From positions 26,623 through 90,622 of IMG/VR virus record IMGVR_UViG_3300009164_000054: a stretch of 64,000 bases of DNA, one strand, 5' to 3'. The notes beneath the pieces are model-generated. The model was not told the origin of the DNA. It worked only from the letters and a program-made list of their open reading frames with translations, and ran no database searches. This document shows positions 1-64,000 of the stretch, in pieces. Each line of letters begins with the position of its first letter. Position 1 is the stretch's first letter. The DNA is from a virus. Both the position numbers and the translations under genes were made by a program.

Positions 1-324
1 AATTGCTTCTACACTATTTCCAGCTTTATTTAATGGATGTGTAGGTTTCATATTGTAGCCTTTATTATAGTTAAATGCATCTAACATATTACACCAATAA
101 TGCTCTTGTGAATATAAATATTCTTCATCACATTCTTCAAGAATTTCAAAATCAAATGATTTTTCACCATACTTATTAAAAGCACGTTGAAGATGTTCAT
201 TTATATGAATATTGTTTCTTAAAGTATATTTATGTTTGGAAATTCTATTTAAAAAATTAATAGTTTTTCCTACATAAAGTTTATTATTTACTTTATTGGT
301 GATTGTGTAGATGCATGAAGTCAT
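1..324 (-). CDS. GIY-YIG homing-type endonuclease, N-terminal part (cut by window edge)
   Basis: The leftward reading frame from ATG 324 begins MTSCIYTITNKVNNKLYVGKT: the GIY half is degenerate (CIY) and the YIG half is YVG, followed by a spaced R and H as in the GIY-YIG nuclease fold. A conserved-looking E near residue 75 lies in the SQEHYW stretch. At least 108 residues are visible and the C-terminus lies outside the window. Its ATG overlaps the TGA of the helicase gene upstream (ATGA), so it is co-transcribed with the replication genes. Free-standing GIY-YIG enzymes of this type usually act as homing endonucleases; that role is inferred. Confidence 0.85.
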   Translation of the reverse strand, partial: MTSCIYTITNKVNNKLYVGKTINFLNRISKHKYTLRNNIHINEHLQRAFNKYGEKSFDFEILEECDEEYLYSQEHYWCNMLDAFNYNKGYNMKPTHPLNKAGNSVEAI

Positions 325-1400
325 AAGTAAAATATTTTATCTTTGTCAAACAGATCTAAGGCTCTTGAAAGCCATGTTAATTCGATAGGTTCTGTTGTAC
401 TAACAATACAAATATACGCTTTTTTTTCTAAATTATCATAATCCATTGCCATACATCTAAATATTTTTTGTGTAAGATTTTCAGGATTTGAATCAAAAGA
501 ATTTATTATAACTCTATTTAACTTTGAAAATGTCACTCCTGTATTACCAATCTTTACAACAGCTAAATGTTTTCCTTCTCCTTCAGCAAAGTCTTCAAAA
601 ATACTTTTTTCTTTAGACTTATTATGATAGGATGGAATACCAAGATTATCTGCAACAGCAGTGGTACCGCAGAATACTAAGACCCTCTCATTTTTATGTG
701 CAGCCAAAAGTGCCTTTGTAGCTATAGATTTGGCTAGGGATGATTGAATCAAACGCATTCTAGCTAGACGTAAAAACATTGTATCTGTACCACTATTCTG
801 TAGTTTGTTAATCACCCAGGATATGCCATCATAATGCTTCTTCTCAGTCTTGAGCTTACCCTTGTAATCATTGTACACAGTGTTATCTAAAGGCACTCTT
901 ATTACATGTATTTCATAATCTACAATAACACCTTCTTCAATTGCTTTTTCAATTGGATATGTAGCTATTACATGTATGTCAAGTTCTTCTTCTAATGTTC
1001 GTTCTGTATCACTGGCTAATGTACCAGTGAGACCAAGAATCTGTTTGTTGTTATCAAACAAATCCTTACACACTTCTATCTGAGCTTCACTCAGTAGATG
1101 TATCTCATCTATAATAACAAGATCATACTTCTTATCACTATATTTCTTTAGTGATAGGTGAGTTGTATATGTTACATTAGCATCGAGATATCCTCTATCA
1201 GCAAAATCAGCTTGCCAAGAGTCTTTAATCTTATTATCTGGATAAGCAATAAGCACGCTCTTAAGTTTTGGTTTAAAATGTTCTAGTATATTAATACTAG
1301 TTCTTATCTTACCAAACCTAGGACATAAGTTTAATATGCCATGCTTCTTTTTTAACCATACATCAGCAAATTCTCTTTGCCTTTTATCACGTATTGTCAT
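321..1400 (-). CDS. SF2 DNA helicase / ATPase
   Basis: A 359-residue superfamily 2 helicase. Motif I is CPRFGKIRTS near residues 26-35 (an atypical P-loop with GK followed by R-T), motif II is VIIDEIHLL near residue 96, and a motif VI-like TQKIFRC lies near the C-terminus. SF2/SNF2-like helicases of this compact size sit next to DnaB and the polymerase in crAss-like phages, where they are thought to unwind or remodel DNA during replication or recombination. It overlaps the DnaB gene by four bases and the GIY-YIG gene by four bases, so all three are translationally linked. Exact substrate is not evident. Confidence 0.85.
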   Translation of the reverse strand: MTIRDKRQREFADVWLKKKHGILNLCPRFGKIRTSINILEHFKPKLKSVLIAYPDNKIKDSWQADFADRGYLDANVTYTTHLSLKKYSDKKYDLVIIDEIHLLSEAQIEVCKDLFDNNKQILGLTGTLASDTERTLEEELDIHVIATYPIEKAIEEGVIVDYEIHVIRVPLDNTVYNDYKGKLKTEKKHYDGISWVINKLQNSGTDTMFLRLARMRLIQSSLAKSIATKALLAAHKNERVLVFCGTTAVADNLGIPSYHNKSKEKSIFEDFAEGEGKHLAVVKIGNTGVTFSKLNRVIINSFDSNPENLTQKIFRCMAMDYDNLEKKAYICIVSTTEPIELTWLSRALDLFDKDKIFYL

Positions 1401-2464
1401 TCTCTTAGGAAATATGATTTATTTGTTACGCTCTGATAGTCATCATCAGTGATGTCTTTTTTTCTAGGCAATTCCTTGAATAGGCCCAATTCACCCAAGA
1501 ATGCAAGTCCTATTCTTAAATCGTCTGCACCATAGCTATTTTTAATAAGTCTAACACTTCTAAAATACTTAGCACCATATTCATCTTTTAGTTTATCTAA
1601 GTCATAACCACTAGGGTCTGCCACTTTGTATCTCATAGGATCAAATAATGCCATAACAACATCAGCATCATTCTGTGTTGCTGAGCTGTCTGCAAAATCC
1701 TCTAGTTGAGGTTCTACATCACCATTCTTTATTCTAGAAGGATTAGAAATGTCACGATTGAACTGACTAACCACCACTGGTGAATATCCATAGAAATCTC
1801 TAGCATATCTAAGTTCATCAGACATCTTATCAATAGCTTGTTTCTTTGTAGGTTGATCTTTAGTTAGCTTAAGCAAACCAATGTGATCTATTACCACCAT
1901 AGTGATTTGACTTGGGTCATTAGGAATATATATTTTATTCCATTTATCCAATTGTTCTATTGTACCATTCTCTAGCGCATAATCTTTTAGCTCTTTTGCT
2001 ATACCTACAGGATTTTCTGGTCCATCAATGATAGTAACAATTTCACACAGCTTATCTACATAATCTTTGTAATGTAAGAACAGATCATGTTCATCTTTAG
2101 TCAGCTTCTCAGTCCAACCAAGAAGCTTACCTACAGGAATAATGATTCCCTGGTCTAGAAATATTTTACGAGATACCCATTTGGCAATCTTATAAGTTCT
2201 ACTTCTCTCCATGGACCTATACCACACCTTCACTTTGATACCTGAAGCAATTCCTTCTTTAGACATAGCCCAATCAACAGGATTAAGAACAAATGCATCA
2301 TCAATGAAAGATGTTTTACCACTACCAGTTAGACCACCTACAAGATAATACATACTCTTACGAATACCTACATATCTAGTCAAGCGATCAAATCCCATAG
2401 GGATTCCTTTGTTGAGATCATTCATCCCTTTCTCAACTTCTGCATTTAATAGTTCAAAACTCAT
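1397..2464 (-). CDS. DnaB-like replicative DNA helicase (SF4)
   Basis: 355 residues with a RecA-fold ATPase core: Walker A GGLTGSGKT at about residues 43-51, Walker B ITMVVIDHIGLL near residue 190, then a DnaB-like Q-containing segment (YSPVVVSQFNR) and an arginine-rich C-terminal part (RSVRLIKNSYG). The N-terminal primase-interacting domain of full-length bacterial DnaB (about 450 residues) is missing or replaced by a short leader, which is common in phage versions. It presumably unwinds the fork ahead of the PolB encoded a few genes upstream in the same leftward operon. Confidence 0.88.
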   Translation of the reverse strand: MSFELLNAEVEKGMNDLNKGIPMGFDRLTRYVGIRKSMYYLVGGLTGSGKTSFIDDAFVLNPVDWAMSKEGIASGIKVKVWYRSMERSRTYKIAKWVSRKIFLDQGIIIPVGKLLGWTEKLTKDEHDLFLHYKDYVDKLCEIVTIIDGPENPVGIAKELKDYALENGTIEQLDKWNKIYIPNDPSQITMVVIDHIGLLKLTKDQPTKKQAIDKMSDELRYARDFYGYSPVVVSQFNRDISNPSRIKNGDVEPQLEDFADSSATQNDADVVMALFDPMRYKVADPSGYDLDKLKDEYGAKYFRSVRLIKNSYGADDLRIGLAFLGELGLFKELPRKKDITDDDYQSVTNKSYFLRE

Positions 2465-2672
2465 GTTTTATGTTTTTAGATGGATATCTACTTATTCTTG
2501 ACCTAGGATTTTCTTTCATTGCATGCTTTAATGAATCATACTCAGTAAAAACTCCTTCTGGCTTATATCCACATTCATTTTCATAAATGTAAATATCTGG
2601 AGCATCTTTTAATTCTAATTCATTATATAGCTCAACTGTTCTATCATCAAATGTAACTACTCTTTGTTTCAT
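2454..2672 (-). CDS. hypothetical protein, 72 aa
   Basis: A small protein overlapping the DnaB start by 11 bases and the next upstream gene by four bases, a spacing that supports a real gene. The N-terminal half is acidic (residues 8-35 hold many D and E), and the C-terminal part is basic (NPRSRISRYPSKNIKH). No recognisable domain. Position inside the helicase/polymerase operon suggests a replication accessory role, but nothing in the sequence shows one. Confidence 0.65.
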   Translation of the reverse strand: MKQRVVTFDDRTVELYNELELKDAPDIYIYENECGYKPEGVFTEYDSLKHAMKENPRSRISRYPSKNIKHEF

Positions 2673-2863
2673 AATAGCTCTATTTCTTGTTTAACTTCTA
2701 ACCAAAATGGTTTCATCACTTGATAACAGTGTTCTAATATCTCATCAACTGCTATTAATGCACAATTCTTAGCTCTTTGTAAACAATCTTCTTGTCCAAG
2801 TTTCCATTGAACATTAGGATAGAACTTCTGAATTAATTCTTTAGCCTTTTCTTTTGGTGTCAT
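2669..2863 (-). CDS. hypothetical protein, 64 aa
   Basis: Small soluble protein beginning MTPKEKAKELIQKFYPNVQW, a sequence style common in Bacteroidota phage proteins in which KELI.KF is followed by a helix with paired cysteines (here C27 and C33) and a C-terminal amphipathic helix. It overlaps both neighbours (start overlap with the 209-residue gene, stop overlap with the 72-residue gene). Function unknown. Confidence 0.65.
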   Translation of the reverse strand: MTPKEKAKELIQKFYPNVQWKLGQEDCLQRAKNCALIAVDEILEHCYQVMKPFWLEVKQEIELL

Positions 2864-3492
2864 TAGATATCTGTACCTCCTGTTGGTTTTAGTTTAGCTT
2901 CAGTGATTGTTCCACCATCTTTAATTAGTTCAATGAAAGGCTCAAATGCTCTTTGATTCAGATATACAGAGGATCCTTGCATAAACTTAAGTCTATTGGC
3001 ATTCTCTGTAATGGATGTTTCTTTCTTTTGATTCACCTCGAAGTTGAGAGCAGCTATAAGTTGTTCAGCTGTATATTCTCCTTCTAAGAGTATTTTATCA
3101 AATTTCAATCTACAATCATCTTTATGTAATCTAAGTGCTCTAGTGCCCTTGAATGTCTTACCCTTGTGTTCAAATGAATCTGTACCTGGGTAAGTCTTCC
3201 ACCACTCTTCAAAATCTGTTGTGGCAGGTCTTCTTCTTACAATCTTAGTGTTCATCTTAGTGTCCATAAACACTAACAAATCTCTACCTAGCACTGTGAG
3301 TTTCTCATCATCTTTTGTTATCAATGCCTTTCTTATTAAAGACTGATAGACAGAAGCAATCTTCATACTCCCCTCACATAGAGGAGAGACATCATACTGT
3401 TCGTCTATCAGCTTCAGTAGAAATATAACATCAAGGTTGTGACCTCTTTTGATGAGCTCCTCGTATTGTTGAGGGCTTATTGTCAATTTCAT
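2863..3492 (-). CDS. possible replication accessory / DNA-binding protein, 209 aa
   Basis: The N-terminal ~90 residues look like a winged-helix domain (LTISPQQYEELI, then a helix-rich stretch with LIRKALITKDDEKLTVLGRDLL). The second half has FEEWWKTYPGTD followed by KGKTFKGTRALRLHKDDCRLKF, a pattern seen in hypothetical proteins next to phage DnaB genes. A role as helicase loader or initiator-type protein is plausible from context only. The gene is directly upstream of DnaB, separated by two tiny overlapping genes, and its start lies inside the 3' end of the 69-residue gene. Confidence 0.7.
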   Translation of the reverse strand: MKLTISPQQYEELIKRGHNLDVIFLLKLIDEQYDVSPLCEGSMKIASVYQSLIRKALITKDDEKLTVLGRDLLVFMDTKMNTKIVRRRPATTDFEEWWKTYPGTDSFEHKGKTFKGTRALRLHKDDCRLKFDKILLEGEYTAEQLIAALNFEVNQKKETSITENANRLKFMQGSSVYLNQRAFEPFIELIKDGGTITEAKLKPTGGTDI

Positions 3493-3640
3493 GTTTTACT
3501 ATTTTAATTTTTGCAGGTTTTCTTTTCTTATTCTCCTGTTCATCTTCCCATTTATGCCATGCTGCTTCAATCTCTTTTTGTCTCTCAACAGCATAGATTT
3601 CATCATTGGTGTATTCCCAATCTTGTAACAGCCAGTCCAT
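3431..3640 (-). CDS. hypothetical small protein, 69 aa
   Basis: Acidic, Trp-rich N-terminus (MDWLLQDWEYTNDEIYAVERQKEIEAAW) followed by a very basic tail (NKKRKPAKIKIVKHE). Its 3' end overlaps the next gene by 62 bases in a different frame, an unusually long overlap, so either this tail is partly non-essential or the downstream start lies further inside. The 5' end is two bases from the preceding gene, which supports reality. Function unknown. Confidence 0.55.
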   Translation of the reverse strand: MDWLLQDWEYTNDEIYAVERQKEIEAAWHKWEDEQENKKRKPAKIKIVKHEIDNKPSTIRGAHQKRSQP

Positions 3641-3642
3641 AA

Positions 3643-3906
3643 TTATTTAGCTTTTCTAGGTCTCCCAATTTGCTTCTTAGCACCTGTTGTAGTTTTGATA
3701 ACGTTAGCCTTAGGAGTTCTCTTTGTGTATTTTCTCTTTGGCTTAACTTCTAGCTCTACTACATCATCACTTTTGATTGGGTAATCATCATCGTTCTCCA
3801 TTTTAATTGTAACTGTTAAGTCTCTAGATGATCTAAATAAACCTAATATCACTGCTGTAGCAACAGCAACAATTCCTGTAATAATAATAACTGAATTTGT
3901 TTCCAT
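3643..3906 (-). CDS. small membrane-anchored protein, 87 aa
   Basis: One predicted N-terminal transmembrane segment (SVIIITGIVAVATAVILGLF, residues 5-24) followed by an acidic patch and then a strongly basic cytoplasmic tail rich in K, R and P (KPKRKYTKRTPKANV and GRPRKAK). The GRPRK end resembles an AT-hook, so the tail could contact DNA and tether it to the membrane; that is inference. It lies within the replication operon, upstream of the helicases. Confidence 0.65.
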   Translation of the reverse strand: METNSVIIITGIVAVATAVILGLFRSSRDLTVTIKMENDDDYPIKSDDVVELEVKPKRKYTKRTPKANVIKTTTGAKKQIGRPRKAK

Positions 3907-3917
3907 GTTTTCTTTCT

Positions 3918-4178
3918 TTAATTGTTAATGATTTTTAATCCAAACTGTAGGTCAAACCATCCGAAGGTTGACTCAGCTTTACTTTTGTTAAACTTAAATA
4001 TTTTTTTTAGTAATGGAATAGCATAACGCTTGAATTCCTCATGTTGTTCTTCTGTCATGGTATTATTACTATACCACAATTCATCTTCTTTAATATCATC
4101 AACAGTCTTACCAACCATTTTTAATTGGTATTCTATTAGATGATCCGTAATGTTTGTACGGTTTACTTTTGCTTTCAT
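3918..4178 (-). CDS. hypothetical protein, 86 aa
   Basis: Starts MKAKVNRTNITDHLIEYQLKMVGKTVDDI; its ATG region overlaps the PolB stop by four bases. Mixed charge with a hydrophobic C-terminal part (STFGWFDLQFGLKII). Similar short proteins in Bacteroidota phages carry a '..EYQLKMVGKT..' helix, but no function is known to me. Tight coupling to PolB suggests co-expression. Confidence 0.65.
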   Translation of the reverse strand: MKAKVNRTNITDHLIEYQLKMVGKTVDDIKEDELWYSNNTMTEEQHEEFKRYAIPLLKKIFKFNKSKAESTFGWFDLQFGLKIINN

Positions 4179-6136
4179 TCAAATAAATTTAATTGGTTAG
4201 GTATGTACACTGTTTTGATTCTTCTGCCTTCATTGTTAATCTTGGTGACTAGTCTGTTTGCTTTCTCTATGTAATAATCATAGTTTACATTATCAGTTTT
4301 ACTGCGTTTTGGTAAGTAATTACAAACTTTACATACCCATTCGCCTGCTTCTATCTGACTGATTGCAGCAGCTCTAGTTTGACATTCAGGATTCTTCACC
4401 TTAAATATCTTATCACCATCGTTTGATACATAGTAACGTATCAACTTGTTGTACACAGTAGTTTCTCCTGTAGTTCTATTCGTTCCTTCATAATGAAAAC
4501 TTCTAGTTGCTTTCTGTCTTAAACAAAAATCATATAGATTAGTATGATGTATAATCGTAGTATCCACAGGAGTGCCATAAACAAAATAACGCTCAAGAGC
4601 AATGGGAACAATTCTAGCTGACTTGTTCTTGTGCAATTCAAAATCAGTAAGGAAATCACCTTTTTTCTTAATCTCTCCATTTGTCATAATTGCTAAATAA
4701 TCATTCACTGTACTAAAAATAATCTTGGAATAGTCAGTCCTCTCTAATTCATATTGTGTTAGGTCCATCCAGTCCTTGTTGATCTCATGCATCAAAGGAA
4801 GTAATTCTTTCTTAATCTTGATAGTTACACCATCTGTGTTGGCAGAAATCACATGTATATCATTTAACTCGTATTGTTCAATAAGCATCATCAATGATAG
4901 TTCACCAGTTATAGTGGTGAACATAGTGAGTTGCCTATCATATATCCAGTTTTGCATATCTGATGATTTACCATATACAGAGTTAACAGCAAGTTTAAGT
5001 GCTCCAACAATTCCTTTAATCTTCTTATTACTCTTAGCAAGAGGTTTAAGCTCTAATCTTTTATCAAACATCTGTTTGTATCCTCTAAGGAATTCTTTTC
5101 CTAAATGAGCAGGAAACTTACCGTTGTTGATAATGATTGCTGGGTAATAAGAACTAACATCCCAATCGATTATCTCATAGTCTTCATCAGCTTCAAATAT
5201 CTTAGGACTATTCTCTGTGTGAAGACCACCTTTCATAAAAGAATATACATTTCCATAGAAATCTATATGCTCTTTGAAATCATCTTGCAGACCAAGCTGC
5301 ATTTTCTTTATCTTAGTTAAGAATGTCTTAAGCTGTGGTGTTTGAAATTCAACATACCTAGCAATACAATTCTTAACATCAATTGTCTTTCTAAAATATC
5401 CCTTCTTAGGAAGCTCTGTATATTTTATACCTTTCTCTTGACAATAATACTTCTTAATCATCTCATCACCAATTTTACTATCAGAATAGTTTAGACAAGG
5501 GATACCAAACTCTTGTTCGATATCCTGTCTAAGCTCTATTTGATTGTTTCCTTTGTATAAGGGATGATCTGTATCACCAAGTGTTATCTTATAGAATTCA
5601 TACGTAGCATCAACATCATTGTGACAATAGTCAATAGTCATTGCTACCTCTTCTTTTGTCATATCAACCTTAGTGTGATGTATAGGCATCTCTTCTATAT
5701 TCTCAAGATCCATCTCAAACTCTAGTCTTTTTAGACTCACCATTCGATTCTTATTATCGTAGTGGTGTATCTTGAACAGATCTAATTGTTTGAGGCTTAA
5801 TTCATGCTCTCTGTACTCAGGAAACACATCATAATTAGCATCATGTATAACATCAGCAGCCTTCTGTGCTATTCTTGCACATATTTCTAGGTTTGTTAAC
5901 TCATGCCAATTCTCATAGTTTCTCAAGATCCATTCAACCACTTGACTATCGAAGCGTAGATTATTATATCCCACCCAATAAGCATCACTATTAGCTTCTG
6001 TATATCTAACGAAAGCATCAAGTTGATTCTTCCATTTAGATACTTGAAAGCTTTTACCAGCTTTACCAGGCACCATACAAACAACACAAAACAGTTCTTG
6101 CATTGTCTCTATGTCGAAAATGATTACTTCTTTCAT
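4175..6136 (-). CDS. family B DNA polymerase with 3'-5' exonuclease
   Basis: 653 residues. The proofreading domain is intact: Exo I IFDIET (D8, E10), Exo II YNNLRFD (residues 57-63), Exo III YCHNDVD (Y170, D174). Polymerase motifs: motif A DVSSYYP (D326), motif B KLAVNSVYG (residues 381-389), motif C SANTDG (D435), where the usual first Asp of DTD is replaced by Asn. It is shorter than replicative cellular PolB enzymes and close to the compact phage forms found in crAss-like phages. It heads the block of replication genes in the leftward operon. Confidence 0.95.
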   Translation of the reverse strand: MKEVIIFDIETMQELFCVVCMVPGKAGKSFQVSKWKNQLDAFVRYTEANSDAYWVGYNNLRFDSQVVEWILRNYENWHELTNLEICARIAQKAADVIHDANYDVFPEYREHELSLKQLDLFKIHHYDNKNRMVSLKRLEFEMDLENIEEMPIHHTKVDMTKEEVAMTIDYCHNDVDATYEFYKITLGDTDHPLYKGNNQIELRQDIEQEFGIPCLNYSDSKIGDEMIKKYYCQEKGIKYTELPKKGYFRKTIDVKNCIARYVEFQTPQLKTFLTKIKKMQLGLQDDFKEHIDFYGNVYSFMKGGLHTENSPKIFEADEDYEIIDWDVSSYYPAIIINNGKFPAHLGKEFLRGYKQMFDKRLELKPLAKSNKKIKGIVGALKLAVNSVYGKSSDMQNWIYDRQLTMFTTITGELSLMMLIEQYELNDIHVISANTDGVTIKIKKELLPLMHEINKDWMDLTQYELERTDYSKIIFSTVNDYLAIMTNGEIKKKGDFLTDFELHKNKSARIVPIALERYFVYGTPVDTTIIHHTNLYDFCLRQKATRSFHYEGTNRTTGETTVYNKLIRYYVSNDGDKIFKVKNPECQTRAAAISQIEAGEWVCKVCNYLPKRSKTDNVNYDYYIEKANRLVTKINNEGRRIKTVYIPNQLNLFE

Positions 6137-6327
6137 AGTTTTGTTTTTTTATGATCTGTCCAATCTAACCAAAATCCTATAGCTACAATAATGTTCATAC
6201 TAAATGATGCTAATATTTCTACTATGTCCTTATATACATTAATAGAAAGATGGATATGTCCTACTACCCAGAAGGGCATAGCAAGATTATTTGATATCCA
6301 TCTAACTAAATAATTTATAAATTTCAT
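6133..6327 (-). CDS. small membrane protein, 64 aa
   Basis: Hydrophobic protein with two probable membrane segments (about residues 15-35 and 38-57, the second IVEILASFSMNIIVAIGFWL) and a basic tail WTDHKKTKL. Its stop overlaps the PolB start by four bases. It is directly downstream of a TATCTTTG promoter-like box, so it would be the first gene of the polymerase transcript. Function unknown; could link the replication complex to the membrane. Confidence 0.65.
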   Translation of the reverse strand: MKFINYLVRWISNNLAMPFWVVGHIHLSINVYKDIVEILASFSMNIIVAIGFWLDWTDHKKTKL

Positions 6328-6333
6328 AGCCTA

Positions 6334-6341
6334 CAAAGATA
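6334..6341 (-). promoter_or_regulatory. promoter -7-like box TATCTTTG
   Basis: The minus strand reads TATCTTTG, an exact match to the Bacteroidota -7 element TAnnTTTG, a few bases upstream of the ATG at 6327 and in the gap after the 148-residue gene. No convincing TTTG -33 element is seen, so it is a candidate only. If used, the leader would be very short. Confidence 0.4.
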
Positions 6342-6351
6342 ATGAAAAATA

Positions 6352-6798
6352 TTAGTTATTATAATAATATCTTACGTGATCAGAATATATTACCACTCTA
6401 CTTGGTATACCATTGAATGATATATTAGTTGGAGGAACTTCAATACCTATTTCTGCAGGCTGTTGTTTAATCTCAGACTTCTCTACAATCTCTTCACATA
6501 TCTCTTTTAATATTACTTCTGATTTACTATCAGTTACATCTAATAGAGAACCTGGCATAAGATCAAAGTCTATTGATTGTTGTACAATAGTTGGTCTAAG
6601 TTTTGTTTTCTTAGTTGGTCCATTCCAAGTGTTAGTAATCTTTCTAGTGTTTCTAGCTAATGCTACAGCTTTGCTATAAATACCTGATGATGGTCTTTCC
6701 CATTCTATAGCTAAATCTTCTGCTATAATAGGAAGAGGTTTACCTGTTCTAATTTGTTGTTTAATCTCATTTACTTGCTTCGGTGTGTAATGTTTCAT
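6352..6798 (-). CDS. possible HTH protein, 148 aa
   Basis: The N-terminal ~55 residues (YTPKQVNEIKQQIRTGKPLPIIAEDLAIEWERPSSGIYSKAV) resemble a resolvase or Myb-like helix-turn-helix, in which a first helix is followed by '..PL..IAE.L....R...GIY.K'. The rest is a low-complexity linker ending in a short aromatic tail. It is the last gene of the transcript of small early genes and overlaps its upstream neighbour by four bases. A regulatory role is inferred. Confidence 0.6.
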   Translation of the reverse strand: MKHYTPKQVNEIKQQIRTGKPLPIIAEDLAIEWERPSSGIYSKAVALARNTRKITNTWNGPTKKTKLRPTIVQQSIDFDLMPGSLLDVTDSKSEVILKEICEEIVEKSEIKQQPAEIGIEVPPTNISFNGIPSRVVIYSDHVRYYYNN

Positions 6799-7043
6799 AC
6801 TGGTTTTAATTTACGGTTTATAAATTCTCTTACAATCATTCTATTCTTATGTGGTAACTCTCTAGTCTCAAACTCAACTTGTATGATGTTCTCATACACT
6901 TTTCTTGATATCATGTATTTAACACCATTCTTGTGAGTTGGATCATTTGATTCTAATGTAGCAGCTGTATTCTTTAGCTTGTTAGCTATTGATTCAGCTA
7001 TCTTTCTTTCTTTTGTATGCTTATCTGATGATAATATATTCAT
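6795..7043 (-). CDS. hypothetical protein, 82 aa
   Basis: Small basic protein (MNILSSDKHTKERKIAESIANKL...) with no recognised motif. It overlaps the 148-residue gene by four bases and is two bases from the acidic protein gene upstream. It may act as a partner of one of these neighbours. Confidence 0.6.
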   Translation of the reverse strand: MNILSSDKHTKERKIAESIANKLKNTAATLESNDPTHKNGVKYMISRKVYENIIQVEFETRELPHKNRMIVREFINRKLKPV

Positions 7044-7045
7044 AT

Positions 7046-7498
7046 TTATTCTTCTTCTAATCCATCATTTAATGTTTCATCCCAATCATCATCTGATTCA
7101 GGAACTCTTAATATCACTCTATCTTCAAATAATATAACACCTGGATGTTCAGTTTCATCACTTATCTCTATATCTATATATCCATCACACTCTCGTAATA
7201 TGAAATTGATATCATCTAATGATACTTCTCTAAGTTCATCTGTGTGTTGTCCTTCATCCCACCAACCAAGTTCTTCTTCAGTTGCTAATAGTTCTTCATC
7301 ATCATCTATGATGAATAGTTCAACAGGCGCACCATTAGCAGCCATAAATGCATCAGCATCTTCAGGAACTTCTTCTAGTGCCCATAGTTCTACATATGGC
7401 TCCATTATGCCAACAGATATTCTGTTGACAAAGAGCATACCCTCCTCTAATGTAAAAGGAAGGTAACTCTTTAATACTATTTCTCCTGTATACCACAT
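7046..7498 (-). CDS. highly acidic protein, 150 aa
   Basis: Extremely acidic: long D/E-rich runs at about residues 85-100 and a C-terminus ending DDDWDETLNDGLEEE. The first part holds hydrophobic strands. No known domain recognised. Such charge is seen in DNA-mimic inhibitors of host defence, but also in ordinary small phage proteins, so that role is only a suggestion. The gene overlaps its upstream neighbour by one base. Confidence 0.65.
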   Translation of the reverse strand: MWYTGEIVLKSYLPFTLEEGMLFVNRISVGIMEPYVELWALEEVPEDADAFMAANGAPVELFIIDDDEELLATEEELGWWDEGQHTDELREVSLDDINFILRECDGYIDIEISDETEHPGVILFEDRVILRVPESDDDWDETLNDGLEEE

Positions 7499-7791
7499 TA
7501 GAACCCTGTTTTAATTGGTTGTGGTGATATTTCATATGTACATTCTTGACTATATAGTCTTAGAATGATGTGAAGCTGTTCTATTCTTAAATAGTTTTCT
7601 TCTTCATCTAATGCTAGTCCTTTTATCTGTACGCCATTACCATTATCAATTAGTTCAATAGCTTTTGTTCCTACAAGACTACTGTTCCATTCAAGGTGAT
7701 CACTGTAATATAATGTGTGTATCATTGAGCCTTCTGTGTTTGTTTTTAGATAGTCATACTCATGTATACCATCTATGTAAATCTCTTCCAT
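7498..7791 (-). CDS. hypothetical protein, 97 aa
   Basis: Beta-rich, acidic small protein starting MEEIYIDGIHEYDYLKTNTEG with alternating hydrophobic strands and a single helix. No recognised motif. Its stop overlaps the start of the acidic 150-residue gene by one base, indicating coupled translation. Confidence 0.6.
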   Translation of the reverse strand: MEEIYIDGIHEYDYLKTNTEGSMIHTLYYSDHLEWNSSLVGTKAIELIDNGNGVQIKGLALDEEENYLRIEQLHIILRLYSQECTYEISPQPIKTGF

Positions 7792-7795
7792 GTTA

Positions 7796-8209
7796 TTAGG
7801 GGGTTTTAATTATTTCTATTAATTTTTTAAGACATTCAAGTTCTGCTTCTTCGTAGGTATAGTTTTTGCGTTCAGACTCAAAATCATCTAAATTATAATC
7901 TTGAATTACAATTTCAAATCTGTAACTAATTACTTCACCTGATGAATCGCAATAAGGTATTATTAAAGAATGCTCATTATACTTCTCTCTAAACCATCTA
8001 AATGCTTGTTGGCATAATGGTGCTGAACATATAATATCTTCTGTTTGGTTTGTGATTAAACCATCAGTATCAAAAAGCAAAGCTCCACAGCCATATAAAG
8101 TTGGTATTCTTTCTTTTGTTTTATAAGTCCAAGATGATAAACAAGGTTCATCAAATCCTAATTCTTTTAAAGCCAATGCTTGTTCGTAGGGAATAAACTC
8201 TTTTTCCAT
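7796..8209 (-). CDS. hypothetical protein, 137 aa
   Basis: Begins MEKEFIPYEQALALKELGFDEPCLSSW, continues with PLCQQAFRWFREKY and ends with an acidic helix (YTEEAELECLKKLIEII-like). This architecture matches a widespread family of Bacteroidota phage hypothetical proteins ('..A..LKELGF.E.C...', 'PL..QAFRWFREKY...'). Function unknown. Two bases separate it from the 77-residue gene upstream. Confidence 0.72.
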   Translation of the reverse strand: MEKEFIPYEQALALKELGFDEPCLSSWTYKTKERIPTLYGCGALLFDTDGLITNQTEDIICSAPLCQQAFRWFREKYNEHSLIIPYCDSSGEVISYRFEIVIQDYNLDDFESERKNYTYEEAELECLKKLIEIIKTP

Positions 8210-8211
8210 AG

Positions 8212-8445
8212 CTAATATCCTGCTAGTTTTGCCATTAATCCATCTTGACTTAATATATAAGCAAGATCATCTTCTTGTTTTGGTGTAAGAGATTTAATAG
8301 CAGAAACAAGATTGATTCTACTATATGTTATATCTTCTCCATACATCTTCTTTACATTCTCTCCTATTTCTAAGAGCTCTGATACATTAAAATTGTCTAC
8401 AGGATTGTTATTATCATCAACCCATCTTCCGTTAATAATACGCAT
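8212..8445 (-). CDS. hypothetical protein, 77 aa
   Basis: Small soluble protein (MRIINGRWVDDNNNPVDNFNVSELLEIGENVKKMYG) with a short strand-turn start and two helices. No motif recognised. Part of the tandem array of small early genes. Confidence 0.6.
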   Translation of the reverse strand: MRIINGRWVDDNNNPVDNFNVSELLEIGENVKKMYGEDITYSRINLVSAIKSLTPKQEDDLAYILSQDGLMAKLAGY

Positions 8446-8450
8446 AATTA

Positions 8451-8687
8451 TTAATTTAATTGGTTATCTATTACTTTCTCTATTATTTCATTGTATACAT
8501 CATCACTAAGTAAATCAGTGATAACTATTCCTTCTAACTTAACTGATGTTATTTCAAACTCAGCAGAACATCCTGGATGTCCAGATCCATCTGGATAATA
8601 CATAACCATTGGTTCTGGTGGAGAATAATACCCATGTACATCTAAACGTACATCATATACATTTACTTCTGTTTCTATTTCTTTCAT
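8451..8687 (-). CDS. hypothetical protein, 78 aa
   Basis: Starts MKEIETEVNVYDVRLDVHGYYSPPEPMVMYYPDGSGHPGCSAEFEI. This pattern, with YY(P)PDGSGHPG and a central Cys, occurs in small phage proteins of unknown function. Adjacent to genes of the same operon, with a five-base gap to the gene downstream. Confidence 0.62.
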   Translation of the reverse strand: MKEIETEVNVYDVRLDVHGYYSPPEPMVMYYPDGSGHPGCSAEFEITSVKLEGIVITDLLSDDVYNEIIEKVIDNQLN

Positions 8688-8690
8688 ATC

Positions 8691-9068
8691 TTATTTCTTT
8701 TTAAATTGTTTAATAAATTGTTTAATAACATCTATTGATGATTCAAAAGCTATTAAACTACCTTCTACTAAATGAATACTCATTTTATCTTGATTCTTTT
8801 CGATATTTTCTCTTATAATTCCTATTTCTGAAATAATATCATTTAAAAAAGACTTAACTTTTTTCTCACTATAACTTCTTTCTTGTTGCCATTTAGCACC
8901 TGCAATAAAAGAATTTCTTATGTCATAATTTTTATCATACCAATCCATATAATCATTTGTTTCTATAATTGGATATAATCTTTCAGCAACTTCTTCAAAA
9001 ACTTTATCTTTTTGTAATTCTAAAGGCAGTTCTGATAATTTAATTACGGATTTTGTTATTTTTTTCAT
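8691..9068 (-). CDS. hypothetical protein with GAKWQQER motif, 125 aa
   Basis: I choose the start MKKITKSVIKL at 9068 rather than an upstream ATG at 9128, because homologous-looking phage proteins begin close to this point and the upstream 20 residues read through the remnant of another tail (see the 221-residue gene). It contains FIAGAKWQQERSYSEKKV, a motif typical of a large family of Bacteroidota phage proteins, and ends VIKQFIKQFKKK. Function unknown. Confidence 0.65.
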   Translation of the reverse strand: MKKITKSVIKLSELPLELQKDKVFEEVAERLYPIIETNDYMDWYDKNYDIRNSFIAGAKWQQERSYSEKKVKSFLNDIISEIGIIRENIEKNQDKMSIHLVEGSLIAFESSIDVIKQFIKQFKKK

Positions 9069-9140
9069 CTTATTTGTTTTTAAATTGTTTAATAAATTGT
9101 TCAAGGTTTTTTCCATTATTAGATTCACAGTTTATTCCAG

Positions 9141-9806
9141 CTATACTTGTTTTCCAAAATATTCTTTTGGAACTTTAAAAGCATTTAATGAATATTCAAT
9201 AGCATCTTGTTTAAATTCTTCTTTTAGTTTGCTTTCCCAATATTTACAATTAGCGTAAAAGTAATTATCAAAATCTCCATCTTCTGAATATTCTAAACAA
9301 TCATTATCAAATTTTTCAAGTAATTCTTTAGAAGCAATTTTTCTAAATTCTTCAAAACTTAATGGTTCTTCTTTTGGAATGATGATTTTGTATTCAGACC
9401 AATTTCTAATAGGTTTACCAGTAACAGTGTCTATAAAAGTTCTTTTAACCTCAACCTCCTCACAACTTGGATTCTTAACAAACCATTCTAAAAATTCATC
9501 ATCAATAGCTTTTACACCATCTTTGATTAAGTCTTGGTATGTTGTTAGAATTATTTTTTTGCAACTTGGAGCATCATTAGCTAATTCAAACATTTCTCCA
9601 TTAGAAATGGTATTGTTATCAACATTTAGCCAATAATCATTAAGTTTAATTTCTTCATCATTAGTGATGTATATGTGTTGCGGAGTAATAGAGGCTACTC
9701 TATTATCATACATTCCAGCTTCTTTTTTACATAAGGCTAGTCCTGTTCTAATAGATTTAGACAACCTACTTAGTTTATCTGTTGATAATACGTGTATGTT
9801 TTTCAT
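9141..9806 (-). CDS. hypothetical protein, 221 aa, possibly frameshifted at its 3' end
   Basis: Begins MKNIHVLSTDKLSRLSKSIRTGLALCKKEAGMYDN, a start found in Bacteroidota phage proteins ('..IHVLPTDKPSRL..'). It ends KEYFGKQV, but another frame continues past the stop to a tail LEQFIKQFKNK followed by TAA around 9078. That tail is almost the same as the end of the neighbouring 125-residue protein (IKQFIKQFKKK). A small indel near 9160 would therefore have removed its original C-terminus. Function unknown. Confidence 0.68.
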   Translation of the reverse strand: MKNIHVLSTDKLSRLSKSIRTGLALCKKEAGMYDNRVASITPQHIYITNDEEIKLNDYWLNVDNNTISNGEMFELANDAPSCKKIILTTYQDLIKDGVKAIDDEFLEWFVKNPSCEEVEVKRTFIDTVTGKPIRNWSEYKIIIPKEEPLSFEEFRKIASKELLEKFDNDCLEYSEDGDFDNYFYANCKYWESKLKEEFKQDAIEYSLNAFKVPKEYFGKQV

Positions 9807-9893
9807 ATTATAATGTGTTTTTATAGTTAAATTGTAAGTTTTAAACTGACTAGAGTGATATAAATCATAATATAATGTGATTTATAAAAGAAT

Positions 9894-9916
9894 AAGGGCT
9901 CCACTACAGAGCCCTT
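9894..9916 (-). terminator. Rho-independent-type terminator (minus strand)
   Basis: Perfect 8-bp stem AAGGGCTC/GAGCCCTT with a 7-base loop. On the minus strand it is followed by ATTCTTTTA. It lies just downstream of the 48-residue membrane gene and separates the RNA locus from the early operon. The 9807-9893 gap to the left holds no other gene I can see. Confidence 0.7.
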
Positions 9917-9928
9917 GAATTCTCCTCC

Positions 9929-10075
9929 CTAATAACCCAACTTATGCAGTTGGTCTATGTTGGCTTCTACAATATACACACCATGTGTTATTGTACATGA
10001 GAATGCTATACACATAGCAAACGCTAATTGTCTGAATTGCCAAAACTCTGTTGGCTGTAATCTAATTGTCTTCAT
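9929..10075 (-). CDS. small membrane protein, 48 aa
   Basis: A leftward frame from ATG 10075 encodes MKTIRLQPTEFWQFRQLAFA, then a hydrophobic stretch (LAFAMCIAFSCTITHGVYIV) consistent with one membrane span, and a short polar end. It stands alone between two terminator hairpins (9894-9916 downstream, 10110-10135 upstream) and is preceded by the leader CCTTAATAACAATAGAA, similar to the leader at 13404. No function known. Confidence 0.55.
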   Translation of the reverse strand: MKTIRLQPTEFWQFRQLAFAMCIAFSCTITHGVYIVEANIDQLHKLGY

Positions 10076-10109
10076 TTCTATTGTTATTAAGGATTAATAC
10101 ATAATAAGA

Positions 10110-10135
10110 AAAGCCCCTAGTTTCCTAGAGGCTTT
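10110..10135 (-). terminator. terminator of the tmRNA/tRNA transcript
   Basis: Hairpin AAAGCC-C-CTAG / CTAG-A-GGCTTT with a TTTC loop. On the minus strand it is followed by TTTTCTTATT, a U-rich tail. It would end the leftward RNA transcript that carries the tmRNA and tRNA elements. Confidence 0.7.
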
Positions 10136-10304
10136 AATAGGACCTTCTCCCTTGAGAGATGTCAATTGTTGAGGTTAGGAACTTTGGATACCCTGCTTCT
10201 CTATGAGTACTCAACACCTTCTCTGCGTGGATAGGACTCAACATTCGTGGCATGCAAACTACCCAATGTCTGTTACTGTGCTATTTGCGTCAAGTAACTG
10301 CTGT
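10136..10304 (-). other. structured intergenic stretch after the Leu-type tRNA
   Basis: No gene is seen. On the minus strand it contains pairings such as GTTACT/AGTAAC and TGTTGAG/CTCAACA, separated by about 15 and 35 bases, then the 10110-10135 terminator. It may be a small untranslated RNA or trailer processed from the tRNA transcript. No tRNA could be folded from it by eye. Confidence 0.4.
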
Positions 10305-10401
10305 GATTGAGACAGGACTTGAACCTGTATGTGTACCGAGTTTATTTGGATTATGAGTACACTTAACCCAATTAGCGTCTACCATTTCGCCACTCAATCA
10401 T
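10305..10401 (-). tRNA. class II tRNA, Leu-type (anticodon uncertain)
   Basis: The minus strand folds as acceptor GATTGAG/CTCAATC with discriminator A, D arm GCG...AATGGTAGA...CGC, and T arm ACAGG-TTCAAGT-CCTGT. The GTGGCG..ATGGTAGACGC block is the tRNA-Leu signature, and the long middle part fits a class II variable arm. The anticodon arm is irregular: the best stem TGGGT/ACTCA gives loop TAAGTGT without the usual U33, and a competing stem GTGTAC/GTACAC exists. A TAA-containing loop (Leu) is likely but unproven. CCA is not encoded. It lies 15 bases after the HNH gene. Confidence 0.65.
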
Positions 10402-10416
10402 TTAATAATAGATAAA

Positions 10417-10920
10417 CTACATTTTATTTATATAAGATCTATTTGCAGATATATCACGTATTGTTGCATAAGGTATATCATACTCTATAGATAAATATTT
10501 CAAATCTAACTTTTCTTTATTAGTTCTTCTTAATGAGATTATATTATATATCTGAGTAACTAAAGTAATATCAAATTGTCTATTAGGTGGTACATGTCCT
10601 TTTTGAAACTTTTTACCCTCATCTACTACTAATCTACCTTTAGCTTTACAATCTTGCATATTATCTTTCTGTGTACCTAAAAATAAATGATTAGGATTTA
10701 CACATTTTCTGTTATCACATGTATGACAAACTTTTAATGTATTATCTGTGATATTACCGTAAATTAGCTCATATGATAATCTATGAGAACCATGTGTCTT
10801 ATCTTTTGTTTTAAATGCACCGTATCCATTTGATCTACATGATGCTGTCCATTCCCAACAATCATTCTCTGATTTGATACTTACTTTATCCCAGAATCTT
10901 TTAATTTGTTCTTCAGTCAT
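10417..10920 (-). CDS. HNH homing endonuclease
   Basis: 167 residues. NDCWEWTAS...GYGAF near residues 16-33 matches the N-terminal motif of phage HNH endonucleases. The HNH core follows: SHRLSYELIYG, VCHTCDNRKCVNPNHLFLGT (zinc-binding Cys pairs and catalytic His), then DNMQDCKAKGR. The C-terminus ends with an HTH-like segment (YDIPYATIRDISANRSYI) that probably binds the target site. It lies between a tRNA-like element and the Leu-type tRNA, a typical position for homing genes that use tRNA loci as safe sites. Confidence 0.92.
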   Translation of the reverse strand: MTEEQIKRFWDKVSIKSENDCWEWTASCRSNGYGAFKTKDKTHGSHRLSYELIYGNITDNTLKVCHTCDNRKCVNPNHLFLGTQKDNMQDCKAKGRLVVDEGKKFQKGHVPPNRQFDITLVTQIYNIISLRRTNKEKLDLKYLSIEYDIPYATIRDISANRSYINKM

Positions 10921-10936
10921 AATATAATTATTTTGC

Positions 10937-10984
10937 CACAGGGATAAGAATTGAACTTACATTTACATACCATTATGCCCTGTG
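10937..10984 (-). ncRNA. tRNA-like element lacking an anticodon arm
   Basis: Immediately after the tmRNA CCA end, the minus strand reads acceptor CACAGGG, D-arm-like CATAATGGTATG, T arm GTAAG-TTCAATT-CTTAT, and acceptor CCCTGTG. The acceptor and T stems pair throughout (one G-U) and the T loop is canonical, but only about five bases lie between the D-like arm and the T arm, so no anticodon arm fits. It totals 48 bases. It is either a decayed tRNA or a minihelix-type element with a processing role. Confidence 0.6.
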
Positions 10985-11316
10985 TGGTGGAGGTGGCGGC
11001 ATACGATAGCCGCGTCCAAATTACGTTCATCAATACAATTTATACAGCTTATTTAGGGTCAAGCTCAGCTTAACGATCCACCACTCTGTTTAATCTAACA
11101 GAGAAATCTTCATTAATTTAGGCTGCTACACCAAGATCAGTATCTACATTCAATAATGAGAACACTTTGTTCATGTTAGCTTCGATTTGTGCGTTTGCTC
11201 CTAGAGCCACTACACGAGAATTGTTTTTGCCATTTAATTAAATTCACCTTAGTTTACAGTTATCTCTCTGGCTGATTGTATTAATTATTGGTAACCTGTC
11301 AAATCCAGTCACCCCC
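10985..11316 (-). ncRNA. ssrA: transfer-messenger RNA (tmRNA) with a 37-residue tag
   Basis: 332 nt on the minus strand. The 5' end GGGGGTGACTGGATTTGACAGG matches the bacterial tmRNA start, and the 3' end GGACGCGG...GCCGCCACCTCCACCA matches its tRNA-like domain. The ends pair as a 7-bp acceptor (GGGGGTG/CACCTCC), with discriminator A and an encoded CCA. The T loop is eight bases (TATCGTAT) rather than the usual TTCAACT type. The tag frame begins at GGC 11231 (GKNNSRVVAL...) and ends ...DTDLGVAA with TAA at 11118. GxNN matches the start of Bacteroidota tags (GENNYALAA-like), and the small-residue end suits protease recognition. tmRNA rescues stalled ribosomes and tags the product for degradation. 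Confidence 0.92.
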
Positions 11317-11681
11317 AAAATTGTAGGATATCGCTTAACCTACGAAGTTGATCACACTTCTTTTCTATACGAACGATTTTTTTTAGCACCCAGTTTATAT
11401 AGCTTGAATCTCTCAAGCACCATGCCTTATTAGGGTCTCTATATAAACTTAGGGTCACGTAGTAAGAGATGCTCTAAATGTTTTTTACAGATAGACTGGG
11501 ACACATTACTACTTGCTGAGAACTCATTTGTGTTGTATATGCAGAAATTCTCATATCTTCATCTCATTATCTTTCTCAAGGATAACAACACATTCTACAT
11601 CTCTGTAGACATCTTTATGTAAACACACTACTATAGCCAAGTCTTTTAACGCAGACCTCATTAAGGCAGGCTTTTTGTTTA
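11317..11681 (-). ncRNA. unassigned structured RNA region upstream of tmRNA
   Basis: No open frame of note in 11317-11777 on either strand. The minus strand holds many hairpins: TCTACA-GAGA-TGTAGA (about 11595-11610), TTATC...GATAA, GAGAA...TTCTC, a long stem AGTTTATATAG/CTATATAAACT (about 11390-11460) enclosing CTTGA/TCAAG and CCT/AGG hairpins, GAAGT/ACTTC, and GTAGG/CCTAC just before the tmRNA. It follows a promoter-like box and precedes tmRNA, so it is probably transcribed. I cannot match it to RNase P RNA or any other family. Confidence 0.5.
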
Positions 11682-11689
11682 CAAAGGTA
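11682..11689 (-). promoter_or_regulatory. promoter -7-like box TACCTTTG for the RNA locus
   Basis: TACCTTTG on the minus strand matches TAnnTTTG and lies just upstream of the structured RNA, tmRNA and tRNA-like series. No clear TTTG -33 box was found at the right distance. The 11690-11777 stretch to its right is a spacer after the 51-residue gene. Confidence 0.4.
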
Positions 11690-11777
11690 TTCAATGTTTA
11701 ACCTATAGCTTCTAACAGATTATAAGTTCTGACGCTTTACACAGCTTAGCTATTTATTATGCAAATATAATAAATTA

Positions 11778-11933
11778 TTATTGATTAAGTGTATGTCTTA
11801 CATCAATTGTTCTTTGTCTTATAATTCCTCTCTTGAAATTATATATCACTTCTACTATTAGTCTCTTAGACAATGTATGTCTGTAGGTATTAGTTGAACC
11901 AACTAATGTTCCTTTACTAATTCTAGGTCTCAT
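11778..11933 (-). CDS. small basic protein, 51 aa
   Basis: Frame from ATG 11933: MRPRISKGTLVGSTNTYRHT, then SKRLIVEVIYNFKRGIIRQR and a TAA at 11780. Strongly basic, no membrane segment; could bind RNA or DNA. It starts immediately after the TAA of the 76-residue gene, which supports co-translation. It is the last gene of the small-protein cluster. Confidence 0.55.
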   Translation of the reverse strand: MRPRISKGTLVGSTNTYRHTLSKRLIVEVIYNFKRGIIRQRTIDVRHTLNQ

Positions 11934-11934
11934 G

Positions 11935-12165
11935 TTACAGCGTAGCAATGAACATAGTTATTGATGCTGTAGCTAATATAGCACACACCCAGCATAATAT
12001 ATTGAAATCACGCTTATATATAGCTTTCTGTTTCTCTAGCACATCTATTATCTGATCTTTGATCTCTAATGCTCTTTCTGCTTTATTCTGATATTCATGT
12101 ACATCAGCTTTAATAAGCTGTATTTGATTCAATAGTTGATCTATTGTCTTTAAATCTTTCTTCAT
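11935..12165 (-). CDS. coiled-coil protein with C-terminal membrane anchor, 76 aa
   Basis: A heptad-like helix with few prolines (about residues 5-47, QLLNQIQLIKADVHEYQNKAERALEIKDQIIDVL) is followed by one membrane segment (residues 54-75, FNILCWVCAILATASITMFIATL) at the very C-terminus. This topology occurs in tail-anchored and some holin or spanin-like phage proteins. Within a cluster of small membrane genes, a lysis-related role is possible but unproven. Confidence 0.6.
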   Translation of the reverse strand: MKKDLKTIDQLLNQIQLIKADVHEYQNKAERALEIKDQIIDVLEKQKAIYKRDFNILCWVCAILATASITMFIATL

Positions 12166-12183
12166 TGTTATTTGATTGTTTAA

Positions 12184-12345
12184 TTATTTCTTACCTAATA
12201 TCATACCAATAAGAATTGGTAGTATGATTGGACTAAATATAAATGATGCGAAAGCATAAGCCTTCACATCATCTAATCTATCATAAGTCTCTATGAACAC
12301 ACCTAGCATAACTAAGTATGATGCAATGATGTATATAAATATCAT
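12184..12345 (-). CDS. small two-span membrane protein, 53 aa
   Basis: MIFIYIIASYLVMLGVFIET, a short polar loop (YDRLDDVKA), then a second hydrophobic segment (FASFIFSPIILPILIGMIL) and GKK. Two membrane spans with a basic end give a holin-like topology. Its ATG overlaps the TGA of the 63-residue gene (ATGA), so it belongs to the same transcript. Confidence 0.6.
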   Translation of the reverse strand: MIFIYIIASYLVMLGVFIETYDRLDDVKAYAFASFIFSPIILPILIGMILGKK

Positions 12346-12533
12346 AAGCCAATAAGTTCATCAAAACAGCTCTCTAACAAATATGTTAAATCACGTCTCT
12401 CGTGTAACAATACATCAACTTGTTCTTCAATGATATGAATATTCGTATCATCGTGTGCATCTCTAAGACCATCTAAGAAACATATTTCATTCTTGATGTC
12501 TTGTAATCTTTGTTCAATTTGTTCTGTTCTCAT
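12342..12533 (-). CDS. hypothetical coiled-coil protein, 63 aa
   Basis: Almost entirely helical and charged (MRTEQIEQRLQDIKNEICFLDGLRDAHDD, then IEEQVDVLLHERRDLTYLL). It probably forms a coiled coil. It overlaps both neighbours by one to four bases. Function unknown. Confidence 0.6.
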   Translation of the reverse strand: MRTEQIEQRLQDIKNEICFLDGLRDAHDDTNIHIIEEQVDVLLHERRDLTYLLESCFDELIGL

Positions 12534-12925
12534 TATATTAAGTATTTTTTAAATTTTTCTGTTACTAATCGTATTTGTTCTCTAGCATAAACATCTGCAT
12601 CATAATCCATATATGCATCAACAAGAGCTTTTATTTCATTGGCTTTATCTGTTACATATTGCACACCATGAGTAGAATTATTATAACTATGAGCTGTGTC
12701 AAAGCCTATAATAAAGTATTCATTGTCTTTGTCCCATTGACTAAGTGTTATCTCTTCAGGACATCCATCGGGCTGTAGATAGTTTCCCCAACCTTCATTA
12801 TCTATTAGTTTTACTAATATTGGATGGTCTTTGGGAATATGAACGTATCCACATCCCCAACCAATTGTTCTAATATGAGATTTAAAATCTTCCTCATATG
12901 CTACTGTACTAATGTATGTCTCCAT
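12533..12925 (-). CDS. hypothetical protein, 130 aa
   Basis: Starts METYISTVAYEEDFKSHIRTIGWGCGYVHIPKDHP and contains GFDTAHSYNNSTHGVQYVTDKANEIKALVDAY. This '..GYV.IP..HP...GFDT.H' pattern is a recurring phage hypothetical family of unknown role. It overlaps the next gene by one base. A soluble globular protein among small membrane proteins. Confidence 0.68.
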   Translation of the reverse strand: METYISTVAYEEDFKSHIRTIGWGCGYVHIPKDHPILVKLIDNEGWGNYLQPDGCPEEITLSQWDKDNEYFIIGFDTAHSYNNSTHGVQYVTDKANEIKALVDAYMDYDADVYAREQIRLVTEKFKKYLI

Positions 12926-12929
12926 AATG

Positions 12930-13061
12930 TTATAATGTTTTATCTATTACTACTTCTATTAATACTAATCCAGAAAATAATAGAGCTAACAATACTATTA
13001 GCCCTAATACAGCTTCTCTATGTTTCCACATGTAAGCTAATTGTTGTTTAATGTTTTTCAT
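12930..13061 (-). CDS. single-span membrane protein, 43 aa
   Basis: MKNIKQQLAYMWKHREAVLG, followed by a hydrophobic segment (LIVLLALLFSGLVLIEVVI) and a polar end. A type II-like signal anchor with a basic N-terminus. Its ATG overlaps the TGA of the lipoprotein gene (ATGA). Function unknown. Confidence 0.55.
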   Translation of the reverse strand: MKNIKQQLAYMWKHREAVLGLIVLLALLFSGLVLIEVVIDKTL

Positions 13062-13195
13062 ATTACTCTATGTTTAGGATATTTATAACTGTGTGGTGAA
13101 TGTGAAGCACAACTACTCATACTAAGTATAATAAGAAGTGCTGTTGCTGTAATAGCGTACATTATTAATAATGTAATGTAAGGATGTCTTTTCAT
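13058..13195 (-). CDS. small lipoprotein, 45 aa
   Basis: MKRHPYITLLIMYAITATAL, then LLIILSMSSC: a basic start, hydrophobic h-region and lipobox-like S-M-S-S-C, with Cys near residue 29. The mature part is only about 17 residues, rich in S, H, Y and K. Size and type resemble small outer-membrane spanin subunits (o-spanin), and it sits beside membrane-anchored small genes. A superinfection-exclusion lipoprotein is an alternative. Confidence 0.6.
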   Translation of the reverse strand: MKRHPYITLLIMYAITATALLIILSMSSCASHSPHSYKYPKHRVI

Positions 13196-13197
13196 GG

Positions 13198-13404
13198 CTA
13201 ATTGCTATTAAAATGTTTTTCAAGATCACATGCTATTATAACACTTGGTATCCAACCAAATAATAACATAAGCATTAGTATGCCACCATCTGTGTAACAT
13301 TCACGTAGCGATAGCTCTGATAGAGCATATCCAATAAGACTCATAGAAGTCCATGTTGTAAGTAAGCATGCTATTATAGCAAGCATAAGTTTTGTTGATT
13401 TCAT
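13198..13404 (-). CDS. two-span membrane protein, 68 aa
   Basis: Two hydrophobic segments (about residues 7-28, LMLAIIACLLTTWTSMSLIGYAL, and 41-59, GGILMLMLLFGWIPSVIIA) joined by a short loop with a Cys, and a charged C-terminus (CDLEKHFNSN). Holin-like topology and size. It precedes the lipoprotein gene and is itself preceded by the leader CCCTTAATAACAAACAAT. Confidence 0.62.
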   Translation of the reverse strand: MKSTKLMLAIIACLLTTWTSMSLIGYALSELSLRECYTDGGILMLMLLFGWIPSVIIACDLEKHFNSN

Positions 13405-13415
13405 ATTGTTTGTTA

Positions 13416-13511
13416 TTAAGGGATTAATAATCTAATTAAGAATACAAATGCTATAACTATTATCCATAGTATAGTTTGTAATCCTTGGTTTTGTTTATTC
13501 TCGTGATACAT
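13416..13511 (-). CDS. tiny single-span membrane protein, 31 aa
   Basis: ATG 13511 gives MYHENKQNQGLQTILWIIVI followed by AFVFLIRLLIP and TAA. One membrane span after a polar 12-residue start. Too short for family recognition; supported mainly by position in a line of similar genes. Function unknown. Confidence 0.45.
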   Translation of the reverse strand: MYHENKQNQGLQTILWIIVIAFVFLIRLLIP

Positions 13512-13627
13512 AATGTATGTGTATTAAATCATCTATAGTTATTCATAAAAGGAAAACGACCAAATCTTCAGAGTGTGAAGGTGTATATGTACTACATCCT
13601 ACTGTTCTAGGAGTTAAATGATTTGTA

Positions 13628-13654
13628 ATAGAAAGAGAGACAAAAACTTTCTAT
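13628..13654 (-). terminator. hairpin downstream of the 116-residue gene
   Basis: ATAGAAAG/CTTTCTAT with an 11-base loop ends one base from the stop of the 13655-14005 gene. The minus-strand loop is T-rich, but the hairpin is not followed by a strong U run, so termination would be partial. Confidence 0.4.
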
Positions 13655-14005
13655 TTATCTATGACCATGATTAAGTCTTGTTAAATAACTGTTGCTTGGT
13701 GATTTAGATTCTCTCTTCATGCCTTCAAGTTTTCTAATAGGTGATAATTTTTTACCATATGTCTGTAATAAGAAAACGTTATAAAGTTCACGATCTTTAG
13801 AAGGCTTATCTATTCTGAATTCTTCAGTGATACCAAGTTCATCTAATATATCATCCATAAAGGTTACACCACTAAGATTAAAATATATTGATATGAGAGT
13901 TTTTTGTTTTCTCATACCAAATATATGTTCTACAGTGCAATCTTTATATTTACCAAATTTAAGCTTTGACTTAACTGTCAGTGTTCTTAATATTGTTGCG
14001 CTCAT
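13655..14005 (-). CDS. hypothetical protein with exonuclease-tail-like motif, 116 aa
   Basis: The central part (KLKFGKYKDCTVEHIFGMRKQKTLISIYFNLSGVTFMDDIL) resembles the short FGKYKG..(L/I)..Y domain found at the C-terminus of ExoX-like exonucleases and in DUF3820-type proteins, but no nuclease domain is present. The C-terminus is basic (KLEGMKRESKSPSNS). It may bind nucleic acid; function unproven. Confidence 0.6.
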   Translation of the reverse strand: MSATILRTLTVKSKLKFGKYKDCTVEHIFGMRKQKTLISIYFNLSGVTFMDDILDELGITEEFRIDKPSKDRELYNVFLLQTYGKKLSPIRKLEGMKRESKSPSNSYLTRLNHGHR

Positions 14006-14097
14006 GTTTTTTAATGTTAAATATAACTAACAAATAACAATGTATTTGTAAATTATATGTTGTGTTATGTTCAATAGACCCGTAGAAGAGCCTATTA

Positions 14098-14265
14098 TTA
14101 TTCTTTTATAATAGATAACAAATATATAAGAACATCTCTCTTACCACGTAAGTATTCATATTCTAATATATATGATTCATCTTTATCAGATATCATTAAC
14201 ATATCATCTAGTAAGAAGAATCTATCTGCTATTATATCAAGCTCTGATTGTATAATGTCTTTCAT
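14098..14265 (-). CDS. hypothetical protein, 55 aa
   Basis: Frame from ATG 14265: MKDIIQSELDIIADRFFLLD, then DMLMISDKDESYILEYEYLRGKRDV and TAA at 14100. Helical and acidic, resembling the small helical bundles common in phage early regions. It is the first gene of the leftward cluster after the intergenic switch region. Confidence 0.55.
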   Translation of the reverse strand: MKDIIQSELDIIADRFFLLDDMLMISDKDESYILEYEYLRGKRDVLIYLLSIIKE

Positions 14266-14607
14266 AATGCTATATGTATTGATTATGTTATTAGGTTTTT
14301 ATTGTTTGTTATTAGAGGTTATTTTACTATGAAGGTATACACATCGATACATTCACACTCATTAAGAATTATAAATTCCTACAAAAATATCATCAAAACA
14401 TCGTATTGTGATGTAATACTCTTACAAAAAGTTTATTTCTCCCTCGTAGAAAGTTTGTTTTCTTCCTACAAAATATATTCTACAGTTTATACCTATATAT
14501 ATAGGTAGAAGTTATTGATGTTGTGATGTTGTTTTTTATAGCCCACCCAAACGATTAACATCCCACCCTTATATATAACAATAAGGTTTAACACTAAGTA
14601 GAATGTT
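14266..14607. other. intergenic region with promoter-like boxes and GGGTGGG tracts
   Basis: No gene is seen. On the minus strand there is TATTTTTG followed by TAGGAA (14382-14389), plus two related TTTTGTAGGAA / TTTTTGTAAGAG elements nearby, which may be alternative starts for the leftward genes. Around 14540-14572 the minus strand carries GGGTGGG twice, 13 bases apart, a possible G-quadruplex. The stretch CTATATATATAG near 14495 is palindromic. Confidence 0.4.
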
Positions 14608-14632
14608 GAGCCTCCCATTGATTGAGAGGCTC
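14608..14632 (-). terminator. terminator of the isolated 132-residue gene
   Basis: Perfect 7-bp stem GAGCCTC/GAGGCTC with an 11-base loop, directly downstream of the stop at 14642 on the minus strand. The trailing sequence AACATTCTACTTAG is only moderately U-rich, but position and stem quality support a terminator. Confidence 0.65.
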
Positions 14633-14641
14633 GAGTTCCAT

Positions 14642-15040
14642 TTAGATTTGCGCTAACAATGCGTCAACATTAACTTGAGACAATCCTGCGCTCACTGCAG
14701 TTGATTTCACTGCTTGTGCTTTAAGAATGTCCAAAGCAAAATCATCAGCATAATCATCAGCCAATGCTTGTGCACTTGTGAATGCATCAATGATGTCAGT
14801 TCTTGTGAATGTGCTTGCACTACCATCAGCATTAAGAATGACCTTCTTGTCAGCATCAACATTGTTGTATGTGAATGTATTAACATTACAATACAATGGG
14901 AATGTGATGTCCTCTGACTTGGTCCAACCATTTTCTACTAACACTGCTTTAGGGCAGAAGTAAGAATCTTTTGCTTTATCAACGAAGTAAGCATTTCCTG
15001 CAGGCGTAAAGTTAGCCTTAACAATTTTAAGTGATTTCAT
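14642..15040 (-). CDS. isolated hypothetical protein, 132 aa
   Basis: Start chosen at MKSLKIVKANFTPAGNAYFVDKAKD (15040); an upstream in-frame ATG would add 19 Pro/Lys residues lying in a hairpin-rich leader. The protein has beta-strands first and a long Ala/Asp-rich helical end (TSAQALADDYADDFALDILKAQAV). Codons are more GC-balanced than its neighbours. It has its own terminator (14608-14632) and lies at the switch between the leftward and rightward arms, suggesting an independently and perhaps strongly expressed gene. Function unknown. Confidence 0.72.
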   Translation of the reverse strand: MKSLKIVKANFTPAGNAYFVDKAKDSYFCPKAVLVENGWTKSEDITFPLYCNVNTFTYNNVDADKKVILNADGSASTFTRTDIIDAFTSAQALADDYADDFALDILKAQAVKSTAVSAGLSQVNVDALLAQI

Positions 15041-15188
15041 AATCAGGTTCTGTTTTTTATTGAGTGTTACGTTGAATGGGGGACTACCCCCAACCACTCA
15101 AAATGATGTGGGGGTCTTGGGTTGGAGTGGTCTCACACAGTACACACATAAGCCATATCAAAATTTTGAAAAAAAATTTGAAAAAAGT

Positions 15189-15220
15189 TTTTGGATATAT
15201 AAAATATATTTTACCTTTGG
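15189..15220 (+). promoter_or_regulatory. promoter for the rightward (late) arm
   Basis: TTTTTG at 15189-15194, an 18-base spacer and TACCTTTG at 15213-15220 match the Bacteroidota pattern TTTG-N19-TAnnTTTG. The initial transcript would begin inside GCGGGTGGGTGGG and carry a leader of about 150 bases to the first gene at 15376. The rest of 15041-15375 holds C/G-rich inverted repeats (CCCCC and GGGGG, CCACTC and GAGTGG at about 15070-15130). Confidence 0.55.
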
Positions 15221-15346
15221 CGGGTGGGTGGGTTTGTCTATAAGGATAATTAGTTATCAATATAGTTCTCTAGATAAATATTATTCATAATATAGCTATG
15301 ATATAAAAATATTTATCTATTATGTTCATTGTTAGTTTTATTTATA

Positions 15347-15354
15347 TATCTTTG
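15347..15354 (+). promoter_or_regulatory. second -7-like box TATCTTTG before the late operon
   Basis: Exact TAnnTTTG match about 20 bases upstream of the ATG at 15376. No good -33 element lies at standard distance, so it may be used with an activator or be redundant with the 15189-15220 promoter. Confidence 0.4.
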
Positions 15355-15375
15355 TCAATAGAATAAAACTAAATT

Positions 15376-15726
15376 ATGGAACCAACAGTTATAGTACAAA
15401 GACTAAAGAAGAGTGTATCAACTGATATACAACTAGCTGAGAAGTATTATTCTATTCTATCAGCTATAAACAATCTACATCTCACTGAGAGAGAAATACA
15501 GCTTATATCTTTTACAGCTATTAAAGGAAACATTACATATGCTAATGTAAGGGAAGAATTCTGCAAACTACACAAAACAACAGGTCCTACAATTAACAAC
15601 ATCATCAGCAAGCTGAAGAAGGTGGGTATATTTATTAAGGAAGGTGGTAAGGTGAAGGTGAACCCAGTTATTGTTATTGATTTCACTAAAGATTTAACAC
15701 TAGGTATAACACTCACACATGAATAA
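15376..15726 (+). CDS. winged-helix DNA-binding protein, 116 aa
   Basis: Residues 35-100 form a winged-helix pattern: LTEREIQLISFTAIKG, then VREEFCKLHKTTGPTINNIISKLKKVGIFIKEGGKVKV, with recognition helix and basic wing. It is the first gene of the rightward operon, which fits a regulator of late transcription or a packaging-related DNA-binding protein. It overlaps the HU-like gene by eight bases. Confidence 0.72.
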   Translation: MEPTVIVQRLKKSVSTDIQLAEKYYSILSAINNLHLTEREIQLISFTAIKGNITYANVREEFCKLHKTTGPTINNIISKLKKVGIFIKEGGKVKVNPVIVIDFTKDLTLGITLTHE

Positions 15727-16081
15727 GCCAACAACAATGTCTGTGAAAGAGTTCATCATTAAGAGGATGGCTCTTAGTTTAGTAACATCTGAGAAGATTA
15801 TTGATAATGTTATACAACATCAGTTTGATTCTGCCAATGATGCTCTCAACTTAAACAACACTGTAGAGATATCAGGGTTTGGTAAGTTCTTCTTTAATGT
15901 TAAGAAGGCAGAGACACATTACAATAAGCTTCTAGCCATGAAGCAAGCATATGAGAATACATTAGCTGATCAATCTATAACAGATAAGAAAAGAAATGCT
16001 ACAGAACAAAGAATGATTACAGTGTTAAGGGATATCAAAACATTAAAACCAAAGATGCATGAGCCTAGGACAGATATATGA
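15719..16081 (+). CDS. HU/IHF-like DNA-binding protein, 120 aa
   Basis: The first ~60 residues look like an HU/IHF half: helices SVKEFIIKRMALSL and KIIDNVIQHQFDSANDAL, then the strand motif VEISGFGKFFFNVKKA, the hallmark of the HU body. The usual basic DNA-gripping arm is replaced by a helical C-terminal extension. crAss-like phages encode IHF-like subunits in this neighbourhood; the likely role is bending DNA in packaging or transcription. It overlaps both flanking genes. Confidence 0.78.
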   Translation: MNKPTTMSVKEFIIKRMALSLVTSEKIIDNVIQHQFDSANDALNLNNTVEISGFGKFFFNVKKAETHYNKLLAMKQAYENTLADQSITDKKRNATEQRMITVLRDIKTLKPKMHEPRTDI

Positions 16082-16316
16082 GGGATGGAAGAATCATCTT
16101 CTCCCTGAAGAAAGAAATAAAGCTTTTATAGAATATACAAGCCAAACAAGAACTGCTATATGTGAACAATGTGACAAGCATTCTTCTAAACACAAATCAG
16201 TGAGACCAGATGCACATTGCACAGAATGTGGGTGTACGCTCTCAGCAAAGACTAAATGTTTAACATGTGAATGTCCATTAAGAAAATGGAGAGCCACAGA
16301 ACTACCTACAATATGA
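16059..16316 (+). CDS. zinc-ribbon protein, 85 aa
   Basis: Contains CEQC at residues 35-38, then HCTECGC, KCLTCECP: at least two Cys knuckles spaced as in zinc ribbons, with a basic and aromatic end (LRKWRATELPT). The last four bases overlap the next gene's ATG. It starts 23 bases inside the preceding gene. Probably binds nucleic acid or a protein partner during packaging or transcription; exact function unknown. Confidence 0.75.
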   Translation: MSLGQIYEGWKNHLLPEERNKAFIEYTSQTRTAICEQCDKHSSKHKSVRPDAHCTECGCTLSAKTKCLTCECPLRKWRATELPTI

Positions 16317-16624
16317 ACATACGTAAAATCCCTTTAGAACCTCTTATACAAATCCTTCAAGATCTATTTGAGAATGGAACTGATTTCATTGATATATCAG
16401 GAGAACAGAATGCAGAAGGTGAAGCTCCAAGAGACATGATAAAGATATCAGTTAAACCTGAATATATGATGGATCATGATGAACTTAATGATGAGAATAC
16501 AATTGAGTTTATGGAAGAGGAAATAGAGATGGATTACACAGGTTCATTTGAAGAGAACACTAAACGTACCATCATAGATGATAAGACGTCCTTCTCTGAT
16601 GAAGATATAGATAATTTAATATAA
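16313..16624 (+). CDS. acidic hypothetical protein, 103 aa
   Basis: Start chosen at ATG 16313, which forms ATGA with the zinc-ribbon stop, rather than an in-frame ATG at 16271. MNIRKIPLEPLIQILQDLFENGTDFIDIS is followed by an acidic region (DHDELNDENTIEFMEEEIEMDY). No known domain. It lies in the packaging operon between the zinc ribbon and TerL. Confidence 0.65.
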   Translation: MNIRKIPLEPLIQILQDLFENGTDFIDISGEQNAEGEAPRDMIKISVKPEYMMDHDELNDENTIEFMEEEIEMDYTGSFEENTKRTIIDDKTSFSDEDIDNLI

Positions 16625-16630
16625 GAAGCT

Positions 16631-16906
16631 ATGACAAAACCAAACTATCATAGAAAAATTATACAGCTGTTAGAACGTCTACACAAAGCACATCCTACAT
16701 ATAATATAGGAAGACATTTTGCAACAGCTCTTGATGGTTATCAAGATGTATGGGGAGTGTCTGACAGAGAATTGCTCTTCTCATTACAGAAATATGAAGC
16801 AAGCCTGGATATGGATAGAGATCATATAGATGAAGAAGAGATAGAAGAGATAATAAAGGATGGCATGAATTTAAATGTAATATTCCTTGATGAAGAGGAG
16901 GACTAA
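16631..16906 (+). CDS. hypothetical protein, 91 aa
   Basis: MTKPNYHRKIIQLLERLHKAHPTYNIGRHFATALDGYQDVWGVSDRELLFSL, then an acidic tail (DHIDEEEIEEIIKDG and FLDEEED). The 'HPTYN.G.H...AL.DY...WG.SD.EL' pattern occurs in small proteins upstream of TerL in Bacteroidota phages, but I know no function for them. Confidence 0.68.
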   Translation: MTKPNYHRKIIQLLERLHKAHPTYNIGRHFATALDGYQDVWGVSDRELLFSLQKYEASLDMDRDHIDEEEIEEIIKDGMNLNVIFLDEEED

Positions 16907-16917
16907 ACAAATACAAA

Positions 16918-17250
16918 ATGGCAGTAAAGAAAACTACATACATAACAACGGAACTCAATTGGGCAGAAGAACAGTTATCAAGCTGGAAACAATACGTTGA
17001 TGCTAATCCTTTACATACATTAGAGGATAGAATCAAATGGAAAGAAACTAAAGCTGGTGGTGCTATGCCTATGGTGATTGCCTCTATCGAGGCTCAAGGT
17101 AAGTTTGTACAAGAGACAATGAAGAACTATCTAGCTCTCTTAGAACAAGTAGAAAAGCTCAGAGAGAAAGAAGAAGCTAAAGCAGTACCTATAAGAGGTG
17201 GTGCTGAGCTTGGAAGTATGGCAGAAGAGTTTTTAAAAGGTAGAAAATAA
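16918..17250 (+). CDS. putative terminase small subunit-like protein, 110 aa
   Basis: Predominantly helical (LNWAEEQLSSWKQYVDANP, then VQETMKNYLALLEQVEKLREKEEAK), ending GGAELGSMAEEFLKGRK. Its TAA shares one base with the TerL ATG (TAATG), so the two are translationally coupled. A small terminase role rests on position, size and helical content; there is no diagnostic motif. Confidence 0.55.
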   Translation: MAVKKTTYITTELNWAEEQLSSWKQYVDANPLHTLEDRIKWKETKAGGAMPMVIASIEAQGKFVQETMKNYLALLEQVEKLREKEEAKAVPIRGGAELGSMAEEFLKGRK

Positions 17251-19274
17251 TGGATGGACTACAAAGTATTGACTACAAGGATTGGTTCATCAATCAAAAG
17301 AGAGTTCCTCAGAAAGACTCAGATGAGTATAAAGCGTTCTATGCCTATCATAAACAACTATGCATTGATGGTTGTACAATGGGAGGAGTATATATCAATC
17401 CTTTTTTATATTGGCATTTAAACTTCTGGAATACAGAAGTAGATATAATAGATGAACGTGGAAGAATATCACAGAAATATGCTAATCCATATTTACGTGA
17501 TAATGAATGGGTTATTACAAATGAAATAGATAGAGCACAAATAGAAAAGAAAGGCCTAGTTATACTGGGCATTCGTCGTTTGGCTAAGTCAGTAATTGAG
17601 AGCAGTTATATAGGTTGGGGAGCTACATTTGATGAGAACTCCCAGAACATTATAGCAGGATTGAATGCTCCCGATATAAAGCTTATCACAGATAAGATTG
17701 ACAAAGGATTAAACTTTCTACCAGAAGCATGGAGATGGCAGAGGGTTGAGGATAATTGGAAAAACCAAGTTACTTTAGGGATCAAGACAAAAGCAGGAGA
17801 GCGAATCCCCTTTTCTCAGATCCTTATTCGTAACTTAGATGGTGGTAATAACGAGGAAGCAATTGCAGGTACTAAACCTAGAAAATTAATTATTGATGAG
17901 ATTGGTAAAGGAAGTTTCCTTAGAGGACTACAAGCTGCAACTCCAGGTTTTACTACACCATATGGTTGGGGATGTAGCCCTATCCTTACAGGTACTGGAG
18001 GAGATATGCAGAATTTTATGGATGCTAAGTCTCTTATGTTCGATGTAGAGAATTTCAACTTCCTTACATATAATAACGCTAAAGATGATAAACGAGTACA
18101 TGGGCTATTCATATCCCATAAGTACAGAATGGAAGCTAAAGAAGAATCCACATTAGGAGCATACCTTGAACAACCAGCAGATTCTGAATTACACAATGTA
18201 AAGATGCTAGTCTCTAATGAAGAGAAAGCAGATAAGATTACAAATGATAACCTTGACAGATTAAAAAAAGCTGGTGATAGACTAGCTTATTTAAAAGAGA
18301 AGATGTATTACCCACAAGAAGTGGATGATATATTCTTGAATGAGGACACAAATATATTTGATATAGAAGCTACCAAACGTCAGAAGGCTAGACTACTAGC
18401 ACAAGAAAGAACAGGAACCCCTGTTGTTCTTTATGATGATGGTAATGGTGTAAAGCATGAGTTTACAGACAAATTACCTATATCAAACTTCCCTCTTAAG
18501 AATAGTGATAACAAAGAAGCTCCTGTAGTGATATATGAGTTTCCAATAGAGAGTCCTCCTTATGGATTATATGTAGCAGGGATTGACCCTTATAGACAGG
18601 GCAAGTCTGCTTATTCAAGTTCATTAGGATCTGTGTATATATACAAACGTATGCACAGTATATCAGGAGAGAAGTATCAAGATATGTTTGTTGCTAGCTA
18701 TTGTGCTAGACCAGAGAAGAAAGAAACCTGGGAAGAACAAGCACGTTACCTGATTAAATATTACAATGCAAGAGCTCTATGTGAGAATGACGAAATATCT
18801 TTTATTGACTACATGATAGCTAAAGGAGATGCTCATTACCTAGAAAGACAACCTGATTGGTTAAAGGAAATAGTTCCAAATACTACCGTAAGACGAGACT
18901 ATGGAATACATAGATCTTCTGAGAAAATTAGAGACTTTTTACATGGCTGCCTTAAAAAATATTCAGAAGAAGTTATACATACAGAGAAAGATGAAGATGG
19001 AAACATTAAATCTGAAACAAAAGGTATGTCTAAAATATTTGATCCTGTTCTCCTCGAGGAGATGATACAATATAATGAGACAGGTAACTTTGATAGAATC
19101 ATTGCAGCAGAACTAGCAATAGCTCTAGCAATGAAACTAGATCCCATAATGGGAAAAATAGGAGGAGAGCAAGATGTAAGAATGCAATCAATGTTCACAA
19201 AGAACAAAAAGAATACTCTGTTTACACAAAGCAGATCAATGTTTAACACACCAAAAAATAAATTGTTTAGATAA
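17250..19274 (+). CDS. terL: terminase large subunit (TerL)
   Basis: 674 residues. N-terminal ATPase: a Walker A-like segment VILGIRRLAKSV near residues 104-115 (phage TerL-type, R-rich rather than GxxxxGK), a Walker B segment KLIIDEIGKGSF near residue 212. C-terminal RNase H-type nuclease: YVAGIDPYRQGKS near residue 440 supplies the first catalytic Asp, CENDEISFIDYM near residue 512, and a later Asp in the helix near residue 630. It cuts and pumps concatemeric DNA through the portal encoded next. Confidence 0.93.
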   Translation: MDGLQSIDYKDWFINQKRVPQKDSDEYKAFYAYHKQLCIDGCTMGGVYINPFLYWHLNFWNTEVDIIDERGRISQKYANPYLRDNEWVITNEIDRAQIEKKGLVILGIRRLAKSVIESSYIGWGATFDENSQNIIAGLNAPDIKLITDKIDKGLNFLPEAWRWQRVEDNWKNQVTLGIKTKAGERIPFSQILIRNLDGGNNEEAIAGTKPRKLIIDEIGKGSFLRGLQAATPGFTTPYGWGCSPILTGTGGDMQNFMDAKSLMFDVENFNFLTYNNAKDDKRVHGLFISHKYRMEAKEESTLGAYLEQPADSELHNVKMLVSNEEKADKITNDNLDRLKKAGDRLAYLKEKMYYPQEVDDIFLNEDTNIFDIEATKRQKARLLAQERTGTPVVLYDDGNGVKHEFTDKLPISNFPLKNSDNKEAPVVIYEFPIESPPYGLYVAGIDPYRQGKSAYSSSLGSVYIYKRMHSISGEKYQDMFVASYCARPEKKETWEEQARYLIKYYNARALCENDEISFIDYMIAKGDAHYLERQPDWLKEIVPNTTVRRDYGIHRSSEKIRDFLHGCLKKYSEEVIHTEKDEDGNIKSETKGMSKIFDPVLLEEMIQYNETGNFDRIIAAELAIALAMKLDPIMGKIGGEQDVRMQSMFTKNKKNTLFTQSRSMFNTPKNKLFR

Positions 19275-19275
19275 C

Positions 19276-21861
19276 ATGGCAATAATTAGATACACAAAAG
19301 ATGCTACCATACGGTATGCCTACTTAAACATCTTTCCTGATCAGTTCAAGACAGAGAAGGAGAAACAAGATGAGAGCTGGATTAAAAACACCATGGATTA
19401 TTTTTCCAACAAAGCTTATGCTGAATACATAAAGAATAGAGATACGTTTGTAAAGAACTATGATCTTATGAAGGGTATTCTACGTATGGAAGATTTCTAT
19501 CAAGAACCAGAGGTGAGAAGCTTTACAGATGTACTTACAGCAGATCTAGAACTTCCAGCTTATGTAAAACATTATTCTATTGTAACAACACCTATTAATG
19601 AGTTAGTAGGAGAGATATCAAAGAGACCTGATACATTCAGAGTGAAAGCTTTTGATGATGATAGTAAAGCAGAAGAGCTTCAGTTCAAGACTGATACATT
19701 ACAAGAATATGTAATTAATCAAGTGAAACAACAACTAGCTGCAAAAGCTGCAATGCAAGGAGAAGAAATAGATCCTGAGCAATTAGATCAGATGACTATG
19801 GAACAAGTTAAGGATCAACTTGATAGTTATACATCCATAGCTGAGAAGTGGGCTAACCATGTTCTTACATGTCAGAAAGCTGAATTCAATCTTAAAGAAA
19901 AGAGTGAAGATGCATTTAGAGATATGTTAATATCTGCTAGAGAGTTCTATCATATATATGAAGACAACTCTAAGTTAGGATTTAACATAGAGGTGGCTAA
20001 TCCAAAGAATACTTGGTACCTATCTACACCAGATAGAAAATATATATCAGATCCAACAGGTAGAGCACAAGGTGCATATGCTGCTGGTACTGTGACAGTT
20101 ATGGAACTATCTGAAATTATTGAATCTGTTCCTGATCTTACTAAAGAAGAAATAGATCACCTTAGATCATCCTTACAAGATTATGGATTAATCAATGTAC
20201 GTGAATCTAATCTTGGTAATCCTAATGCTCCAGAAGGACAAGACTCTGTGCAGTATGATACATTTGACCCTCTCGTTTTACAAACAAGAATGATGATAGA
20301 GAGTGAGATGAAAGAGAACAATGATGGACTTAAAGACTTCTTAGGACTAACCAACAACGTTAGTTCATTTGGATATAAGTATGTTGTTGTAAGAAGCTAT
20401 TGGATATCTAAAAAGAAAATAGGTAAGTTGATTTATACAGATGAAATGGGTAATGAGCAATCAATGCTTGTTGATGAATCATATAAATCAGGAACTATTC
20501 CTACACAATCATCACTAGAATGGGGATGGATTAACCAATGGTATCAAGGAACAAAGATTGGTCCAGACATCTATCATATCAAACCATTTAAACTATTAAA
20601 CTATTGTCCTATTATTGGTACTATACATGAGGTGAAGAACACAGAGGCTAAATCTCTTGTCGATCTTATGAAGCCTTTCCAGGTAATATATAATGTATGT
20701 ATGAACCAACTTTACAAACTACTTGAGAAAGAGGTGGGTAAAGTGCAGCTTATGTCATTAAGACACATTCCTATTCCTAAAGATGGAGATGCACAAGATG
20801 CTCTTGACATATGGGAAATGGAAGCACGTAATAGAGGAGTGGTGTTTATTGATGATAGCCCAGAGAATATGAAGAGCCCTAGCTCATTCAATCAATTTAC
20901 AGCTCTTGATCTTACACGTACACAAGAGATACAATCTAGATATAATCTTGCTATGCAGATTAAACAAGAATGTTGGGAACTTGTAGGTATGTCTAAACAA
21001 CGTATGGGATCTGTTTCTGCTTCTGAATCAGCTACAGGTACTAACACTGCAATGCAACAGAGTTATTCTCAAACAGAGCCTCTGTTCGTGGCACATGAGT
21101 ATGTGATGGGACAATTGTATCAGAGTATTATAGATGCTGCTCTTTATGTAGAATCATCCAAACCACAATCTACTCTATCATATATTACATCTGAGGGTGA
21201 GTCTGCATTTGTACAAGTGAATGGAACAGATCTTAGATTTAGAGATTTGAAAGTGTTCCTTACTAATAGACCAGAAGATACACAAATGTTTAATGAGCTT
21301 AGACAATTGTCTCAAGCTATTATACAAAATGGTGGCACACTTTATGATGTTGTTGAACTGTACAGTTCTAAATCACAAAGAGATCTTAAGAAAACATTCA
21401 AAGATCTTAGAGATAGACAGATTGCACAACAAGAACAAGCTAATCAGTTGCAACAACAACAATTGCAACAACAACAAGAACAATCTCAAGCACAAATTCA
21501 ACAAGCTGCTCAACAAGCTGAAGCACAAATGGCTCATGATGATTATCAAAAAGAACTTGATAGACTATCTAAAAAAGAAATTGCCATCATACAAGCTACA
21601 GGATTTGGTAATGTTGAAGCTGAAGATGTTAATGCTAATGCTATTCCTGATGTAATGGAAGTTAGTAGACTTGCTTACGATCAAGATAAAGCTACTAAAG
21701 AATATGGATTAAAAATGGCTGATGTTCAATCTAAAAACAAACAGTTCAACGATAAGATGGCAGTTGAAAAAGATAAGATTGCTGTTGCAAGAGAGAACAT
21801 GGCAAACGATTTAGCTATTGCTAAAGAAAATGCTAAGGGCAGAAATAACAAAAAAGGTTAA
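19276..21861 (+). CDS. portal protein
   Basis: 861 residues, directly after TerL (two bases). Contains the portal-type central region (ADLELPAYVKHYSIVTTPINELVGEISKRPDTFRV, then PFQVIYNVCMNQLYKLLEKEVGKV) and a helix-rich crown with a long Gln-rich segment (about residues 715-755) and a basic Asn/Lys end. Size matches crAss-like portals (750-860 residues). Forms the dodecameric ring through which DNA is packaged. The Gln-rich repeats are low-complexity and may vary in length. Confidence 0.85.
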   Translation: MAIIRYTKDATIRYAYLNIFPDQFKTEKEKQDESWIKNTMDYFSNKAYAEYIKNRDTFVKNYDLMKGILRMEDFYQEPEVRSFTDVLTADLELPAYVKHYSIVTTPINELVGEISKRPDTFRVKAFDDDSKAEELQFKTDTLQEYVINQVKQQLAAKAAMQGEEIDPEQLDQMTMEQVKDQLDSYTSIAEKWANHVLTCQKAEFNLKEKSEDAFRDMLISAREFYHIYEDNSKLGFNIEVANPKNTWYLSTPDRKYISDPTGRAQGAYAAGTVTVMELSEIIESVPDLTKEEIDHLRSSLQDYGLINVRESNLGNPNAPEGQDSVQYDTFDPLVLQTRMMIESEMKENNDGLKDFLGLTNNVSSFGYKYVVVRSYWISKKKIGKLIYTDEMGNEQSMLVDESYKSGTIPTQSSLEWGWINQWYQGTKIGPDIYHIKPFKLLNYCPIIGTIHEVKNTEAKSLVDLMKPFQVIYNVCMNQLYKLLEKEVGKVQLMSLRHIPIPKDGDAQDALDIWEMEARNRGVVFIDDSPENMKSPSSFNQFTALDLTRTQEIQSRYNLAMQIKQECWELVGMSKQRMGSVSASESATGTNTAMQQSYSQTEPLFVAHEYVMGQLYQSIIDAALYVESSKPQSTLSYITSEGESAFVQVNGTDLRFRDLKVFLTNRPEDTQMFNELRQLSQAIIQNGGTLYDVVELYSSKSQRDLKKTFKDLRDRQIAQQEQANQLQQQQLQQQQEQSQAQIQQAAQQAEAQMAHDDYQKELDRLSKKEIAIIQATGFGNVEAEDVNANAIPDVMEVSRLAYDQDKATKEYGLKMADVQSKNKQFNDKMAVEKDKIAVARENMANDLAIAKENAKGRNNKKG

Positions 21862-21868
21862 AAAAGTT

Positions 21869-21884
21869 CTCCTCTTCGGGGGAG
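21869..21884 (+). terminator. UUCG-loop hairpin after the portal gene
   Basis: CTCCTC-TTCG-GGGGAG, a stable 6-bp stem with one G-U pair and a UUCG tetraloop, just after the portal stop. The plus strand lacks a U run after it (TAAAAAATA), so it is more likely a partial terminator or an mRNA-stabilising hairpin. The 21885-22004 gap holds no gene, only an AT-rich leader ending AACTACAT before the next ATG. Confidence 0.5.
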
Positions 21885-22004
21885 TAAAAAATATTAATGC
21901 TATATTATCAACAAAATTGAATCATATCAACTGATAATGCTTTGATATTCAAAACTCTTATTATACATTTACATTAAATAAACCAAACACAAATACAACT
22001 ACAT

Positions 22005-23261
22005 ATGGCTGACAATTTAGAAACTATGGGAAACTTTAGTATCCAAGATACTATGGAAATGGGAATGGGTAACCAAGAACTATTAAATGACTTGTTTTCC
22101 CCTGAGACAGCATCATCTAATCCAGAAGATGTAACTCCTATTATCAATGAGGCTGATGCACCTGCTGCACCTGCTAAACCAGAAGTTCCAAAAGGTAAGG
22201 ATATTGTTCCTCCTAAGAGCGTTGATGGTAAAACAGATGAAGAGAAACTAGAAGGTCAATCAATGATCTCTGATTTCTTAAGTGATAATCCTGATGATGA
22301 AGAGGAAGAAGCTCCAGTATCAAAAGTTGCAAAATCTGCAACAGTTGATAATGATGAGGTTGAAGATGAACCAGAAACAACACAGTTCACAGCTCTTGCT
22401 AATGATCTATATAAACTAGGAGTGTTCACATCTGATGATGATACACAAGAACCAGTTTCTACAGCAGAAGAATTCTTAGAAAGATTTAATGAAGAAAAGA
22501 AAAAAGGTGCTAGTGAAATAGTACAAAACTTCATAGGACAATTTGGAGAAGATTATCAAGAAGCTTTTGATGCCATATTTGTAAAAGGAGTTGATCCAAA
22601 AGATTACTTCACTACATATAACACTGTTGTTGGATTTGCTGAGATGGATCTTTCTGATGAGACCAATCAAGTTAGAATAATGAAACAAGCTCTAACTAAT
22701 CAAGGGTTTGATCCAGAAGATATAGAAACAGAAGTTGAAAGACTTAAAAACTATGGTGACTTAGAAAGTGTTGCAACTAAAAACCACAAGGTGTTAGTTA
22801 AAAAAGAAGCAGCTAAGTTACAAGAATTAGAAGCTAAATCTGCAGCTGAGCTACAACAAAAAGCTCAAGTCAGAAATCAATATATAAGCAATGTGCAATC
22901 CATCTTAAATGATAAGGTGAAAGCAAAAGAGTTTGATGGTATTCCTATCAATCCAAAATTAGCAACAGAACTACAAGACTTCTTATTAGTAGATAAGTGG
23001 AAAACTCCATCAGGAGAAACTCTTACAGACTTTGATCGTGCTATTCTTGATATGAAAAGACCTGAGAACCACGCAATGAAAGTTAAGGTGGGGCTAATTC
23101 TAAAGATGTTAGAAAAAGATCCTACATTATCAGCTATACAAAGAACAGGTGTTACGAAGAAATCTAACGAACTGTTTGGAGAAGTTGCAAGACAAGTTAC
23201 CAAAGCTAAGAGCACTGGTACAGGAGCAAGTAGTGTTAATACAAAATCGTGGTTTCAATAA
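22005..23261 (+). CDS. putative capsid scaffolding / assembly protein, 418 aa
   Basis: A low-complexity, strongly acidic first third (PEDVTPIINEADAPAAPAKPEV and DNPDDEEEEAP) is followed by a helical middle with a coiled-coil region (VLVKKEAAKLQELEAKSAAELQQKAQVRNQYI) and a basic C-terminal tail (QVTKAKSTGTG). This acidic-helical-basic layout, between portal and major capsid protein genes, is typical of phage scaffolding proteins. No protease motif is seen. Leader AAACCAAACACAAATACAACTACAT. Confidence 0.65.
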   Translation: MADNLETMGNFSIQDTMEMGMGNQELLNDLFSPETASSNPEDVTPIINEADAPAAPAKPEVPKGKDIVPPKSVDGKTDEEKLEGQSMISDFLSDNPDDEEEEAPVSKVAKSATVDNDEVEDEPETTQFTALANDLYKLGVFTSDDDTQEPVSTAEEFLERFNEEKKKGASEIVQNFIGQFGEDYQEAFDAIFVKGVDPKDYFTTYNTVVGFAEMDLSDETNQVRIMKQALTNQGFDPEDIETEVERLKNYGDLESVATKNHKVLVKKEAAKLQELEAKSAAELQQKAQVRNQYISNVQSILNDKVKAKEFDGIPINPKLATELQDFLLVDKWKTPSGETLTDFDRAILDMKRPENHAMKVKVGLILKMLEKDPTLSAIQRTGVTKKSNELFGEVARQVTKAKSTGTGASSVNTKSWFQ

Positions 23262-23290
23262 CAAATTAATAATTAATAAATTCAAATAAA

Positions 23291-24844
23291 ATGGCAGTTC
23301 AAACAATCCCTGGGTTAACTGGTTTTACTTATGCTCGTGTAGCGTCTATGGACAAGCGTGCAGTAGGTAAACTTACAGACTCGAATCACTTGGAAAGTTT
23401 TCACTCTACTGAGCCTGCGGACTATGACAAAAAAATCATCAGTCTTTATACCCAGAGCTCATTGTACAGTAATGACTTTCTTGACATGATCAACAAAAGC
23501 ACACCTTATTATATCGATAATAATAGTGATGCATGGAAATGGCAAGTAGCAGTTCCTTACAAATTCCCAAAAATTATTGACATCCCTGCTTCTACAGAAG
23601 CTCTGAGCAAACCAGGTATCGATGGTCAAGAATTCCAATTAGTATTAGATACTAATGAGTTTTCTAAAAACGCTATCATCTCTGTAGGTACACGTCAGTA
23701 TGGTCCACGTTTCTACGTAATTAAAGATCCTGTGCCTTGGAATGCTGGATTTTTGTATTCATTCACTCTTGTGACTGACAATCCTACTATCGATTTCGTT
23801 AATCCTTTGTTCTTACAATATGGTATCGAACTTGAATTAGTTGATGCAGCTATTGGAGAATTTGATCAAGACTTATTAGGTCTTCCAAGATTAGGTGAGC
23901 AAATCACAATGTTCGAATCTTTAGGTTCTGCATATGGATATGAGCACAAAATCACAGAATGGGCTGATGATAAAATGATGAGAGATGCTTCAGGTAAACC
24001 TCTTGACATTTTGGTATATGCTCCACAAAGACGTAACCAATTACCTTTAACTCGTAATGATGTTAAATGGGAACCGTTCATTGAGTTCTGGATGCGTAAA
24101 TCTATGTTGGAATTGAAAGTTAAACGTATGATCTGGGCTAAACCAGGTACAGTTAAAACTAACGGTTCTAAACAAGAAGTTAAACGTACATCTGCTGGTG
24201 TTTACCACAGAATGAGAAACAATGGTAACTTAGTACAATACAACAGAGGTGAATTCTCTGCTAACTTGATTCGTTCAGTATTTGGTGATCTTTTCTACAG
24301 AAGAGTGGATGTTAAAGACAGACGAGTTAAAATGTACACTAACGAAGCTGGATTCGATGTATTCCAACAAGCTTTGAAAACTGATGCATTAAATTCAGGT
24401 CTTACATTTATGGCAGATTCTGGAAACAGATATATGCAAGGTGAAGGACAACATATCACTTACAACTTTGCATTCGATGCAATGGTTACACGTGAGACTG
24501 GTAGAGTTGAACTTATTCACTTGAAAGAATTAGATTTACCACAAACTAACCTAGAGTTTGGACAAAACAAAAAATCTACGCCTGTATTTATGGTGTTTGA
24601 TGTTTCTCCAATGGGTGATGGTAGTATGGTGAACAACATTAGAGAAGTGAGAATGAAAGGTGCTCCTTCTATGACTTGGGGTTATATTGATGGTACTCGT
24701 CACCACTTAGGTTTTGCTAAGTCTCAAGGTATGAGTTCAGCTAACAAATTCCCAGGATATGAAATTTGGATGAAAGACAGATGTGATGTATTCATCGAAG
24801 ATTTGTCTAGAACTGTGTTGATCGAGGAAATCCCACAATTCTAA
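23291..24844 (+). CDS. major capsid protein
   Basis: 517 residues, the size of crAss-like major capsid proteins, in the canonical position after portal and scaffold. It has an HK97-like feel: N-terminal arm, mixed strands in the middle, C-terminal domain with strand pairs (ELIHLKELDLPQTNLEFG, IREVRMKGAPSMTWGYIDGTRHHLGFAKSQG). Codon use is visibly more C- and G-rich at third positions than neighbouring hypothetical genes, as expected for a highly expressed virion protein. No frameshift or truncation seen. Confidence 0.82.
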   Translation: MAVQTIPGLTGFTYARVASMDKRAVGKLTDSNHLESFHSTEPADYDKKIISLYTQSSLYSNDFLDMINKSTPYYIDNNSDAWKWQVAVPYKFPKIIDIPASTEALSKPGIDGQEFQLVLDTNEFSKNAIISVGTRQYGPRFYVIKDPVPWNAGFLYSFTLVTDNPTIDFVNPLFLQYGIELELVDAAIGEFDQDLLGLPRLGEQITMFESLGSAYGYEHKITEWADDKMMRDASGKPLDILVYAPQRRNQLPLTRNDVKWEPFIEFWMRKSMLELKVKRMIWAKPGTVKTNGSKQEVKRTSAGVYHRMRNNGNLVQYNRGEFSANLIRSVFGDLFYRRVDVKDRRVKMYTNEAGFDVFQQALKTDALNSGLTFMADSGNRYMQGEGQHITYNFAFDAMVTRETGRVELIHLKELDLPQTNLEFGQNKKSTPVFMVFDVSPMGDGSMVNNIREVRMKGAPSMTWGYIDGTRHHLGFAKSQGMSSANKFPGYEIWMKDRCDVFIEDLSRTVLIEEIPQF

Positions 24845-24900
24845 TAATAACAGTAGGCGTACAGCTTCCCATTATAGAACAGCGTATGTCTCTTTTTTCC

Positions 24901-24947
24901 GAGAAGAATCCCCTCACCTCCTCTCCCTCCTAGAGGGGAAGCTTCTC
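24901..24947 (+). terminator. large hairpin after the major capsid gene
   Basis: GAGAAG-(aat)-CCCCTC ... GAGGGG-(aag)-CTTCTC forms a two-part 12-bp stem with an internal loop and a C/T-rich apical loop. It lies between the capsid gene and tRNA-Met. Further small inverted repeats follow (TGTGG/CCACA and TTCCA/TGGAA at about 24965-24999). It may release or process the capsid mRNA; no clear U run follows. Confidence 0.5.
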
Positions 24948-25010
24948 AAATTAGAGTGATGGATTGTGGTGTCCACAGTCGCATTCCATTCAATTGGAAC
25001 ACTCTGCAAG

Positions 25011-25079
25011 GCGGTTTAGTGTAATAGGTAGCATATCGGGCTCATAACCCAATGGCCAGGTTCGAGTCCTGAATCCGCA
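25011..25079 (+). tRNA. tRNA-Met-type (CAT anticodon)
   Basis: Plus strand cloverleaf: acceptor GCGGTTT/AATCCGC (one mismatch), D arm with AGTGTAATAGGTAGCAT, anticodon arm GGG-CTCATAA-CCC with anticodon CAT, T arm CAGG-TTCGAGT-CCTG, discriminator A. CCA is not encoded. CAT may read Met or, if lysidine-modified, Ile. It lies within the late structural operon, an unusual but known position for phage tRNAs. Intron or split structure not seen. Confidence 0.85.
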
Positions 25080-25114
25080 ACTAAAATAAACCAAATAAAT
25101 TAAATTAACTACAT

Positions 25115-26083
25115 ATGGGTAAGACAGGCAAAATCTCTACGATAAAGAGAGAGTTCACTAGTACACAACTTCAAACTATGGACAGTGGGTTAGCACAAAA
25201 AGGAATGACAAGAATCCCTGGAACAGGAGTATTCAAGTATCCTTACAAAGAATTAGATGGTAAGTACAGAACAGGATTAGATCCTACTGCTTCATACATC
25301 AGAAGAATTTCAGATCCTCTAGAAAGAGAATTAGAAACTGAAAGAGTTACTAAGCTTAAAGAAAAACTTGAATATGAATTAGGTGATATTGATTTAGGAC
25401 CTCGTTCAAACTTCTGGAACTATGGACTATCAACTTCTACAGATGACCAGACTCACGTACAATCTGTTAAATTAATGGATGGTGATAACTTCTTTGATCT
25501 ATCAGTTCCTTTTCAAGAGATAGCCTTTTCATGGTTGAGAGTACATCCAACAATTGCATCAAGTCACCAAGCTTGGGAAAGAGGTGAGTATCCAGCAGAG
25601 ACACAGTTCTATGTTGTAGATGATGAGATTGAGAATGCAGTTATATACAAGAAAAAACAATTGATCAACAAAGCAATTGTATTATTTGATTCAATGACTC
25701 CTGAGAAGAAAAAGAAAGTTGCAAGACTTTTAGGACTTCCAGTAACAGAAGAAACCAAAGAAGAGGTTGTTTACAATCAAGTAGATAACGTATTGAAACA
25801 AACAGAATTTAAGAATGGTAAATATTCAGGATTAAATCCAGTTGAAGTGTTCAATAGATTTGCTACAATGAAAGATGACTTACTACATATTAAAGATTTA
25901 GTTAAACAAGCAACAGCACATTCAGTATATAGAATCAAACCTAATGGTAAGATATATGAAGGTGAATATGAAGTGGCAAAAGATGAAGATGACTTAGTTA
26001 GATTCTTAGCTGATGATGATAACCAAGATGAGTTATTGATATTAGAAGGTAAATTAAAAACTAAAAAACTAGCTTCTGTTTAA
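25115..26083 (+). CDS. putative structural protein, 322 aa
   Basis: Starts MGKTGKISTIKREFTSTQLQTMDSGLAQKGMTRIPGTGVF, with leader AAACCAAATAAATTAAATTAACTACAT nearly the same as that of the scaffold gene. It contains a mixed alpha/beta body and an acidic/helical end (EYEVAKDEDDLVRFLADDDNQDELLILEGKLKTKKLASV). No recognised domain. Its stop codon lies inside a terminator hairpin. Probable head or completion protein by context. Confidence 0.65.
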   Translation: MGKTGKISTIKREFTSTQLQTMDSGLAQKGMTRIPGTGVFKYPYKELDGKYRTGLDPTASYIRRISDPLERELETERVTKLKEKLEYELGDIDLGPRSNFWNYGLSTSTDDQTHVQSVKLMDGDNFFDLSVPFQEIAFSWLRVHPTIASSHQAWERGEYPAETQFYVVDDEIENAVIYKKKQLINKAIVLFDSMTPEKKKKVARLLGLPVTEETKEEVVYNQVDNVLKQTEFKNGKYSGLNPVEVFNRFATMKDDLLHIKDLVKQATAHSVYRIKPNGKIYEGEYEVAKDEDDLVRFLADDDNQDELLILEGKLKTKKLASV

Positions 26084-26095
26084 GAGGCTAGTTTT
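26065..26095 (+). terminator. terminator overlapping the stop codon
   Basis: AAAACTAGC/GCTAGTTTT is a 9-bp perfect stem whose loop contains the TAA of the preceding gene. It is followed by A-rich DNA, and the 3' stem half ends GTTTT. A symmetric A/T-flanked hairpin like this can act on both strands. Confidence 0.6.
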
Positions 26096-26111
26096 AAAAA
26101 TATAAAAGCAT

Positions 26112-26843
26112 ATGATCCCAGTAGATAGTTTATTATATAAAGTAGATCAAAGACTAAATAAACTATCAACTAATGAGCACCAACAGATTCAATTAGAAGA
26201 TAAGATTTTAGCTTTGAACGAAGCTCAGATTAAGTTGATAAAACAAAAGATTGATGGTATTAGTATTGCTAGTGGATTAGGAATGGATTCTTTTAAAAAG
26301 CGTTACGAAGATTTACAAAGTCTTGTAATGAATTATAATCACCAACCTTTAACATTAACATTAAAAGATCGTGATTTAAATCAATGGGCTGCTAATATTC
26401 ATTTACTTGAACCTAAGTATATGTTTTATGTTGACAGTTATGCATTAGCTGATAAAGGAAGATGTAAAGATAGAAAGATATGGATTAACCGAGATCTTGC
26501 TAAACATGGTGATCTTCAATTCATATTAAACAATGAGCATTACAAACCTTCATTTGAATACCAAGAAACATTTAACTTCTTAGCATCAGATGAAATCTCA
26601 ATCTTTACTGATGGTACCTTTACCCCTAAGAATCTACAAATAATGTATATGAGATATCCTCTTTATATTAATAAAACAGGATATATAATGTTAGATGGTA
26701 ATCCATCATTTGATCAAGACTGTGAACTTGAGACATACTTAGAAGATGAACTTCTAGATCTTACAGTTCAGAATCTAGCAATGTATACTGAGAATGCTGC
26801 TGCAGTACAAAGTGCACAGTTCAGAATACAAACAAACGAGTAA
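26112..26843 (+). CDS. hypothetical structural protein, 243 aa
   Basis: MIPVDSLLYKVDQRLNKLSTNEHQQIQLEDKILALNEAQIKLIKQKI gives a helical start; the middle contains ...DRDLNQWAANIHLLEPKYMFYVDSYALADKG... and the end is acidic (LETYLEDELLDLTVQNLAMYTENAAAVQSAQ). This 'N-terminal helix pair, strands, C-terminal YLEDELLDLTVQ helix' layout recurs in crAss-like head-tail connector proteins, so a connector role is plausible. No enzymatic motif. Confidence 0.62.
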   Translation: MIPVDSLLYKVDQRLNKLSTNEHQQIQLEDKILALNEAQIKLIKQKIDGISIASGLGMDSFKKRYEDLQSLVMNYNHQPLTLTLKDRDLNQWAANIHLLEPKYMFYVDSYALADKGRCKDRKIWINRDLAKHGDLQFILNNEHYKPSFEYQETFNFLASDEISIFTDGTFTPKNLQIMYMRYPLYINKTGYIMLDGNPSFDQDCELETYLEDELLDLTVQNLAMYTENAAAVQSAQFRIQTNE

Positions 26844-26868
26844 ATTTTTAACTTAATAAATAAACAAA

Positions 26869-28059
26869 ATGGCTGATTTTTCATTAACCACGTTATTCGT
26901 GGTTCCAGTAGGGCAAACAACTGTCCCTAGCTCTGGCTCAACACAAGACTTGACTGCAGGTACTGTGGGAATCTTTAACAATCTTTATGCTACTGTAACT
27001 AGTACCACTATCAAAAGTGCTCCTTACTTCTACATTGCACAAGGAAGACAAAACACTTATCTTCAAGGATCTAAAAGATCTGACAAAATTGGTGTTGCTA
27101 CAACTGCATTAACAGGTAATGCTCAAACAATTTCAGGAAAAGCATCTAACGTAACTGAATGGTATAAAGTAACAGGATGTCCAACTGCGGCAAACCAAAT
27201 TACTGATGTAACTAACTTCACTGCACAATGTGGTGATGTAATCACACTTACCCTTCGTGCTGACAGTTCTTACCTTAGAACTCTTTATTTCAACGGATTT
27301 ACACGTTCAGTAACTATTCAAGCACCTTGTTGTGATTGTGGTGATGATCCATGTACTGATGTTGATGCAAATGGATTGATTAACCAATTGATTGCAAAAT
27401 TAACTGCACAAGCTCCTGGTATCAATCCTGACAACATTAGCTTGAACAACTTCTACACATTTGAAAATGTAGGTGGAACTATTCTACGTATTACAGGAAA
27501 ACCTTTAACAGCATATGGACAACCATGTGATATTGCTGCGTTCCCTTTTGAATATGACAGAATGACTTTCAGAACTTTTGTATATGCTGGTCCAGCTACA
27601 ACTGCTGACTTTATTGTTGCTGATTCTTGTAACATTGTTGCTGATGCTGTTATCACTCAACGTTCTTCTTATGCTTCAGGACAAGCTGCAGAATTTATTC
27701 AATTAGAGAAAAACTTCTATAGCTACCAAGCTGGTTACTTGAAACACCTTTACAGAATGAATGGTTACAATGAGAACTTTGAATCTTATGTTTCTGCAGG
27801 TGCTACTTATAACTCATTCTATATCAAATTCAATGAGTATGACAAATCTGCTTACCAATGGGGCGATTATATTATGGAAGATTCTACAGTAATTCTTGCG
27901 GTTCCTCAAGGAGGTTCTGATCTTACTGATGAATTTGAAGCAATCTTGGTAGGTGCTTTAGGAGCTGTTACAGATGATAATGATTGTGTAATTACAACCA
28001 CTACTACATCAACTGCTGCGCCTTCAACAACAACCACTTCATCTACTAACATTCCTTAA
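26869..28059 (+). CDS. virion protein with Thr-rich C-terminus, 396 aa
   Basis: MADFSLTTLFVVPVGQTTVPSSGSTQDLTAGTVGIFNN, then YFYIAQGRQNTYLQGSKRSDKIG: a beta-rich protein likely forming a capsid decoration, tube or fibre base. A Cys cluster (CCDCGDDPC) lies near residue 160. The last 25 residues are Thr/Ser/Ala low-complexity (TTTTTSTAAPSTTTTSS), the same kind of tail as in the fibre genes that follow. A strong terminator lies just after the gene. Confidence 0.65.
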   Translation: MADFSLTTLFVVPVGQTTVPSSGSTQDLTAGTVGIFNNLYATVTSTTIKSAPYFYIAQGRQNTYLQGSKRSDKIGVATTALTGNAQTISGKASNVTEWYKVTGCPTAANQITDVTNFTAQCGDVITLTLRADSSYLRTLYFNGFTRSVTIQAPCCDCGDDPCTDVDANGLINQLIAKLTAQAPGINPDNISLNNFYTFENVGGTILRITGKPLTAYGQPCDIAAFPFEYDRMTFRTFVYAGPATTADFIVADSCNIVADAVITQRSSYASGQAAEFIQLEKNFYSYQAGYLKHLYRMNGYNENFESYVSAGATYNSFYIKFNEYDKSAYQWGDYIMEDSTVILAVPQGGSDLTDEFEAILVGALGAVTDDNDCVITTTTTSTAAPSTTTTSSTNIP

Positions 28060-28094
28060 GGATAACAAGTAGAATTATAAATTCCTAATACTGA

Positions 28095-28130
28095 GGGGAG
28101 ATGAGTTTAAAAACGCTCTCTCCCCTTTTT
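28095..28130 (+). terminator. Rho-independent terminator
   Basis: GGGGAGA/TCTCCCC, a 7-bp GC-rich stem with a 17-base loop, followed directly by TTTTTATT on the plus strand. A textbook terminator that ends the capsid transcript before the fibre region. Confidence 0.85.
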
Positions 28131-28152
28131 ATTAACCTTCAAACACAAACTC

Positions 28153-28719
28153 ATGGCAGATTTAAAATTAGACATACTTGTAGTACCTACATATAGTACA
28201 TTAACACTTGGAGTGATGGACGCTTCAACCTATCCAACAGATCCACCAGATGTTGAAAGTGCAAGTATGAAAATAACTATTCCTGGATTTGGAGAAGCTC
28301 CATTATTACCATTTGATGTAAATTCATTTAATTTATATAACTCTGGTAATCTTGGTATTACTGAAGTGGGTATTGATCAACCTCTACCTGATGGAATATA
28401 CAGATTAAGATACTCTGTAGCACCTGCATATTTGAACTTTGTAGAAAGAACAATAATGCGTACAGAAAGAATACAAGAAAAGTTTGATAGAGCTTTTCTT
28501 CAATTAGATTTAATGGAATGCGATGGTGCAATTAAAACACAATCTAGTGTTACATTAAACACGATCAACTTCTTTATACAAGGAGCAATAGCTGCAGGTA
28601 ATAACTGTGCTGAATATGAGGCAACTAGATTATACAATCAAGCAGATAATATGTTAAATAGTTTTTTAAGATCTAACTGTGGTTGTTCAGGTAACAACTA
28701 TCAAATTAATTTCAATTAA
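28153..28719 (+). CDS. structural protein, 188 aa
   Basis: MADLKLDILVVPTYSTLTLGVMDASTYPTDPPDVESASMKITIPGFGEA: a strand-rich start suggesting an Ig-like or jelly-roll body, followed by a helix (RTERIQEKFDRAFLQLDLMECDGAI) and a Cys-containing end (LRSNCGCSGNNYQ). Similar proteins occur beside the tail-fibre genes of crAss-like phages. No enzymatic motif. Confidence 0.65.
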   Translation: MADLKLDILVVPTYSTLTLGVMDASTYPTDPPDVESASMKITIPGFGEAPLLPFDVNSFNLYNSGNLGITEVGIDQPLPDGIYRLRYSVAPAYLNFVERTIMRTERIQEKFDRAFLQLDLMECDGAIKTQSSVTLNTINFFIQGAIAAGNNCAEYEATRLYNQADNMLNSFLRSNCGCSGNNYQINFN

Positions 28720-28721
28720 TC

Positions 28722-28817
28722 ATGGCACAATGTAATTCATGTGGAGCTAATGTAGGATGTGGATGTCAATTAAAAAATGGACTATGTGCTACATGCGCAG
28801 GTAAAATAAATAAATAA
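28722..28817 (+). CDS. tiny Cys-rich zinc-knuckle protein, 31 aa
   Basis: ATG 28722 to TAA 28817: MAQCNSCGANVGCGCQLKNG, then LCATCAGKINK. CxxC twice plus CGC makes a treble-clef-like zinc site. Two bases separate it from the gene before and one base from the gene after, so it is a real member of the operon. A small zinc-binding assembly factor is the likely role; not proven. Confidence 0.7.
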   Translation: MAQCNSCGANVGCGCQLKNGLCATCAGKINK

Positions 28818-28818
28818 T

Positions 28819-29184
28819 ATGTTAACACCAAGACTAACTAATTGTCCTGAATGTGCAGACATTCCTAATTTATTAAAAAAGATAGATTGTAAGTTAGCAG
28901 AATATGCTAATGGTCTATACAACAATGTTGTATTCATGTTGAATCAAGTTGTCTCTGCTGGAGCAATGATTCAACTTTTGGCGTATAAAAGAATCCTTAC
29001 ATACAAACAATGTAATCCTGATTACTTAAGTGATTTCTGTATGGATAAGATTGTAAGTAAGGTGATAAGACTAACATCAGGTTGTTATATCAAACCTATC
29101 TTTACACCAATTCCTACAACATCTACAACATCAACATCTACTACTTGTCAACCACTAACCACCACCACCACAACAACAATATAA
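28819..29184 (+). CDS. small virion protein with Thr-rich tail, 121 aa
   Basis: MLTPRLTNCPECADIPNLLKKIDCKLAEYANGLYNNVVFML: a Cys pair near the start, then a helix-rich body (NQVVSAGAMIQLLAYKRILTYKQCNPDYLSDFCMDKIVSKV). The last ~30 residues are Thr/Ser/Pro rich (TTSTTSTSTTC and PLTTTTTTTI). The gene starts just after the zinc-knuckle protein. Function unknown; probably a virion component. Confidence 0.65.
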   Translation: MLTPRLTNCPECADIPNLLKKIDCKLAEYANGLYNNVVFMLNQVVSAGAMIQLLAYKRILTYKQCNPDYLSDFCMDKIVSKVIRLTSGCYIKPIFTPIPTTSTTSTSTTCQPLTTTTTTTI

Positions 29185-29196
29185 AATAAATATAAT

Positions 29197-30327
29197 ATGT
29201 CTAATTGTCAAAATTGTTTTAATGGATGCACCGAAACTGTTTCAGATCAGTGTGTCAGATATACAGGAATAGATGTTCCTACATTAGGTATTCAAACTGG
29301 TGATCCTTTATCAGTGATTGAACAATCTCTAACCACATTTCTTGTTTCTGCATTAGATGGATCTGGAATAAAAATAGACCTTAGTAGTATAGATGTATGT
29401 ACAGCGGTACAACAATATCTTCCTAATTGTGGAGAACTATCTATTGCAGATATATCAAAAGCTCTTATAGAAGCTGCTTGTAATATACAAGAACAAGTTG
29501 ATGTTATTGCTGCTACACTTGCTGTATTAAACGCTGATTATACAATTGGATGTTTAACAGGTGTTACAGCATCTTCTGATACACATGCCATTGTGCAAGC
29601 TACAATAACAAAACTTTGTAGTGTTGATGCTAGTTTAGCATTTGTAATTGGTCAACTGCCATCATATGTATTAAAATCAGAAATCTGTACATTGATTGAA
29701 GATTGTACAAGTGGTACTAGTGTAGCAATTAAAGCTCAAAGCAAAATGCTTCCTTATAGTGTAATTTCTTATTATGGACCAGCATCTGGATATCCAACTA
29801 TATCAGATGGATTTGGTAGTACAGGTGCAGGATATGGATATTGGGAAAATGTATATCTATGTAATGGAGGAAATCCAGGTGTTCCAGATTTGAGAGGAAG
29901 AGTTGCTGTAGGTGCTACAGATATGGCAACAGCAGCATGGCCTACCAGTGGACAAACACAACCAGGTGTTAATGATAATCCTGCATATGGATACAAAGAT
30001 CCAGCTACAGGAATACAAGGAAGTAACTTTACTACATTAACATTAGCACAAATACCAGCACATAATCATGCTGGTTCTACAGCAACTACAATTATTTCTC
30101 CATCGAGCCACAGTCATACTTTTGCTACACAAAATGTTTCTACTGGTTCTGTTGGTAATAATGTTCAAGGTACAAGTCAAAGTACTGCGGGTGGAACAAA
30201 AACAACAAGTGATGTTACAATTAGTGCAACAACAACATTAACAATATTACCACAAGGCCAGGGTGAGAAACATTCTAATATTCAACCAGGACTTGCAGTT
30301 TATTATCTTATCTATATCCCAGCATAA
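29197..30327 (+). CDS. tail collar-domain protein (short fibre-like), 376 aa
   Basis: A Cys-containing N-terminus (MSNCQNCFNGCTETVSDQC) and a helical middle are followed by a phage tail-collar fold from about residue 190: PDLRGRVAVGA near residue 231, then QIPAHNHAGS and SHSHTF His-rich metal-binding motifs, a Gly/Ser/Thr run, and GEKHSNIQPGLAVYYLIYI at the C-terminus. This is the architecture of T4 gp12-like short fibres and microcystin-dependent-protein families: trimeric, metal-bound, receptor-contacting. Confidence 0.88.
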   Translation: MSNCQNCFNGCTETVSDQCVRYTGIDVPTLGIQTGDPLSVIEQSLTTFLVSALDGSGIKIDLSSIDVCTAVQQYLPNCGELSIADISKALIEAACNIQEQVDVIAATLAVLNADYTIGCLTGVTASSDTHAIVQATITKLCSVDASLAFVIGQLPSYVLKSEICTLIEDCTSGTSVAIKAQSKMLPYSVISYYGPASGYPTISDGFGSTGAGYGYWENVYLCNGGNPGVPDLRGRVAVGATDMATAAWPTSGQTQPGVNDNPAYGYKDPATGIQGSNFTTLTLAQIPAHNHAGSTATTIISPSSHSHTFATQNVSTGSVGNNVQGTSQSTAGGTKTTSDVTISATTTLTILPQGQGEKHSNIQPGLAVYYLIYIPA

Positions 30328-30333
30328 TAATAT

Positions 30334-33300
30334 ATGTCTTACCCACCTACTCCACAAAGAAAAGCTTGCAACTGTAGTGATCCTTGTATCTCTACAGATG
30401 ATGTTTACTACGCTGGTCCCAATCTTCCAAACTCAGGAATCAATACTTATAATGTATTAACAGAAGTTATAGAGAAGCTAGATGCTATCTATGCTGTTCC
30501 TACATTACAGAAAGTAACAGAGGTGGGTAATTATACCACTCTACCAATAATTGCAGATTCATTTGTAAAGATTGGTGGAGATGGTACTAATATTTTATTG
30601 GATGATGGTACAGTGTTACCTATAGGAGATTTACCTTCACCTACAACACCTGGATTACAAGAAGTATTAACTGTTGGCAATACTGACAACATAGGTAATT
30701 CAATGTTATTTATTGACCCTTCGGATACTAATAATCTTTCAGGGATTAATTATGGGGGTCATTTTGTCGTTGGTAATGAATTAAATAATTCTTTAAGTAG
30801 TACATCTATGTTAAATACTGGAATTAGATTCTATAATAGTGATATAGGTTCTGATACATTACATTTTAATGCTAATTTAACTACTGATGATAAATCAAAT
30901 TGGGGATATACTAATAATTATTTTATACCTAAAAAACCTGAAGGAACTTATACACTAGCTACATTAGATGATATACCAGCACCTTTAGGATATACACCAG
31001 TTAATAAAGCTGGTGATACAATGCTTGGAGATTTAATACTAAATGAAGATCCATCAACTGCATTAGGTGCTGCAACAAAGCAGTACGTGGATAATATAGC
31101 AGCAGGGATTAACTTCCATGCTCCTGTAACAGTGGCCACAGATGTATCATTAGTTGCCACATATAATAACGGTGTAGATGGTCTAGGGGCAACGTTAACA
31201 GGAACATCTGTTGGTGTATTAATGATAGATGGAGAAACTCCTGCATACTTACAAAGAATATTAGTTTGGCAACAAATAAATGCTATTGAGAATGGTATAT
31301 ATGATTTAACTACAGTAGGAGATGGGACAACAATATATCAGTTAACAAGATCAACAGATGCTGACAATTCTCCTGTAGGTGAAATACAGTATGGAGATTA
31401 CGTTCTTGTATTATCAGGAGATACTAACGGAGGATTTGGATTTATATGTAACACACCAGGAACAATAGATATTGGAATAACACCAATTAACTATGTTCAA
31501 TTTAATGCTGCTCAAGCTGTAACAGCTGGTTATGGATTACAAGAGCTAACTCCTAATGTAATATCTATAAACCCATTAGAGACACAGGAGAAGATAACCC
31601 TTACAACAACAGGTACTGGAGCTGCTACATTAGATGATCTTACTAATACACTTAATATACCTACAATAGGAGTTGTTTCAGCTACAGAAACTGGTGTAGT
31701 AAATAATACTTCCTTACAAGAACTTGGAGGAGTTGATAAAACAATTAATGGTGTAAGAGTTGGTAGAGGGAATATTTCTGACCCTGCTTCTGAAAATACC
31801 GCAGTAGGTTATCAGGCTTTACAATCAGTTATTCATACTACAGGAGATGAAGGATATTATAACACTGCATTTGGTGATGAAGCATTAAAATCATTAACTA
31901 CTGGTAATTCAAGTAGTGCATTTGGAGATTGGGCATTAAGACTTTGTACAACAGGGTCATATAATACAGGAATTGGAGGTGGAGCTTTAATGGGTCTAAC
32001 TACTGGCTCATACAATCTAGCAGTAGGTGAGAATAGCCTTCTTTCTAATGTATCTGGACAAAGGAATACTGCAGTGGGTTCTTTTGCATTAAATTTAAAT
32101 ACAGGTTCTTATAATACTGCAATTGGTATGTTAGCAGGAGGATTATCAACTTCTTCAGGTAATTGGAATATACTTGTAGGAATGCAAGCTGGTAGAGATA
32201 TAAGCACAGGAGGCAACAATTTATTAATTGAAAACATAACTAATGCCTCTATAACTTCAGGTAGTTTTAATATTGTGTTAAACCCTAAACAAAAATCTGG
32301 TGTAACCACAGGATCTTTTAATACGATTATAGGATGCTGGGATGGGGCATTTCCAAATGCAATGGCAAATAATGTTATAATAGGAGATGGTCAAGGTAAC
32401 ATTAGGTTTAGAACAACAGAGACAGGATTAACAACAGTTCCTGGTCAAACAAATGCTTTAATAGATGGAGACACCACTGGTAAAGCTGTGGTGACTAAGG
32501 AGTATTTAAGTACTACTAACTACTGGACTAAGACAGGGAATGATATTTACAATAATAACACTGGAAATATAATAATTGGAGCAACTACAGCCCCAAATCC
32601 ATCACTTATAGGAAAATTAAATATAGTAGGTAATATTTATACAACTGGAAAAGTATGGTCTGCAGATGCTCAAGGTTTCAGATTTAATGATGGGGCATCA
32701 GGAATGTATTATAGAGCCACTCAAGGTTTAGAATTTGTAGTTTATGGTGATGGAACTAGTGCACTAGGACACTATAATTTTACACCTGTATATCCACTTG
32801 GAGGTAATCCAAATTATGTAAGTGGTACAACAAGATGTATAAATACTAGTGGAACATACGCTGCAATTTCTGGAAGTGTATCATCAAGAATAATAAATAT
32901 AGAACCTACTATTAACCAAACTGGAACAGCAAATGGAATAATAAGAGGTCTTTATATAAATCCAACACTAACCTCTGCTTATGATTTTAGAGCAATAGAA
33001 GTAACTGCTGGAAAGGTGATTGTACCAACTGCAATTAATAGTAATGAGGCTGTAAATAAAGGACAAGTAGATAACAGACTCGTAGTTGAAACAGCAGTAC
33101 CATATACACTAACAGATACAGATAGTGGAGGAATAGTTATATTCACAGCATCTACAACACTAACAATACCAACAGGACTTGCTGCTGGGTTTGAATGTAC
33201 ATTTGTAACATTAGCTGGTGTAACACTAACTGTATCTGCTGGATCAAATGTATTAAATAATGCTACTGGTACTTTATTGGCACCACAACTAAGTTTTACA

Positions 33301-33351
33301 TTAAAGAGAATGATAGCTGCAAACACATTCATAGCAACAGGAAACCTATAA
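30334..33351 (+). CDS. long tail fibre with YadA-head-type repeats, 1005 aa
   Basis: MSYPPTPQRKACNCSDPCISTDDVYYAGPNLPNSGIN, then a phage-fibre start, GAATKQYVDN near residue 250 (phage tail-fibre repeat motif), and from about residue 485 to 610 a run of YadA-like head repeats (NTAVGYQAL, NTAFGDEAL, NTGIGGGAL, NTAVGSFAL, NTAIG). The C-terminus is a strand-rich tip (TLTIPTGLAAGFECTFV). No chaperone domain is seen. It forms a trimeric host-recognition fibre. Confidence 0.85.
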   Translation: MSYPPTPQRKACNCSDPCISTDDVYYAGPNLPNSGINTYNVLTEVIEKLDAIYAVPTLQKVTEVGNYTTLPIIADSFVKIGGDGTNILLDDGTVLPIGDLPSPTTPGLQEVLTVGNTDNIGNSMLFIDPSDTNNLSGINYGGHFVVGNELNNSLSSTSMLNTGIRFYNSDIGSDTLHFNANLTTDDKSNWGYTNNYFIPKKPEGTYTLATLDDIPAPLGYTPVNKAGDTMLGDLILNEDPSTALGAATKQYVDNIAAGINFHAPVTVATDVSLVATYNNGVDGLGATLTGTSVGVLMIDGETPAYLQRILVWQQINAIENGIYDLTTVGDGTTIYQLTRSTDADNSPVGEIQYGDYVLVLSGDTNGGFGFICNTPGTIDIGITPINYVQFNAAQAVTAGYGLQELTPNVISINPLETQEKITLTTTGTGAATLDDLTNTLNIPTIGVVSATETGVVNNTSLQELGGVDKTINGVRVGRGNISDPASENTAVGYQALQSVIHTTGDEGYYNTAFGDEALKSLTTGNSSSAFGDWALRLCTTGSYNTGIGGGALMGLTTGSYNLAVGENSLLSNVSGQRNTAVGSFALNLNTGSYNTAIGMLAGGLSTSSGNWNILVGMQAGRDISTGGNNLLIENITNASITSGSFNIVLNPKQKSGVTTGSFNTIIGCWDGAFPNAMANNVIIGDGQGNIRFRTTETGLTTVPGQTNALIDGDTTGKAVVTKEYLSTTNYWTKTGNDIYNNNTGNIIIGATTAPNPSLIGKLNIVGNIYTTGKVWSADAQGFRFNDGASGMYYRATQGLEFVVYGDGTSALGHYNFTPVYPLGGNPNYVSGTTRCINTSGTYAAISGSVSSRIINIEPTINQTGTANGIIRGLYINPTLTSAYDFRAIEVTAGKVIVPTAINSNEAVNKGQVDNRLVVETAVPYTLTDTDSGGIVIFTASTTLTIPTGLAAGFECTFVTLAGVTLTVSAGSNVLNNATGTLLAPQLSFTLKRMIAANTFIATGNL

Positions 33352-33353
33352 TT

Positions 33354-36300
33354 ATGAATAACTTAGCATTCCAAATATACGGAACAAAAAAAGCAGCTCC
33401 CTTTCAATCTGTCTGGAAGACAGATACTGCTGTTACAGTTAGTACAACAGAACTAGCTAATACAGCAGCAACAACACCACTGCCATCAGGGTGGAGTGGA
33501 ACTAATCTGTTGACAGGTGGATACACTCACACTGCAGGAAATACAGCTGTGTTACTAGTTAATAATTTAACACCTACTGCAGGACAGAGTTATCAAATCG
33601 TATGCACACTTTCAGCAGGATCAACAGGTTCAGTTATAATAAACTTTGGAGGAGTGTCCAGTGCTTCATTAACTGCTACCACTACAACAATCCTAACTCC
33701 AATAAATGCAGCAATTAAGTTATCAATTACTCCATCAAATGACTTTGTTGGAACTGTATCGCTAAGTGTAAAACAGAGTTCGTCAGCACTTAATCAAATA
33801 CAGCTACCAATAACTCTTGCCTCTGGAAAATCAGTATGGATAGACTGGGGAGATGGTCAGTATAGCACTGCAAACAGCACTAATATTATTCCAAATAGAA
33901 TACACACGTATACAACACCAGGAGAGTATCCAGTAAGGGTATTTGGAGATGACTTCAGTTTTGGATTTGGAAGTCCAAATCAGGTTACTAATGATAGATT
34001 AAAAATAAAGTCTATATCTAGTTGGGGCAAATTAAAAATGGGGTCATCTTCTTTTTTTGGTTGTTCTAATGTAACCATGTCTGGAATAACTGATATTCCT
34101 GATTTAATTGGAGTAACTAACTTATCAAATGCATTTAATACTTGTTCTAACTTAACTACTGTTGGTAGAATGAATGAATGGAATATGAGTAGTGTTACTA
34201 ACCTACTTGGAATGTTTAGCAATTCAGGTAATTTTAATCAATGTATAGGTGGTTGGAATTTATCTAGTGTTACTACTTTTGAAGGAATGTTTTATAATTG
34301 TTTGGAATTTAACAATGGAGATAACAGCACACCATTAAATAATTGGATATTAAATACAACATCATCAGTGTCATTAAACTATCCATTTATTAATTGTAGA
34401 AAATTCAATAGATACATAGGTGATTGGAATACATCTAAAGTGAATATAATGGCAGACATGTTTCAAGGAGCTACAGTATTCAATAATGGATTTGCTGCTG
34501 GTGTTGGAACAGGAAACCAATTAAATTGGGATACATCTTCTTGTACTAATATGAGTAGAATGTTTGTAAGTGCTCCTGCATTTAACTCTAATGTATCATC
34601 ATTTAATGTATCTAAAGTTACAACATTTAATCAAATGTTTACTTATTGTAATGCATTTAATAATGGATTTGCATCTGGAGATGGAGTAGGAAATCAATTA
34701 CCTTGGAATATAGGTGGTAATGTAACAGGTACAATTAGTATGGAAGGTATATTTTCTTATGCTCCTGCATTTAATTCTAACTTAGGAACAGGGACAACAC
34801 CATGGGATGTTAGTAAGGTGACAACATTTGCAAGTATGTTTAATGGAGCATCTAAGTTTAGAAATGGTGATGATACAGCTCCTATAAATAATTGGAATAT
34901 AGGAGGAAGTGTAACATCAGTTACTTTAACTAGTATGTTTGCTAGTGCATCTGTTTTCAACAGAGATATTAGTAGTTGGAATGTAAGTAAGGCGACTAGT
35001 ACTAGTGGTATGTTTTCTTTTGCTTCTGCCTTTAATCAACCTATTGGGAATTGGGAAAGAAGTACAGTAGGGAATGTATCTACAATGGGCAATATTACTA
35101 ATATGGGTAACATGTTCCAATATAGCTTAGCATTTAATCAAGATATTAATCTATGGAATGTAAATAAGGTGACATCATTTTATCAAATGTTCCAAGGGGC
35201 TAGAGATTTTAATAAAAATATTGGAGATTGGGATATAAATACTTTAGCAACATCAGTTGATATGACTGCTATGTTTTGGGTTGCCCCTAATTTCAATCAA
35301 GATATTAGTAAGTGGAACGTATCTAAAGTAACAGCATTTGTAAAAATGTTTGCTGGTGCTACTGCCTTTAATAATGGAGACAATAATCAAGAGAATCCAA
35401 TAACTTTTAGAATTGGTATAAATGGATGGAACATAAATACCGCTGCAACATCAGTTAGTATGTTTGATATGTTTAATGGTGCTTCTGCTTTTAATCGACT
35501 TATTGACTCTTGGAATGTAAGTAAGGTGACAAATATGGTAAGTATGTTTGAAAATGCTAGAGCATTTAATCAACCTCTTGCTGGATGGGAAAGAATTACA
35601 CCAGATGTTTCTAGTTTAAGTAATGTTACCACTATGAGTAAGATGTTTTATCAAGCTTTCTTATTCAATCAACCTATTGGAAATTGGAATGTGAGTAATG
35701 TGACTGATATGAGTAATATGTTTGCTGGCTTTTTTAATGTTGGTTTTACTACTTTTAACCAAGACATTAGTAACTGGAATGTTAGCAATGTTACTACTAT
35801 GGCTAGTATGTTTACATATAATAATGCATTTAATCAGGCAATAAGTGGTTGGAATGTGCCCAAAGTTAATAGTTTCGCAAGCATGTTTAATACGAGCAGA
35901 TACAACCAACCATTAAACTTGTTGAATATTGGTGGAGATTCTTCAGTAACAACAATAAATATGGCTTCTATGTTTCAGCGAAATGGTTATTTTAATCAAG
36001 ACATAAGTATGTGGAATGTACCTAAGGTGACTAATATGTCTAATATGTTTTATAATGACTCGGCACCAGTTAGCACATTCAACCAACCTATAGGTTCTTG
36101 GGATGTGAGTAATGTTACTAATATGTCTAGTATGTTTACTGGTGCTAAAGCCTTCAACCAGCCTATTGGTTCTTGGGATGTGAGTAAAGTAACTAATATG
36201 TCTTCTATGTTTTCTAACCTATTCACCAATGCTAGTTCTATGGACTTTAACCAAGACATAGGTTCATGGAATATAAGTAATGTTACTAGCTTTGCTAATT

Positions 36301-36719
36301 TTATGGCAGGAAAAACACCAGCTACATTCTCATCAACTAACCTAGATGCTATATATAATGGATGGAGTGCATTACCAAGTGTTAAACCAAATATATCAAT
36401 AAGTTTTGGATCTGCTAAGTATTCACAAGTTGGTAAACCAGGGAAAGATACATTATTAACAAGTCCGAATAATTGGACAATAGCAGATGGTTTATTAACA
36501 GTTTCTGGTACATCAAATAACGGAGGACTAATTAGAGTGACAACAACTGCTGCTCATGGATTTACAACAGGAAATTCAGTTTATATATATGGAGTTAATG
36601 GAACAACAAATGCAAATGGAACATGGACAGTTACAGTAGTAAACACTACAGTAATAGAACTTCAAGGAAGTGCATACAACGCAGCATGGACTAGTGGTGG
36701 AAATGTAATATTAGGATAA
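33354..36719 (+). CDS. BspA-type (DUF285) repeat receptor-binding protein, 1121 aa
   Basis: N-terminal domain to about residue 150, then a PKD-like module with DWGDGQYS and RIHTYTTPGEYPVRVFGDD near residues 162-200. About twenty repeats of the DUF285/BspA type follow, each near FNxxIGxWDVSxVTxMxxMF. A C-terminal strand module contains AAHGFTTGNSVYIYGVNGTTNANG. Such repeats are found in surface proteins of Bacteroidota and mycoplasmas. In a virion they would make a long curved fibre that contacts a surface ligand. Repeats in the last third are nearly identical in DNA. Confidence 0.85.
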   Translation: MNNLAFQIYGTKKAAPFQSVWKTDTAVTVSTTELANTAATTPLPSGWSGTNLLTGGYTHTAGNTAVLLVNNLTPTAGQSYQIVCTLSAGSTGSVIINFGGVSSASLTATTTTILTPINAAIKLSITPSNDFVGTVSLSVKQSSSALNQIQLPITLASGKSVWIDWGDGQYSTANSTNIIPNRIHTYTTPGEYPVRVFGDDFSFGFGSPNQVTNDRLKIKSISSWGKLKMGSSSFFGCSNVTMSGITDIPDLIGVTNLSNAFNTCSNLTTVGRMNEWNMSSVTNLLGMFSNSGNFNQCIGGWNLSSVTTFEGMFYNCLEFNNGDNSTPLNNWILNTTSSVSLNYPFINCRKFNRYIGDWNTSKVNIMADMFQGATVFNNGFAAGVGTGNQLNWDTSSCTNMSRMFVSAPAFNSNVSSFNVSKVTTFNQMFTYCNAFNNGFASGDGVGNQLPWNIGGNVTGTISMEGIFSYAPAFNSNLGTGTTPWDVSKVTTFASMFNGASKFRNGDDTAPINNWNIGGSVTSVTLTSMFASASVFNRDISSWNVSKATSTSGMFSFASAFNQPIGNWERSTVGNVSTMGNITNMGNMFQYSLAFNQDINLWNVNKVTSFYQMFQGARDFNKNIGDWDINTLATSVDMTAMFWVAPNFNQDISKWNVSKVTAFVKMFAGATAFNNGDNNQENPITFRIGINGWNINTAATSVSMFDMFNGASAFNRLIDSWNVSKVTNMVSMFENARAFNQPLAGWERITPDVSSLSNVTTMSKMFYQAFLFNQPIGNWNVSNVTDMSNMFAGFFNVGFTTFNQDISNWNVSNVTTMASMFTYNNAFNQAISGWNVPKVNSFASMFNTSRYNQPLNLLNIGGDSSVTTINMASMFQRNGYFNQDISMWNVPKVTNMSNMFYNDSAPVSTFNQPIGSWDVSNVTNMSSMFTGAKAFNQPIGSWDVSKVTNMSSMFSNLFTNASSMDFNQDIGSWNISNVTSFANFMAGKTPATFSSTNLDAIYNGWSALPSVKPNISISFGSAKYSQVGKPGKDTLLTSPNNWTIADGLLTVSGTSNNGGLIRVTTTAAHGFTTGNSVYIYGVNGTTNANGTWTVTVVNTTVIELQGSAYNAAWTSGGNVILG
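34200..36330 (+). repeat. tandem DUF285 coding repeats
   Basis: Roughly 60-100-base units repeat in frame through this span. Units near 36080-36140 and 36150-36210 are nearly identical (both contain TTCTTGGGATGTGAGTAA), indicating recent duplication by unequal recombination. Earlier units are more divergent. Confidence 0.8.
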
Positions 36720-36737
36720 TAAATCAAATAAAATAAA

Positions 36738-37958
36738 ATGACAGTATTAATAACATTAACAACAGCAGGTGCAGACACAGGACCATTTAATCTCTATTCA
36801 GATGTTAATGGATATGCGTATGCATTTGTATTAAACGTAACCAAACAACAACTAACTGATGGTTATCCATCTGATATAGTTCCTGATGGTACAACCATAA
36901 TCAAAGTTCAATCTGTTAATAGTTTATGTAATAATTTTACATTATTAAATGTTCCACCACCACCACCAACCACTACCACTACATCTAGCACTTCTACCAG
37001 TACAAGCACTAGTACCAGCACTAGTACCAGTACTAGTACAAGCACTTCTACATCAACAAGTACCAGTACTTCTACTAGCACTAGTACATCAACATCTACA
37101 TCAACATCTACATCAACAAGCACTACTACTAGTACTACTACTGCTACACCATGTACTCTTAGTATACTTTCTACATTAACTACAGATCCTGACAATCAAG
37201 CAGGAAATAATGGAACAGCAACAATAGTATTTCAAGGAGGAACTGCACCATTTACATATACATTAAATTCTGTAGCGCAAGGAGCTGCAATTTCTCCATT
37301 AGTTATTAATGGACTATCGGCATTAACATCTTACACTGTTGAAATAATAGATTCAAATCTATGTAATGATACTACAACATTTACATTAGGAGAAAGTACA
37401 TTCTATTTTGATGCAGATTATATAATGTTAACGTATGAATTTACAGATGGTCGAGATCTTGATACAAAAACTAGAATGGCTATTCCTAATATAGGACAAA
37501 ATAGTCCAGTTGATTATTTAGGATACCTTGATCCAGATACTGTTTTTCAATGGCCACCACTTTCTGCATCTCCTATATTAGCTTTTGGTGGTGATAATCT
37601 TGGAACTGGGTTTGAATCTATTTTAATAGACATTAACGAATTTAAAATAGATTATCCATCAGCAACTAGTTTTACTGTAGATGCTAGATGTTTGTGGTTT
37701 GTACCTGATGAAATAGGAATAAATCCTGTAAATGTAGCTGCTACATTGTGGAAGGGTGGGACACCTGTACAAGATGGATGTGATGGTTTTTGTTGGACAA
37801 ATCCAACAGCAACTAATACAGGTAGTATAGATTCTGTTGGTATTGTAATTACAAGTACTGATCGGACTAGAGGTCAAAGAGCTGCAACATTAACATATAA
37901 CTTAGTAACAAAGATAGGTATATTAAATAATAATGATACAACAACACCTGTTGTTTAA
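36738..37958 (+). CDS. anchor-domain fibre protein with Ser/Thr repeat stalk, 406 aa
   Basis: Residues 1-75 (LITLTTAGADTGPFNLYSD...PDGTTIIKVQSVN.LC) are an N-terminal anchor domain shared with the next two genes and with the 49861 gene. A long stalk of Thr/Ser (TS)n follows (about residues 75-135). A strand-rich outer part starts at PCTLSILSTLT, with an Ig-like segment (NNGTATIVFQGGTAPFTYTL). It is probably a tail-attached receptor-binding protein in which a flexible stalk holds the outer domain away from the virion. Confidence 0.78.
   Translation: MTVLITLTTAGADTGPFNLYSDVNGYAYAFVLNVTKQQLTDGYPSDIVPDGTTIIKVQSVNSLCNNFTLLNVPPPPPTTTTTSSTSTSTSTSTSTSTSTSTSTSTSTSTSTSTSTSTSTSTSTSTSTSTTTSTTTATPCTLSILSTLTTDPDNQAGNNGTATIVFQGGTAPFTYTLNSVAQGAAISPLVINGLSALTSYTVEIIDSNLCNDTTTFTLGESTFYFDADYIMLTYEFTDGRDLDTKTRMAIPNIGQNSPVDYLGYLDPDTVFQWPPLSASPILAFGGDNLGTGFESILIDINEFKIDYPSATSFTVDARCLWFVPDEIGINPVNVAATLWKGGTPVQDGCDGFCWTNPTATNTGSIDSVGIVITSTDRTRGQRAATLTYNLVTKIGILNNNDTTTPVV
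36955..37150 (+). repeat. ACTAGTACCAGC-type microsatellite encoding a Thr/Ser stalk
   Basis: About 195 bases of degenerate 3- and 6-base repeats (ACTAGTACC, ACATCAACA, CTACTAGT) that encode (TS)n. Similar but shorter tracts occur at about 38205-38225, 38605-38715, 28000-28050, 29110-29180 and 49140-49200. These tracts are likely sites of length change and of recombination between fibre genes. Confidence 0.8.
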
Positions 37959-37974
37959 TATAATATAAAACCAA

Positions 37975-39309
37975 ATGAATTTACTTATAACATTAACAAG
38001 CGCAGGTCTTAATTCTGGACCATTTAATTTGTATTCAGATACTGATAATTATTTTACAGCATTTGAATCTGATGTACCTAAACAAGATTTATTAGATGGC
38101 TATATATCCACTCTAATTCCTGATGGGACAACAATAGTTAGAGTGATATCTGATAATCCTTTATGTACTAATTATGCAGATTTATCTATAGTTGTTCCTA
38201 CTACAACAACTACCACTACAATAGCAGCTACTTATTGCGTAAACTGGACAGCATCAAATGAAGGAAACATAAAAATGTCTACTCAAGGGTATATTGATTT
38301 TACAGCAATATTAGCTGGAAGAACTATAGCAACTGGACTTTCTACAGGAACAATTATTGGATATATAGTTGCTGGTGTTGGAACATTTACTTGTTCTATT
38401 CCTATGACATTTACTACATCTAAAGCAGAATGGGATACAGACACACTTCCTGCAGTTGAAGATAACGTGCTAACTTCTTTAGTATACAATGTAGAAGTGG
38501 TGTTTAATAATTCTGATGAGTATTCAATAGTTGCTGGACAAACAAATGCAGTTGTAATTCCTGGACAATTAACTTCAGAATATAATGATTGTCCTGTGCC
38601 TACAACTACTACAACATCATCAAGTAGTAGTAGTACATCAACCTCGACATCAACATCAACATCTACAAGTACAACTAGCACTAGTAGTTCAACAACAACT
38701 ACTACCACTACAGTAATACCTACTATACTTATTTGTGATCAAATATGGACTACTATAAACCTTGATGTAACCACATACAGAGATGGTACGGTTATACCTG
38801 AAGTAACTGACGCAGAGGAGTGGGGTGACTTGACAACAGGTGCTTGGTGCTATTATGAAAACAATACAGCAAATGGTCCTATATATGGTAAATTGTACAA
38901 TTGGTATGCTGTTGCAGGAATTGACGGTAGTGGAATACCAAGGAGTTTAGCTCCTGCAGGTTATCACGTACCTTCAGATGCCGAATGGACAACTTTAACC
39001 AATACTTGTTTAGGTGGTGAAGCTATTGCGGGAGGACCAATGAAGGAAACAGGATTTTCACATTGGAGTAGTCCTAATACAAACGCTACTAATAGTAGTG
39101 GTTTTACAGGTCTTCCAGGTGGATATCGTGAGGATGTTGGAGCATTAGACTTTGTAGGTATTAATGAGCTTGGTATGTGGTGGAGTTCTACAGAAGACAA
39201 TATTGGTTCAAGCTCCTTTTTCCGCTTCCTGTCTCACACCTCTGGTGTAGCATACCGCATCAGTTATCCTCAAGGTTACGGTTACTCAGTAAGATTAATA
39301 CAAGATTAA
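37975..39309 (+). CDS. anchor-domain fibre protein ending in a FISUMP (DGR-type) domain, 444 aa
   Basis: The shared anchor domain (LITLTSAGLNSGPFNLYSD, residues 3-21) leads into two Thr-rich linkers (about residues 75-85 and 213-245) around an Ig-like segment. From about residue 250 is a Fibrobacter-succinogenes-major-type (FISUMP) domain: QIWTTINLDVTTYRDG, LYNWYAVAG, GYHVPSDAEWTTL, GLPGGYRED, WWSSTED. This fold is a common target of diversity-generating retroelements. The final codons (39208-39285) are dominated by NNC/NNT and are markedly C-rich in an AT-rich genome. A receptor-binding protein with a variable tip is inferred. Confidence 0.82.
   Translation: MNLLITLTSAGLNSGPFNLYSDTDNYFTAFESDVPKQDLLDGYISTLIPDGTTIVRVISDNPLCTNYADLSIVVPTTTTTTTIAATYCVNWTASNEGNIKMSTQGYIDFTAILAGRTIATGLSTGTIIGYIVAGVGTFTCSIPMTFTTSKAEWDTDTLPAVEDNVLTSLVYNVEVVFNNSDEYSIVAGQTNAVVIPGQLTSEYNDCPVPTTTTTSSSSSSTSTSTSTSTSTSTTSTSSSTTTTTTTVIPTILICDQIWTTINLDVTTYRDGTVIPEVTDAEEWGDLTTGAWCYYENNTANGPIYGKLYNWYAVAGIDGSGIPRSLAPAGYHVPSDAEWTTLTNTCLGGEAIAGGPMKETGFSHWSSPNTNATNSSGFTGLPGGYREDVGALDFVGINELGMWWSSTEDNIGSSSFFRFLSHTSGVAYRISYPQGYGYSVRLIQD
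39208..39285 (+). other. candidate DGR variable region (VR)
   Basis: In frame, the codons run AGC TCC TTT TTC CGC TTC, then CTG TCT CAC ACC TCT, then TAC CGC ATC AGT TAT CCT. Nearly all variable positions end in C or T, as expected when AAY codons in a template repeat are adenine-mutagenised. No template repeat or reverse transcriptase is seen in the window. Confidence 0.55.
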
Positions 39310-39325
39310 TAAAAAATAAAACCAA

Positions 39326-40993
39326 ATGATAATATTTTTAACATTAACAACCGCTGGATCTGATTCAGGTCCATTCAATCTTTACTCTGACTCAGATGGA
39401 TATACAATTCCATTTGACACAGATGTATTTAAATATTCATTAGAAGCAGGATATTCAACAACTGCACCAGATGGTACACAAGTTGTCAAAGTTGTATCTA
39501 CAGGAGTTTGTATCAATTCTACATATATAACACTAGCATTGCCAGATTGTATATTAGCTGGATATCTTGAAACTGTACTTAATGCTACATCAGTTACTTT
39601 TATTACAAATGAAGATACTAATTTCACTATACAATTATTAGGAGAAGCAGGGAATCCTAATCCAGATTATATAATAACATCTTTGCCTAACACTTTACAA
39701 GGAGATATATATGATCCAGGTACAGGTTTAAAAATAACAACTGTGCCATATACATTAGTTAGTTCTGGAACAACGGTATTATTTGATCCTGCAGAACATT
39801 ATTTTGGAAATGTTGATTCATTTAATTTTCAATTATTTCAAGATTTATATTATAGTAATGTAGCTACAGTGACAGGACTAGTGTTAGCAGTTAACGATTC
39901 TCCTATATTTGATCAACTTGCACCATTGTATGATGGATTACCTGGAGGAACCTATACATACACAGGCACAGTGTCTGATCCAGATAATCCACTTCTTCCA
40001 TTAGTTGTAACTTTTGTACCAACAGTGTTGATGCCTAATTTGCCTTCAGGATGGACACTTGTTCAAACTCCTGGTACTAATCAATTCACGCTTACAGGAC
40101 CTGTTCCTTCTGGTGCAGATTATTCTATAACCTTACAAGTATCCGATGGAATCCTAGTGACCCAACAGTTAGTTACCGTTAATTCAGTATATTCTACATT
40201 GGCTAGCATGGAGTTTAAAGTTAATTATAGAGCTGCTGTAGCTCCTTCAGGAGTGGCACAGTCTCCTGAAACAACAGGTAATGGTATTACAATATCTACA
40301 TCTGCAATAAATGGTGGCCATGTTTGTAATAGAGCACAATTTAATTTAGTTGCAGGAATATATGCAGATGTAAATAGTGGTCAGTGGCAATGGTCAGACT
40401 TAGGTAAAGCAAATTTAAACAACAATGGTGTTAACCCTGTTCCTTTTAATCCTGGTGTGTCTGCTTACAATTTATTTGATAATAGAATTTCACAAGCAGC
40501 AGATCTTGCTTATGGAACTGCAGTAGACCCATCTTGGGTAAATGTTGCGGCTGGAATGGGATTAGATCCAGGAGCAGCTGGTAGACCAGTTAAAATTTAT
40601 GATGCTGGAAATCCATTAACATTTTATAATGTTTACGCTGTTAATACTGAGCCATCCTCTGCTGATAGAACAACTTATTTTAAAATATCAAATGCTATAG
40701 CTACAAGTTTAGCAACTGAATCAAATTGGGGAGGTTCTTCTAATATTAATAGAGGAGTAGTTAAATTTAAGTTAGTATCAAATAATTATACTCCTGCTGG
40801 TATACACAATCCTCACTCAGGAAATTTTGGATGGTTACAAGTGTTTAAGAGCAATAATAATTCACAAGCTTTAAATCAAGAAGAAGTTTTAGTTAATGGT
40901 GCAAGTTTTATTATGACTGGACAGGTTGGTGTTGGAAATGTAACAATAACAGTTAACATATTAACTAATCAAGTATCAGTAGCTAGTGAGTAG
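39326..40993 (+). CDS. anchor-domain fibre protein with cadherin-like modules, 555 aa
   Basis: Residues 1-75 (LTLTTAGSDSGPFNLYSDSDGY...PDGTQVVKVVSTGVC) are again the shared anchor. The middle contains Ig/cadherin-like segments (DPAEHYFGNVDSFNFQL and AVNDSPIFDQL, then GTYTYTGTVSDPDNP...YSITLQVSDGILV). The C-terminal 250 residues are a distinct beta-rich domain, perhaps the binding tip. There is no Thr stalk here. It ends a fibre operon closed by a strong terminator. Confidence 0.78.
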   Translation: MIIFLTLTTAGSDSGPFNLYSDSDGYTIPFDTDVFKYSLEAGYSTTAPDGTQVVKVVSTGVCINSTYITLALPDCILAGYLETVLNATSVTFITNEDTNFTIQLLGEAGNPNPDYIITSLPNTLQGDIYDPGTGLKITTVPYTLVSSGTTVLFDPAEHYFGNVDSFNFQLFQDLYYSNVATVTGLVLAVNDSPIFDQLAPLYDGLPGGTYTYTGTVSDPDNPLLPLVVTFVPTVLMPNLPSGWTLVQTPGTNQFTLTGPVPSGADYSITLQVSDGILVTQQLVTVNSVYSTLASMEFKVNYRAAVAPSGVAQSPETTGNGITISTSAINGGHVCNRAQFNLVAGIYADVNSGQWQWSDLGKANLNNNGVNPVPFNPGVSAYNLFDNRISQAADLAYGTAVDPSWVNVAAGMGLDPGAAGRPVKIYDAGNPLTFYNVYAVNTEPSSADRTTYFKISNAIATSLATESNWGGSSNINRGVVKFKLVSNNYTPAGIHNPHSGNFGWLQVFKSNNNSQALNQEEVLVNGASFIMTGQVGVGNVTITVNILTNQVSVASE

Positions 40994-41054
40994 TTGTTGA
41001 AGTATCAATACATAATATAAAAAAAATCTGAGTTTGTTGGTTTTCTTAGATTTT

Positions 41055-41082
41055 CTCCTCAAGATATTCTTGGGGAGTTTTT
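41055..41082 (+). terminator. Rho-independent terminator of the fibre operon
   Basis: CTCCTCAAGA/TCTTGGGGAG, a 10-bp stem (two G-U) with a three-base loop, followed by TTTTT. A weaker hairpin AATCT/AGATT lies at 41026-41052 just upstream. This clearly separates fibre genes from the next transcript. Confidence 0.88.
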
Positions 41083-41131
41083 GTTTTATAACTATTTTGA
41101 TTATAAAGAATAACCTATTTGATTAAATTTA

Positions 41132-41163
41132 TTTGCATAGTAAGAAAACTATTTTTATCTTTA
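41132..41163 (+). promoter_or_regulatory. promoter for the phosphoesterase/ring-gene operon
   Basis: TTTG at 41132-41135, a 20-base spacer and TATCTTTA at 41156-41163 match the Bacteroidota TTTG / TAnnTTTG pattern except for the last base. It lies between the fibre terminator and the ATG at 41192, so it most likely drives the genes from 41192 onward. Confidence 0.62.
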
Positions 41164-41191
41164 CCCTAATTTTAAGTAAACTAAACTAAAT

Positions 41192-42415
41192 ATGACTGAG
41201 AATCAAGATTTATTATTCAGGTTAGAGGAGTTATTAAGCATGAAGAAAAGTAAAAAGTTCTATGCAGAAAGATTAGGAATAAGTGAACATGAAGTGAACG
41301 AACTTCTAAAGGAACTTAGAGAGAAAGACGAACCACATATAGAAGTAATTAAGAATTATATAGAAGAATCACGTAAGGTAAATGTTGAGAAGGGTACAAT
41401 AGAAAGCACTATCACTAGTGACTTTGATCCAAAGGATGATATTGAACTAGCAGCATTACACAAAATAAATTTAGATAAATACATCATTACCAACTACTGG
41501 TCTAAGATGTTACCAAGTGGGAAGTTTACATCTTCTATCTTTAGTAAAAGAAAACAAGCCCAAGATTACTCCCCTGAAGACTTTGCTAAGTTTTTAGAAA
41601 ACTACAAACCAAACAATATAGATGTTATTAAACCAGAACACGTTCTTATTAAAGAGCATGTAGACGTAGAAATATCTATTTCTGATTTTCATTTAGCTAA
41701 GAAACATGTAGATGGAGATAATGATCCTGCAAGTAGAGCACTAAGATATTTCAATGTAGCACAATCTTTGATACATAAGGTGAGAGCTAATTACAATATA
41801 GACACTGTTATCCTTCCTATATCGAATGATTTCTTCCACACTGATAACTATCAACACCAAACTACAAATGGTACCCCACAGGACACTATAATAGATTATG
41901 CAGATGAATATGAATTAGGCTTTGCAGTTCTTGTAGATACAATCAATATGTTGAGACAGAATGCAAATGATGTGAAGGTAGTACTTGTACAAGGTAATCA
42001 TGACAGAACTAAATCATTCTACTTAGCACATGCACTAGATGTGTATTTCAAAGACTACTTTGATGTAGATTTTGATAGAGCACATAGCATAATAAAAGGA
42101 CATGTTGTTGGTAATACATTCATAGGATGGCACCATGGTAATTGCAAACTAGATGATCTTCCTTTATTGTTTGCTACACACAAAGATTTTAGTCAAGCAT
42201 TTGGTAATGCTAATTACAGAGAGATACATACAGGTGATAAACATCACTACATGGCAAAAGAATTAAAAGGAGTGAGAATACAACAAATGCCTAGCTTGTC
42301 TGGTACAGATAGATGGCACTTAGATAATAACTTCGTACACTCAGTACGTGCAGCTCTTGCTCTAGTTTATGATAGAGAACTAGGAAAAATAGCAGAGTTT
42401 GAAACTCGAATATAA
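41192..42415 (+). CDS. calcineurin-like metallophosphoesterase, 407 aa
   Basis: N-terminal ~60 residues include an HTH-like segment (SKKFYAERLGISEHEVNELLKELREK). The phosphoesterase core starts near residue 160: ISDFHLAKK (metal-binding D and H), PISNDFFHTDNY (D and N), VVLVQGNHDRTKS (GNHD), FIGWHHGN (H-H), EIHTGDKHHYM (G-x-H-type). All five metal sites of the calcineurin/Mre11-like fold appear present. Such proteins lie before ring genes in Bacteroidota phages; the substrate (DNA ends or nucleotides) is unknown. Confidence 0.9.
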   Translation: MTENQDLLFRLEELLSMKKSKKFYAERLGISEHEVNELLKELREKDEPHIEVIKNYIEESRKVNVEKGTIESTITSDFDPKDDIELAALHKINLDKYIITNYWSKMLPSGKFTSSIFSKRKQAQDYSPEDFAKFLENYKPNNIDVIKPEHVLIKEHVDVEISISDFHLAKKHVDGDNDPASRALRYFNVAQSLIHKVRANYNIDTVILPISNDFFHTDNYQHQTTNGTPQDTIIDYADEYELGFAVLVDTINMLRQNANDVKVVLVQGNHDRTKSFYLAHALDVYFKDYFDVDFDRAHSIIKGHVVGNTFIGWHHGNCKLDDLPLLFATHKDFSQAFGNANYREIHTGDKHHYMAKELKGVRIQQMPSLSGTDRWHLDNNFVHSVRAALALVYDRELGKIAEFETRI

Positions 42416-42417
42416 TT

Positions 42418-43146
42418 ATGGCAACATTACGGAAATTAGTATCAGATGTTAGAAGTGTCCACAAGATACTTTCTACAGACTCATTGATAACAGATAGAGC
42501 AATTGCTTCTGAGATAAGAAACAACTCTTTACTATTAATCAAGAGAGAAACAAATCTTAGAAAGCTATGGGCTACAGATACATTGTTTACAACAATTCCT
42601 TGTTTGGAAATGATTGAAGTTCCTATTTCTGAATGTTCTGAGTATGTGGATCCTTGTTCTGTTGCAAGAACTAGATTTAAACTTCCACGCATATCTGAAG
42701 GAAACTATCAGTATGTTATACAGGGAGTTTATTCTATTAATGCAATGAGTGGAAGTGGAAGAAAACTAAAAGAAATTACAGTTAATAGATACATCAATCT
42801 ATTGAAACTTCCTGTAATTAAAAAAGAAGAATACTTCTGGATATCTAATGGATATTTATATGTAAGTAACCCACTTCTTAAAGCAGTTAGATTTGTAGCT
42901 TTCTTTGAAGAAGATGTAGATAATGAAATCATGTATCCAGAATGTGGATGCGGAACTCCTGATTATACAAATGAACAATTATGTATGAATCCTTTAGATA
43001 AAGAGTTTCCTCTTCCTGGATATTTAGAACAACAAGTCCTTGAGTTAACATCTAAGAAACTTCTATCTACTTACTTCCAAATTAAAACAGATATAACTCA
43101 AGAAGGAATAGATGGACAAGCTCCAAATTCAAAATCAACTAATTAA
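42418..43146 (+). CDS. virion ring/adaptor-like protein, 242 aa
   Basis: Starts MATLRKLVSDVRSVHKILSTDSLITDRAIASEIRNNSLLLIKRETNLRKLW, a long helical start, then a strand-rich body with a Cys-containing turn (CGCGTPDYTNEQLC) and a helical C-terminus (LEQQVLELTSKKLL). Proteins with this layout ('DRAI..E.R..S..LI..E...RKL') are conserved in the crAss-like ring region. It shares one base with the stop/start of the next gene. Confidence 0.75.
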   Translation: MATLRKLVSDVRSVHKILSTDSLITDRAIASEIRNNSLLLIKRETNLRKLWATDTLFTTIPCLEMIEVPISECSEYVDPCSVARTRFKLPRISEGNYQYVIQGVYSINAMSGSGRKLKEITVNRYINLLKLPVIKKEEYFWISNGYLYVSNPLLKAVRFVAFFEEDVDNEIMYPECGCGTPDYTNEQLCMNPLDKEFPLPGYLEQQVLELTSKKLLSTYFQIKTDITQEGIDGQAPNSKSTN

Positions 43147-43625
43147 TGAGTAGAGTTAAAGTGGACTGGAGATCTTCTAGTAAAGATAATTACAATTTAT
43201 TTTGTAAGAGTCATCCATCTATTAAACTTACATACGATGAATGGAGAAACATTATATATACATATAATGAATTCTTCAAAGAATACATATTAGAGACTGG
43301 TGAAAAAGCAAGACTACCTTATGGCTTTGGAGAGTTCTCTATCAACAAGAAGAAAAGAAGAAAGATGAAAGGCATAGATGGGAAAGAGTTTATTAACTTA
43401 CCTATTGACTGGCAAAAGACTAAAGAGAAAGGAAAGGTTATCTACAATTTCAATTATCACACAGAAGGATATTTCTTTGGTTGGATGTGGTTTAAACAAT
43501 CTGCACGTTTTAAGAATTCTGACCTTTGGTATTTCAAACCTTCAAGACTCACCTCAAGACTTCTATCACATTACTTAAAGACCAACGACAAGTATCAACA
43601 CATTTACAACGAATGGAAAAAATAA
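43146..43625 (+). CDS. conserved crAss-like structural protein (possible HU-related), 159 aa
   Basis: MSRVKVDWRSSSKDNYNLFCKSHPSIKLTYDEWRNIIYTYNEFFKEYI has a helical start; then RLPYGFGEFSINKKKRRKM (HU-like 'GFGEFSI.KK' strand), NFNYHTEGYFFGWMWFKQSARFKNSDLWYFKPSR, and a basic C-terminus. Strongly basic and aromatic. This family sits between two ring genes in crAss-like phages. The HU-like strand suggests DNA binding, but the protein may be purely structural. Confidence 0.7.
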   Translation: MSRVKVDWRSSSKDNYNLFCKSHPSIKLTYDEWRNIIYTYNEFFKEYILETGEKARLPYGFGEFSINKKKRRKMKGIDGKEFINLPIDWQKTKEKGKVIYNFNYHTEGYFFGWMWFKQSARFKNSDLWYFKPSRLTSRLLSHYLKTNDKYQHIYNEWKK

Positions 43626-43631
43626 TGAACT

Positions 43632-44591
43632 ATGTCATACTACTATAAATATGATTTCGTAAGTCCAGAACCTGTTTACTCAACTGTTAAAGAAGAGCTG
43701 AAAAGCTATTTTGATACTGGTGCTGTAGATGATCTTTTATTTCCTACCTATTTAGATAAAGCTCTAAAGAAGTTAGGAAGAACAACTTATGTAATCACTG
43801 ATGAGATTCTTTTTGTACAAGACTTTGAAGCTAGACTTCCTGATAACTTTTATGCTGTTAGAGAAGCTTGGATGACTACAGAAGTAGCAAACTATCCATA
43901 CCAATCAGCAAACTCATTCTATTCACAAGCAGCTTCTGAAACAACAATACAAGTTTCTCCTGTAACTTCTGGTGGTGCTGCTTGTACAAATCTTGAATGC
44001 ACAACAGGATGTCCTGCATGTATGCCTGTATTGATACAAGCTGTTTACAAGACAAACAATAGTGTAGCTAGAGGATTTACTCATAACTACTTACTTAAGC
44101 CTGGAAACATATCTGCAAGAAAGAATTGTGGTGTGGAATACACAAACAATTGGGACTTCAATGCACAACCTATTCCTGTAAACAATTTCACTCCTGGTTC
44201 TGCTAGTATTGATTCATTTGATATTAGAGATAATAAGTTTGTAACTAATTTTAGAAATGGTGTTGTACATTTAATATTCTATGCTACAGAGTATGATGAG
44301 ATAGGGAACCAATTGATTCCTGACAACTATCGTATAAGAGAATATGTAGAAGCATTCCTTAAGTTTAAAGTGTTTGAAACTCTTACAAACCAAACTGTTG
44401 ATGAAACATTTAATCAGTTACAACAAAAACTAATGTATCATAAACAAGCCTATGAAGAATCTTTCATTATGGCAATGATAGAAGTTAAGAAACAAACTGG
44501 TTGGGAGAAACAACGAAGAATCAAAAATGACTTAAATAGATTTAATATGTACGAACTTCCTACTAGTAGATATGGTAGAAGACGTAACTAA
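43632..44591 (+). CDS. virion ring/tail-adaptor protein, 319 aa
   Basis: MSYYYKYDFVSPEPVYSTVKEELKSYFDTGAVDDLLFPTYLDKALKKLGRTTYVITDEILFVQDFEARLPDNFYAVREAWM, then Cys-rich TNLECTTGCPACMPVLI in the middle, DNKFVTNFRNGVVHLIFYATEYDEIGNQLIPDN and a helical end (FLKFKVFETLTNQTVDETFNQL...). Layout and position match crAss-like tail-tube/ring proteins that bridge portal and muzzle. It starts seven bases after the basic protein gene. Confidence 0.8.
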   Translation: MSYYYKYDFVSPEPVYSTVKEELKSYFDTGAVDDLLFPTYLDKALKKLGRTTYVITDEILFVQDFEARLPDNFYAVREAWMTTEVANYPYQSANSFYSQAASETTIQVSPVTSGGAACTNLECTTGCPACMPVLIQAVYKTNNSVARGFTHNYLLKPGNISARKNCGVEYTNNWDFNAQPIPVNNFTPGSASIDSFDIRDNKFVTNFRNGVVHLIFYATEYDEIGNQLIPDNYRIREYVEAFLKFKVFETLTNQTVDETFNQLQQKLMYHKQAYEESFIMAMIEVKKQTGWEKQRRIKNDLNRFNMYELPTSRYGRRRN

Positions 44592-44604
44592 TTAAAATAT
44601 CATT

Positions 44605-47600
44605 ATGGCTGAAGAACAATCACAAGGAAATATAAAACAAGAACTTAACAGTGCTAACATAGGGTTAAACCTAGATAGCACATTAAATCAGATTAAACAG
44701 GGCACACTTACGTATGCCTTAAATGCTGCTTTAGAAAACTTTGATGCTTCTTCTGTCAACTATCAGAATGAACAAGGAAATGAACTATGTGTTACATTTC
44801 CTAAAGAATACGTATTAATAGGAACACATTTTATTAATGAACAAAGTAAACATATATTCTTCATCACCAATCCTAACACAGGAGCTAGTGAGATAGGATA
44901 TATGGATAACAATGATTGCGTCTATCATACATTAGTTAGTGCTCTATGTCTTAACTTCAATGTAGATCATCCTATACACAAAGCAGTACATAAGATTACT
45001 AATTGTACAACAGAGATATATTGGACAGATGGATTCAATCCTAGAAGATATTTAGATTTAAATGATATTCCATATATATTAAAAAGTGGATCCCTTCTTT
45101 GTGATCCTAAATATACAGATGAATTAGATTGTAATCAATTAAAACTACAACCTAATTTTAACATTCCAAGTCTTTCTATTGTAGACATTACTACAGGAGG
45201 TTCTCTTCTTGCTGGTACATATCAGTTTGCAGCACAGTATTCTGATGCTGTAGGTAATCCTTTCACTTCTTATTACTCTATTACCAATCCTACACCAATT
45301 GCTGATCCACAGATTGCAACAGTTAACTTTAACTATGTTGTAGGAAAGTCTATTGTTGTTGATGTAAGTAACTTAGATTCTTCTGGACAGTTTCAATATT
45401 TCAATCTAGCTGTAATTAAAACAGTTAATGCAATTACATCTGTAGAATTAATTGGAACATATTTTATAGATAACACATCTATAAATATAACTTACACAGG
45501 ACAGATAAATGATAACATTCGTTTATCAATGAATGATATATTTGAGAAGTTTCCATATTATGATGTAGCAGAAGATTTAACAGCTGTGCAGGATGTTCTT
45601 GTATGGGATGGACTTACATCTATAGATAGAATTAATTATCAATCTATAGCTACGCAAATAGATCTGTTGTGGGAAACATATGAAATTCCTCCAAATGAAA
45701 ACTATGCAAATGAATTAAATGCTACAAACCTTAGAGGATATCTTCGTGATGAAGTGTATGCATTTGAAATTGTATTCTTATTAAAGAATGGAAAACAAAC
45801 AGATGGTTTTCATATTCCTGGTAGAACATTAACTTCTGACGACACACTTCTTCCAAATATTTATACTAGTAATCCAGATTTTATTGGTGAACCAGAACCA
45901 GACACAGACTACAGTCCTTATTGGAAAATATATAATACAGCTACAGATCTTGGTCCAGGTACTGGTCAGCCTATTGGTAATGCTGTTCCACATAGATATG
46001 GATACTTTGCATATTGGGAATCAACAGAAACGTATCCATGTAATGCAGATCTTTGGGGAGACTTAGCTGATCAACCAATTAGACATCATAAATTTCCAGA
46101 TGTATTAGTTAGTCCTATTACACGACCAGCTATAATATATGATCCTTCATTAGGATTATCTAGACAAAATAATTATGTATATCCAATAGGAGTTAAAATA
46201 GATACAGCACAAGTCTACGATTTAATAGATACATCAAAATTAACAGCAGATCAAAAAGCTGATATAGTAGGATATAAAATAGTAAGAGGGGATAGAGGAA
46301 CAAATAAATCTATTGTAGCAAAAGGTATTCTTCGTAATGTAGGAGAATATACAAGAGAAAACCAAGCTTTTTATTTTCCTAACTATCCGTATAATGATAT
46401 TACTGAAGATCCATTTCTTAATGCAAACAATAATGCTTGGTCAGATTTATGTGAAAGATTTATAATAAATGTATTAAAGCTACCTTCAAAAACAGCACTT
46501 GGTGTACCTTGTTTAACAATAAGATATGTAAGTTGTGATAGTAATAAAGAATCAAATGAGGAATTTACAACAACAGGTATTCATTATATTTGCTCTATAG
46601 GTAAACCAACTATAACAAGTCCTGGTGTAACTAATACAATTGATTATAGTCGTGGATGTAATCCAGTACCAAATATATCTAATTCAAGTTGTATAGGTAC
46701 AGTTAGTTATGCTGATTATGATGTGTATAAAATAAGATCAGGAAATCATTGTGGATGGCCTGGTTTACAATGTTCTGGTTGGGGAGCAGAATGGGATGAT
46801 CCAATTTCTGGACCAGGTGCATATGTATGGATGAAACCAGGTAATAGTTATTGTATACGTGTTAAAAAAGATCAAAGCCCTTATAGAGTAAGTGGTTCTA
46901 GTAAGTGCGGTTGTAATGACATTTCTTTACAATCTACAGTGAGAGATACATCTTGTGGAGCTGTTGCACCACTCACTCCTATATCAAATAATCCTTCTAG
47001 TACGTATAGACAAATATTTAATTCTCCAGAAACTTCTTTTGGTCAACCATTCTTAGGAGATATTCTTAAACTAGAGAATGTAATGTTTGGTGCTGGTAAA
47101 GCACATTTTGTACCAGTTAAAAGTAATGCTAAATATAGACTTCTTTCTAAAGAAGCACAACAAGACGCTCTTGCTAGTTCCAATAGATTAGCTGCTTATA
47201 CAAATCCATTTAATTCCACTGCTATGTGGACAGCATATCAAGCATACTTACAAATATATATAAATGGTATAACTAGAAGAAACTATGCTTATTCATTTAA
47301 CTCTACAGCTAGTTATGATTATAATGCAGAGATAACTAATAGTGGAGACAAACAAAGAACATTAGATATTAAAAGATATTTAATTCCAGGAGTACAAAAT
47401 GTAGGTGATGATCGCAATGTGAATAACTATCAAAGAGAATCTTCTGTTTATTTAAAAACAGATGATGCAAAAGCTTCATTACCATTCCCTAGTAATAGTA
47501 CAGAGATGGCTAGTATAGGAATCAAAGATAGATCCAGACTCACTATAGGTGGTAGTGGTAGATGTGCTACTCCTGCAAGAGAACAAGATATAACTGTTGT

Positions 47601-49851
47601 TTCTTATTATGCTTCATTAAAAAATACATTTGTAAATCAATGGGGGCAAATGTATTCGTATGATACAATTGATACAGGATTCCAAAGAAGTGTGACATCT
47701 AATACCACTGCTACAATATTTGGAGGAGATACATTTATATCTAGGTTTGCATTCAAAACCAAGCTTCCATTCTTTATAGATAATAGAGTTAATGCTCCTG
47801 ATGATAGTGATATATTCTATGATGAGATTGGTAATATAGCCTATCCAAAATATTGGCACTCAGCTAGATCTATTCTATCAGATTATACAGCTAACTCAGG
47901 CACACTATCTAATGTAATTTCATACAAAGCTCATGAGTTTGATTGTCCTAATGATCAACGTCTAGTACCATCAACAGCTAAATCAGATACTAATCCTAAT
48001 AGAACATTCTATGATGGATATTTTTATTTGTTTGCATATGGTATTCCTAACTTCTATTGTGAGAGTTCTTACAATACAGATCTAAGACAAGCATTTAATA
48101 ATAGAGAAGGAGACTTCTGGCCACATGTATCTACAGGTATTCCTGATGATTGGATGCAAGAAGATTTTGTATCTATTGCTAATGATAATACATATACATA
48201 TAATGTAACATTCTCTAAACAGAATAAAGAAAATACATTTACACATTTACCAGCAGATTACAATGGAGCACCATGTTATACATACTATCCATTTAGAGCT
48301 GTATACTCAGATGCACAAAACACTGATGCTGACAATAGAGTTAATAGCTGGTTAACATACAGAGCTATTTCTTATTATGACTTTCCTCAGAATTATGGTA
48401 AACTTATATCATTAGATGGTATTCAGAACAAAGCTGTATTAGCTAGGTTTGAGAATAAAACATTAATGTATAACAATCTCCTTACAATTGATACAAGTAA
48501 TCCACAAGCTGCATATGTAGGTAATCCTAATATGTTTAAAGGTGCACCTCCTATTGACTTTGCAGAAACAGATCTTGGATATGTAGGAAGTCAAAACAAA
48601 ATGTTATTAAAGATTCCTCAGGGACAGATAACAGTTGATGCTAAAAGAGGACAAGTGTTTCTTATAGAAGGAACGAAGGTTGAAGACTTATCTGCATTTG
48701 GTTCTGGAATGAATAGATTTTTTACAGATCATTTAGCTTTTGAAATATTGAGATACTTTTCAAAGGTAGATGTAGATAATAATTTTAATGGTATAGGATT
48801 ACATGGTGTATATGATAGTAAGTTTGATAGAATAATACTTACTAAAATAGATTACATTCCATTAAGTTCAGATATCAAATATGATGATATAACAAGAGAT
48901 TTCTATATAGATGAACCATTAGGTGATAATATTATATTTAAAAGAGTTGTAGATTTAAAAGACTCAGATTACTTTTGTAATAAGTCTTGGACTCTTTCAT
49001 TTAATGTAAATACTAAAAGCTGGGTTTCTTTTCATAGTTATATTCCTAATTGGTATATAGCAGAAAACAATTTCTTTTATTCTGGTGTTAATGGATGTTG
49101 TGATGATTTTGATTTTGTTGCAGGAGGTCGTGTACCTACACCAAGTACTACCACTACAACTACTGTATTTGTACCTACCACTACAACTACTTCTACTACT
49201 AAATTTGTAGATTGTACAATAGATGGAGAAGTAATATTAACTAATTGTGAAATAGAAGGAGACGGTTATATAGTTCCACAACCATGTCAAAGACCTACAA
49301 ACGTGCAAACATTTAGCTTTATAATAGGATATAATATAATATATCCTCCTTCAACAGTAGTGTCTACAGGAAATCAAGCAGATGCTTGTGACTCTATGAA
49401 CTACTACAATGAAATTTTTGGACTAGATCCAAATGTAGAATTTAATGATATTTTAGCAGAAGTTGTAAATATTGAAATTAATCAAACTGTATATGATGGT
49501 ACAACAGGTACAGATTGTACATTGATACCTGATGGTTGGTATTATACAGATGAGACAGCAGGTAGTAGTAATGTATTCAATGTAGTTAATGGTATAATAA
49601 CTGAAATAGTTAATTGTCCTTCAGATACAACAACAACCACTACTACATTACCAAATTGTTTCTCATTTACAATACGTAAATCAACACCAGGTACTGTAGC
49701 AGTAACTTATATTGATTGTTTAGGAGAACCAGCAAGTATAAATATTGGTAATCCATCACCAGGTGGACCTACTGAACAAACCTTCTGTGCACGTAATGGA
49801 AGTATAGTTGTACCTGCTGAGGTAACATTAAGTAATAATGGATCTTGTTAA
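44605..49851 (+). CDS. muzzle/stabilisation-type virion protein, 1748 aa
   Basis: The largest complete protein here. N-terminal part (IKQGTLTYALNAALENFDASSVNYQNEQGNELCVTFPKEYVLIGTHF, KHIFFITNPNTGASEIGYMDNNDCVYHTLV) matches the crAss-like 'stabilisation/muzzle' family: an N-terminal arm followed by propeller-like blades. A Cys-rich region lies near residues 650-780 (SGNHCGWPGLQC, SSKCGCND). Thr linkers (STTTTTTVF, TTTTTSTT) near residue 1513 lead into two small C-terminal strand modules, which may be extra receptor-contact domains. Confidence 0.8.
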   Translation: MAEEQSQGNIKQELNSANIGLNLDSTLNQIKQGTLTYALNAALENFDASSVNYQNEQGNELCVTFPKEYVLIGTHFINEQSKHIFFITNPNTGASEIGYMDNNDCVYHTLVSALCLNFNVDHPIHKAVHKITNCTTEIYWTDGFNPRRYLDLNDIPYILKSGSLLCDPKYTDELDCNQLKLQPNFNIPSLSIVDITTGGSLLAGTYQFAAQYSDAVGNPFTSYYSITNPTPIADPQIATVNFNYVVGKSIVVDVSNLDSSGQFQYFNLAVIKTVNAITSVELIGTYFIDNTSINITYTGQINDNIRLSMNDIFEKFPYYDVAEDLTAVQDVLVWDGLTSIDRINYQSIATQIDLLWETYEIPPNENYANELNATNLRGYLRDEVYAFEIVFLLKNGKQTDGFHIPGRTLTSDDTLLPNIYTSNPDFIGEPEPDTDYSPYWKIYNTATDLGPGTGQPIGNAVPHRYGYFAYWESTETYPCNADLWGDLADQPIRHHKFPDVLVSPITRPAIIYDPSLGLSRQNNYVYPIGVKIDTAQVYDLIDTSKLTADQKADIVGYKIVRGDRGTNKSIVAKGILRNVGEYTRENQAFYFPNYPYNDITEDPFLNANNNAWSDLCERFIINVLKLPSKTALGVPCLTIRYVSCDSNKESNEEFTTTGIHYICSIGKPTITSPGVTNTIDYSRGCNPVPNISNSSCIGTVSYADYDVYKIRSGNHCGWPGLQCSGWGAEWDDPISGPGAYVWMKPGNSYCIRVKKDQSPYRVSGSSKCGCNDISLQSTVRDTSCGAVAPLTPISNNPSSTYRQIFNSPETSFGQPFLGDILKLENVMFGAGKAHFVPVKSNAKYRLLSKEAQQDALASSNRLAAYTNPFNSTAMWTAYQAYLQIYINGITRRNYAYSFNSTASYDYNAEITNSGDKQRTLDIKRYLIPGVQNVGDDRNVNNYQRESSVYLKTDDAKASLPFPSNSTEMASIGIKDRSRLTIGGSGRCATPAREQDITVVSYYASLKNTFVNQWGQMYSYDTIDTGFQRSVTSNTTATIFGGDTFISRFAFKTKLPFFIDNRVNAPDDSDIFYDEIGNIAYPKYWHSARSILSDYTANSGTLSNVISYKAHEFDCPNDQRLVPSTAKSDTNPNRTFYDGYFYLFAYGIPNFYCESSYNTDLRQAFNNREGDFWPHVSTGIPDDWMQEDFVSIANDNTYTYNVTFSKQNKENTFTHLPADYNGAPCYTYYPFRAVYSDAQNTDADNRVNSWLTYRAISYYDFPQNYGKLISLDGIQNKAVLARFENKTLMYNNLLTIDTSNPQAAYVGNPNMFKGAPPIDFAETDLGYVGSQNKMLLKIPQGQITVDAKRGQVFLIEGTKVEDLSAFGSGMNRFFTDHLAFEILRYFSKVDVDNNFNGIGLHGVYDSKFDRIILTKIDYIPLSSDIKYDDITRDFYIDEPLGDNIIFKRVVDLKDSDYFCNKSWTLSFNVNTKSWVSFHSYIPNWYIAENNFFYSGVNGCCDDFDFVAGGRVPTPSTTTTTTVFVPTTTTTSTTKFVDCTIDGEVILTNCEIEGDGYIVPQPCQRPTNVQTFSFIIGYNIIYPPSTVVSTGNQADACDSMNYYNEIFGLDPNVEFNDILAEVVNIEINQTVYDGTTGTDCTLIPDGWYYTDETAGSSNVFNVVNGIITEIVNCPSDTTTTTTTLPNCFSFTIRKSTPGTVAVTYIDCLGEPASINIGNPSPGGPTEQTFCARNGSIVVPAEVTLSNNGSC

Positions 49852-49860
49852 TAAATTAAT

Positions 49861-50727
49861 ATGTCAAAAATAATAACAATAAGGTTAACGCAAGTGTCAC
49901 CATCTTCTGGACCATTCACAATCTATGATCAGTTTGGGAATGTGATAGCAGAAGATGTGACTAAGAAAGCTCTCATTGATGGGATTAACTATTCTGTGAA
50001 TGATGATGTAATATCTATTACATTAAAATCTACAGGTAATTGTAAAATACAAAAGACAGTGTATGTAAGTGATATTACAGAAGAGGAATATATTAATATC
50101 AAATTAAAACAAATTGTTACAGGATGTATATGGAGACACTTAACTAATATACAATTATACAATTCTTATTATGGTGTTACACAACCATACATAATTGAAT
50201 ATCCATTTGCTTACGCTAACCAAGATGAAATCTTACAGAATGTAAAAGACTATACTAAAGCATATGAATATATATCTATACCAGATGGTGTCTTTAATGA
50301 TAACACAAGAATAGAAACAAACAACAAGTGGTTTAACAAAGCTATTCTATATAATGGACAACAGAGTTCAGGAGTGTTGAATCTTGTTGCTAAACCTCTT
50401 AATGATATGCGTGCGTACATGCAATATCCAATATTCAATACAGATAGTAAAACAATCACATACACTAAGAGTGATAACTTCTATCAATATAATACATTCT
50501 GGGCACTACAAAAAAGTTCTCAAGTGCCATTGTTTAATACAGGTTGTGAAAGCTTATCTATTGATAAGGTGATTAACCAAAGCAATATGGATTATGGATC
50601 AAGAAGTTTCAAGAAAGCTACACTAAGAGCTAAGGAGCTTAAGATACGTCATATATTAGATGACAATTGTACAACGCATTTAGTGAGCCAGTTTATCTTG
50701 GGAGTAGCCCAAATTTCATACAAATAA
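49861..50727 (+). CDS. anchor-domain structural protein, 288 aa
   Basis: Residues 1-75 (ITIRLTQVSPSSGPFTIYDQFGNVIAEDVTKKALIDG.NY) are a diverged copy of the anchor domain found in the three fibre genes. After it comes a compact body: GCIWRHLTNIQLYNSYYGVTQPYIIEYPFAYANQDEILQNVKDY, a FNT-like turn, and a C-terminal part ending SQFILGVAQISYK. Directly followed by the GIY-YIG gene whose own last residues repeat AQISYK. A tail-surface protein is likely. Confidence 0.75.
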   Translation: MSKIITIRLTQVSPSSGPFTIYDQFGNVIAEDVTKKALIDGINYSVNDDVISITLKSTGNCKIQKTVYVSDITEEEYINIKLKQIVTGCIWRHLTNIQLYNSYYGVTQPYIIEYPFAYANQDEILQNVKDYTKAYEYISIPDGVFNDNTRIETNNKWFNKAILYNGQQSSGVLNLVAKPLNDMRAYMQYPIFNTDSKTITYTKSDNFYQYNTFWALQKSSQVPLFNTGCESLSIDKVINQSNMDYGSRSFKKATLRAKELKIRHILDDNCTTHLVSQFILGVAQISYK

Positions 50728-50729
50728 CT

Positions 50730-51431
50730 ATGAGACATTATTTATACAGACATATTAGATTAGACAAAAATGAACCATTCTATATTGGAATTGGTACTAA
50801 ACAACCTAGAACACATAATAGTGTTAAATCAGAATATAGAAGAGCTCATGAAACAAATAGAAAAGAATCTTATATTTGGAATAACATAGTTAATAAAACT
50901 TCTTATGAAATAGAAATTCTTTTTGAGTCAGATGATTATGATTTTATAAAAGAAAAAGAAATAGAATTTATATCTTTATATGGTAGAATAAATAACAATA
51001 CTGGTATATTATCTAATATGACTGATGGAGGAGATGGGTTCATAGGTTATATACCTAGTAAAGAAAAAATTGAAAAACATAAAATATTTATGACTGGTAG
51101 AAAACAGTCTCAAGAAGAAAAACAAAAAAGAAATGAATCAAGAAAAGGATATTTACATAGTGAAGAAACTAAACTTAAAATATCTAATTCACATAAAGGT
51201 AAAAAAACTTCTAAAGAACATTTAGAGAAATTATATAAAGGTCAGATTTTAGCTAATTCAAAACCTATTAATCAATATGATTTAGAAGGCAACTTCATTA
51301 GAGAATGGCAAAGTGCTACCATAGCAGCTAAGGAAATAAATTTACACCCAACATCAATAAGACATTGTGTACAGGGTAAAACAAAAACTTCTGGAGGGTA
51401 TATCTGGAAAGCTCAAATCTCTTACAAGTAA
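50730..51431 (+). CDS. GIY-YIG homing endonuclease, 233 aa
   Basis: Start at ATG 50730 (MRHYLYRHIRLDKNEPFYIGIG), rather than an upstream in-frame ATG at 50667 inside the preceding gene. The N-terminal domain has HYLYRHI and FYIGIG (GIY-YIG variant), then E near residue 75 and GRINNNTGILSNMTDGGDG. NUMOD3-like repeats follow (GRKQSQEEKQKRNESRKG, LHSEETKLKISNSHKGKKTSKEHL), and then a NUMOD1-like C-terminus (KPINQYDLEGNFIREWQSATIAA...GGYIWK). It ends AQISYK like the gene before it. Inserted between two virion genes. Confidence 0.92.
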   Translation: MRHYLYRHIRLDKNEPFYIGIGTKQPRTHNSVKSEYRRAHETNRKESYIWNNIVNKTSYEIEILFESDDYDFIKEKEIEFISLYGRINNNTGILSNMTDGGDGFIGYIPSKEKIEKHKIFMTGRKQSQEEKQKRNESRKGYLHSEETKLKISNSHKGKKTSKEHLEKLYKGQILANSKPINQYDLEGNFIREWQSATIAAKEINLHPTSIRHCVQGKTKTSGGYIWKAQISYK

Positions 51432-52150
51432 TGAGTGGTAAAGTAAAATGCACATGTGGATGGAGCTGGAACAAATCTGATTCTAGTGTTAAGGATATGT
51501 ACATATGTCATGAGTGTGGTAGAGATAATAGTAACAACATGAAGAATGGTGGTTGGTTAGATAATTATAATGATTCTTCTGTATCATTACCAGAAGGATA
51601 TGTAGGAGAAGGAATATTCAATGGTCCTATATTTGAAAACCCTGCTGTTAAAGGACAGTTTCAAATGGGAGGGAGTCTTCCAGGAGCTGTAGGACATATG
51701 TATGCTAGACATGGATCTCCTAGTAAAGGACCACGTAGAAACCAAACTGATGTAACAGATGCTTCTGCACAGAATGGTAAAGAAATGCAATACTACCAAC
51801 AAGGATTAGATTGGAAACCTAAATCTATTAGTAGAGATGGTTCTGTAATTAAAGATGATAAAGGACAATGGGATCATCCAGGAGAGATAACGGAAATCAA
51901 TTCTAATGATATAACAATGGAAGGAGTTCCTTATGATGTTCTTGGTGTATCAGATACTGGTGATACTAAACTAATGAAGCCAGGAAAGAATTATAAGTTC
52001 AAGGGTAAGAAGGTGACAGAATATCCTATGGCTAAGAATGGTGTAAACCAACAAGATGAAAAAACTTTGGAACAATTAGATCAATTGACTAACTTTACAA
52101 ATTATAATAAACCACAACCAGGAGGCTGGCTAAACAAATATAAATCATGA
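51431..52150 (+). CDS. zinc-ribbon virion protein, 239 aa
   Basis: Residues 7-30 form a zinc ribbon (KCTCGWSWNKSD, then YICHECGRDN). The rest is loop-rich with repeated GGWL motifs: KNGGWLDNYND near residue 38 and QPGGWLNKYKS at the C-terminus, plus HMYARHGSPSKGPRRN. Probably a minor virion or cargo protein. Its ATG overlaps the GIY-YIG stop by one base (TAATG), and its own stop overlaps the next gene (ATGA). Confidence 0.75.
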   Translation: MSGKVKCTCGWSWNKSDSSVKDMYICHECGRDNSNNMKNGGWLDNYNDSSVSLPEGYVGEGIFNGPIFENPAVKGQFQMGGSLPGAVGHMYARHGSPSKGPRRNQTDVTDASAQNGKEMQYYQQGLDWKPKSISRDGSVIKDDKGQWDHPGEITEINSNDITMEGVPYDVLGVSDTGDTKLMKPGKNYKFKGKKVTEYPMAKNGVNQQDEKTLEQLDQLTNFTNYNKPQPGGWLNKYKS

Positions 52151-55100
52151 AAGCACAAATTTTAAAAATTGCAGGGGTTAAATCTGAAAAGGAGTTCTAT
52201 AAAAAGTTTCCTTCAGAAGAAGCCTTTATGAAGAAACATGGTAAAGAGTTTAAGAAAGCTCAAACTGGTGCTGCAATCAATGCATCACAAGTACATCAAT
52301 CAGCATATAAACCTTTAAGTTATCAAACTCAAGTTGATGATGTTGATAAAATGCTTACAGGTTCTACAGAAGCTGAGAGACAAGCTGCATTAGCTAAACA
52401 ACAAGCTGCTGCTCCACAAGGTGGTGGAGGTGGTGGTTTTGATATTGCTGGTCTTATGAAGCTAGCTGGTGGTGCTATTGGTGGAGCTGCAAGTGGTGCA
52501 GCTGGAGCAAGTTCAGTAGCAGCAGCAGCAAGATATGGAGCAGATATTCACAGAGCACAATTTGGTGGTAATTATGATTTAGGAAAGAGTCCTGATTTTT
52601 CAATGAATGCTAATCAAGGATTTTCTCCAAAGCAAAATAGTTTCTCTATGCAAACTCCTAAGTTTAATGCATATGATCCTCAAGGAGATCAATCAGGAAC
52701 AAAAATGGCTAAAGGTATTTTTGAAGGGGCACATTCTGTAGGAGATAGTCCTTTCAAAGACGCAGATAAATGGTCTAAAGTGGGAGGAGCTGTAAGTCAA
52801 TTTGCAGGACCAGTTGGAGATATTATTAGTGGTATTGGAGAATTGAAGAAAGAAAAAGAAATGAAAAAAGCTGCTGAACAAGCAAGAGATGTAAGTAAGA
52901 TATCTCTTCAAGCAGCAGAGAGTGTTGATGTAGATGCAAGAAGACAACAATCTGAAAACATAGCTAAGCAAAGAGAAGCACAGATGCCAGTTAATACAGG
53001 AGAAGAATTCTTTCCTATATATGGTGTAGGTACAAATGTTCTTGCTAGGAATGGTTTTAGGTTACAAGGAGGTGGAGAAATACAAAATACATTTGCTCCA
53101 AATGATATATATACAGATAGTGGATATGAACCATTAAATGATACTAATATAAAACAATACTACCATGGTGGAAGATTACATCAAATGCAAGATGGTGGAG
53201 GAACTCCATGGGGAATGATTTCACAAAAGGCTACAGGTATAGGACAATCAATGATGGGTGGTCAAAATGCTGGTGGTAAAATTGGTGGCACAATAGGATC
53301 AGGAATTGGTACAGCTATTGGAGGACCACTAGGTGGAGCAATAGGAAACTTTGTTGGAGGATTAGCTGGTAATGCTTTAGATACCAATGCTAAGAAAATG
53401 AAGAAAGCACAAGATGCTACACAAAGAAACATGCAAGGGATGGCTAATGCTAATATGGCTAAAGGTATTCAAGCACAGAACCAATCTTATATGGAAGATG
53501 GTGGATGGGTTAGTCATGATTGGACTCCACAAGTTATAGCTTCATTTGGTGGTCTTGATAAACAAGAAGTATATAACTATGCACATGAAGGAATGGATTC
53601 ATTAAGAGCTGGTGGACACCTAAGAGAATATACACCTCCTAGTGATAGAGCTATGGAAACATATGAAAATGGTGGAGAAGTTAGAAGATCTGCTTTAAAT
53701 GGAGAAGTACAAACTACTTGGGGTGGTGGTATTAAAACATTATCTCATAATCCTTATATGCCTGGTACAGGAGAAACAATTCAATTTGTTGGAAACAGTC
53801 ATGATACATATGATCCTAAATCAAAACAAACAGGTATTGGAGTTAAGTATGGTCAAGGTAATCAAGATTCTTATACAGATTATGCTGAATATGGAACTGA
53901 ACAAGCTGATGCTAATGTTGAAGTAGAAAAAGAACCAGCAGCTGAATTAATTGATCCTGTTACAGGAGAGAAAAATTTAACTGTATGGGGTAATTTGAAA
54001 ATACCTAATCAATATATAGATATGCTAGGAGATAAAAATGCTAAAGGTAAAAAGTTTAAAAACTATGTAGCTGATCTATCTAAGATAGAAGAGAAACAAA
54101 ATACTATTATAGATAAATCATCTAAAGAACTTAGTGCTCTTGATCCAATAAACTCTTTTGATAAGTTAAAGCTTACAGCATTGCAAGCTAACATACAAGG
54201 AGCTAATATGAAACTTAAAGATGTAGCTGATAAAAAAATAAATGCAGCTTCTCTTCAGAATGCTATCAATGATACAGCAGAAGAACGTGGATTAGTTGCT
54301 GATGATCTTGCTAGAGGTAAAGCTAAGGTGGACAAAGAAGCTCAAAAACAATCTGCTAAGTTTGGTGGTAAGTTTACACAAGCTCAAGATGGAAAAGAAT
54401 TAACTGATGAACAGCTTATTGAACAAGCAGACATGCAAGGTGGCGAACTTGCTGAAGTTGTTATTACTAGACCTAAAAAATATGAAAATATAATAGATGA
54501 AGAATATGATGATTATGTAATGCCACAACAAAAATATGAATATGAACAAATAGAACCAGATAATGAGTATGATGATTATGTACGTGACTTAGGTTCTAAT
54601 GTTGTATCTAATAAAAAAACATCAACAAGATCTGGTAAGGATAGTGATTGGTGGGATAAAGCTACTTTGTTTGCTAATGCAATACTTCCTACTATTAGAC
54701 CAAGTGATGCAGAAGGATTAGATACAGCTCAGTTATATCCAGAAATGTTTGCTATGGCTACTAACCAAGTGGCTCCTGTACAAGCACAAACATATCAACC
54801 TGATTTAAGCACTCCTTATGATGTATCTTTTCAAGATCAACTGAATGCTAATCAAGCAGATTATAGAGCAGCACAAAGAACAATGGGATATAACCCAGCA
54901 GCTCAAGCTAATCTAAATGCACAGAAGTATCAGGCTAACCAATCTGTATTAGCAAATCAGTTTAGAGCTAATCAAGAAATGAAGAATAAAGCGTATGGAG
55001 AAAATAGAAATATGCTTAATGATGCTAAGTTAAAGAACCTAGCTATATTCGATAAGCAATATGAAAGACAAACAGAAGCATTAGCTAATACAAAAGCTAC

Positions 55101-55395
55101 AACACAAGCTGCTTTGAATTCTATATCTGATAAGTATGCTAAGAACAAACTAGAGAACAGAGAGTTGAAAACATATGAGAATATGTACAACTATAGATTT
55201 GGTCCTAACTTTAGAGCACAGAACATGAATCCTTTAGCACAGTGGGATACAGATTATAAAGGAGCTTCATCAGAAGAACTAGAAGCTATGACAGCTCTTA
55301 AGAAAGCACAAGATAAAAAAGAAGCTGCTGCCGCTAAGAAAGATAAAGCAGTATCTAGAAACGGTTCTATTGTAAAATCTTACAAAAATATATAA
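52147..55395 (+). CDS. giant virion cargo/ejection protein with glycine-zipper segments, 1082 aa
   Basis: N-terminus MKAQILKIAGVKSEKEFYKKFPSEEAFMKKHGKEFKKAQ is a basic helical start seen in virion cargo proteins. Two Gly/Ala-rich hydrophobic stretches look membrane-inserting: residues ~94-130 (GGGGGFDIAGLMKLAGGAIGGAASGAAG) and ~375-415 (KIGGTIGSGIGTAIGGPLGGAIGNFVGGL). A helical middle and a helical C-terminal half with QQ-rich and NANQADYRAAQRTMGYNPAAQA segments follow. Several FGG/NGG repeats occur (ARNGFRLQGGGE, YENGGEV, FGGKFTQ). Likely packaged in the head and ejected with DNA. Confidence 0.72.
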   Translation: MKAQILKIAGVKSEKEFYKKFPSEEAFMKKHGKEFKKAQTGAAINASQVHQSAYKPLSYQTQVDDVDKMLTGSTEAERQAALAKQQAAAPQGGGGGGFDIAGLMKLAGGAIGGAASGAAGASSVAAAARYGADIHRAQFGGNYDLGKSPDFSMNANQGFSPKQNSFSMQTPKFNAYDPQGDQSGTKMAKGIFEGAHSVGDSPFKDADKWSKVGGAVSQFAGPVGDIISGIGELKKEKEMKKAAEQARDVSKISLQAAESVDVDARRQQSENIAKQREAQMPVNTGEEFFPIYGVGTNVLARNGFRLQGGGEIQNTFAPNDIYTDSGYEPLNDTNIKQYYHGGRLHQMQDGGGTPWGMISQKATGIGQSMMGGQNAGGKIGGTIGSGIGTAIGGPLGGAIGNFVGGLAGNALDTNAKKMKKAQDATQRNMQGMANANMAKGIQAQNQSYMEDGGWVSHDWTPQVIASFGGLDKQEVYNYAHEGMDSLRAGGHLREYTPPSDRAMETYENGGEVRRSALNGEVQTTWGGGIKTLSHNPYMPGTGETIQFVGNSHDTYDPKSKQTGIGVKYGQGNQDSYTDYAEYGTEQADANVEVEKEPAAELIDPVTGEKNLTVWGNLKIPNQYIDMLGDKNAKGKKFKNYVADLSKIEEKQNTIIDKSSKELSALDPINSFDKLKLTALQANIQGANMKLKDVADKKINAASLQNAINDTAEERGLVADDLARGKAKVDKEAQKQSAKFGGKFTQAQDGKELTDEQLIEQADMQGGELAEVVITRPKKYENIIDEEYDDYVMPQQKYEYEQIEPDNEYDDYVRDLGSNVVSNKKTSTRSGKDSDWWDKATLFANAILPTIRPSDAEGLDTAQLYPEMFAMATNQVAPVQAQTYQPDLSTPYDVSFQDQLNANQADYRAAQRTMGYNPAAQANLNAQKYQANQSVLANQFRANQEMKNKAYGENRNMLNDAKLKNLAIFDKQYERQTEALANTKATTQAALNSISDKYAKNKLENRELKTYENMYNYRFGPNFRAQNMNPLAQWDTDYKGASSEELEAMTALKKAQDKKEAAAAKKDKAVSRNGSIVKSYKNI

Positions 55396-55435
55396 CTAAA
55401 CTCATTATAAAAAATTACTACAAAATGTTATTAAA

Positions 55436-55467
55436 TTTTGATAGTATAATAATTTAAATTAAATTTG
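55436..55467 (+). promoter_or_regulatory. promoter for the 905-residue cargo gene
   Basis: TTTTG at 55436-55440, exactly 19 bases, then TAAATTTG at 55460-55467: the best Bacteroidota-type promoter in the window. It lies in the 55396-55504 gap before the ATG at 55505, which has no other gene. Confidence 0.72.
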
Positions 55468-55504
55468 CTAATCTACATATTTATATGTATTAAAATAACA
55501 GACT

Positions 55505-58222
55505 ATGGCTTCATGGCAAGATAAAATACCAACTTTTAATCCTTATGTACAACAACTTCCTGTAGATGCTATGGTGAAAGTTGGTATGGCTAAACAGCAA
55601 CAATATGAAGAGGGAGTACAAAAGATACAAACAAGTATTGACAATGTTGCAGGTCTCGATGTTGTTTCAGAGGTAGATAAAAAATACTTACAATCTAAAC
55701 TTAACTCATTAGGTAATAACTTAAAACTGGTGGCTGCTGGAGATTTTTCTAATTTCCAGTTAGTCAACTCTGTTTCTGGTATGGCTAAACAAATTAGTAA
55801 AGATGAGAATGTTATGAATGCTGTAAGCTCTACTTCTAGAATAAGAAAAGAACAAAAGATATTAGAAGAGGCTGAGGCATCAGGTAAATCATCTGTACAG
55901 AACAGAGCTAAGTTTGAAGATGGTGTAAATCAATATATCAATAAGACAGACATAAAGCAATCTTATAATGGTAGATATACTCAGTATACTAACATAGATA
56001 AAAAGCTTAGAGAGGTAGCTGATAAAATACATGAATCAGATACATCATATGATAATCCATTTCAAAGAGATGCCTCTGGTAACACTCTTTATTTTTATAA
56101 AGATGCAAGTGGTAAAGAAGTGGCTACTACTGATTCTTCAAAAGGTTCACCTAAACAAGATGCAGCAATGTTAAGTGTTGGATCAAAAGCAAAATCTGCA
56201 CAGAAGATATTAAATACATTTTATGATACACTATCTCCTGATGATATAGAACAATTAAAGATTGATGGATGGTATCATTATAAAGGTAAAGATGTAAACA
56301 CATTTAAACAAGATGTAGTATCGAACTATAATAAAACTAAATCAATTGTAACTAATGGAGTTACTGAAATGGCTCTAGAACTACAGACTAACAACAAACT
56401 TACTCCTGCTCAAAGAGCTCAATATCAAGCTGACATAGATGATGCTAATGCAAAACTTGCTGATGGTAGTTTAGAAAAAGCTAGAGACAAAGAGATTTTA
56501 GATTTAGAAAGTATTACAGATTTTGAAGGGTATAAAGAAAAATTATATACACAGAAGACATTAACTAATCTTGCAGCTGATTTAGCTTATGATGATAAAA
56601 AGCTTGAGTTAAAAACTAATCCATATGAACAAGCTAATGATAGAAGATTACAACTAAACTTAGCATATAGTAATGCTGCTAGAGAACAAAATAATTGGGA
56701 AAGAGATTTTGCTAGAGATAATGCTCATTGGCAATATGAACAAGATGTAAAATCTAAAGAAGAAACAGCAAAAAAACAAAGAGATACTTTTGGAGCAATT
56801 GATCCAGGAGTAATATCTACAAATGTAGATGTACCATCACTATCAAAATTAGGAGGGGAAATAAATCTACTAACAGGAAAAAGAGATTCTTCTGGTAGAA
56901 TTATTATTGAAGGAGAATTAGATAGATTGAATCTAAGTGCATTTTCTACTATACCAGGAGGTAATAAAATGTCAAATACACAAAAAGAAGATTACTTAAC
57001 AAAGTTAACTGATAAATATTTAAAGAACCCTGGTTCAATTTCTGATGTTACTAATAATCCTGGATTAAGAAAGTATTTAGAATCTAGGAGACAACTACAA
57101 ATAAAAGTTGCATTAAAACAAAAACTATATAATACTACAAACAAATTAACACAAGGACTTGATGCAGATCTTCAAGGTTTAATAAAGTCTCAAAAAGGTA
57201 TTGTTGATAAGAATGGAAGAGAATTATATTCTGCAAAAGAATTATTTGATGTAAATAATGCATTGCAAAAATTTAATAAACTTGTACCACAATCTGGTGG
57301 TGGAAAACCAGTTATGAGTTTTGACAAACAAGCAGCAATGAATAATTTCAAAGGAACTAAATATCAGAATATTGCAAGTGCATATATTAAACAACAAGAA
57401 CTCATTGCAAAAGGTTCTTTATACTCAGAGCCTTTATCATATTCAGACAGAATAATACTTGACCAGACTAATAAAATAAAATCAAGAGTGACTCCTGTTG
57501 CTTCTAAAATAAATAATCAAAAACTAACAATTCAATCTGACTTCCTAGCTAAAAATGATCCTGAGAGACAGACACAAGTTGGTACTTTCAATACAGGAGT
57601 TAAAGGAACACGAGATAGAATTGCAGGATTTATTGGAAATGAGTTAGTTAATCAGAAATCATTAGGAGCTTTTGATTCTGATAAATTAGAGGATGCTTCA
57701 GTAGAAACTATTAAAAAAATGTTAAAGACTTCTGGAACTTTATATTCAATGGTTAAGAAGTTTGATGGCTCTGCAGATATGATTATTGAAGGTGCTGAGG
57801 GTAGACAAGTTTTACATGTTAGTGCTAATAAGGTGAATAGACATTTTCCAGAAATAGCAAAAGTTAATCCTTTGAATGCTGCAAAATATGCAATTCAAAG
57901 TTCTCCTGATCGTACTACAAATTTATTTACTGGTAGTGGAGAAGGTGGTGCAGTTAACTCTATGTTTAGTGGTTTTGACTTACCGTTATTAAGTAATTCT
58001 CAGGTAGCACCAAGAGTTAGATTTGATATAGAAGGTAGCCCTGATAATGATGGTAGTAATCTAGATGAGTTTACATTAAAAATGTATGTACAACCAAAAG
58101 GTAGCAATACGTGGGTTAAAGGATATATGAATCAAAACTATGTATCATTAGCAGGAATACAAGAGACTATAAATAATATAGGGGATACTACTATTGATTC
58201 TTTTTTAACAAAAAATAAATAA
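55505..58222 (+). CDS. virion cargo protein, 905 aa
   Basis: MASWQDKIPTFNPYVQQLPVDAMVKVGMAKQQQYEEGVQKIQTSID: the 'F.PYVQQLPVDAM..VGM.KQQQYE.GVQKIQ' start is typical of a large crAss-like virion protein next to the other cargo genes. Almost all helical with a hydrophilic, Lys/Glu-rich surface, NERDFARDNAHWQYEQ near residue 395, and a strand-rich C-terminal domain (MFSGFDLPLLSNSQVAPRVRFDIEG). No catalytic motif seen. Probably in the head or tail interior, ejected into the host. Confidence 0.75.
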   Translation: MASWQDKIPTFNPYVQQLPVDAMVKVGMAKQQQYEEGVQKIQTSIDNVAGLDVVSEVDKKYLQSKLNSLGNNLKLVAAGDFSNFQLVNSVSGMAKQISKDENVMNAVSSTSRIRKEQKILEEAEASGKSSVQNRAKFEDGVNQYINKTDIKQSYNGRYTQYTNIDKKLREVADKIHESDTSYDNPFQRDASGNTLYFYKDASGKEVATTDSSKGSPKQDAAMLSVGSKAKSAQKILNTFYDTLSPDDIEQLKIDGWYHYKGKDVNTFKQDVVSNYNKTKSIVTNGVTEMALELQTNNKLTPAQRAQYQADIDDANAKLADGSLEKARDKEILDLESITDFEGYKEKLYTQKTLTNLAADLAYDDKKLELKTNPYEQANDRRLQLNLAYSNAAREQNNWERDFARDNAHWQYEQDVKSKEETAKKQRDTFGAIDPGVISTNVDVPSLSKLGGEINLLTGKRDSSGRIIIEGELDRLNLSAFSTIPGGNKMSNTQKEDYLTKLTDKYLKNPGSISDVTNNPGLRKYLESRRQLQIKVALKQKLYNTTNKLTQGLDADLQGLIKSQKGIVDKNGRELYSAKELFDVNNALQKFNKLVPQSGGGKPVMSFDKQAAMNNFKGTKYQNIASAYIKQQELIAKGSLYSEPLSYSDRIILDQTNKIKSRVTPVASKINNQKLTIQSDFLAKNDPERQTQVGTFNTGVKGTRDRIAGFIGNELVNQKSLGAFDSDKLEDASVETIKKMLKTSGTLYSMVKKFDGSADMIIEGAEGRQVLHVSANKVNRHFPEIAKVNPLNAAKYAIQSSPDRTTNLFTGSGEGGAVNSMFSGFDLPLLSNSQVAPRVRFDIEGSPDNDGSNLDEFTLKMYVQPKGSNTWVKGYMNQNYVSLAGIQETINNIGDTTIDSFLTKNK

Positions 58223-58227
58223 AAATT

Positions 58228-61200
58228 ATGCCAATTTTTGATAATGAACTTATAGATAATACTTCTAATAGAAACTATGAACAACCTAAAGTAGATCTTA
58301 GGTCAATTGTTTTACCAGAAGTTGATACTAATCCTAACATGGGTGGATTTGAAAGTTATAATCAAGTTCCAGCTAAGAGAGGTCTCACTGTAGATGAAAT
58401 ATCAGAAATGAGTAGAGGTGTAAGAGACTCTACTGGTTGGGATTCTCCTATTGAGTTAGTTTCTAAAGGTGAATTATTATCAAATAAACGTTATCCAATG
58501 TTTCAAAGAGATGTAGATCTTGAGAACATATATGGATTACAACAATCTTGGTACAGTAAACTTGGACGCAGTCTTGTTAAGACAGGAGTAACTGCAGCAG
58601 GTACATTTGCACAATCTCTTACTGATATTCCTAATACAATCTCTGCAATAAAGAATGGTAGCATGTCTAAACTTGCTGGAGATCCAAATGGATATGAAGG
58701 TGGTATAGATAGTTGGATGAAAAATATGGAAGATATTATTCCTAACTATATGACAAGGGAAGAAAAAGCTCATCCATATTTAGCAATGATTCCATTTGCT
58801 CCAGGATCTGCAAACTTCTGGGGAGAATCAGTTCTTAAAAACTTAGGATTTACAGCTGGTGCAATTGCTGGAGCAGCTTTGCAAGATATTGCAATTGGTG
58901 CAGTTACAGAAGGTATAGGAGAACTTCCACTAGTAGCTAATCAAATTGGTAAAGCTGCCCTATGGCTTAATAAACTTGCAGGAGGGACTAATAAAATTGA
59001 AACTGTTCTAGATTTAGCAAAAGGATTAGGTAAAACAGAACAACAACTTTTAAAACTTGAGAAGTTAGGAAATTTAGCACAGTCTGCTAAAGTATTGAAT
59101 GGTGCAAGATATGGTATTATTAGTTGGGGAGCTGCACAAACAGAAGCTGGTGTTGAAGCTAGAGATGGGTATAGACATGTTAAAGAAGAATTAATTCAAC
59201 AATATAAAGATGGGCATTTTGGTGAAGAACCAATAGGACAAGATCTTCAAGAAATAGAAGACTATTCTACTAATGCAATGAATACTAGATTTGGTATTAA
59301 CATGGCATTACTAACTGTATCAAATGCTGTGCAGTTTGGAAATTTATTTAAATCATTCACTACAGCACAAAAAGGTATTACAGGAACTCTTGCAAAAGAA
59401 CTTGGAACTGCTGGTAAAATAGGTCTTAAAGAAGGAAGCATTGATGTATTTGAAAAGAAAGCTGCAACTGGTCTTGGTGGTAGAATATGGGACTCTGTTA
59501 AACCTAAACTAGCTAATGTATTATCTGAAGGTGTATATGAAGAAGGTGGACAGTTTGCTGCTGAAAGAGGAACATATGATTACTATACAAGAAAATATAA
59601 AAACCTTAGCAATCCAAATAATAAAAAGAACTGGGATGACTTAAATGAGATTACTAGTTCTACTACTTATGGATTATCTGAACAGTTCAATACTACTGAA
59701 GGTGTTAACAATATGATTGTTGGTGGTCTTACAGCTGTATTAACAGGAGGAGCACAACAGTTTTATGATTATAAAAAAGGAAATGGTGCAGACAAACGTT
59801 TAACCTCTTCTATTAATACACTTAATAGATATGGACTAACAGGAATTCTTTCTGATAAATATGATAATACATTAAGCTCTATGGCTATTGCAAAAGAAAT
59901 GCAAGCTGCAGCTGATAGTGGAAATGTATTCAAATATAAAAACTTAAAGCATGATATGTTTTTTAATTATGTACAATCTCGTATTCCATCAGGAATGCAT
60001 GATGTAACAATTGAACAATTAAACATGTTGAAAGATCTTAACAAAGAAGATTTTGAAAAGTCTTTTGGTATGGACTTCAATGCGTCTAATCAAAATACAG
60101 TTGCTGGATATGTAGATTCTTTGATTGAGAAAGCTAATTATATTAAATCAACTACAGAAGCTATTAATGGTACATTTAAAAATCCATTTGCATATAATGT
60201 AGATCCAAAGAATGAAGAAGAGGCTACTGAATCTTTTAATCATGCTACATTTGAAAATTGGAAAAAAGATCTTACATACTATGGAACAGTTAAAGATGAT
60301 GTAAATGATAGACTTGAGTCCATAGAACAAAAAGTGATTGCAGCTAACCCACTTATCAATAATGATATACTAGCTAAAGTTACAGATAAAGATTCATTAA
60401 CTGAACTATCTAGATCTTATGAAGAACAAGCTAATAGATTAAATGGAACTATTAATGAGAACACTACCACTGCTGATAGAAAAGCTATAAGAGAGCAAAT
60501 AAAAGCTTTACGTACAAGTTCTGAAAAGATTAACCTAGCTTTAAACAATGGTAATCTAGATTTAAAAACATTCAATTCAATATTAAACTTTGAATTAAAT
60601 AATCAAGATGGTAAAAAAGATGATGTTGTAGGTTTTGAAAATGCAACAGAATTATTCAACTATGGTGCAGATATCAATAAGTTAACCAATCTTAAAAAGA
60701 ATTCTTCAGAGATATTTGATAAACTTTCTTCAGAAGAAGGATTTGATAAATATTTCAAACAAGCAGAAGATATTGCTAAAGAAGAAGTTCCTTTAGAAGA
60801 TTTAGAAAAAGCAGAAACTTCTTTTACATTTGTGAACAAAGAGAAAGTAAAAGAACCACTACAAGTTGATAGAGAGTACGAAATAAAAGCTACAAAGAAA
60901 GCATCCATTAAGAAACTTGCTGATGATAGATATCAAGTAACAAGTCCTGATGGCACTACATCATTTCATAAAACTAAAGAAGAAGCTGCTGAAGAGGCAA
61001 AAGATCTAACTGATGAGAGCAATAACCTATCTAAAGTGAAGGTGTTAGCTTTGAACGAAGATGGTACAGTTAAGGTGGAAGATGTGAATGGTGATATATT
61101 AAACATTGATCCTAAAAGATTAAGTGGTTATAAGAAACTTGAAACAGATCAAGAGAAACTATTAAAGAATAAAGAACAGTTAACCAAAGAACAAACTGAT

Positions 61201-64000
61201 ATAGAAAACAATTCTGGTACAGTGGTTATCACTACAGATACTTCTTTCACTCCTATGGATGAAGCAGGTGCTATTGTAGATGCTAATATATTCTTTCAAT
61301 CAGGTACAACTGAATCAGAAGATTATAATGATCCTACGTTATCTGCACAACATGTAAAGAACTCAAGAGAGTTCTTAAATAACATAGACTCATTACCTAA
61401 TAAAGGTAACATGAGAGCTATTCTTGTGACTCCAGGTCAAGAAGGATTAGTAGGACTAGAAGGACTTGCTAAGTTATCATATGGTAGTTATGATATGTCT
61501 AATGTATTAGATGTTGAGAATGGATTCATAGGTCAAGTATTTATTGTACAAGAGAATGGTAAATCTTATTTTATTGATAAGGATGGTACACCATTGGGAG
61601 AAGTTGGTAAGCAATTGAGTGAGGAAGATATGAAGAAAGTTATCTTCCAAACAATGCGTACTACCAAAACTACTGATAGTAAAGGTAACCCACGTTTCAG
61701 AGGAAAGCAACAAGAATTATTTGAAGCATATAAAAAAGAATACATTAAGTTCAGAGAAGACTTAATTGCTAATCAGGATCAAATGCCTGCACCTTTTGAA
61801 TTCACTGTATCTAGAGGTATCCCAAAAGAGAACACTAATCCAGATGGTACTAAAGAAAGAAATCATGTAGGAGGTATTCTTATTGGTAAAGATAAGATAG
61901 ACTCCCAAGAGAATCTAATTGTTATACCAACAACAGGAAGTATATTCCATAATGGACAAAGTATAAAGTTTCCTGATGGTACACCTGTGTTACAATATGG
62001 TTCTACATTACAATTCTTAAACAACAAGAAGTTTAATACTAAAGAAGCATCCACTATATTTCAAGTGGTAAAAGCTTTTGCTGCAGACACTCTTGCTCAA
62101 TCTGAATCAGGAGCTCCTATCAGACTTAACAGAGACTACAGTGATTACTTACAGAATGTTTTATATTGGAGAGTTGGTCAAACAAAGACTAACAATCAAA
62201 TAAACATTAATACAGCTGCAATGACTATTCAGATAGGAGGGAAAGAATACTCTATGTCTGAAATAGCAAATAATGAAAAAGAGATAGTTGATAACTTAAA
62301 AGAGGCGTTCAATGCAATTAATAATACTACACTTACTAAAAAGTTTGATGAGGAGTTCTTAGAATATACATTAGATAAGAATGGAGAATTAAACAAAGAA
62401 CCAATTGAATGGAAGAACTATCAAACATATTTACTATCAGATAAGAATCCTGATGGATCTGCAAGATCAATAGATAGTACACCATTAACAACATCTGTAG
62501 CTGCACCAACTGCAGACATTCCTTATTCATTCAAACAAAGATATGCTACAGTAGAGAGTATGGGATTATCTATTCCTACTCCTACAGTTGAAGCTCAAGC
62601 TGATGAACCATCAGTTCCTGGTGTTGAGAAGATAGGAGAATACACAATTGGTAATGATACACCTAATACATATAAATTATCAGGAGATCGTCCTGTAAGC
62701 TTTACAGCAGCATATGATGAGAATGGTAAAGTGGCTGTACAAATAGAAAGTAATGAAACAACAAAAGCTATAGCAACTAATAAAACTGCTGATGGTAAAA
62801 AAGTTGTAGATGAAGTTATTATTCCTGCACTTAAAAATATTGCAGTAGAGAAAGAACAAGAATTTGATCTTACTAAGACTGATGAGGAATATGTATTTGA
62901 TTATTTAGCAAACACTATTGCTAGTGATTTACAAAATAAGAAAGATGCACAAGTTCCTGTAGTAGAAGAGGTAGTTGTTGAGGAAGCTCCAATAGTTGAA
63001 GAGAAAAAAGAAATACCTACAGGTGCAGATAGATTTAATGGAGGACCTGCTAATCTTCCTGGGTATAGAGCTGTTGGTGTTGATGGTAAAGAAAGAATGA
63101 CTGATGCAGAATTTCAGTTATTCAAAGCATGGCATGCAGAAAATGCTGCTAATATTCCTTTTGAAGTGGTAGATAATCTTATCACTATGAATAATGGTGA
63201 GAAAGCTTGGGGTGTATTTGAAGATGGTGTAGCTAAATTTGTAAGAGGTGGATTAAGAGGTACAGAGTATCACGAGATCTTTGAAGGTATATATAAAGGA
63301 ATGTTATCTCCTGAAGAACAACAAGCATTGCTTGATGAGTTTAAATCTAATGCAGGTGTATTTACAGATAGACAATCTGGTAAGAAGATAAGCTATGCAG
63401 ATGCTACAGATCTTCAAGCTAAAGAAAGAATAGCAGATGACTTTGCTGATTTTAGAAAAGGAAAACTTCCAGCAAGATCATTAGGAGAAGCTATACGTAA
63501 TTTATTTTCTAGAATACTAAACTTCTTTAAATCATTTGTAACTAATCCTTCATTGAAAGAAGATTTGTTTAAAGCAATTGATACAGGTAAGTTTAAAGAA
63601 AGAACATTAAATAATTCTTATAATGTTTGGCATGCTTCAGATAAACAAATAGATAAATTTATTGCAGAAAATAAAGAAGGTTATTTTTCTAAAGAAAAAG
63701 GGGGATCACCTAAAGCAATATTTTTTACAGCAAATAAAGCCCCTGAAGTTTCTTTTCTTTCTCAAAGAGAATATCAAAAACAATTTTCAGTTACTATGAT
63801 TAACCCTTTAATTGTAAATACAGAAGAAGGCTATTCTAGAGAAAAAGAAAGTTTTAAAAATTTAGTAAATAGAGCTTTAGATAATAATCATGATGGTGTT
63901 ATAGTTAAAAATGTTGATGATAATGGTTTTAATGGAGATATTTATATCTCTCTTGATGCTGCAAAAGTATCAGCATTAGCAGAATATAGAGCTGTAGAAG
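58228..64000 (+). CDS. giant polyvalent virion protein (partial, at least 1924 aa)
   Basis: Open frame from ATG 58228 (MPIFDNELIDNTSNRNYEQP) to the window edge. Visible features: a hydrophobic Ala/Gly-rich segment near residues 205-235 (GFTAGAIAGAALQDIAIGAV); long acidic/helical stretches near 640-1000; a metallopeptidase-like YHEIFEGIYKGMLSPEEQ near residue 1680, where HExxH has become HEIFE; and, from about residue 1797, VWHASDKQIDKF...FFTANKAPE...DGVIVKNVDD, resembling the phage ADP-ribosyltransferase-like domain of polyvalent proteins. crAss-like phages carry such giants, some with virion RNA polymerase domains; none was seen in this part. C-terminus is outside the window. Confidence 0.8.
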   Translation, partial: MPIFDNELIDNTSNRNYEQPKVDLRSIVLPEVDTNPNMGGFESYNQVPAKRGLTVDEISEMSRGVRDSTGWDSPIELVSKGELLSNKRYPMFQRDVDLENIYGLQQSWYSKLGRSLVKTGVTAAGTFAQSLTDIPNTISAIKNGSMSKLAGDPNGYEGGIDSWMKNMEDIIPNYMTREEKAHPYLAMIPFAPGSANFWGESVLKNLGFTAGAIAGAALQDIAIGAVTEGIGELPLVANQIGKAALWLNKLAGGTNKIETVLDLAKGLGKTEQQLLKLEKLGNLAQSAKVLNGARYGIISWGAAQTEAGVEARDGYRHVKEELIQQYKDGHFGEEPIGQDLQEIEDYSTNAMNTRFGINMALLTVSNAVQFGNLFKSFTTAQKGITGTLAKELGTAGKIGLKEGSIDVFEKKAATGLGGRIWDSVKPKLANVLSEGVYEEGGQFAAERGTYDYYTRKYKNLSNPNNKKNWDDLNEITSSTTYGLSEQFNTTEGVNNMIVGGLTAVLTGGAQQFYDYKKGNGADKRLTSSINTLNRYGLTGILSDKYDNTLSSMAIAKEMQAAADSGNVFKYKNLKHDMFFNYVQSRIPSGMHDVTIEQLNMLKDLNKEDFEKSFGMDFNASNQNTVAGYVDSLIEKANYIKSTTEAINGTFKNPFAYNVDPKNEEEATESFNHATFENWKKDLTYYGTVKDDVNDRLESIEQKVIAANPLINNDILAKVTDKDSLTELSRSYEEQANRLNGTINENTTTADRKAIREQIKALRTSSEKINLALNNGNLDLKTFNSILNFELNNQDGKKDDVVGFENATELFNYGADINKLTNLKKNSSEIFDKLSSEEGFDKYFKQAEDIAKEEVPLEDLEKAETSFTFVNKEKVKEPLQVDREYEIKATKKASIKKLADDRYQVTSPDGTTSFHKTKEEAAEEAKDLTDESNNLSKVKVLALNEDGTVKVEDVNGDILNIDPKRLSGYKKLETDQEKLLKNKEQLTKEQTDIENNSGTVVITTDTSFTPMDEAGAIVDANIFFQSGTTESEDYNDPTLSAQHVKNSREFLNNIDSLPNKGNMRAILVTPGQEGLVGLEGLAKLSYGSYDMSNVLDVENGFIGQVFIVQENGKSYFIDKDGTPLGEVGKQLSEEDMKKVIFQTMRTTKTTDSKGNPRFRGKQQELFEAYKKEYIKFREDLIANQDQMPAPFEFTVSRGIPKENTNPDGTKERNHVGGILIGKDKIDSQENLIVIPTTGSIFHNGQSIKFPDGTPVLQYGSTLQFLNNKKFNTKEASTIFQVVKAFAADTLAQSESGAPIRLNRDYSDYLQNVLYWRVGQTKTNNQININTAAMTIQIGGKEYSMSEIANNEKEIVDNLKEAFNAINNTTLTKKFDEEFLEYTLDKNGELNKEPIEWKNYQTYLLSDKNPDGSARSIDSTPLTTSVAAPTADIPYSFKQRYATVESMGLSIPTPTVEAQADEPSVPGVEKIGEYTIGNDTPNTYKLSGDRPVSFTAAYDENGKVAVQIESNETTKAIATNKTADGKKVVDEVIIPALKNIAVEKEQEFDLTKTDEEYVFDYLANTIASDLQNKKDAQVPVVEEVVVEEAPIVEEKKEIPTGADRFNGGPANLPGYRAVGVDGKERMTDAEFQLFKAWHAENAANIPFEVVDNLITMNNGEKAWGVFEDGVAKFVRGGLRGTEYHEIFEGIYKGMLSPEEQQALLDEFKSNAGVFTDRQSGKKISYADATDLQAKERIADDFADFRKGKLPARSLGEAIRNLFSRILNFFKSFVTNPSLKEDLFKAIDTGKFKERTLNNSYNVWHASDKQIDKFIAENKEGYFSKEKGGSPKAIFFTANKAPEVSFLSQREYQKQFSVTMINPLIVNTEEGYSREKESFKNLVNRALDNNHDGVIVKNVDDNGFNGDIYISLDAAKVSALAEYRAVE

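Follow-up and report, generated by a model that had tools for sequence, protein, structure and literature searches.

A probable orphan variable repeat of retroelement origin in the FISUMP domain of a putative crAss-like phage fibre

Orphan variable repeats and Fib_succ_major targets of diversity-generating retroelements (DGRs) are both already described. DGR cassettes with Fib_succ_major/DUF1566 targets are known (PMC4159848), and gut crAss-like phages contain incomplete cassettes, with 80 genomes carrying a variable repeat (VR), 30 a template repeat (TR) and 15 the complete cassette (PMC7290462). DGRs acting on remote targets are also on record (PMC8144416), and the Bordetella phage BPP-1 (Mtd/TR/Brt) requires both an IMH and a hairpin (PMC3240598).

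The locus analysed here resembles each of these systems in part. It has in common with the Fib_succ_major/DUF1566 cassettes the Pfam domain and the C-terminal variable loop, and with the Bacteroidota FISUMP DGRs found in this study the NNY scaffold and A-poor codons at conserved residues, but the cassettes have a template and reverse transcriptase (RT) nearby and the phage lacks both, as well as their 3' flank. As in the gut crAss-like phages, a fibre gene carries a variable repeat and no working cassette; there, however, the targeted protein is a tail-collar fibre (T-CFP) and RT genes can be found in truncated form, whereas here it is a FISUMP domain, no remnant is found genome-wide and the phage belongs to a different crAss-like lineage. 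The likeness to BPP-1 lies in a C-terminal variable loop on a phage receptor-binding protein (presumptively so here), yet BPP-1 has RT, TR, IMH and hairpin, none of which was detected in our phage. We regard the loop, with a probability of roughly 0.7, as an orphan DGR-derived variable repeat in a Flavobacterium-like FISUMP module; the repeat would now be static, or else swapped by recombination.

The phage and its fibre gene

The window, the whole 64,000-nucleotide stretch that was analysed, runs from base 26623 to base 90622 of a virus record (IMGVR_UViG_3300009164_000054) that is 90,622 bases long. IMG/VR has the same phage in a second record (G001, 116,993 bases), circularly permuted and identical over the patch described below. 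G001 starts at window position 33441 and stops at 33434, so that its two ends meet inside the window, which bridges them, and the two records together make a closed circle of ~117.0 kb. The large terminase (TerL) shows 31% identity to that of Cellulophaga phi17:2 and 30% to that of csAssE-Sib, and also resembles that of phi4:1. The portal protein is P22-like. Terminase type, portal and a circle of ~117 kb place this environmental phage, as judged from its sequence, among the crAss-like phages (Crassvirales). The closest named phage terminase to TerL (17250-19274) is nevertheless that of Leptolyngbya phage Lbo-JY46 (40%), ahead of those of the Cellulophaga crAss-like phages; the stated host of Lbo-JY46 is cyanobacterial and may deserve checking. 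A giant open reading frame of at least 1924 aa (58228-63999) runs past the window end.

Three tandem genes have a ~70% identical N-terminal module and differ in their C-terminal tips, the layout of a modular fibre array. The middle gene (Table 1) joins this module, common to both neighbours (36738-37958 and 39326-40993, with module copies at 36726-36828 and 39314-39416), through Thr/Ser-rich linkers to a C-terminal FISUMP domain. Directly upstream of the array lies a 1121-aa protein of DUF285 repeats (33354-36719, E 3e-164). The place of the middle gene among tail genes and its modular design suggest a fibre, the FISUMP tip of which would bind the receptor. Its profile match, 123 bits against a curated cut-off of 33.9, puts the domain in PF09603 and so confirms the FISUMP domain named in the earlier note, and all 33 aligned relatives match the same family. 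An AlphaFold2 model of the domain has a pLDDT of 86.6; in fold comparison with the PDB the best matches are C-type lectin-like, at a non-significant E of 0.46, and a PDB sequence search returned no match. The phage has a second FISUMP domain, outside the window (L082 10043-12148; G001 45043-47148), which is N-terminal in a 701-aa protein and 32% identical to the fibre copy; no C-rich patch was seen in it.

Table 1. Features of the putative fibre gene (window positions)
Feature	Position	Strand	Basis or remark
Putative receptor-binding fibre gene, 444 aa	37975..39309	+	ORF list, direct repeat D2, PF09603
N-terminal anchor module, one of three copies	37963..38065	+	repeat family D2, 70-73% identity
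Thr/Ser-rich low-complexity linker, anchor half to FISUMP tip	38599..38712	+	translation, repeat family D1
FISUMP (Fib_succ_major, PF09603) domain	38731..39300	+	hmmscan, residues 253-442, E 2e-35
Candidate DGR-type variable-repeat patch (orphan)	39211..39285	+	top C-ending z, template agreement, scaffold match
Native AT-rich tail, SVRLIQD + stop	39286..39309	+	sits where an IMH-like 3' flank is expected

Codon signature, bacterial counterparts and variation of the patch

C-ending codon choice, given the amino acid, was scored as z in 24-codon windows over the 24 genes of the stretch. The highest value among 12,460 such windows, 5.8, lies at 39211, a maximum that simulated synonymous choice reaches in 1.9% of runs window-wide (P 0.019) and in 0.02% within the fibre gene only (P 2e-4). 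The patch reads AGC TCC TTT TTC CGC TTC CTG TCT CAC ACC TCT GGT GTA GCA TAC CGC ATC AGT TAT CCT CAA GGT TAC GGT TAC. Both its arginines are CGC, which makes up 0.5% of Arg codons elsewhere in the phage, and it holds one CTG, 1.6% of Leu codons elsewhere. The FISUMP domain upstream is unbiased (z -0.25) and the last eight codons, TCA GTA AGA TTA ATA CAA GAT TAA, are native and AT-rich, so the unusual stretch is confined to 39211-39285. The earlier note had called the last ~40 codons C-rich and had taken the dominance of C- or T-ending codons as the sign: the C-bias is real within the last ~33 codons, but it does not extend into the AT-rich tail, and the C-or-T-ending share, 79% in the patch, is reached by 1.7% of windows and climbs to 96% in other genes. 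That fraction is not exceptional and was rejected as evidence; the unusual feature is C.

A degenerate pattern of the patch scaffold, run over species genomes (genome_contigs), found 94 stretches, nearly all in Bacteroidota. Several are AAC-rich template repeats, and a DGR-type RT lies alongside at eight loci. At one of these (L107) the template repeat adjoining the DGR-type RT, CGC AAC CTG AAT TAC AAC AAT GGC AAT GTA AAC AGG AAC AAC AAC AAT AAG, shows, over 132 nt, 19 mismatches to its variable repeat at A and a single one at a non-A position. Such loci thus hold DGR template/variable pairs, on a scaffold of the kind that the phage patch has. Set against the L107 template, the patch itself is the same at 26/39 non-A positions but at only 9/30 A positions (Fisher P 0.0025). 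The conserved Arg and Leu of the scaffold sit in A-poor codons (CGC, CTG). On the other side, agreement with bacterial templates is lower for our patch (0.65) than for other phage copies (up to 0.86). With its NNY scaffold and non-A match the patch falls, as a sequence class, among DGR-type variable repeats, orphans included, and it resembles and probably derives from one. Two expectations of the earlier note, AAY-to-NNY rewriting in FISUMP domains and a patch of variable-repeat type, are thereby borne out by bacterial scaffolds with template and RT alongside.

DGRs with FISUMP templates also occur in Flavobacteriales MAGs; in the MAGs that bear variable repeats several RTs were found, only some of them DGR-type. 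One Flavobacteriaceae genome (G374, L216) has a DGR with a FISUMP target and template that differ at 7 non-A and 14 A positions, its RT being split over two frames and perhaps decaying. In a MAG (G080, that of L162) the FISUMP matches number eight and several are followed by the bacterial 3' flank, while the sole PF00078 match is not DGR-type; these may be orphan or remote-target repeats on a bacterial chromosome, or the MAG may be incomplete. A literature search found no paper combining FISUMP, under that name, with a retroelement.

A C-rich patch is present in about 20 of the 77 viral FISUMP copies analysed. Among 13 C-rich phage copies, differences at codon positions 1/2/3 are.37/.39/.25 in the patch and.25/.22/.41 over the remaining domain, the same inversion as in bacterial DGR repeats (.47/.43/.25 vs.30/.29/.53 elsewhere), and in phage copies without the signature the loop differs at.58/.59/.59. 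Such variation also bears on the view that the patch has no DGR history, being a loop at the protein surface that is subject to diversifying selection and owes its codon bias to ordinary horizontal transfer or chance. This view can draw on a window-wide P of 0.02, which is not extreme, and on those phage FISUMP copies that vary in the loop without being C-rich. It does not readily accommodate the conserved third positions of C-rich copies whose first and second positions vary, Arg and Leu codons that are rare for the phage, the better agreement of non-A than of A template positions, or bacterial template/variable pairs on the same scaffold, and we consider it unlikely, though the least so of the alternatives.

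Two syntenic orthologues (L024/L037), 83% alike here, differ in the patch by 17 first- or second-position changes, of which 14 involve A, and by 2 at third positions. L024 has a patch nearly identical to that of a third phage (L038), despite a domain divergence equal to that of the orthologues (Fisher P 0.03), which suggests on sequence comparison that patches can travel between phages. Near-identical phages from different samples show 0 patch differences, and in a ~1% diverged pair (L016/L017, 80 mismatches in 7.8 kb) the patch is likewise without differences.

Missing retroelement machinery

Neither phage record (G000, G001) has a PF00078 reverse transcriptase, whereas the positive controls BPP-1 and crAssphage LMMB were detected by the PF00078 search. 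A DGR-RT profile run against all reading frames of the phage genome gave a best E of 0.27, against 1e-117 and 1e-195 for controls. RT was not detected in 78 further FISUMP-bearing viral records, an absence that is weaker because about half of them are fragments <30 kb, and it is likewise absent from FISUMP-bearing records near 115-121 kb (G054, which has C-rich patches, and G021). An A-tolerant template scan of the whole phage genome at 30, 40, 50 and 60 nt did no better than a reversed-sequence control, so a template hidden at shorter lengths was rejected too, and a template-repeat pattern had no match in 16 phage records.

At the 3' side, the gene's own tail matches any bacterial template 3' flank at 9-12 of 24 bases, a test that is indirect since the cognate template is not among them. 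Identity to these flanks is 9-14/24 for pattern-matched phage copies and 12-24/24 for bacterial variable repeats; the former all end AT-rich, in AGATTAATA.AAGA.TAA or near it. Downstream of the gene there is only a weak AT hairpin (-3.9 kcal/mol vs -17.2 for BPP-1) and no GC-rich one. Of the parts of a functional DGR cassette, RT, template and 3' IMH with hairpin, none was found, with the IMH judged by this flank comparison.

The earlier note had said that RT and template were not in the window, which is confirmed and extends to the whole ~117 kb genome. It had also proposed to look for both in the rest of the genome, and had named their absence there, together with population reads free of A-directed variability, as what would refute its reading. 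On the genomic side the outcome is the refuting one, for the closed genome has neither; with no bacterial 3' flank and no patch variation among near-identical phages either, a phage DGR that varies its own fibre tip is not supported. A complete cis DGR elsewhere in this genome is in keeping with the DGRs carried by some crAss-like phages (PMC7290462, PMC12386605), but is scarcely credible in a closed circle without RT or template when BPP-1 and crAssphage LMMB were readily recovered; a second replicon aside, an active cis DGR is ruled out.

The machinery might instead act in trans, a DGR of the host or of a co-infecting element, with a phage-scaffold template, rewriting the fibre tip during infection. 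The DGR signature without a cis RT in this phage and in another ~120 kb phage record, the A-involving first- and second-position differences between the two syntenic orthologues, the FISUMP-templated DGRs of Flavobacteriales MAGs and the remote targets noted in PMC8144416 are all compatible with this. However, no template with the phage scaffold was found in viral_contigs or among the genome_contigs pattern matches, of 399 Flavobacteriaceae genomes just one has a related template, the bacterial 3' flank is missing from phage copies where BPP-1 needs IMH and hairpin (PMC3240598), and near-identical phages do not differ in the patch. We hold live diversification in trans to be improbable, and more doubtful still the wider proposition that host-encoded DGRs rewrite the tips of RT-less crAss-like phages, which would keep a matched scaffold for diversifying their own attachment protein. 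With no hypermutation machinery in a complete genome, the patch most likely represents variation that was inherited or borrowed, and not a live mutation target. If no DGR acts on the phages of the syntenic pair, recombination must explain their patch differences.

Origin and significance of the patch

In a tree with the patch left out, the phage domain has its shortest distances to two chromosomal Flavobacterium lipoproteins (L129, which lies near polA, and L158), with phage and bacterial FISUMP copies intermingled; measured as raw nucleotide difference, the closest domains belong to other phages and not to Flavobacterium. Of 81 Flavobacterium genomes, 16 carry a homologue, with identities reaching 62%. 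The module may be of flavobacterial origin. The Flavobacterium copies have a lipoprotein-like context and the bacterial 3' flank CGC TGC GTC AGA GAT (L219, same gene as L129), whereas the phage fibre has the tail AGATTAATACAAGAT in its place. A search for a close donor of exactly this patch came up empty, with the nearest repeats differing at 28/66 bases, and in viral_contigs an A-tolerant pattern of the patch matches only this phage; both points tell against the reading adopted here. Since the patch alone keeps foreign codons, it seems to be younger than the remainder of the domain, and would have been replaced once that had taken on phage codon usage.

An orphan, DGR-derived repeat would have arisen as follows. 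The FISUMP domain is a putative ligand-binding domain of a kind found on flavobacterial chromosomes, where its C-terminal loop would be, or have been, rewritten by a DGR from template AAY to NNY, the conserved Arg and Leu being kept in A-poor CGC and CTG. The patch was presumably acquired together with, or into, a Flavobacterium-like FISUMP module, and the phage would hold the outcome of the process without RT, template or recognisable 3' homing flank. Lacking these three, the loop should be fixed within the genome, and change would probably come from selection and from recombination, the partners being FISUMP copies of other phages or of the host.

If this is right, DGR-made binding loops can occur without the machinery in crAss-like phages beyond the best-studied gut lineages, and DGR counts that go by RT alone would therefore overlook some of the hypervariable fibre pool. 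From sequence, orphan variable repeats could be sought by the inverted codon pattern, in which positions 1 and 2 vary and position 3 is conserved, together with A-poor Arg and Leu codons, and with this signature one could test whether the diversity of such phages is borrowed from their hosts.
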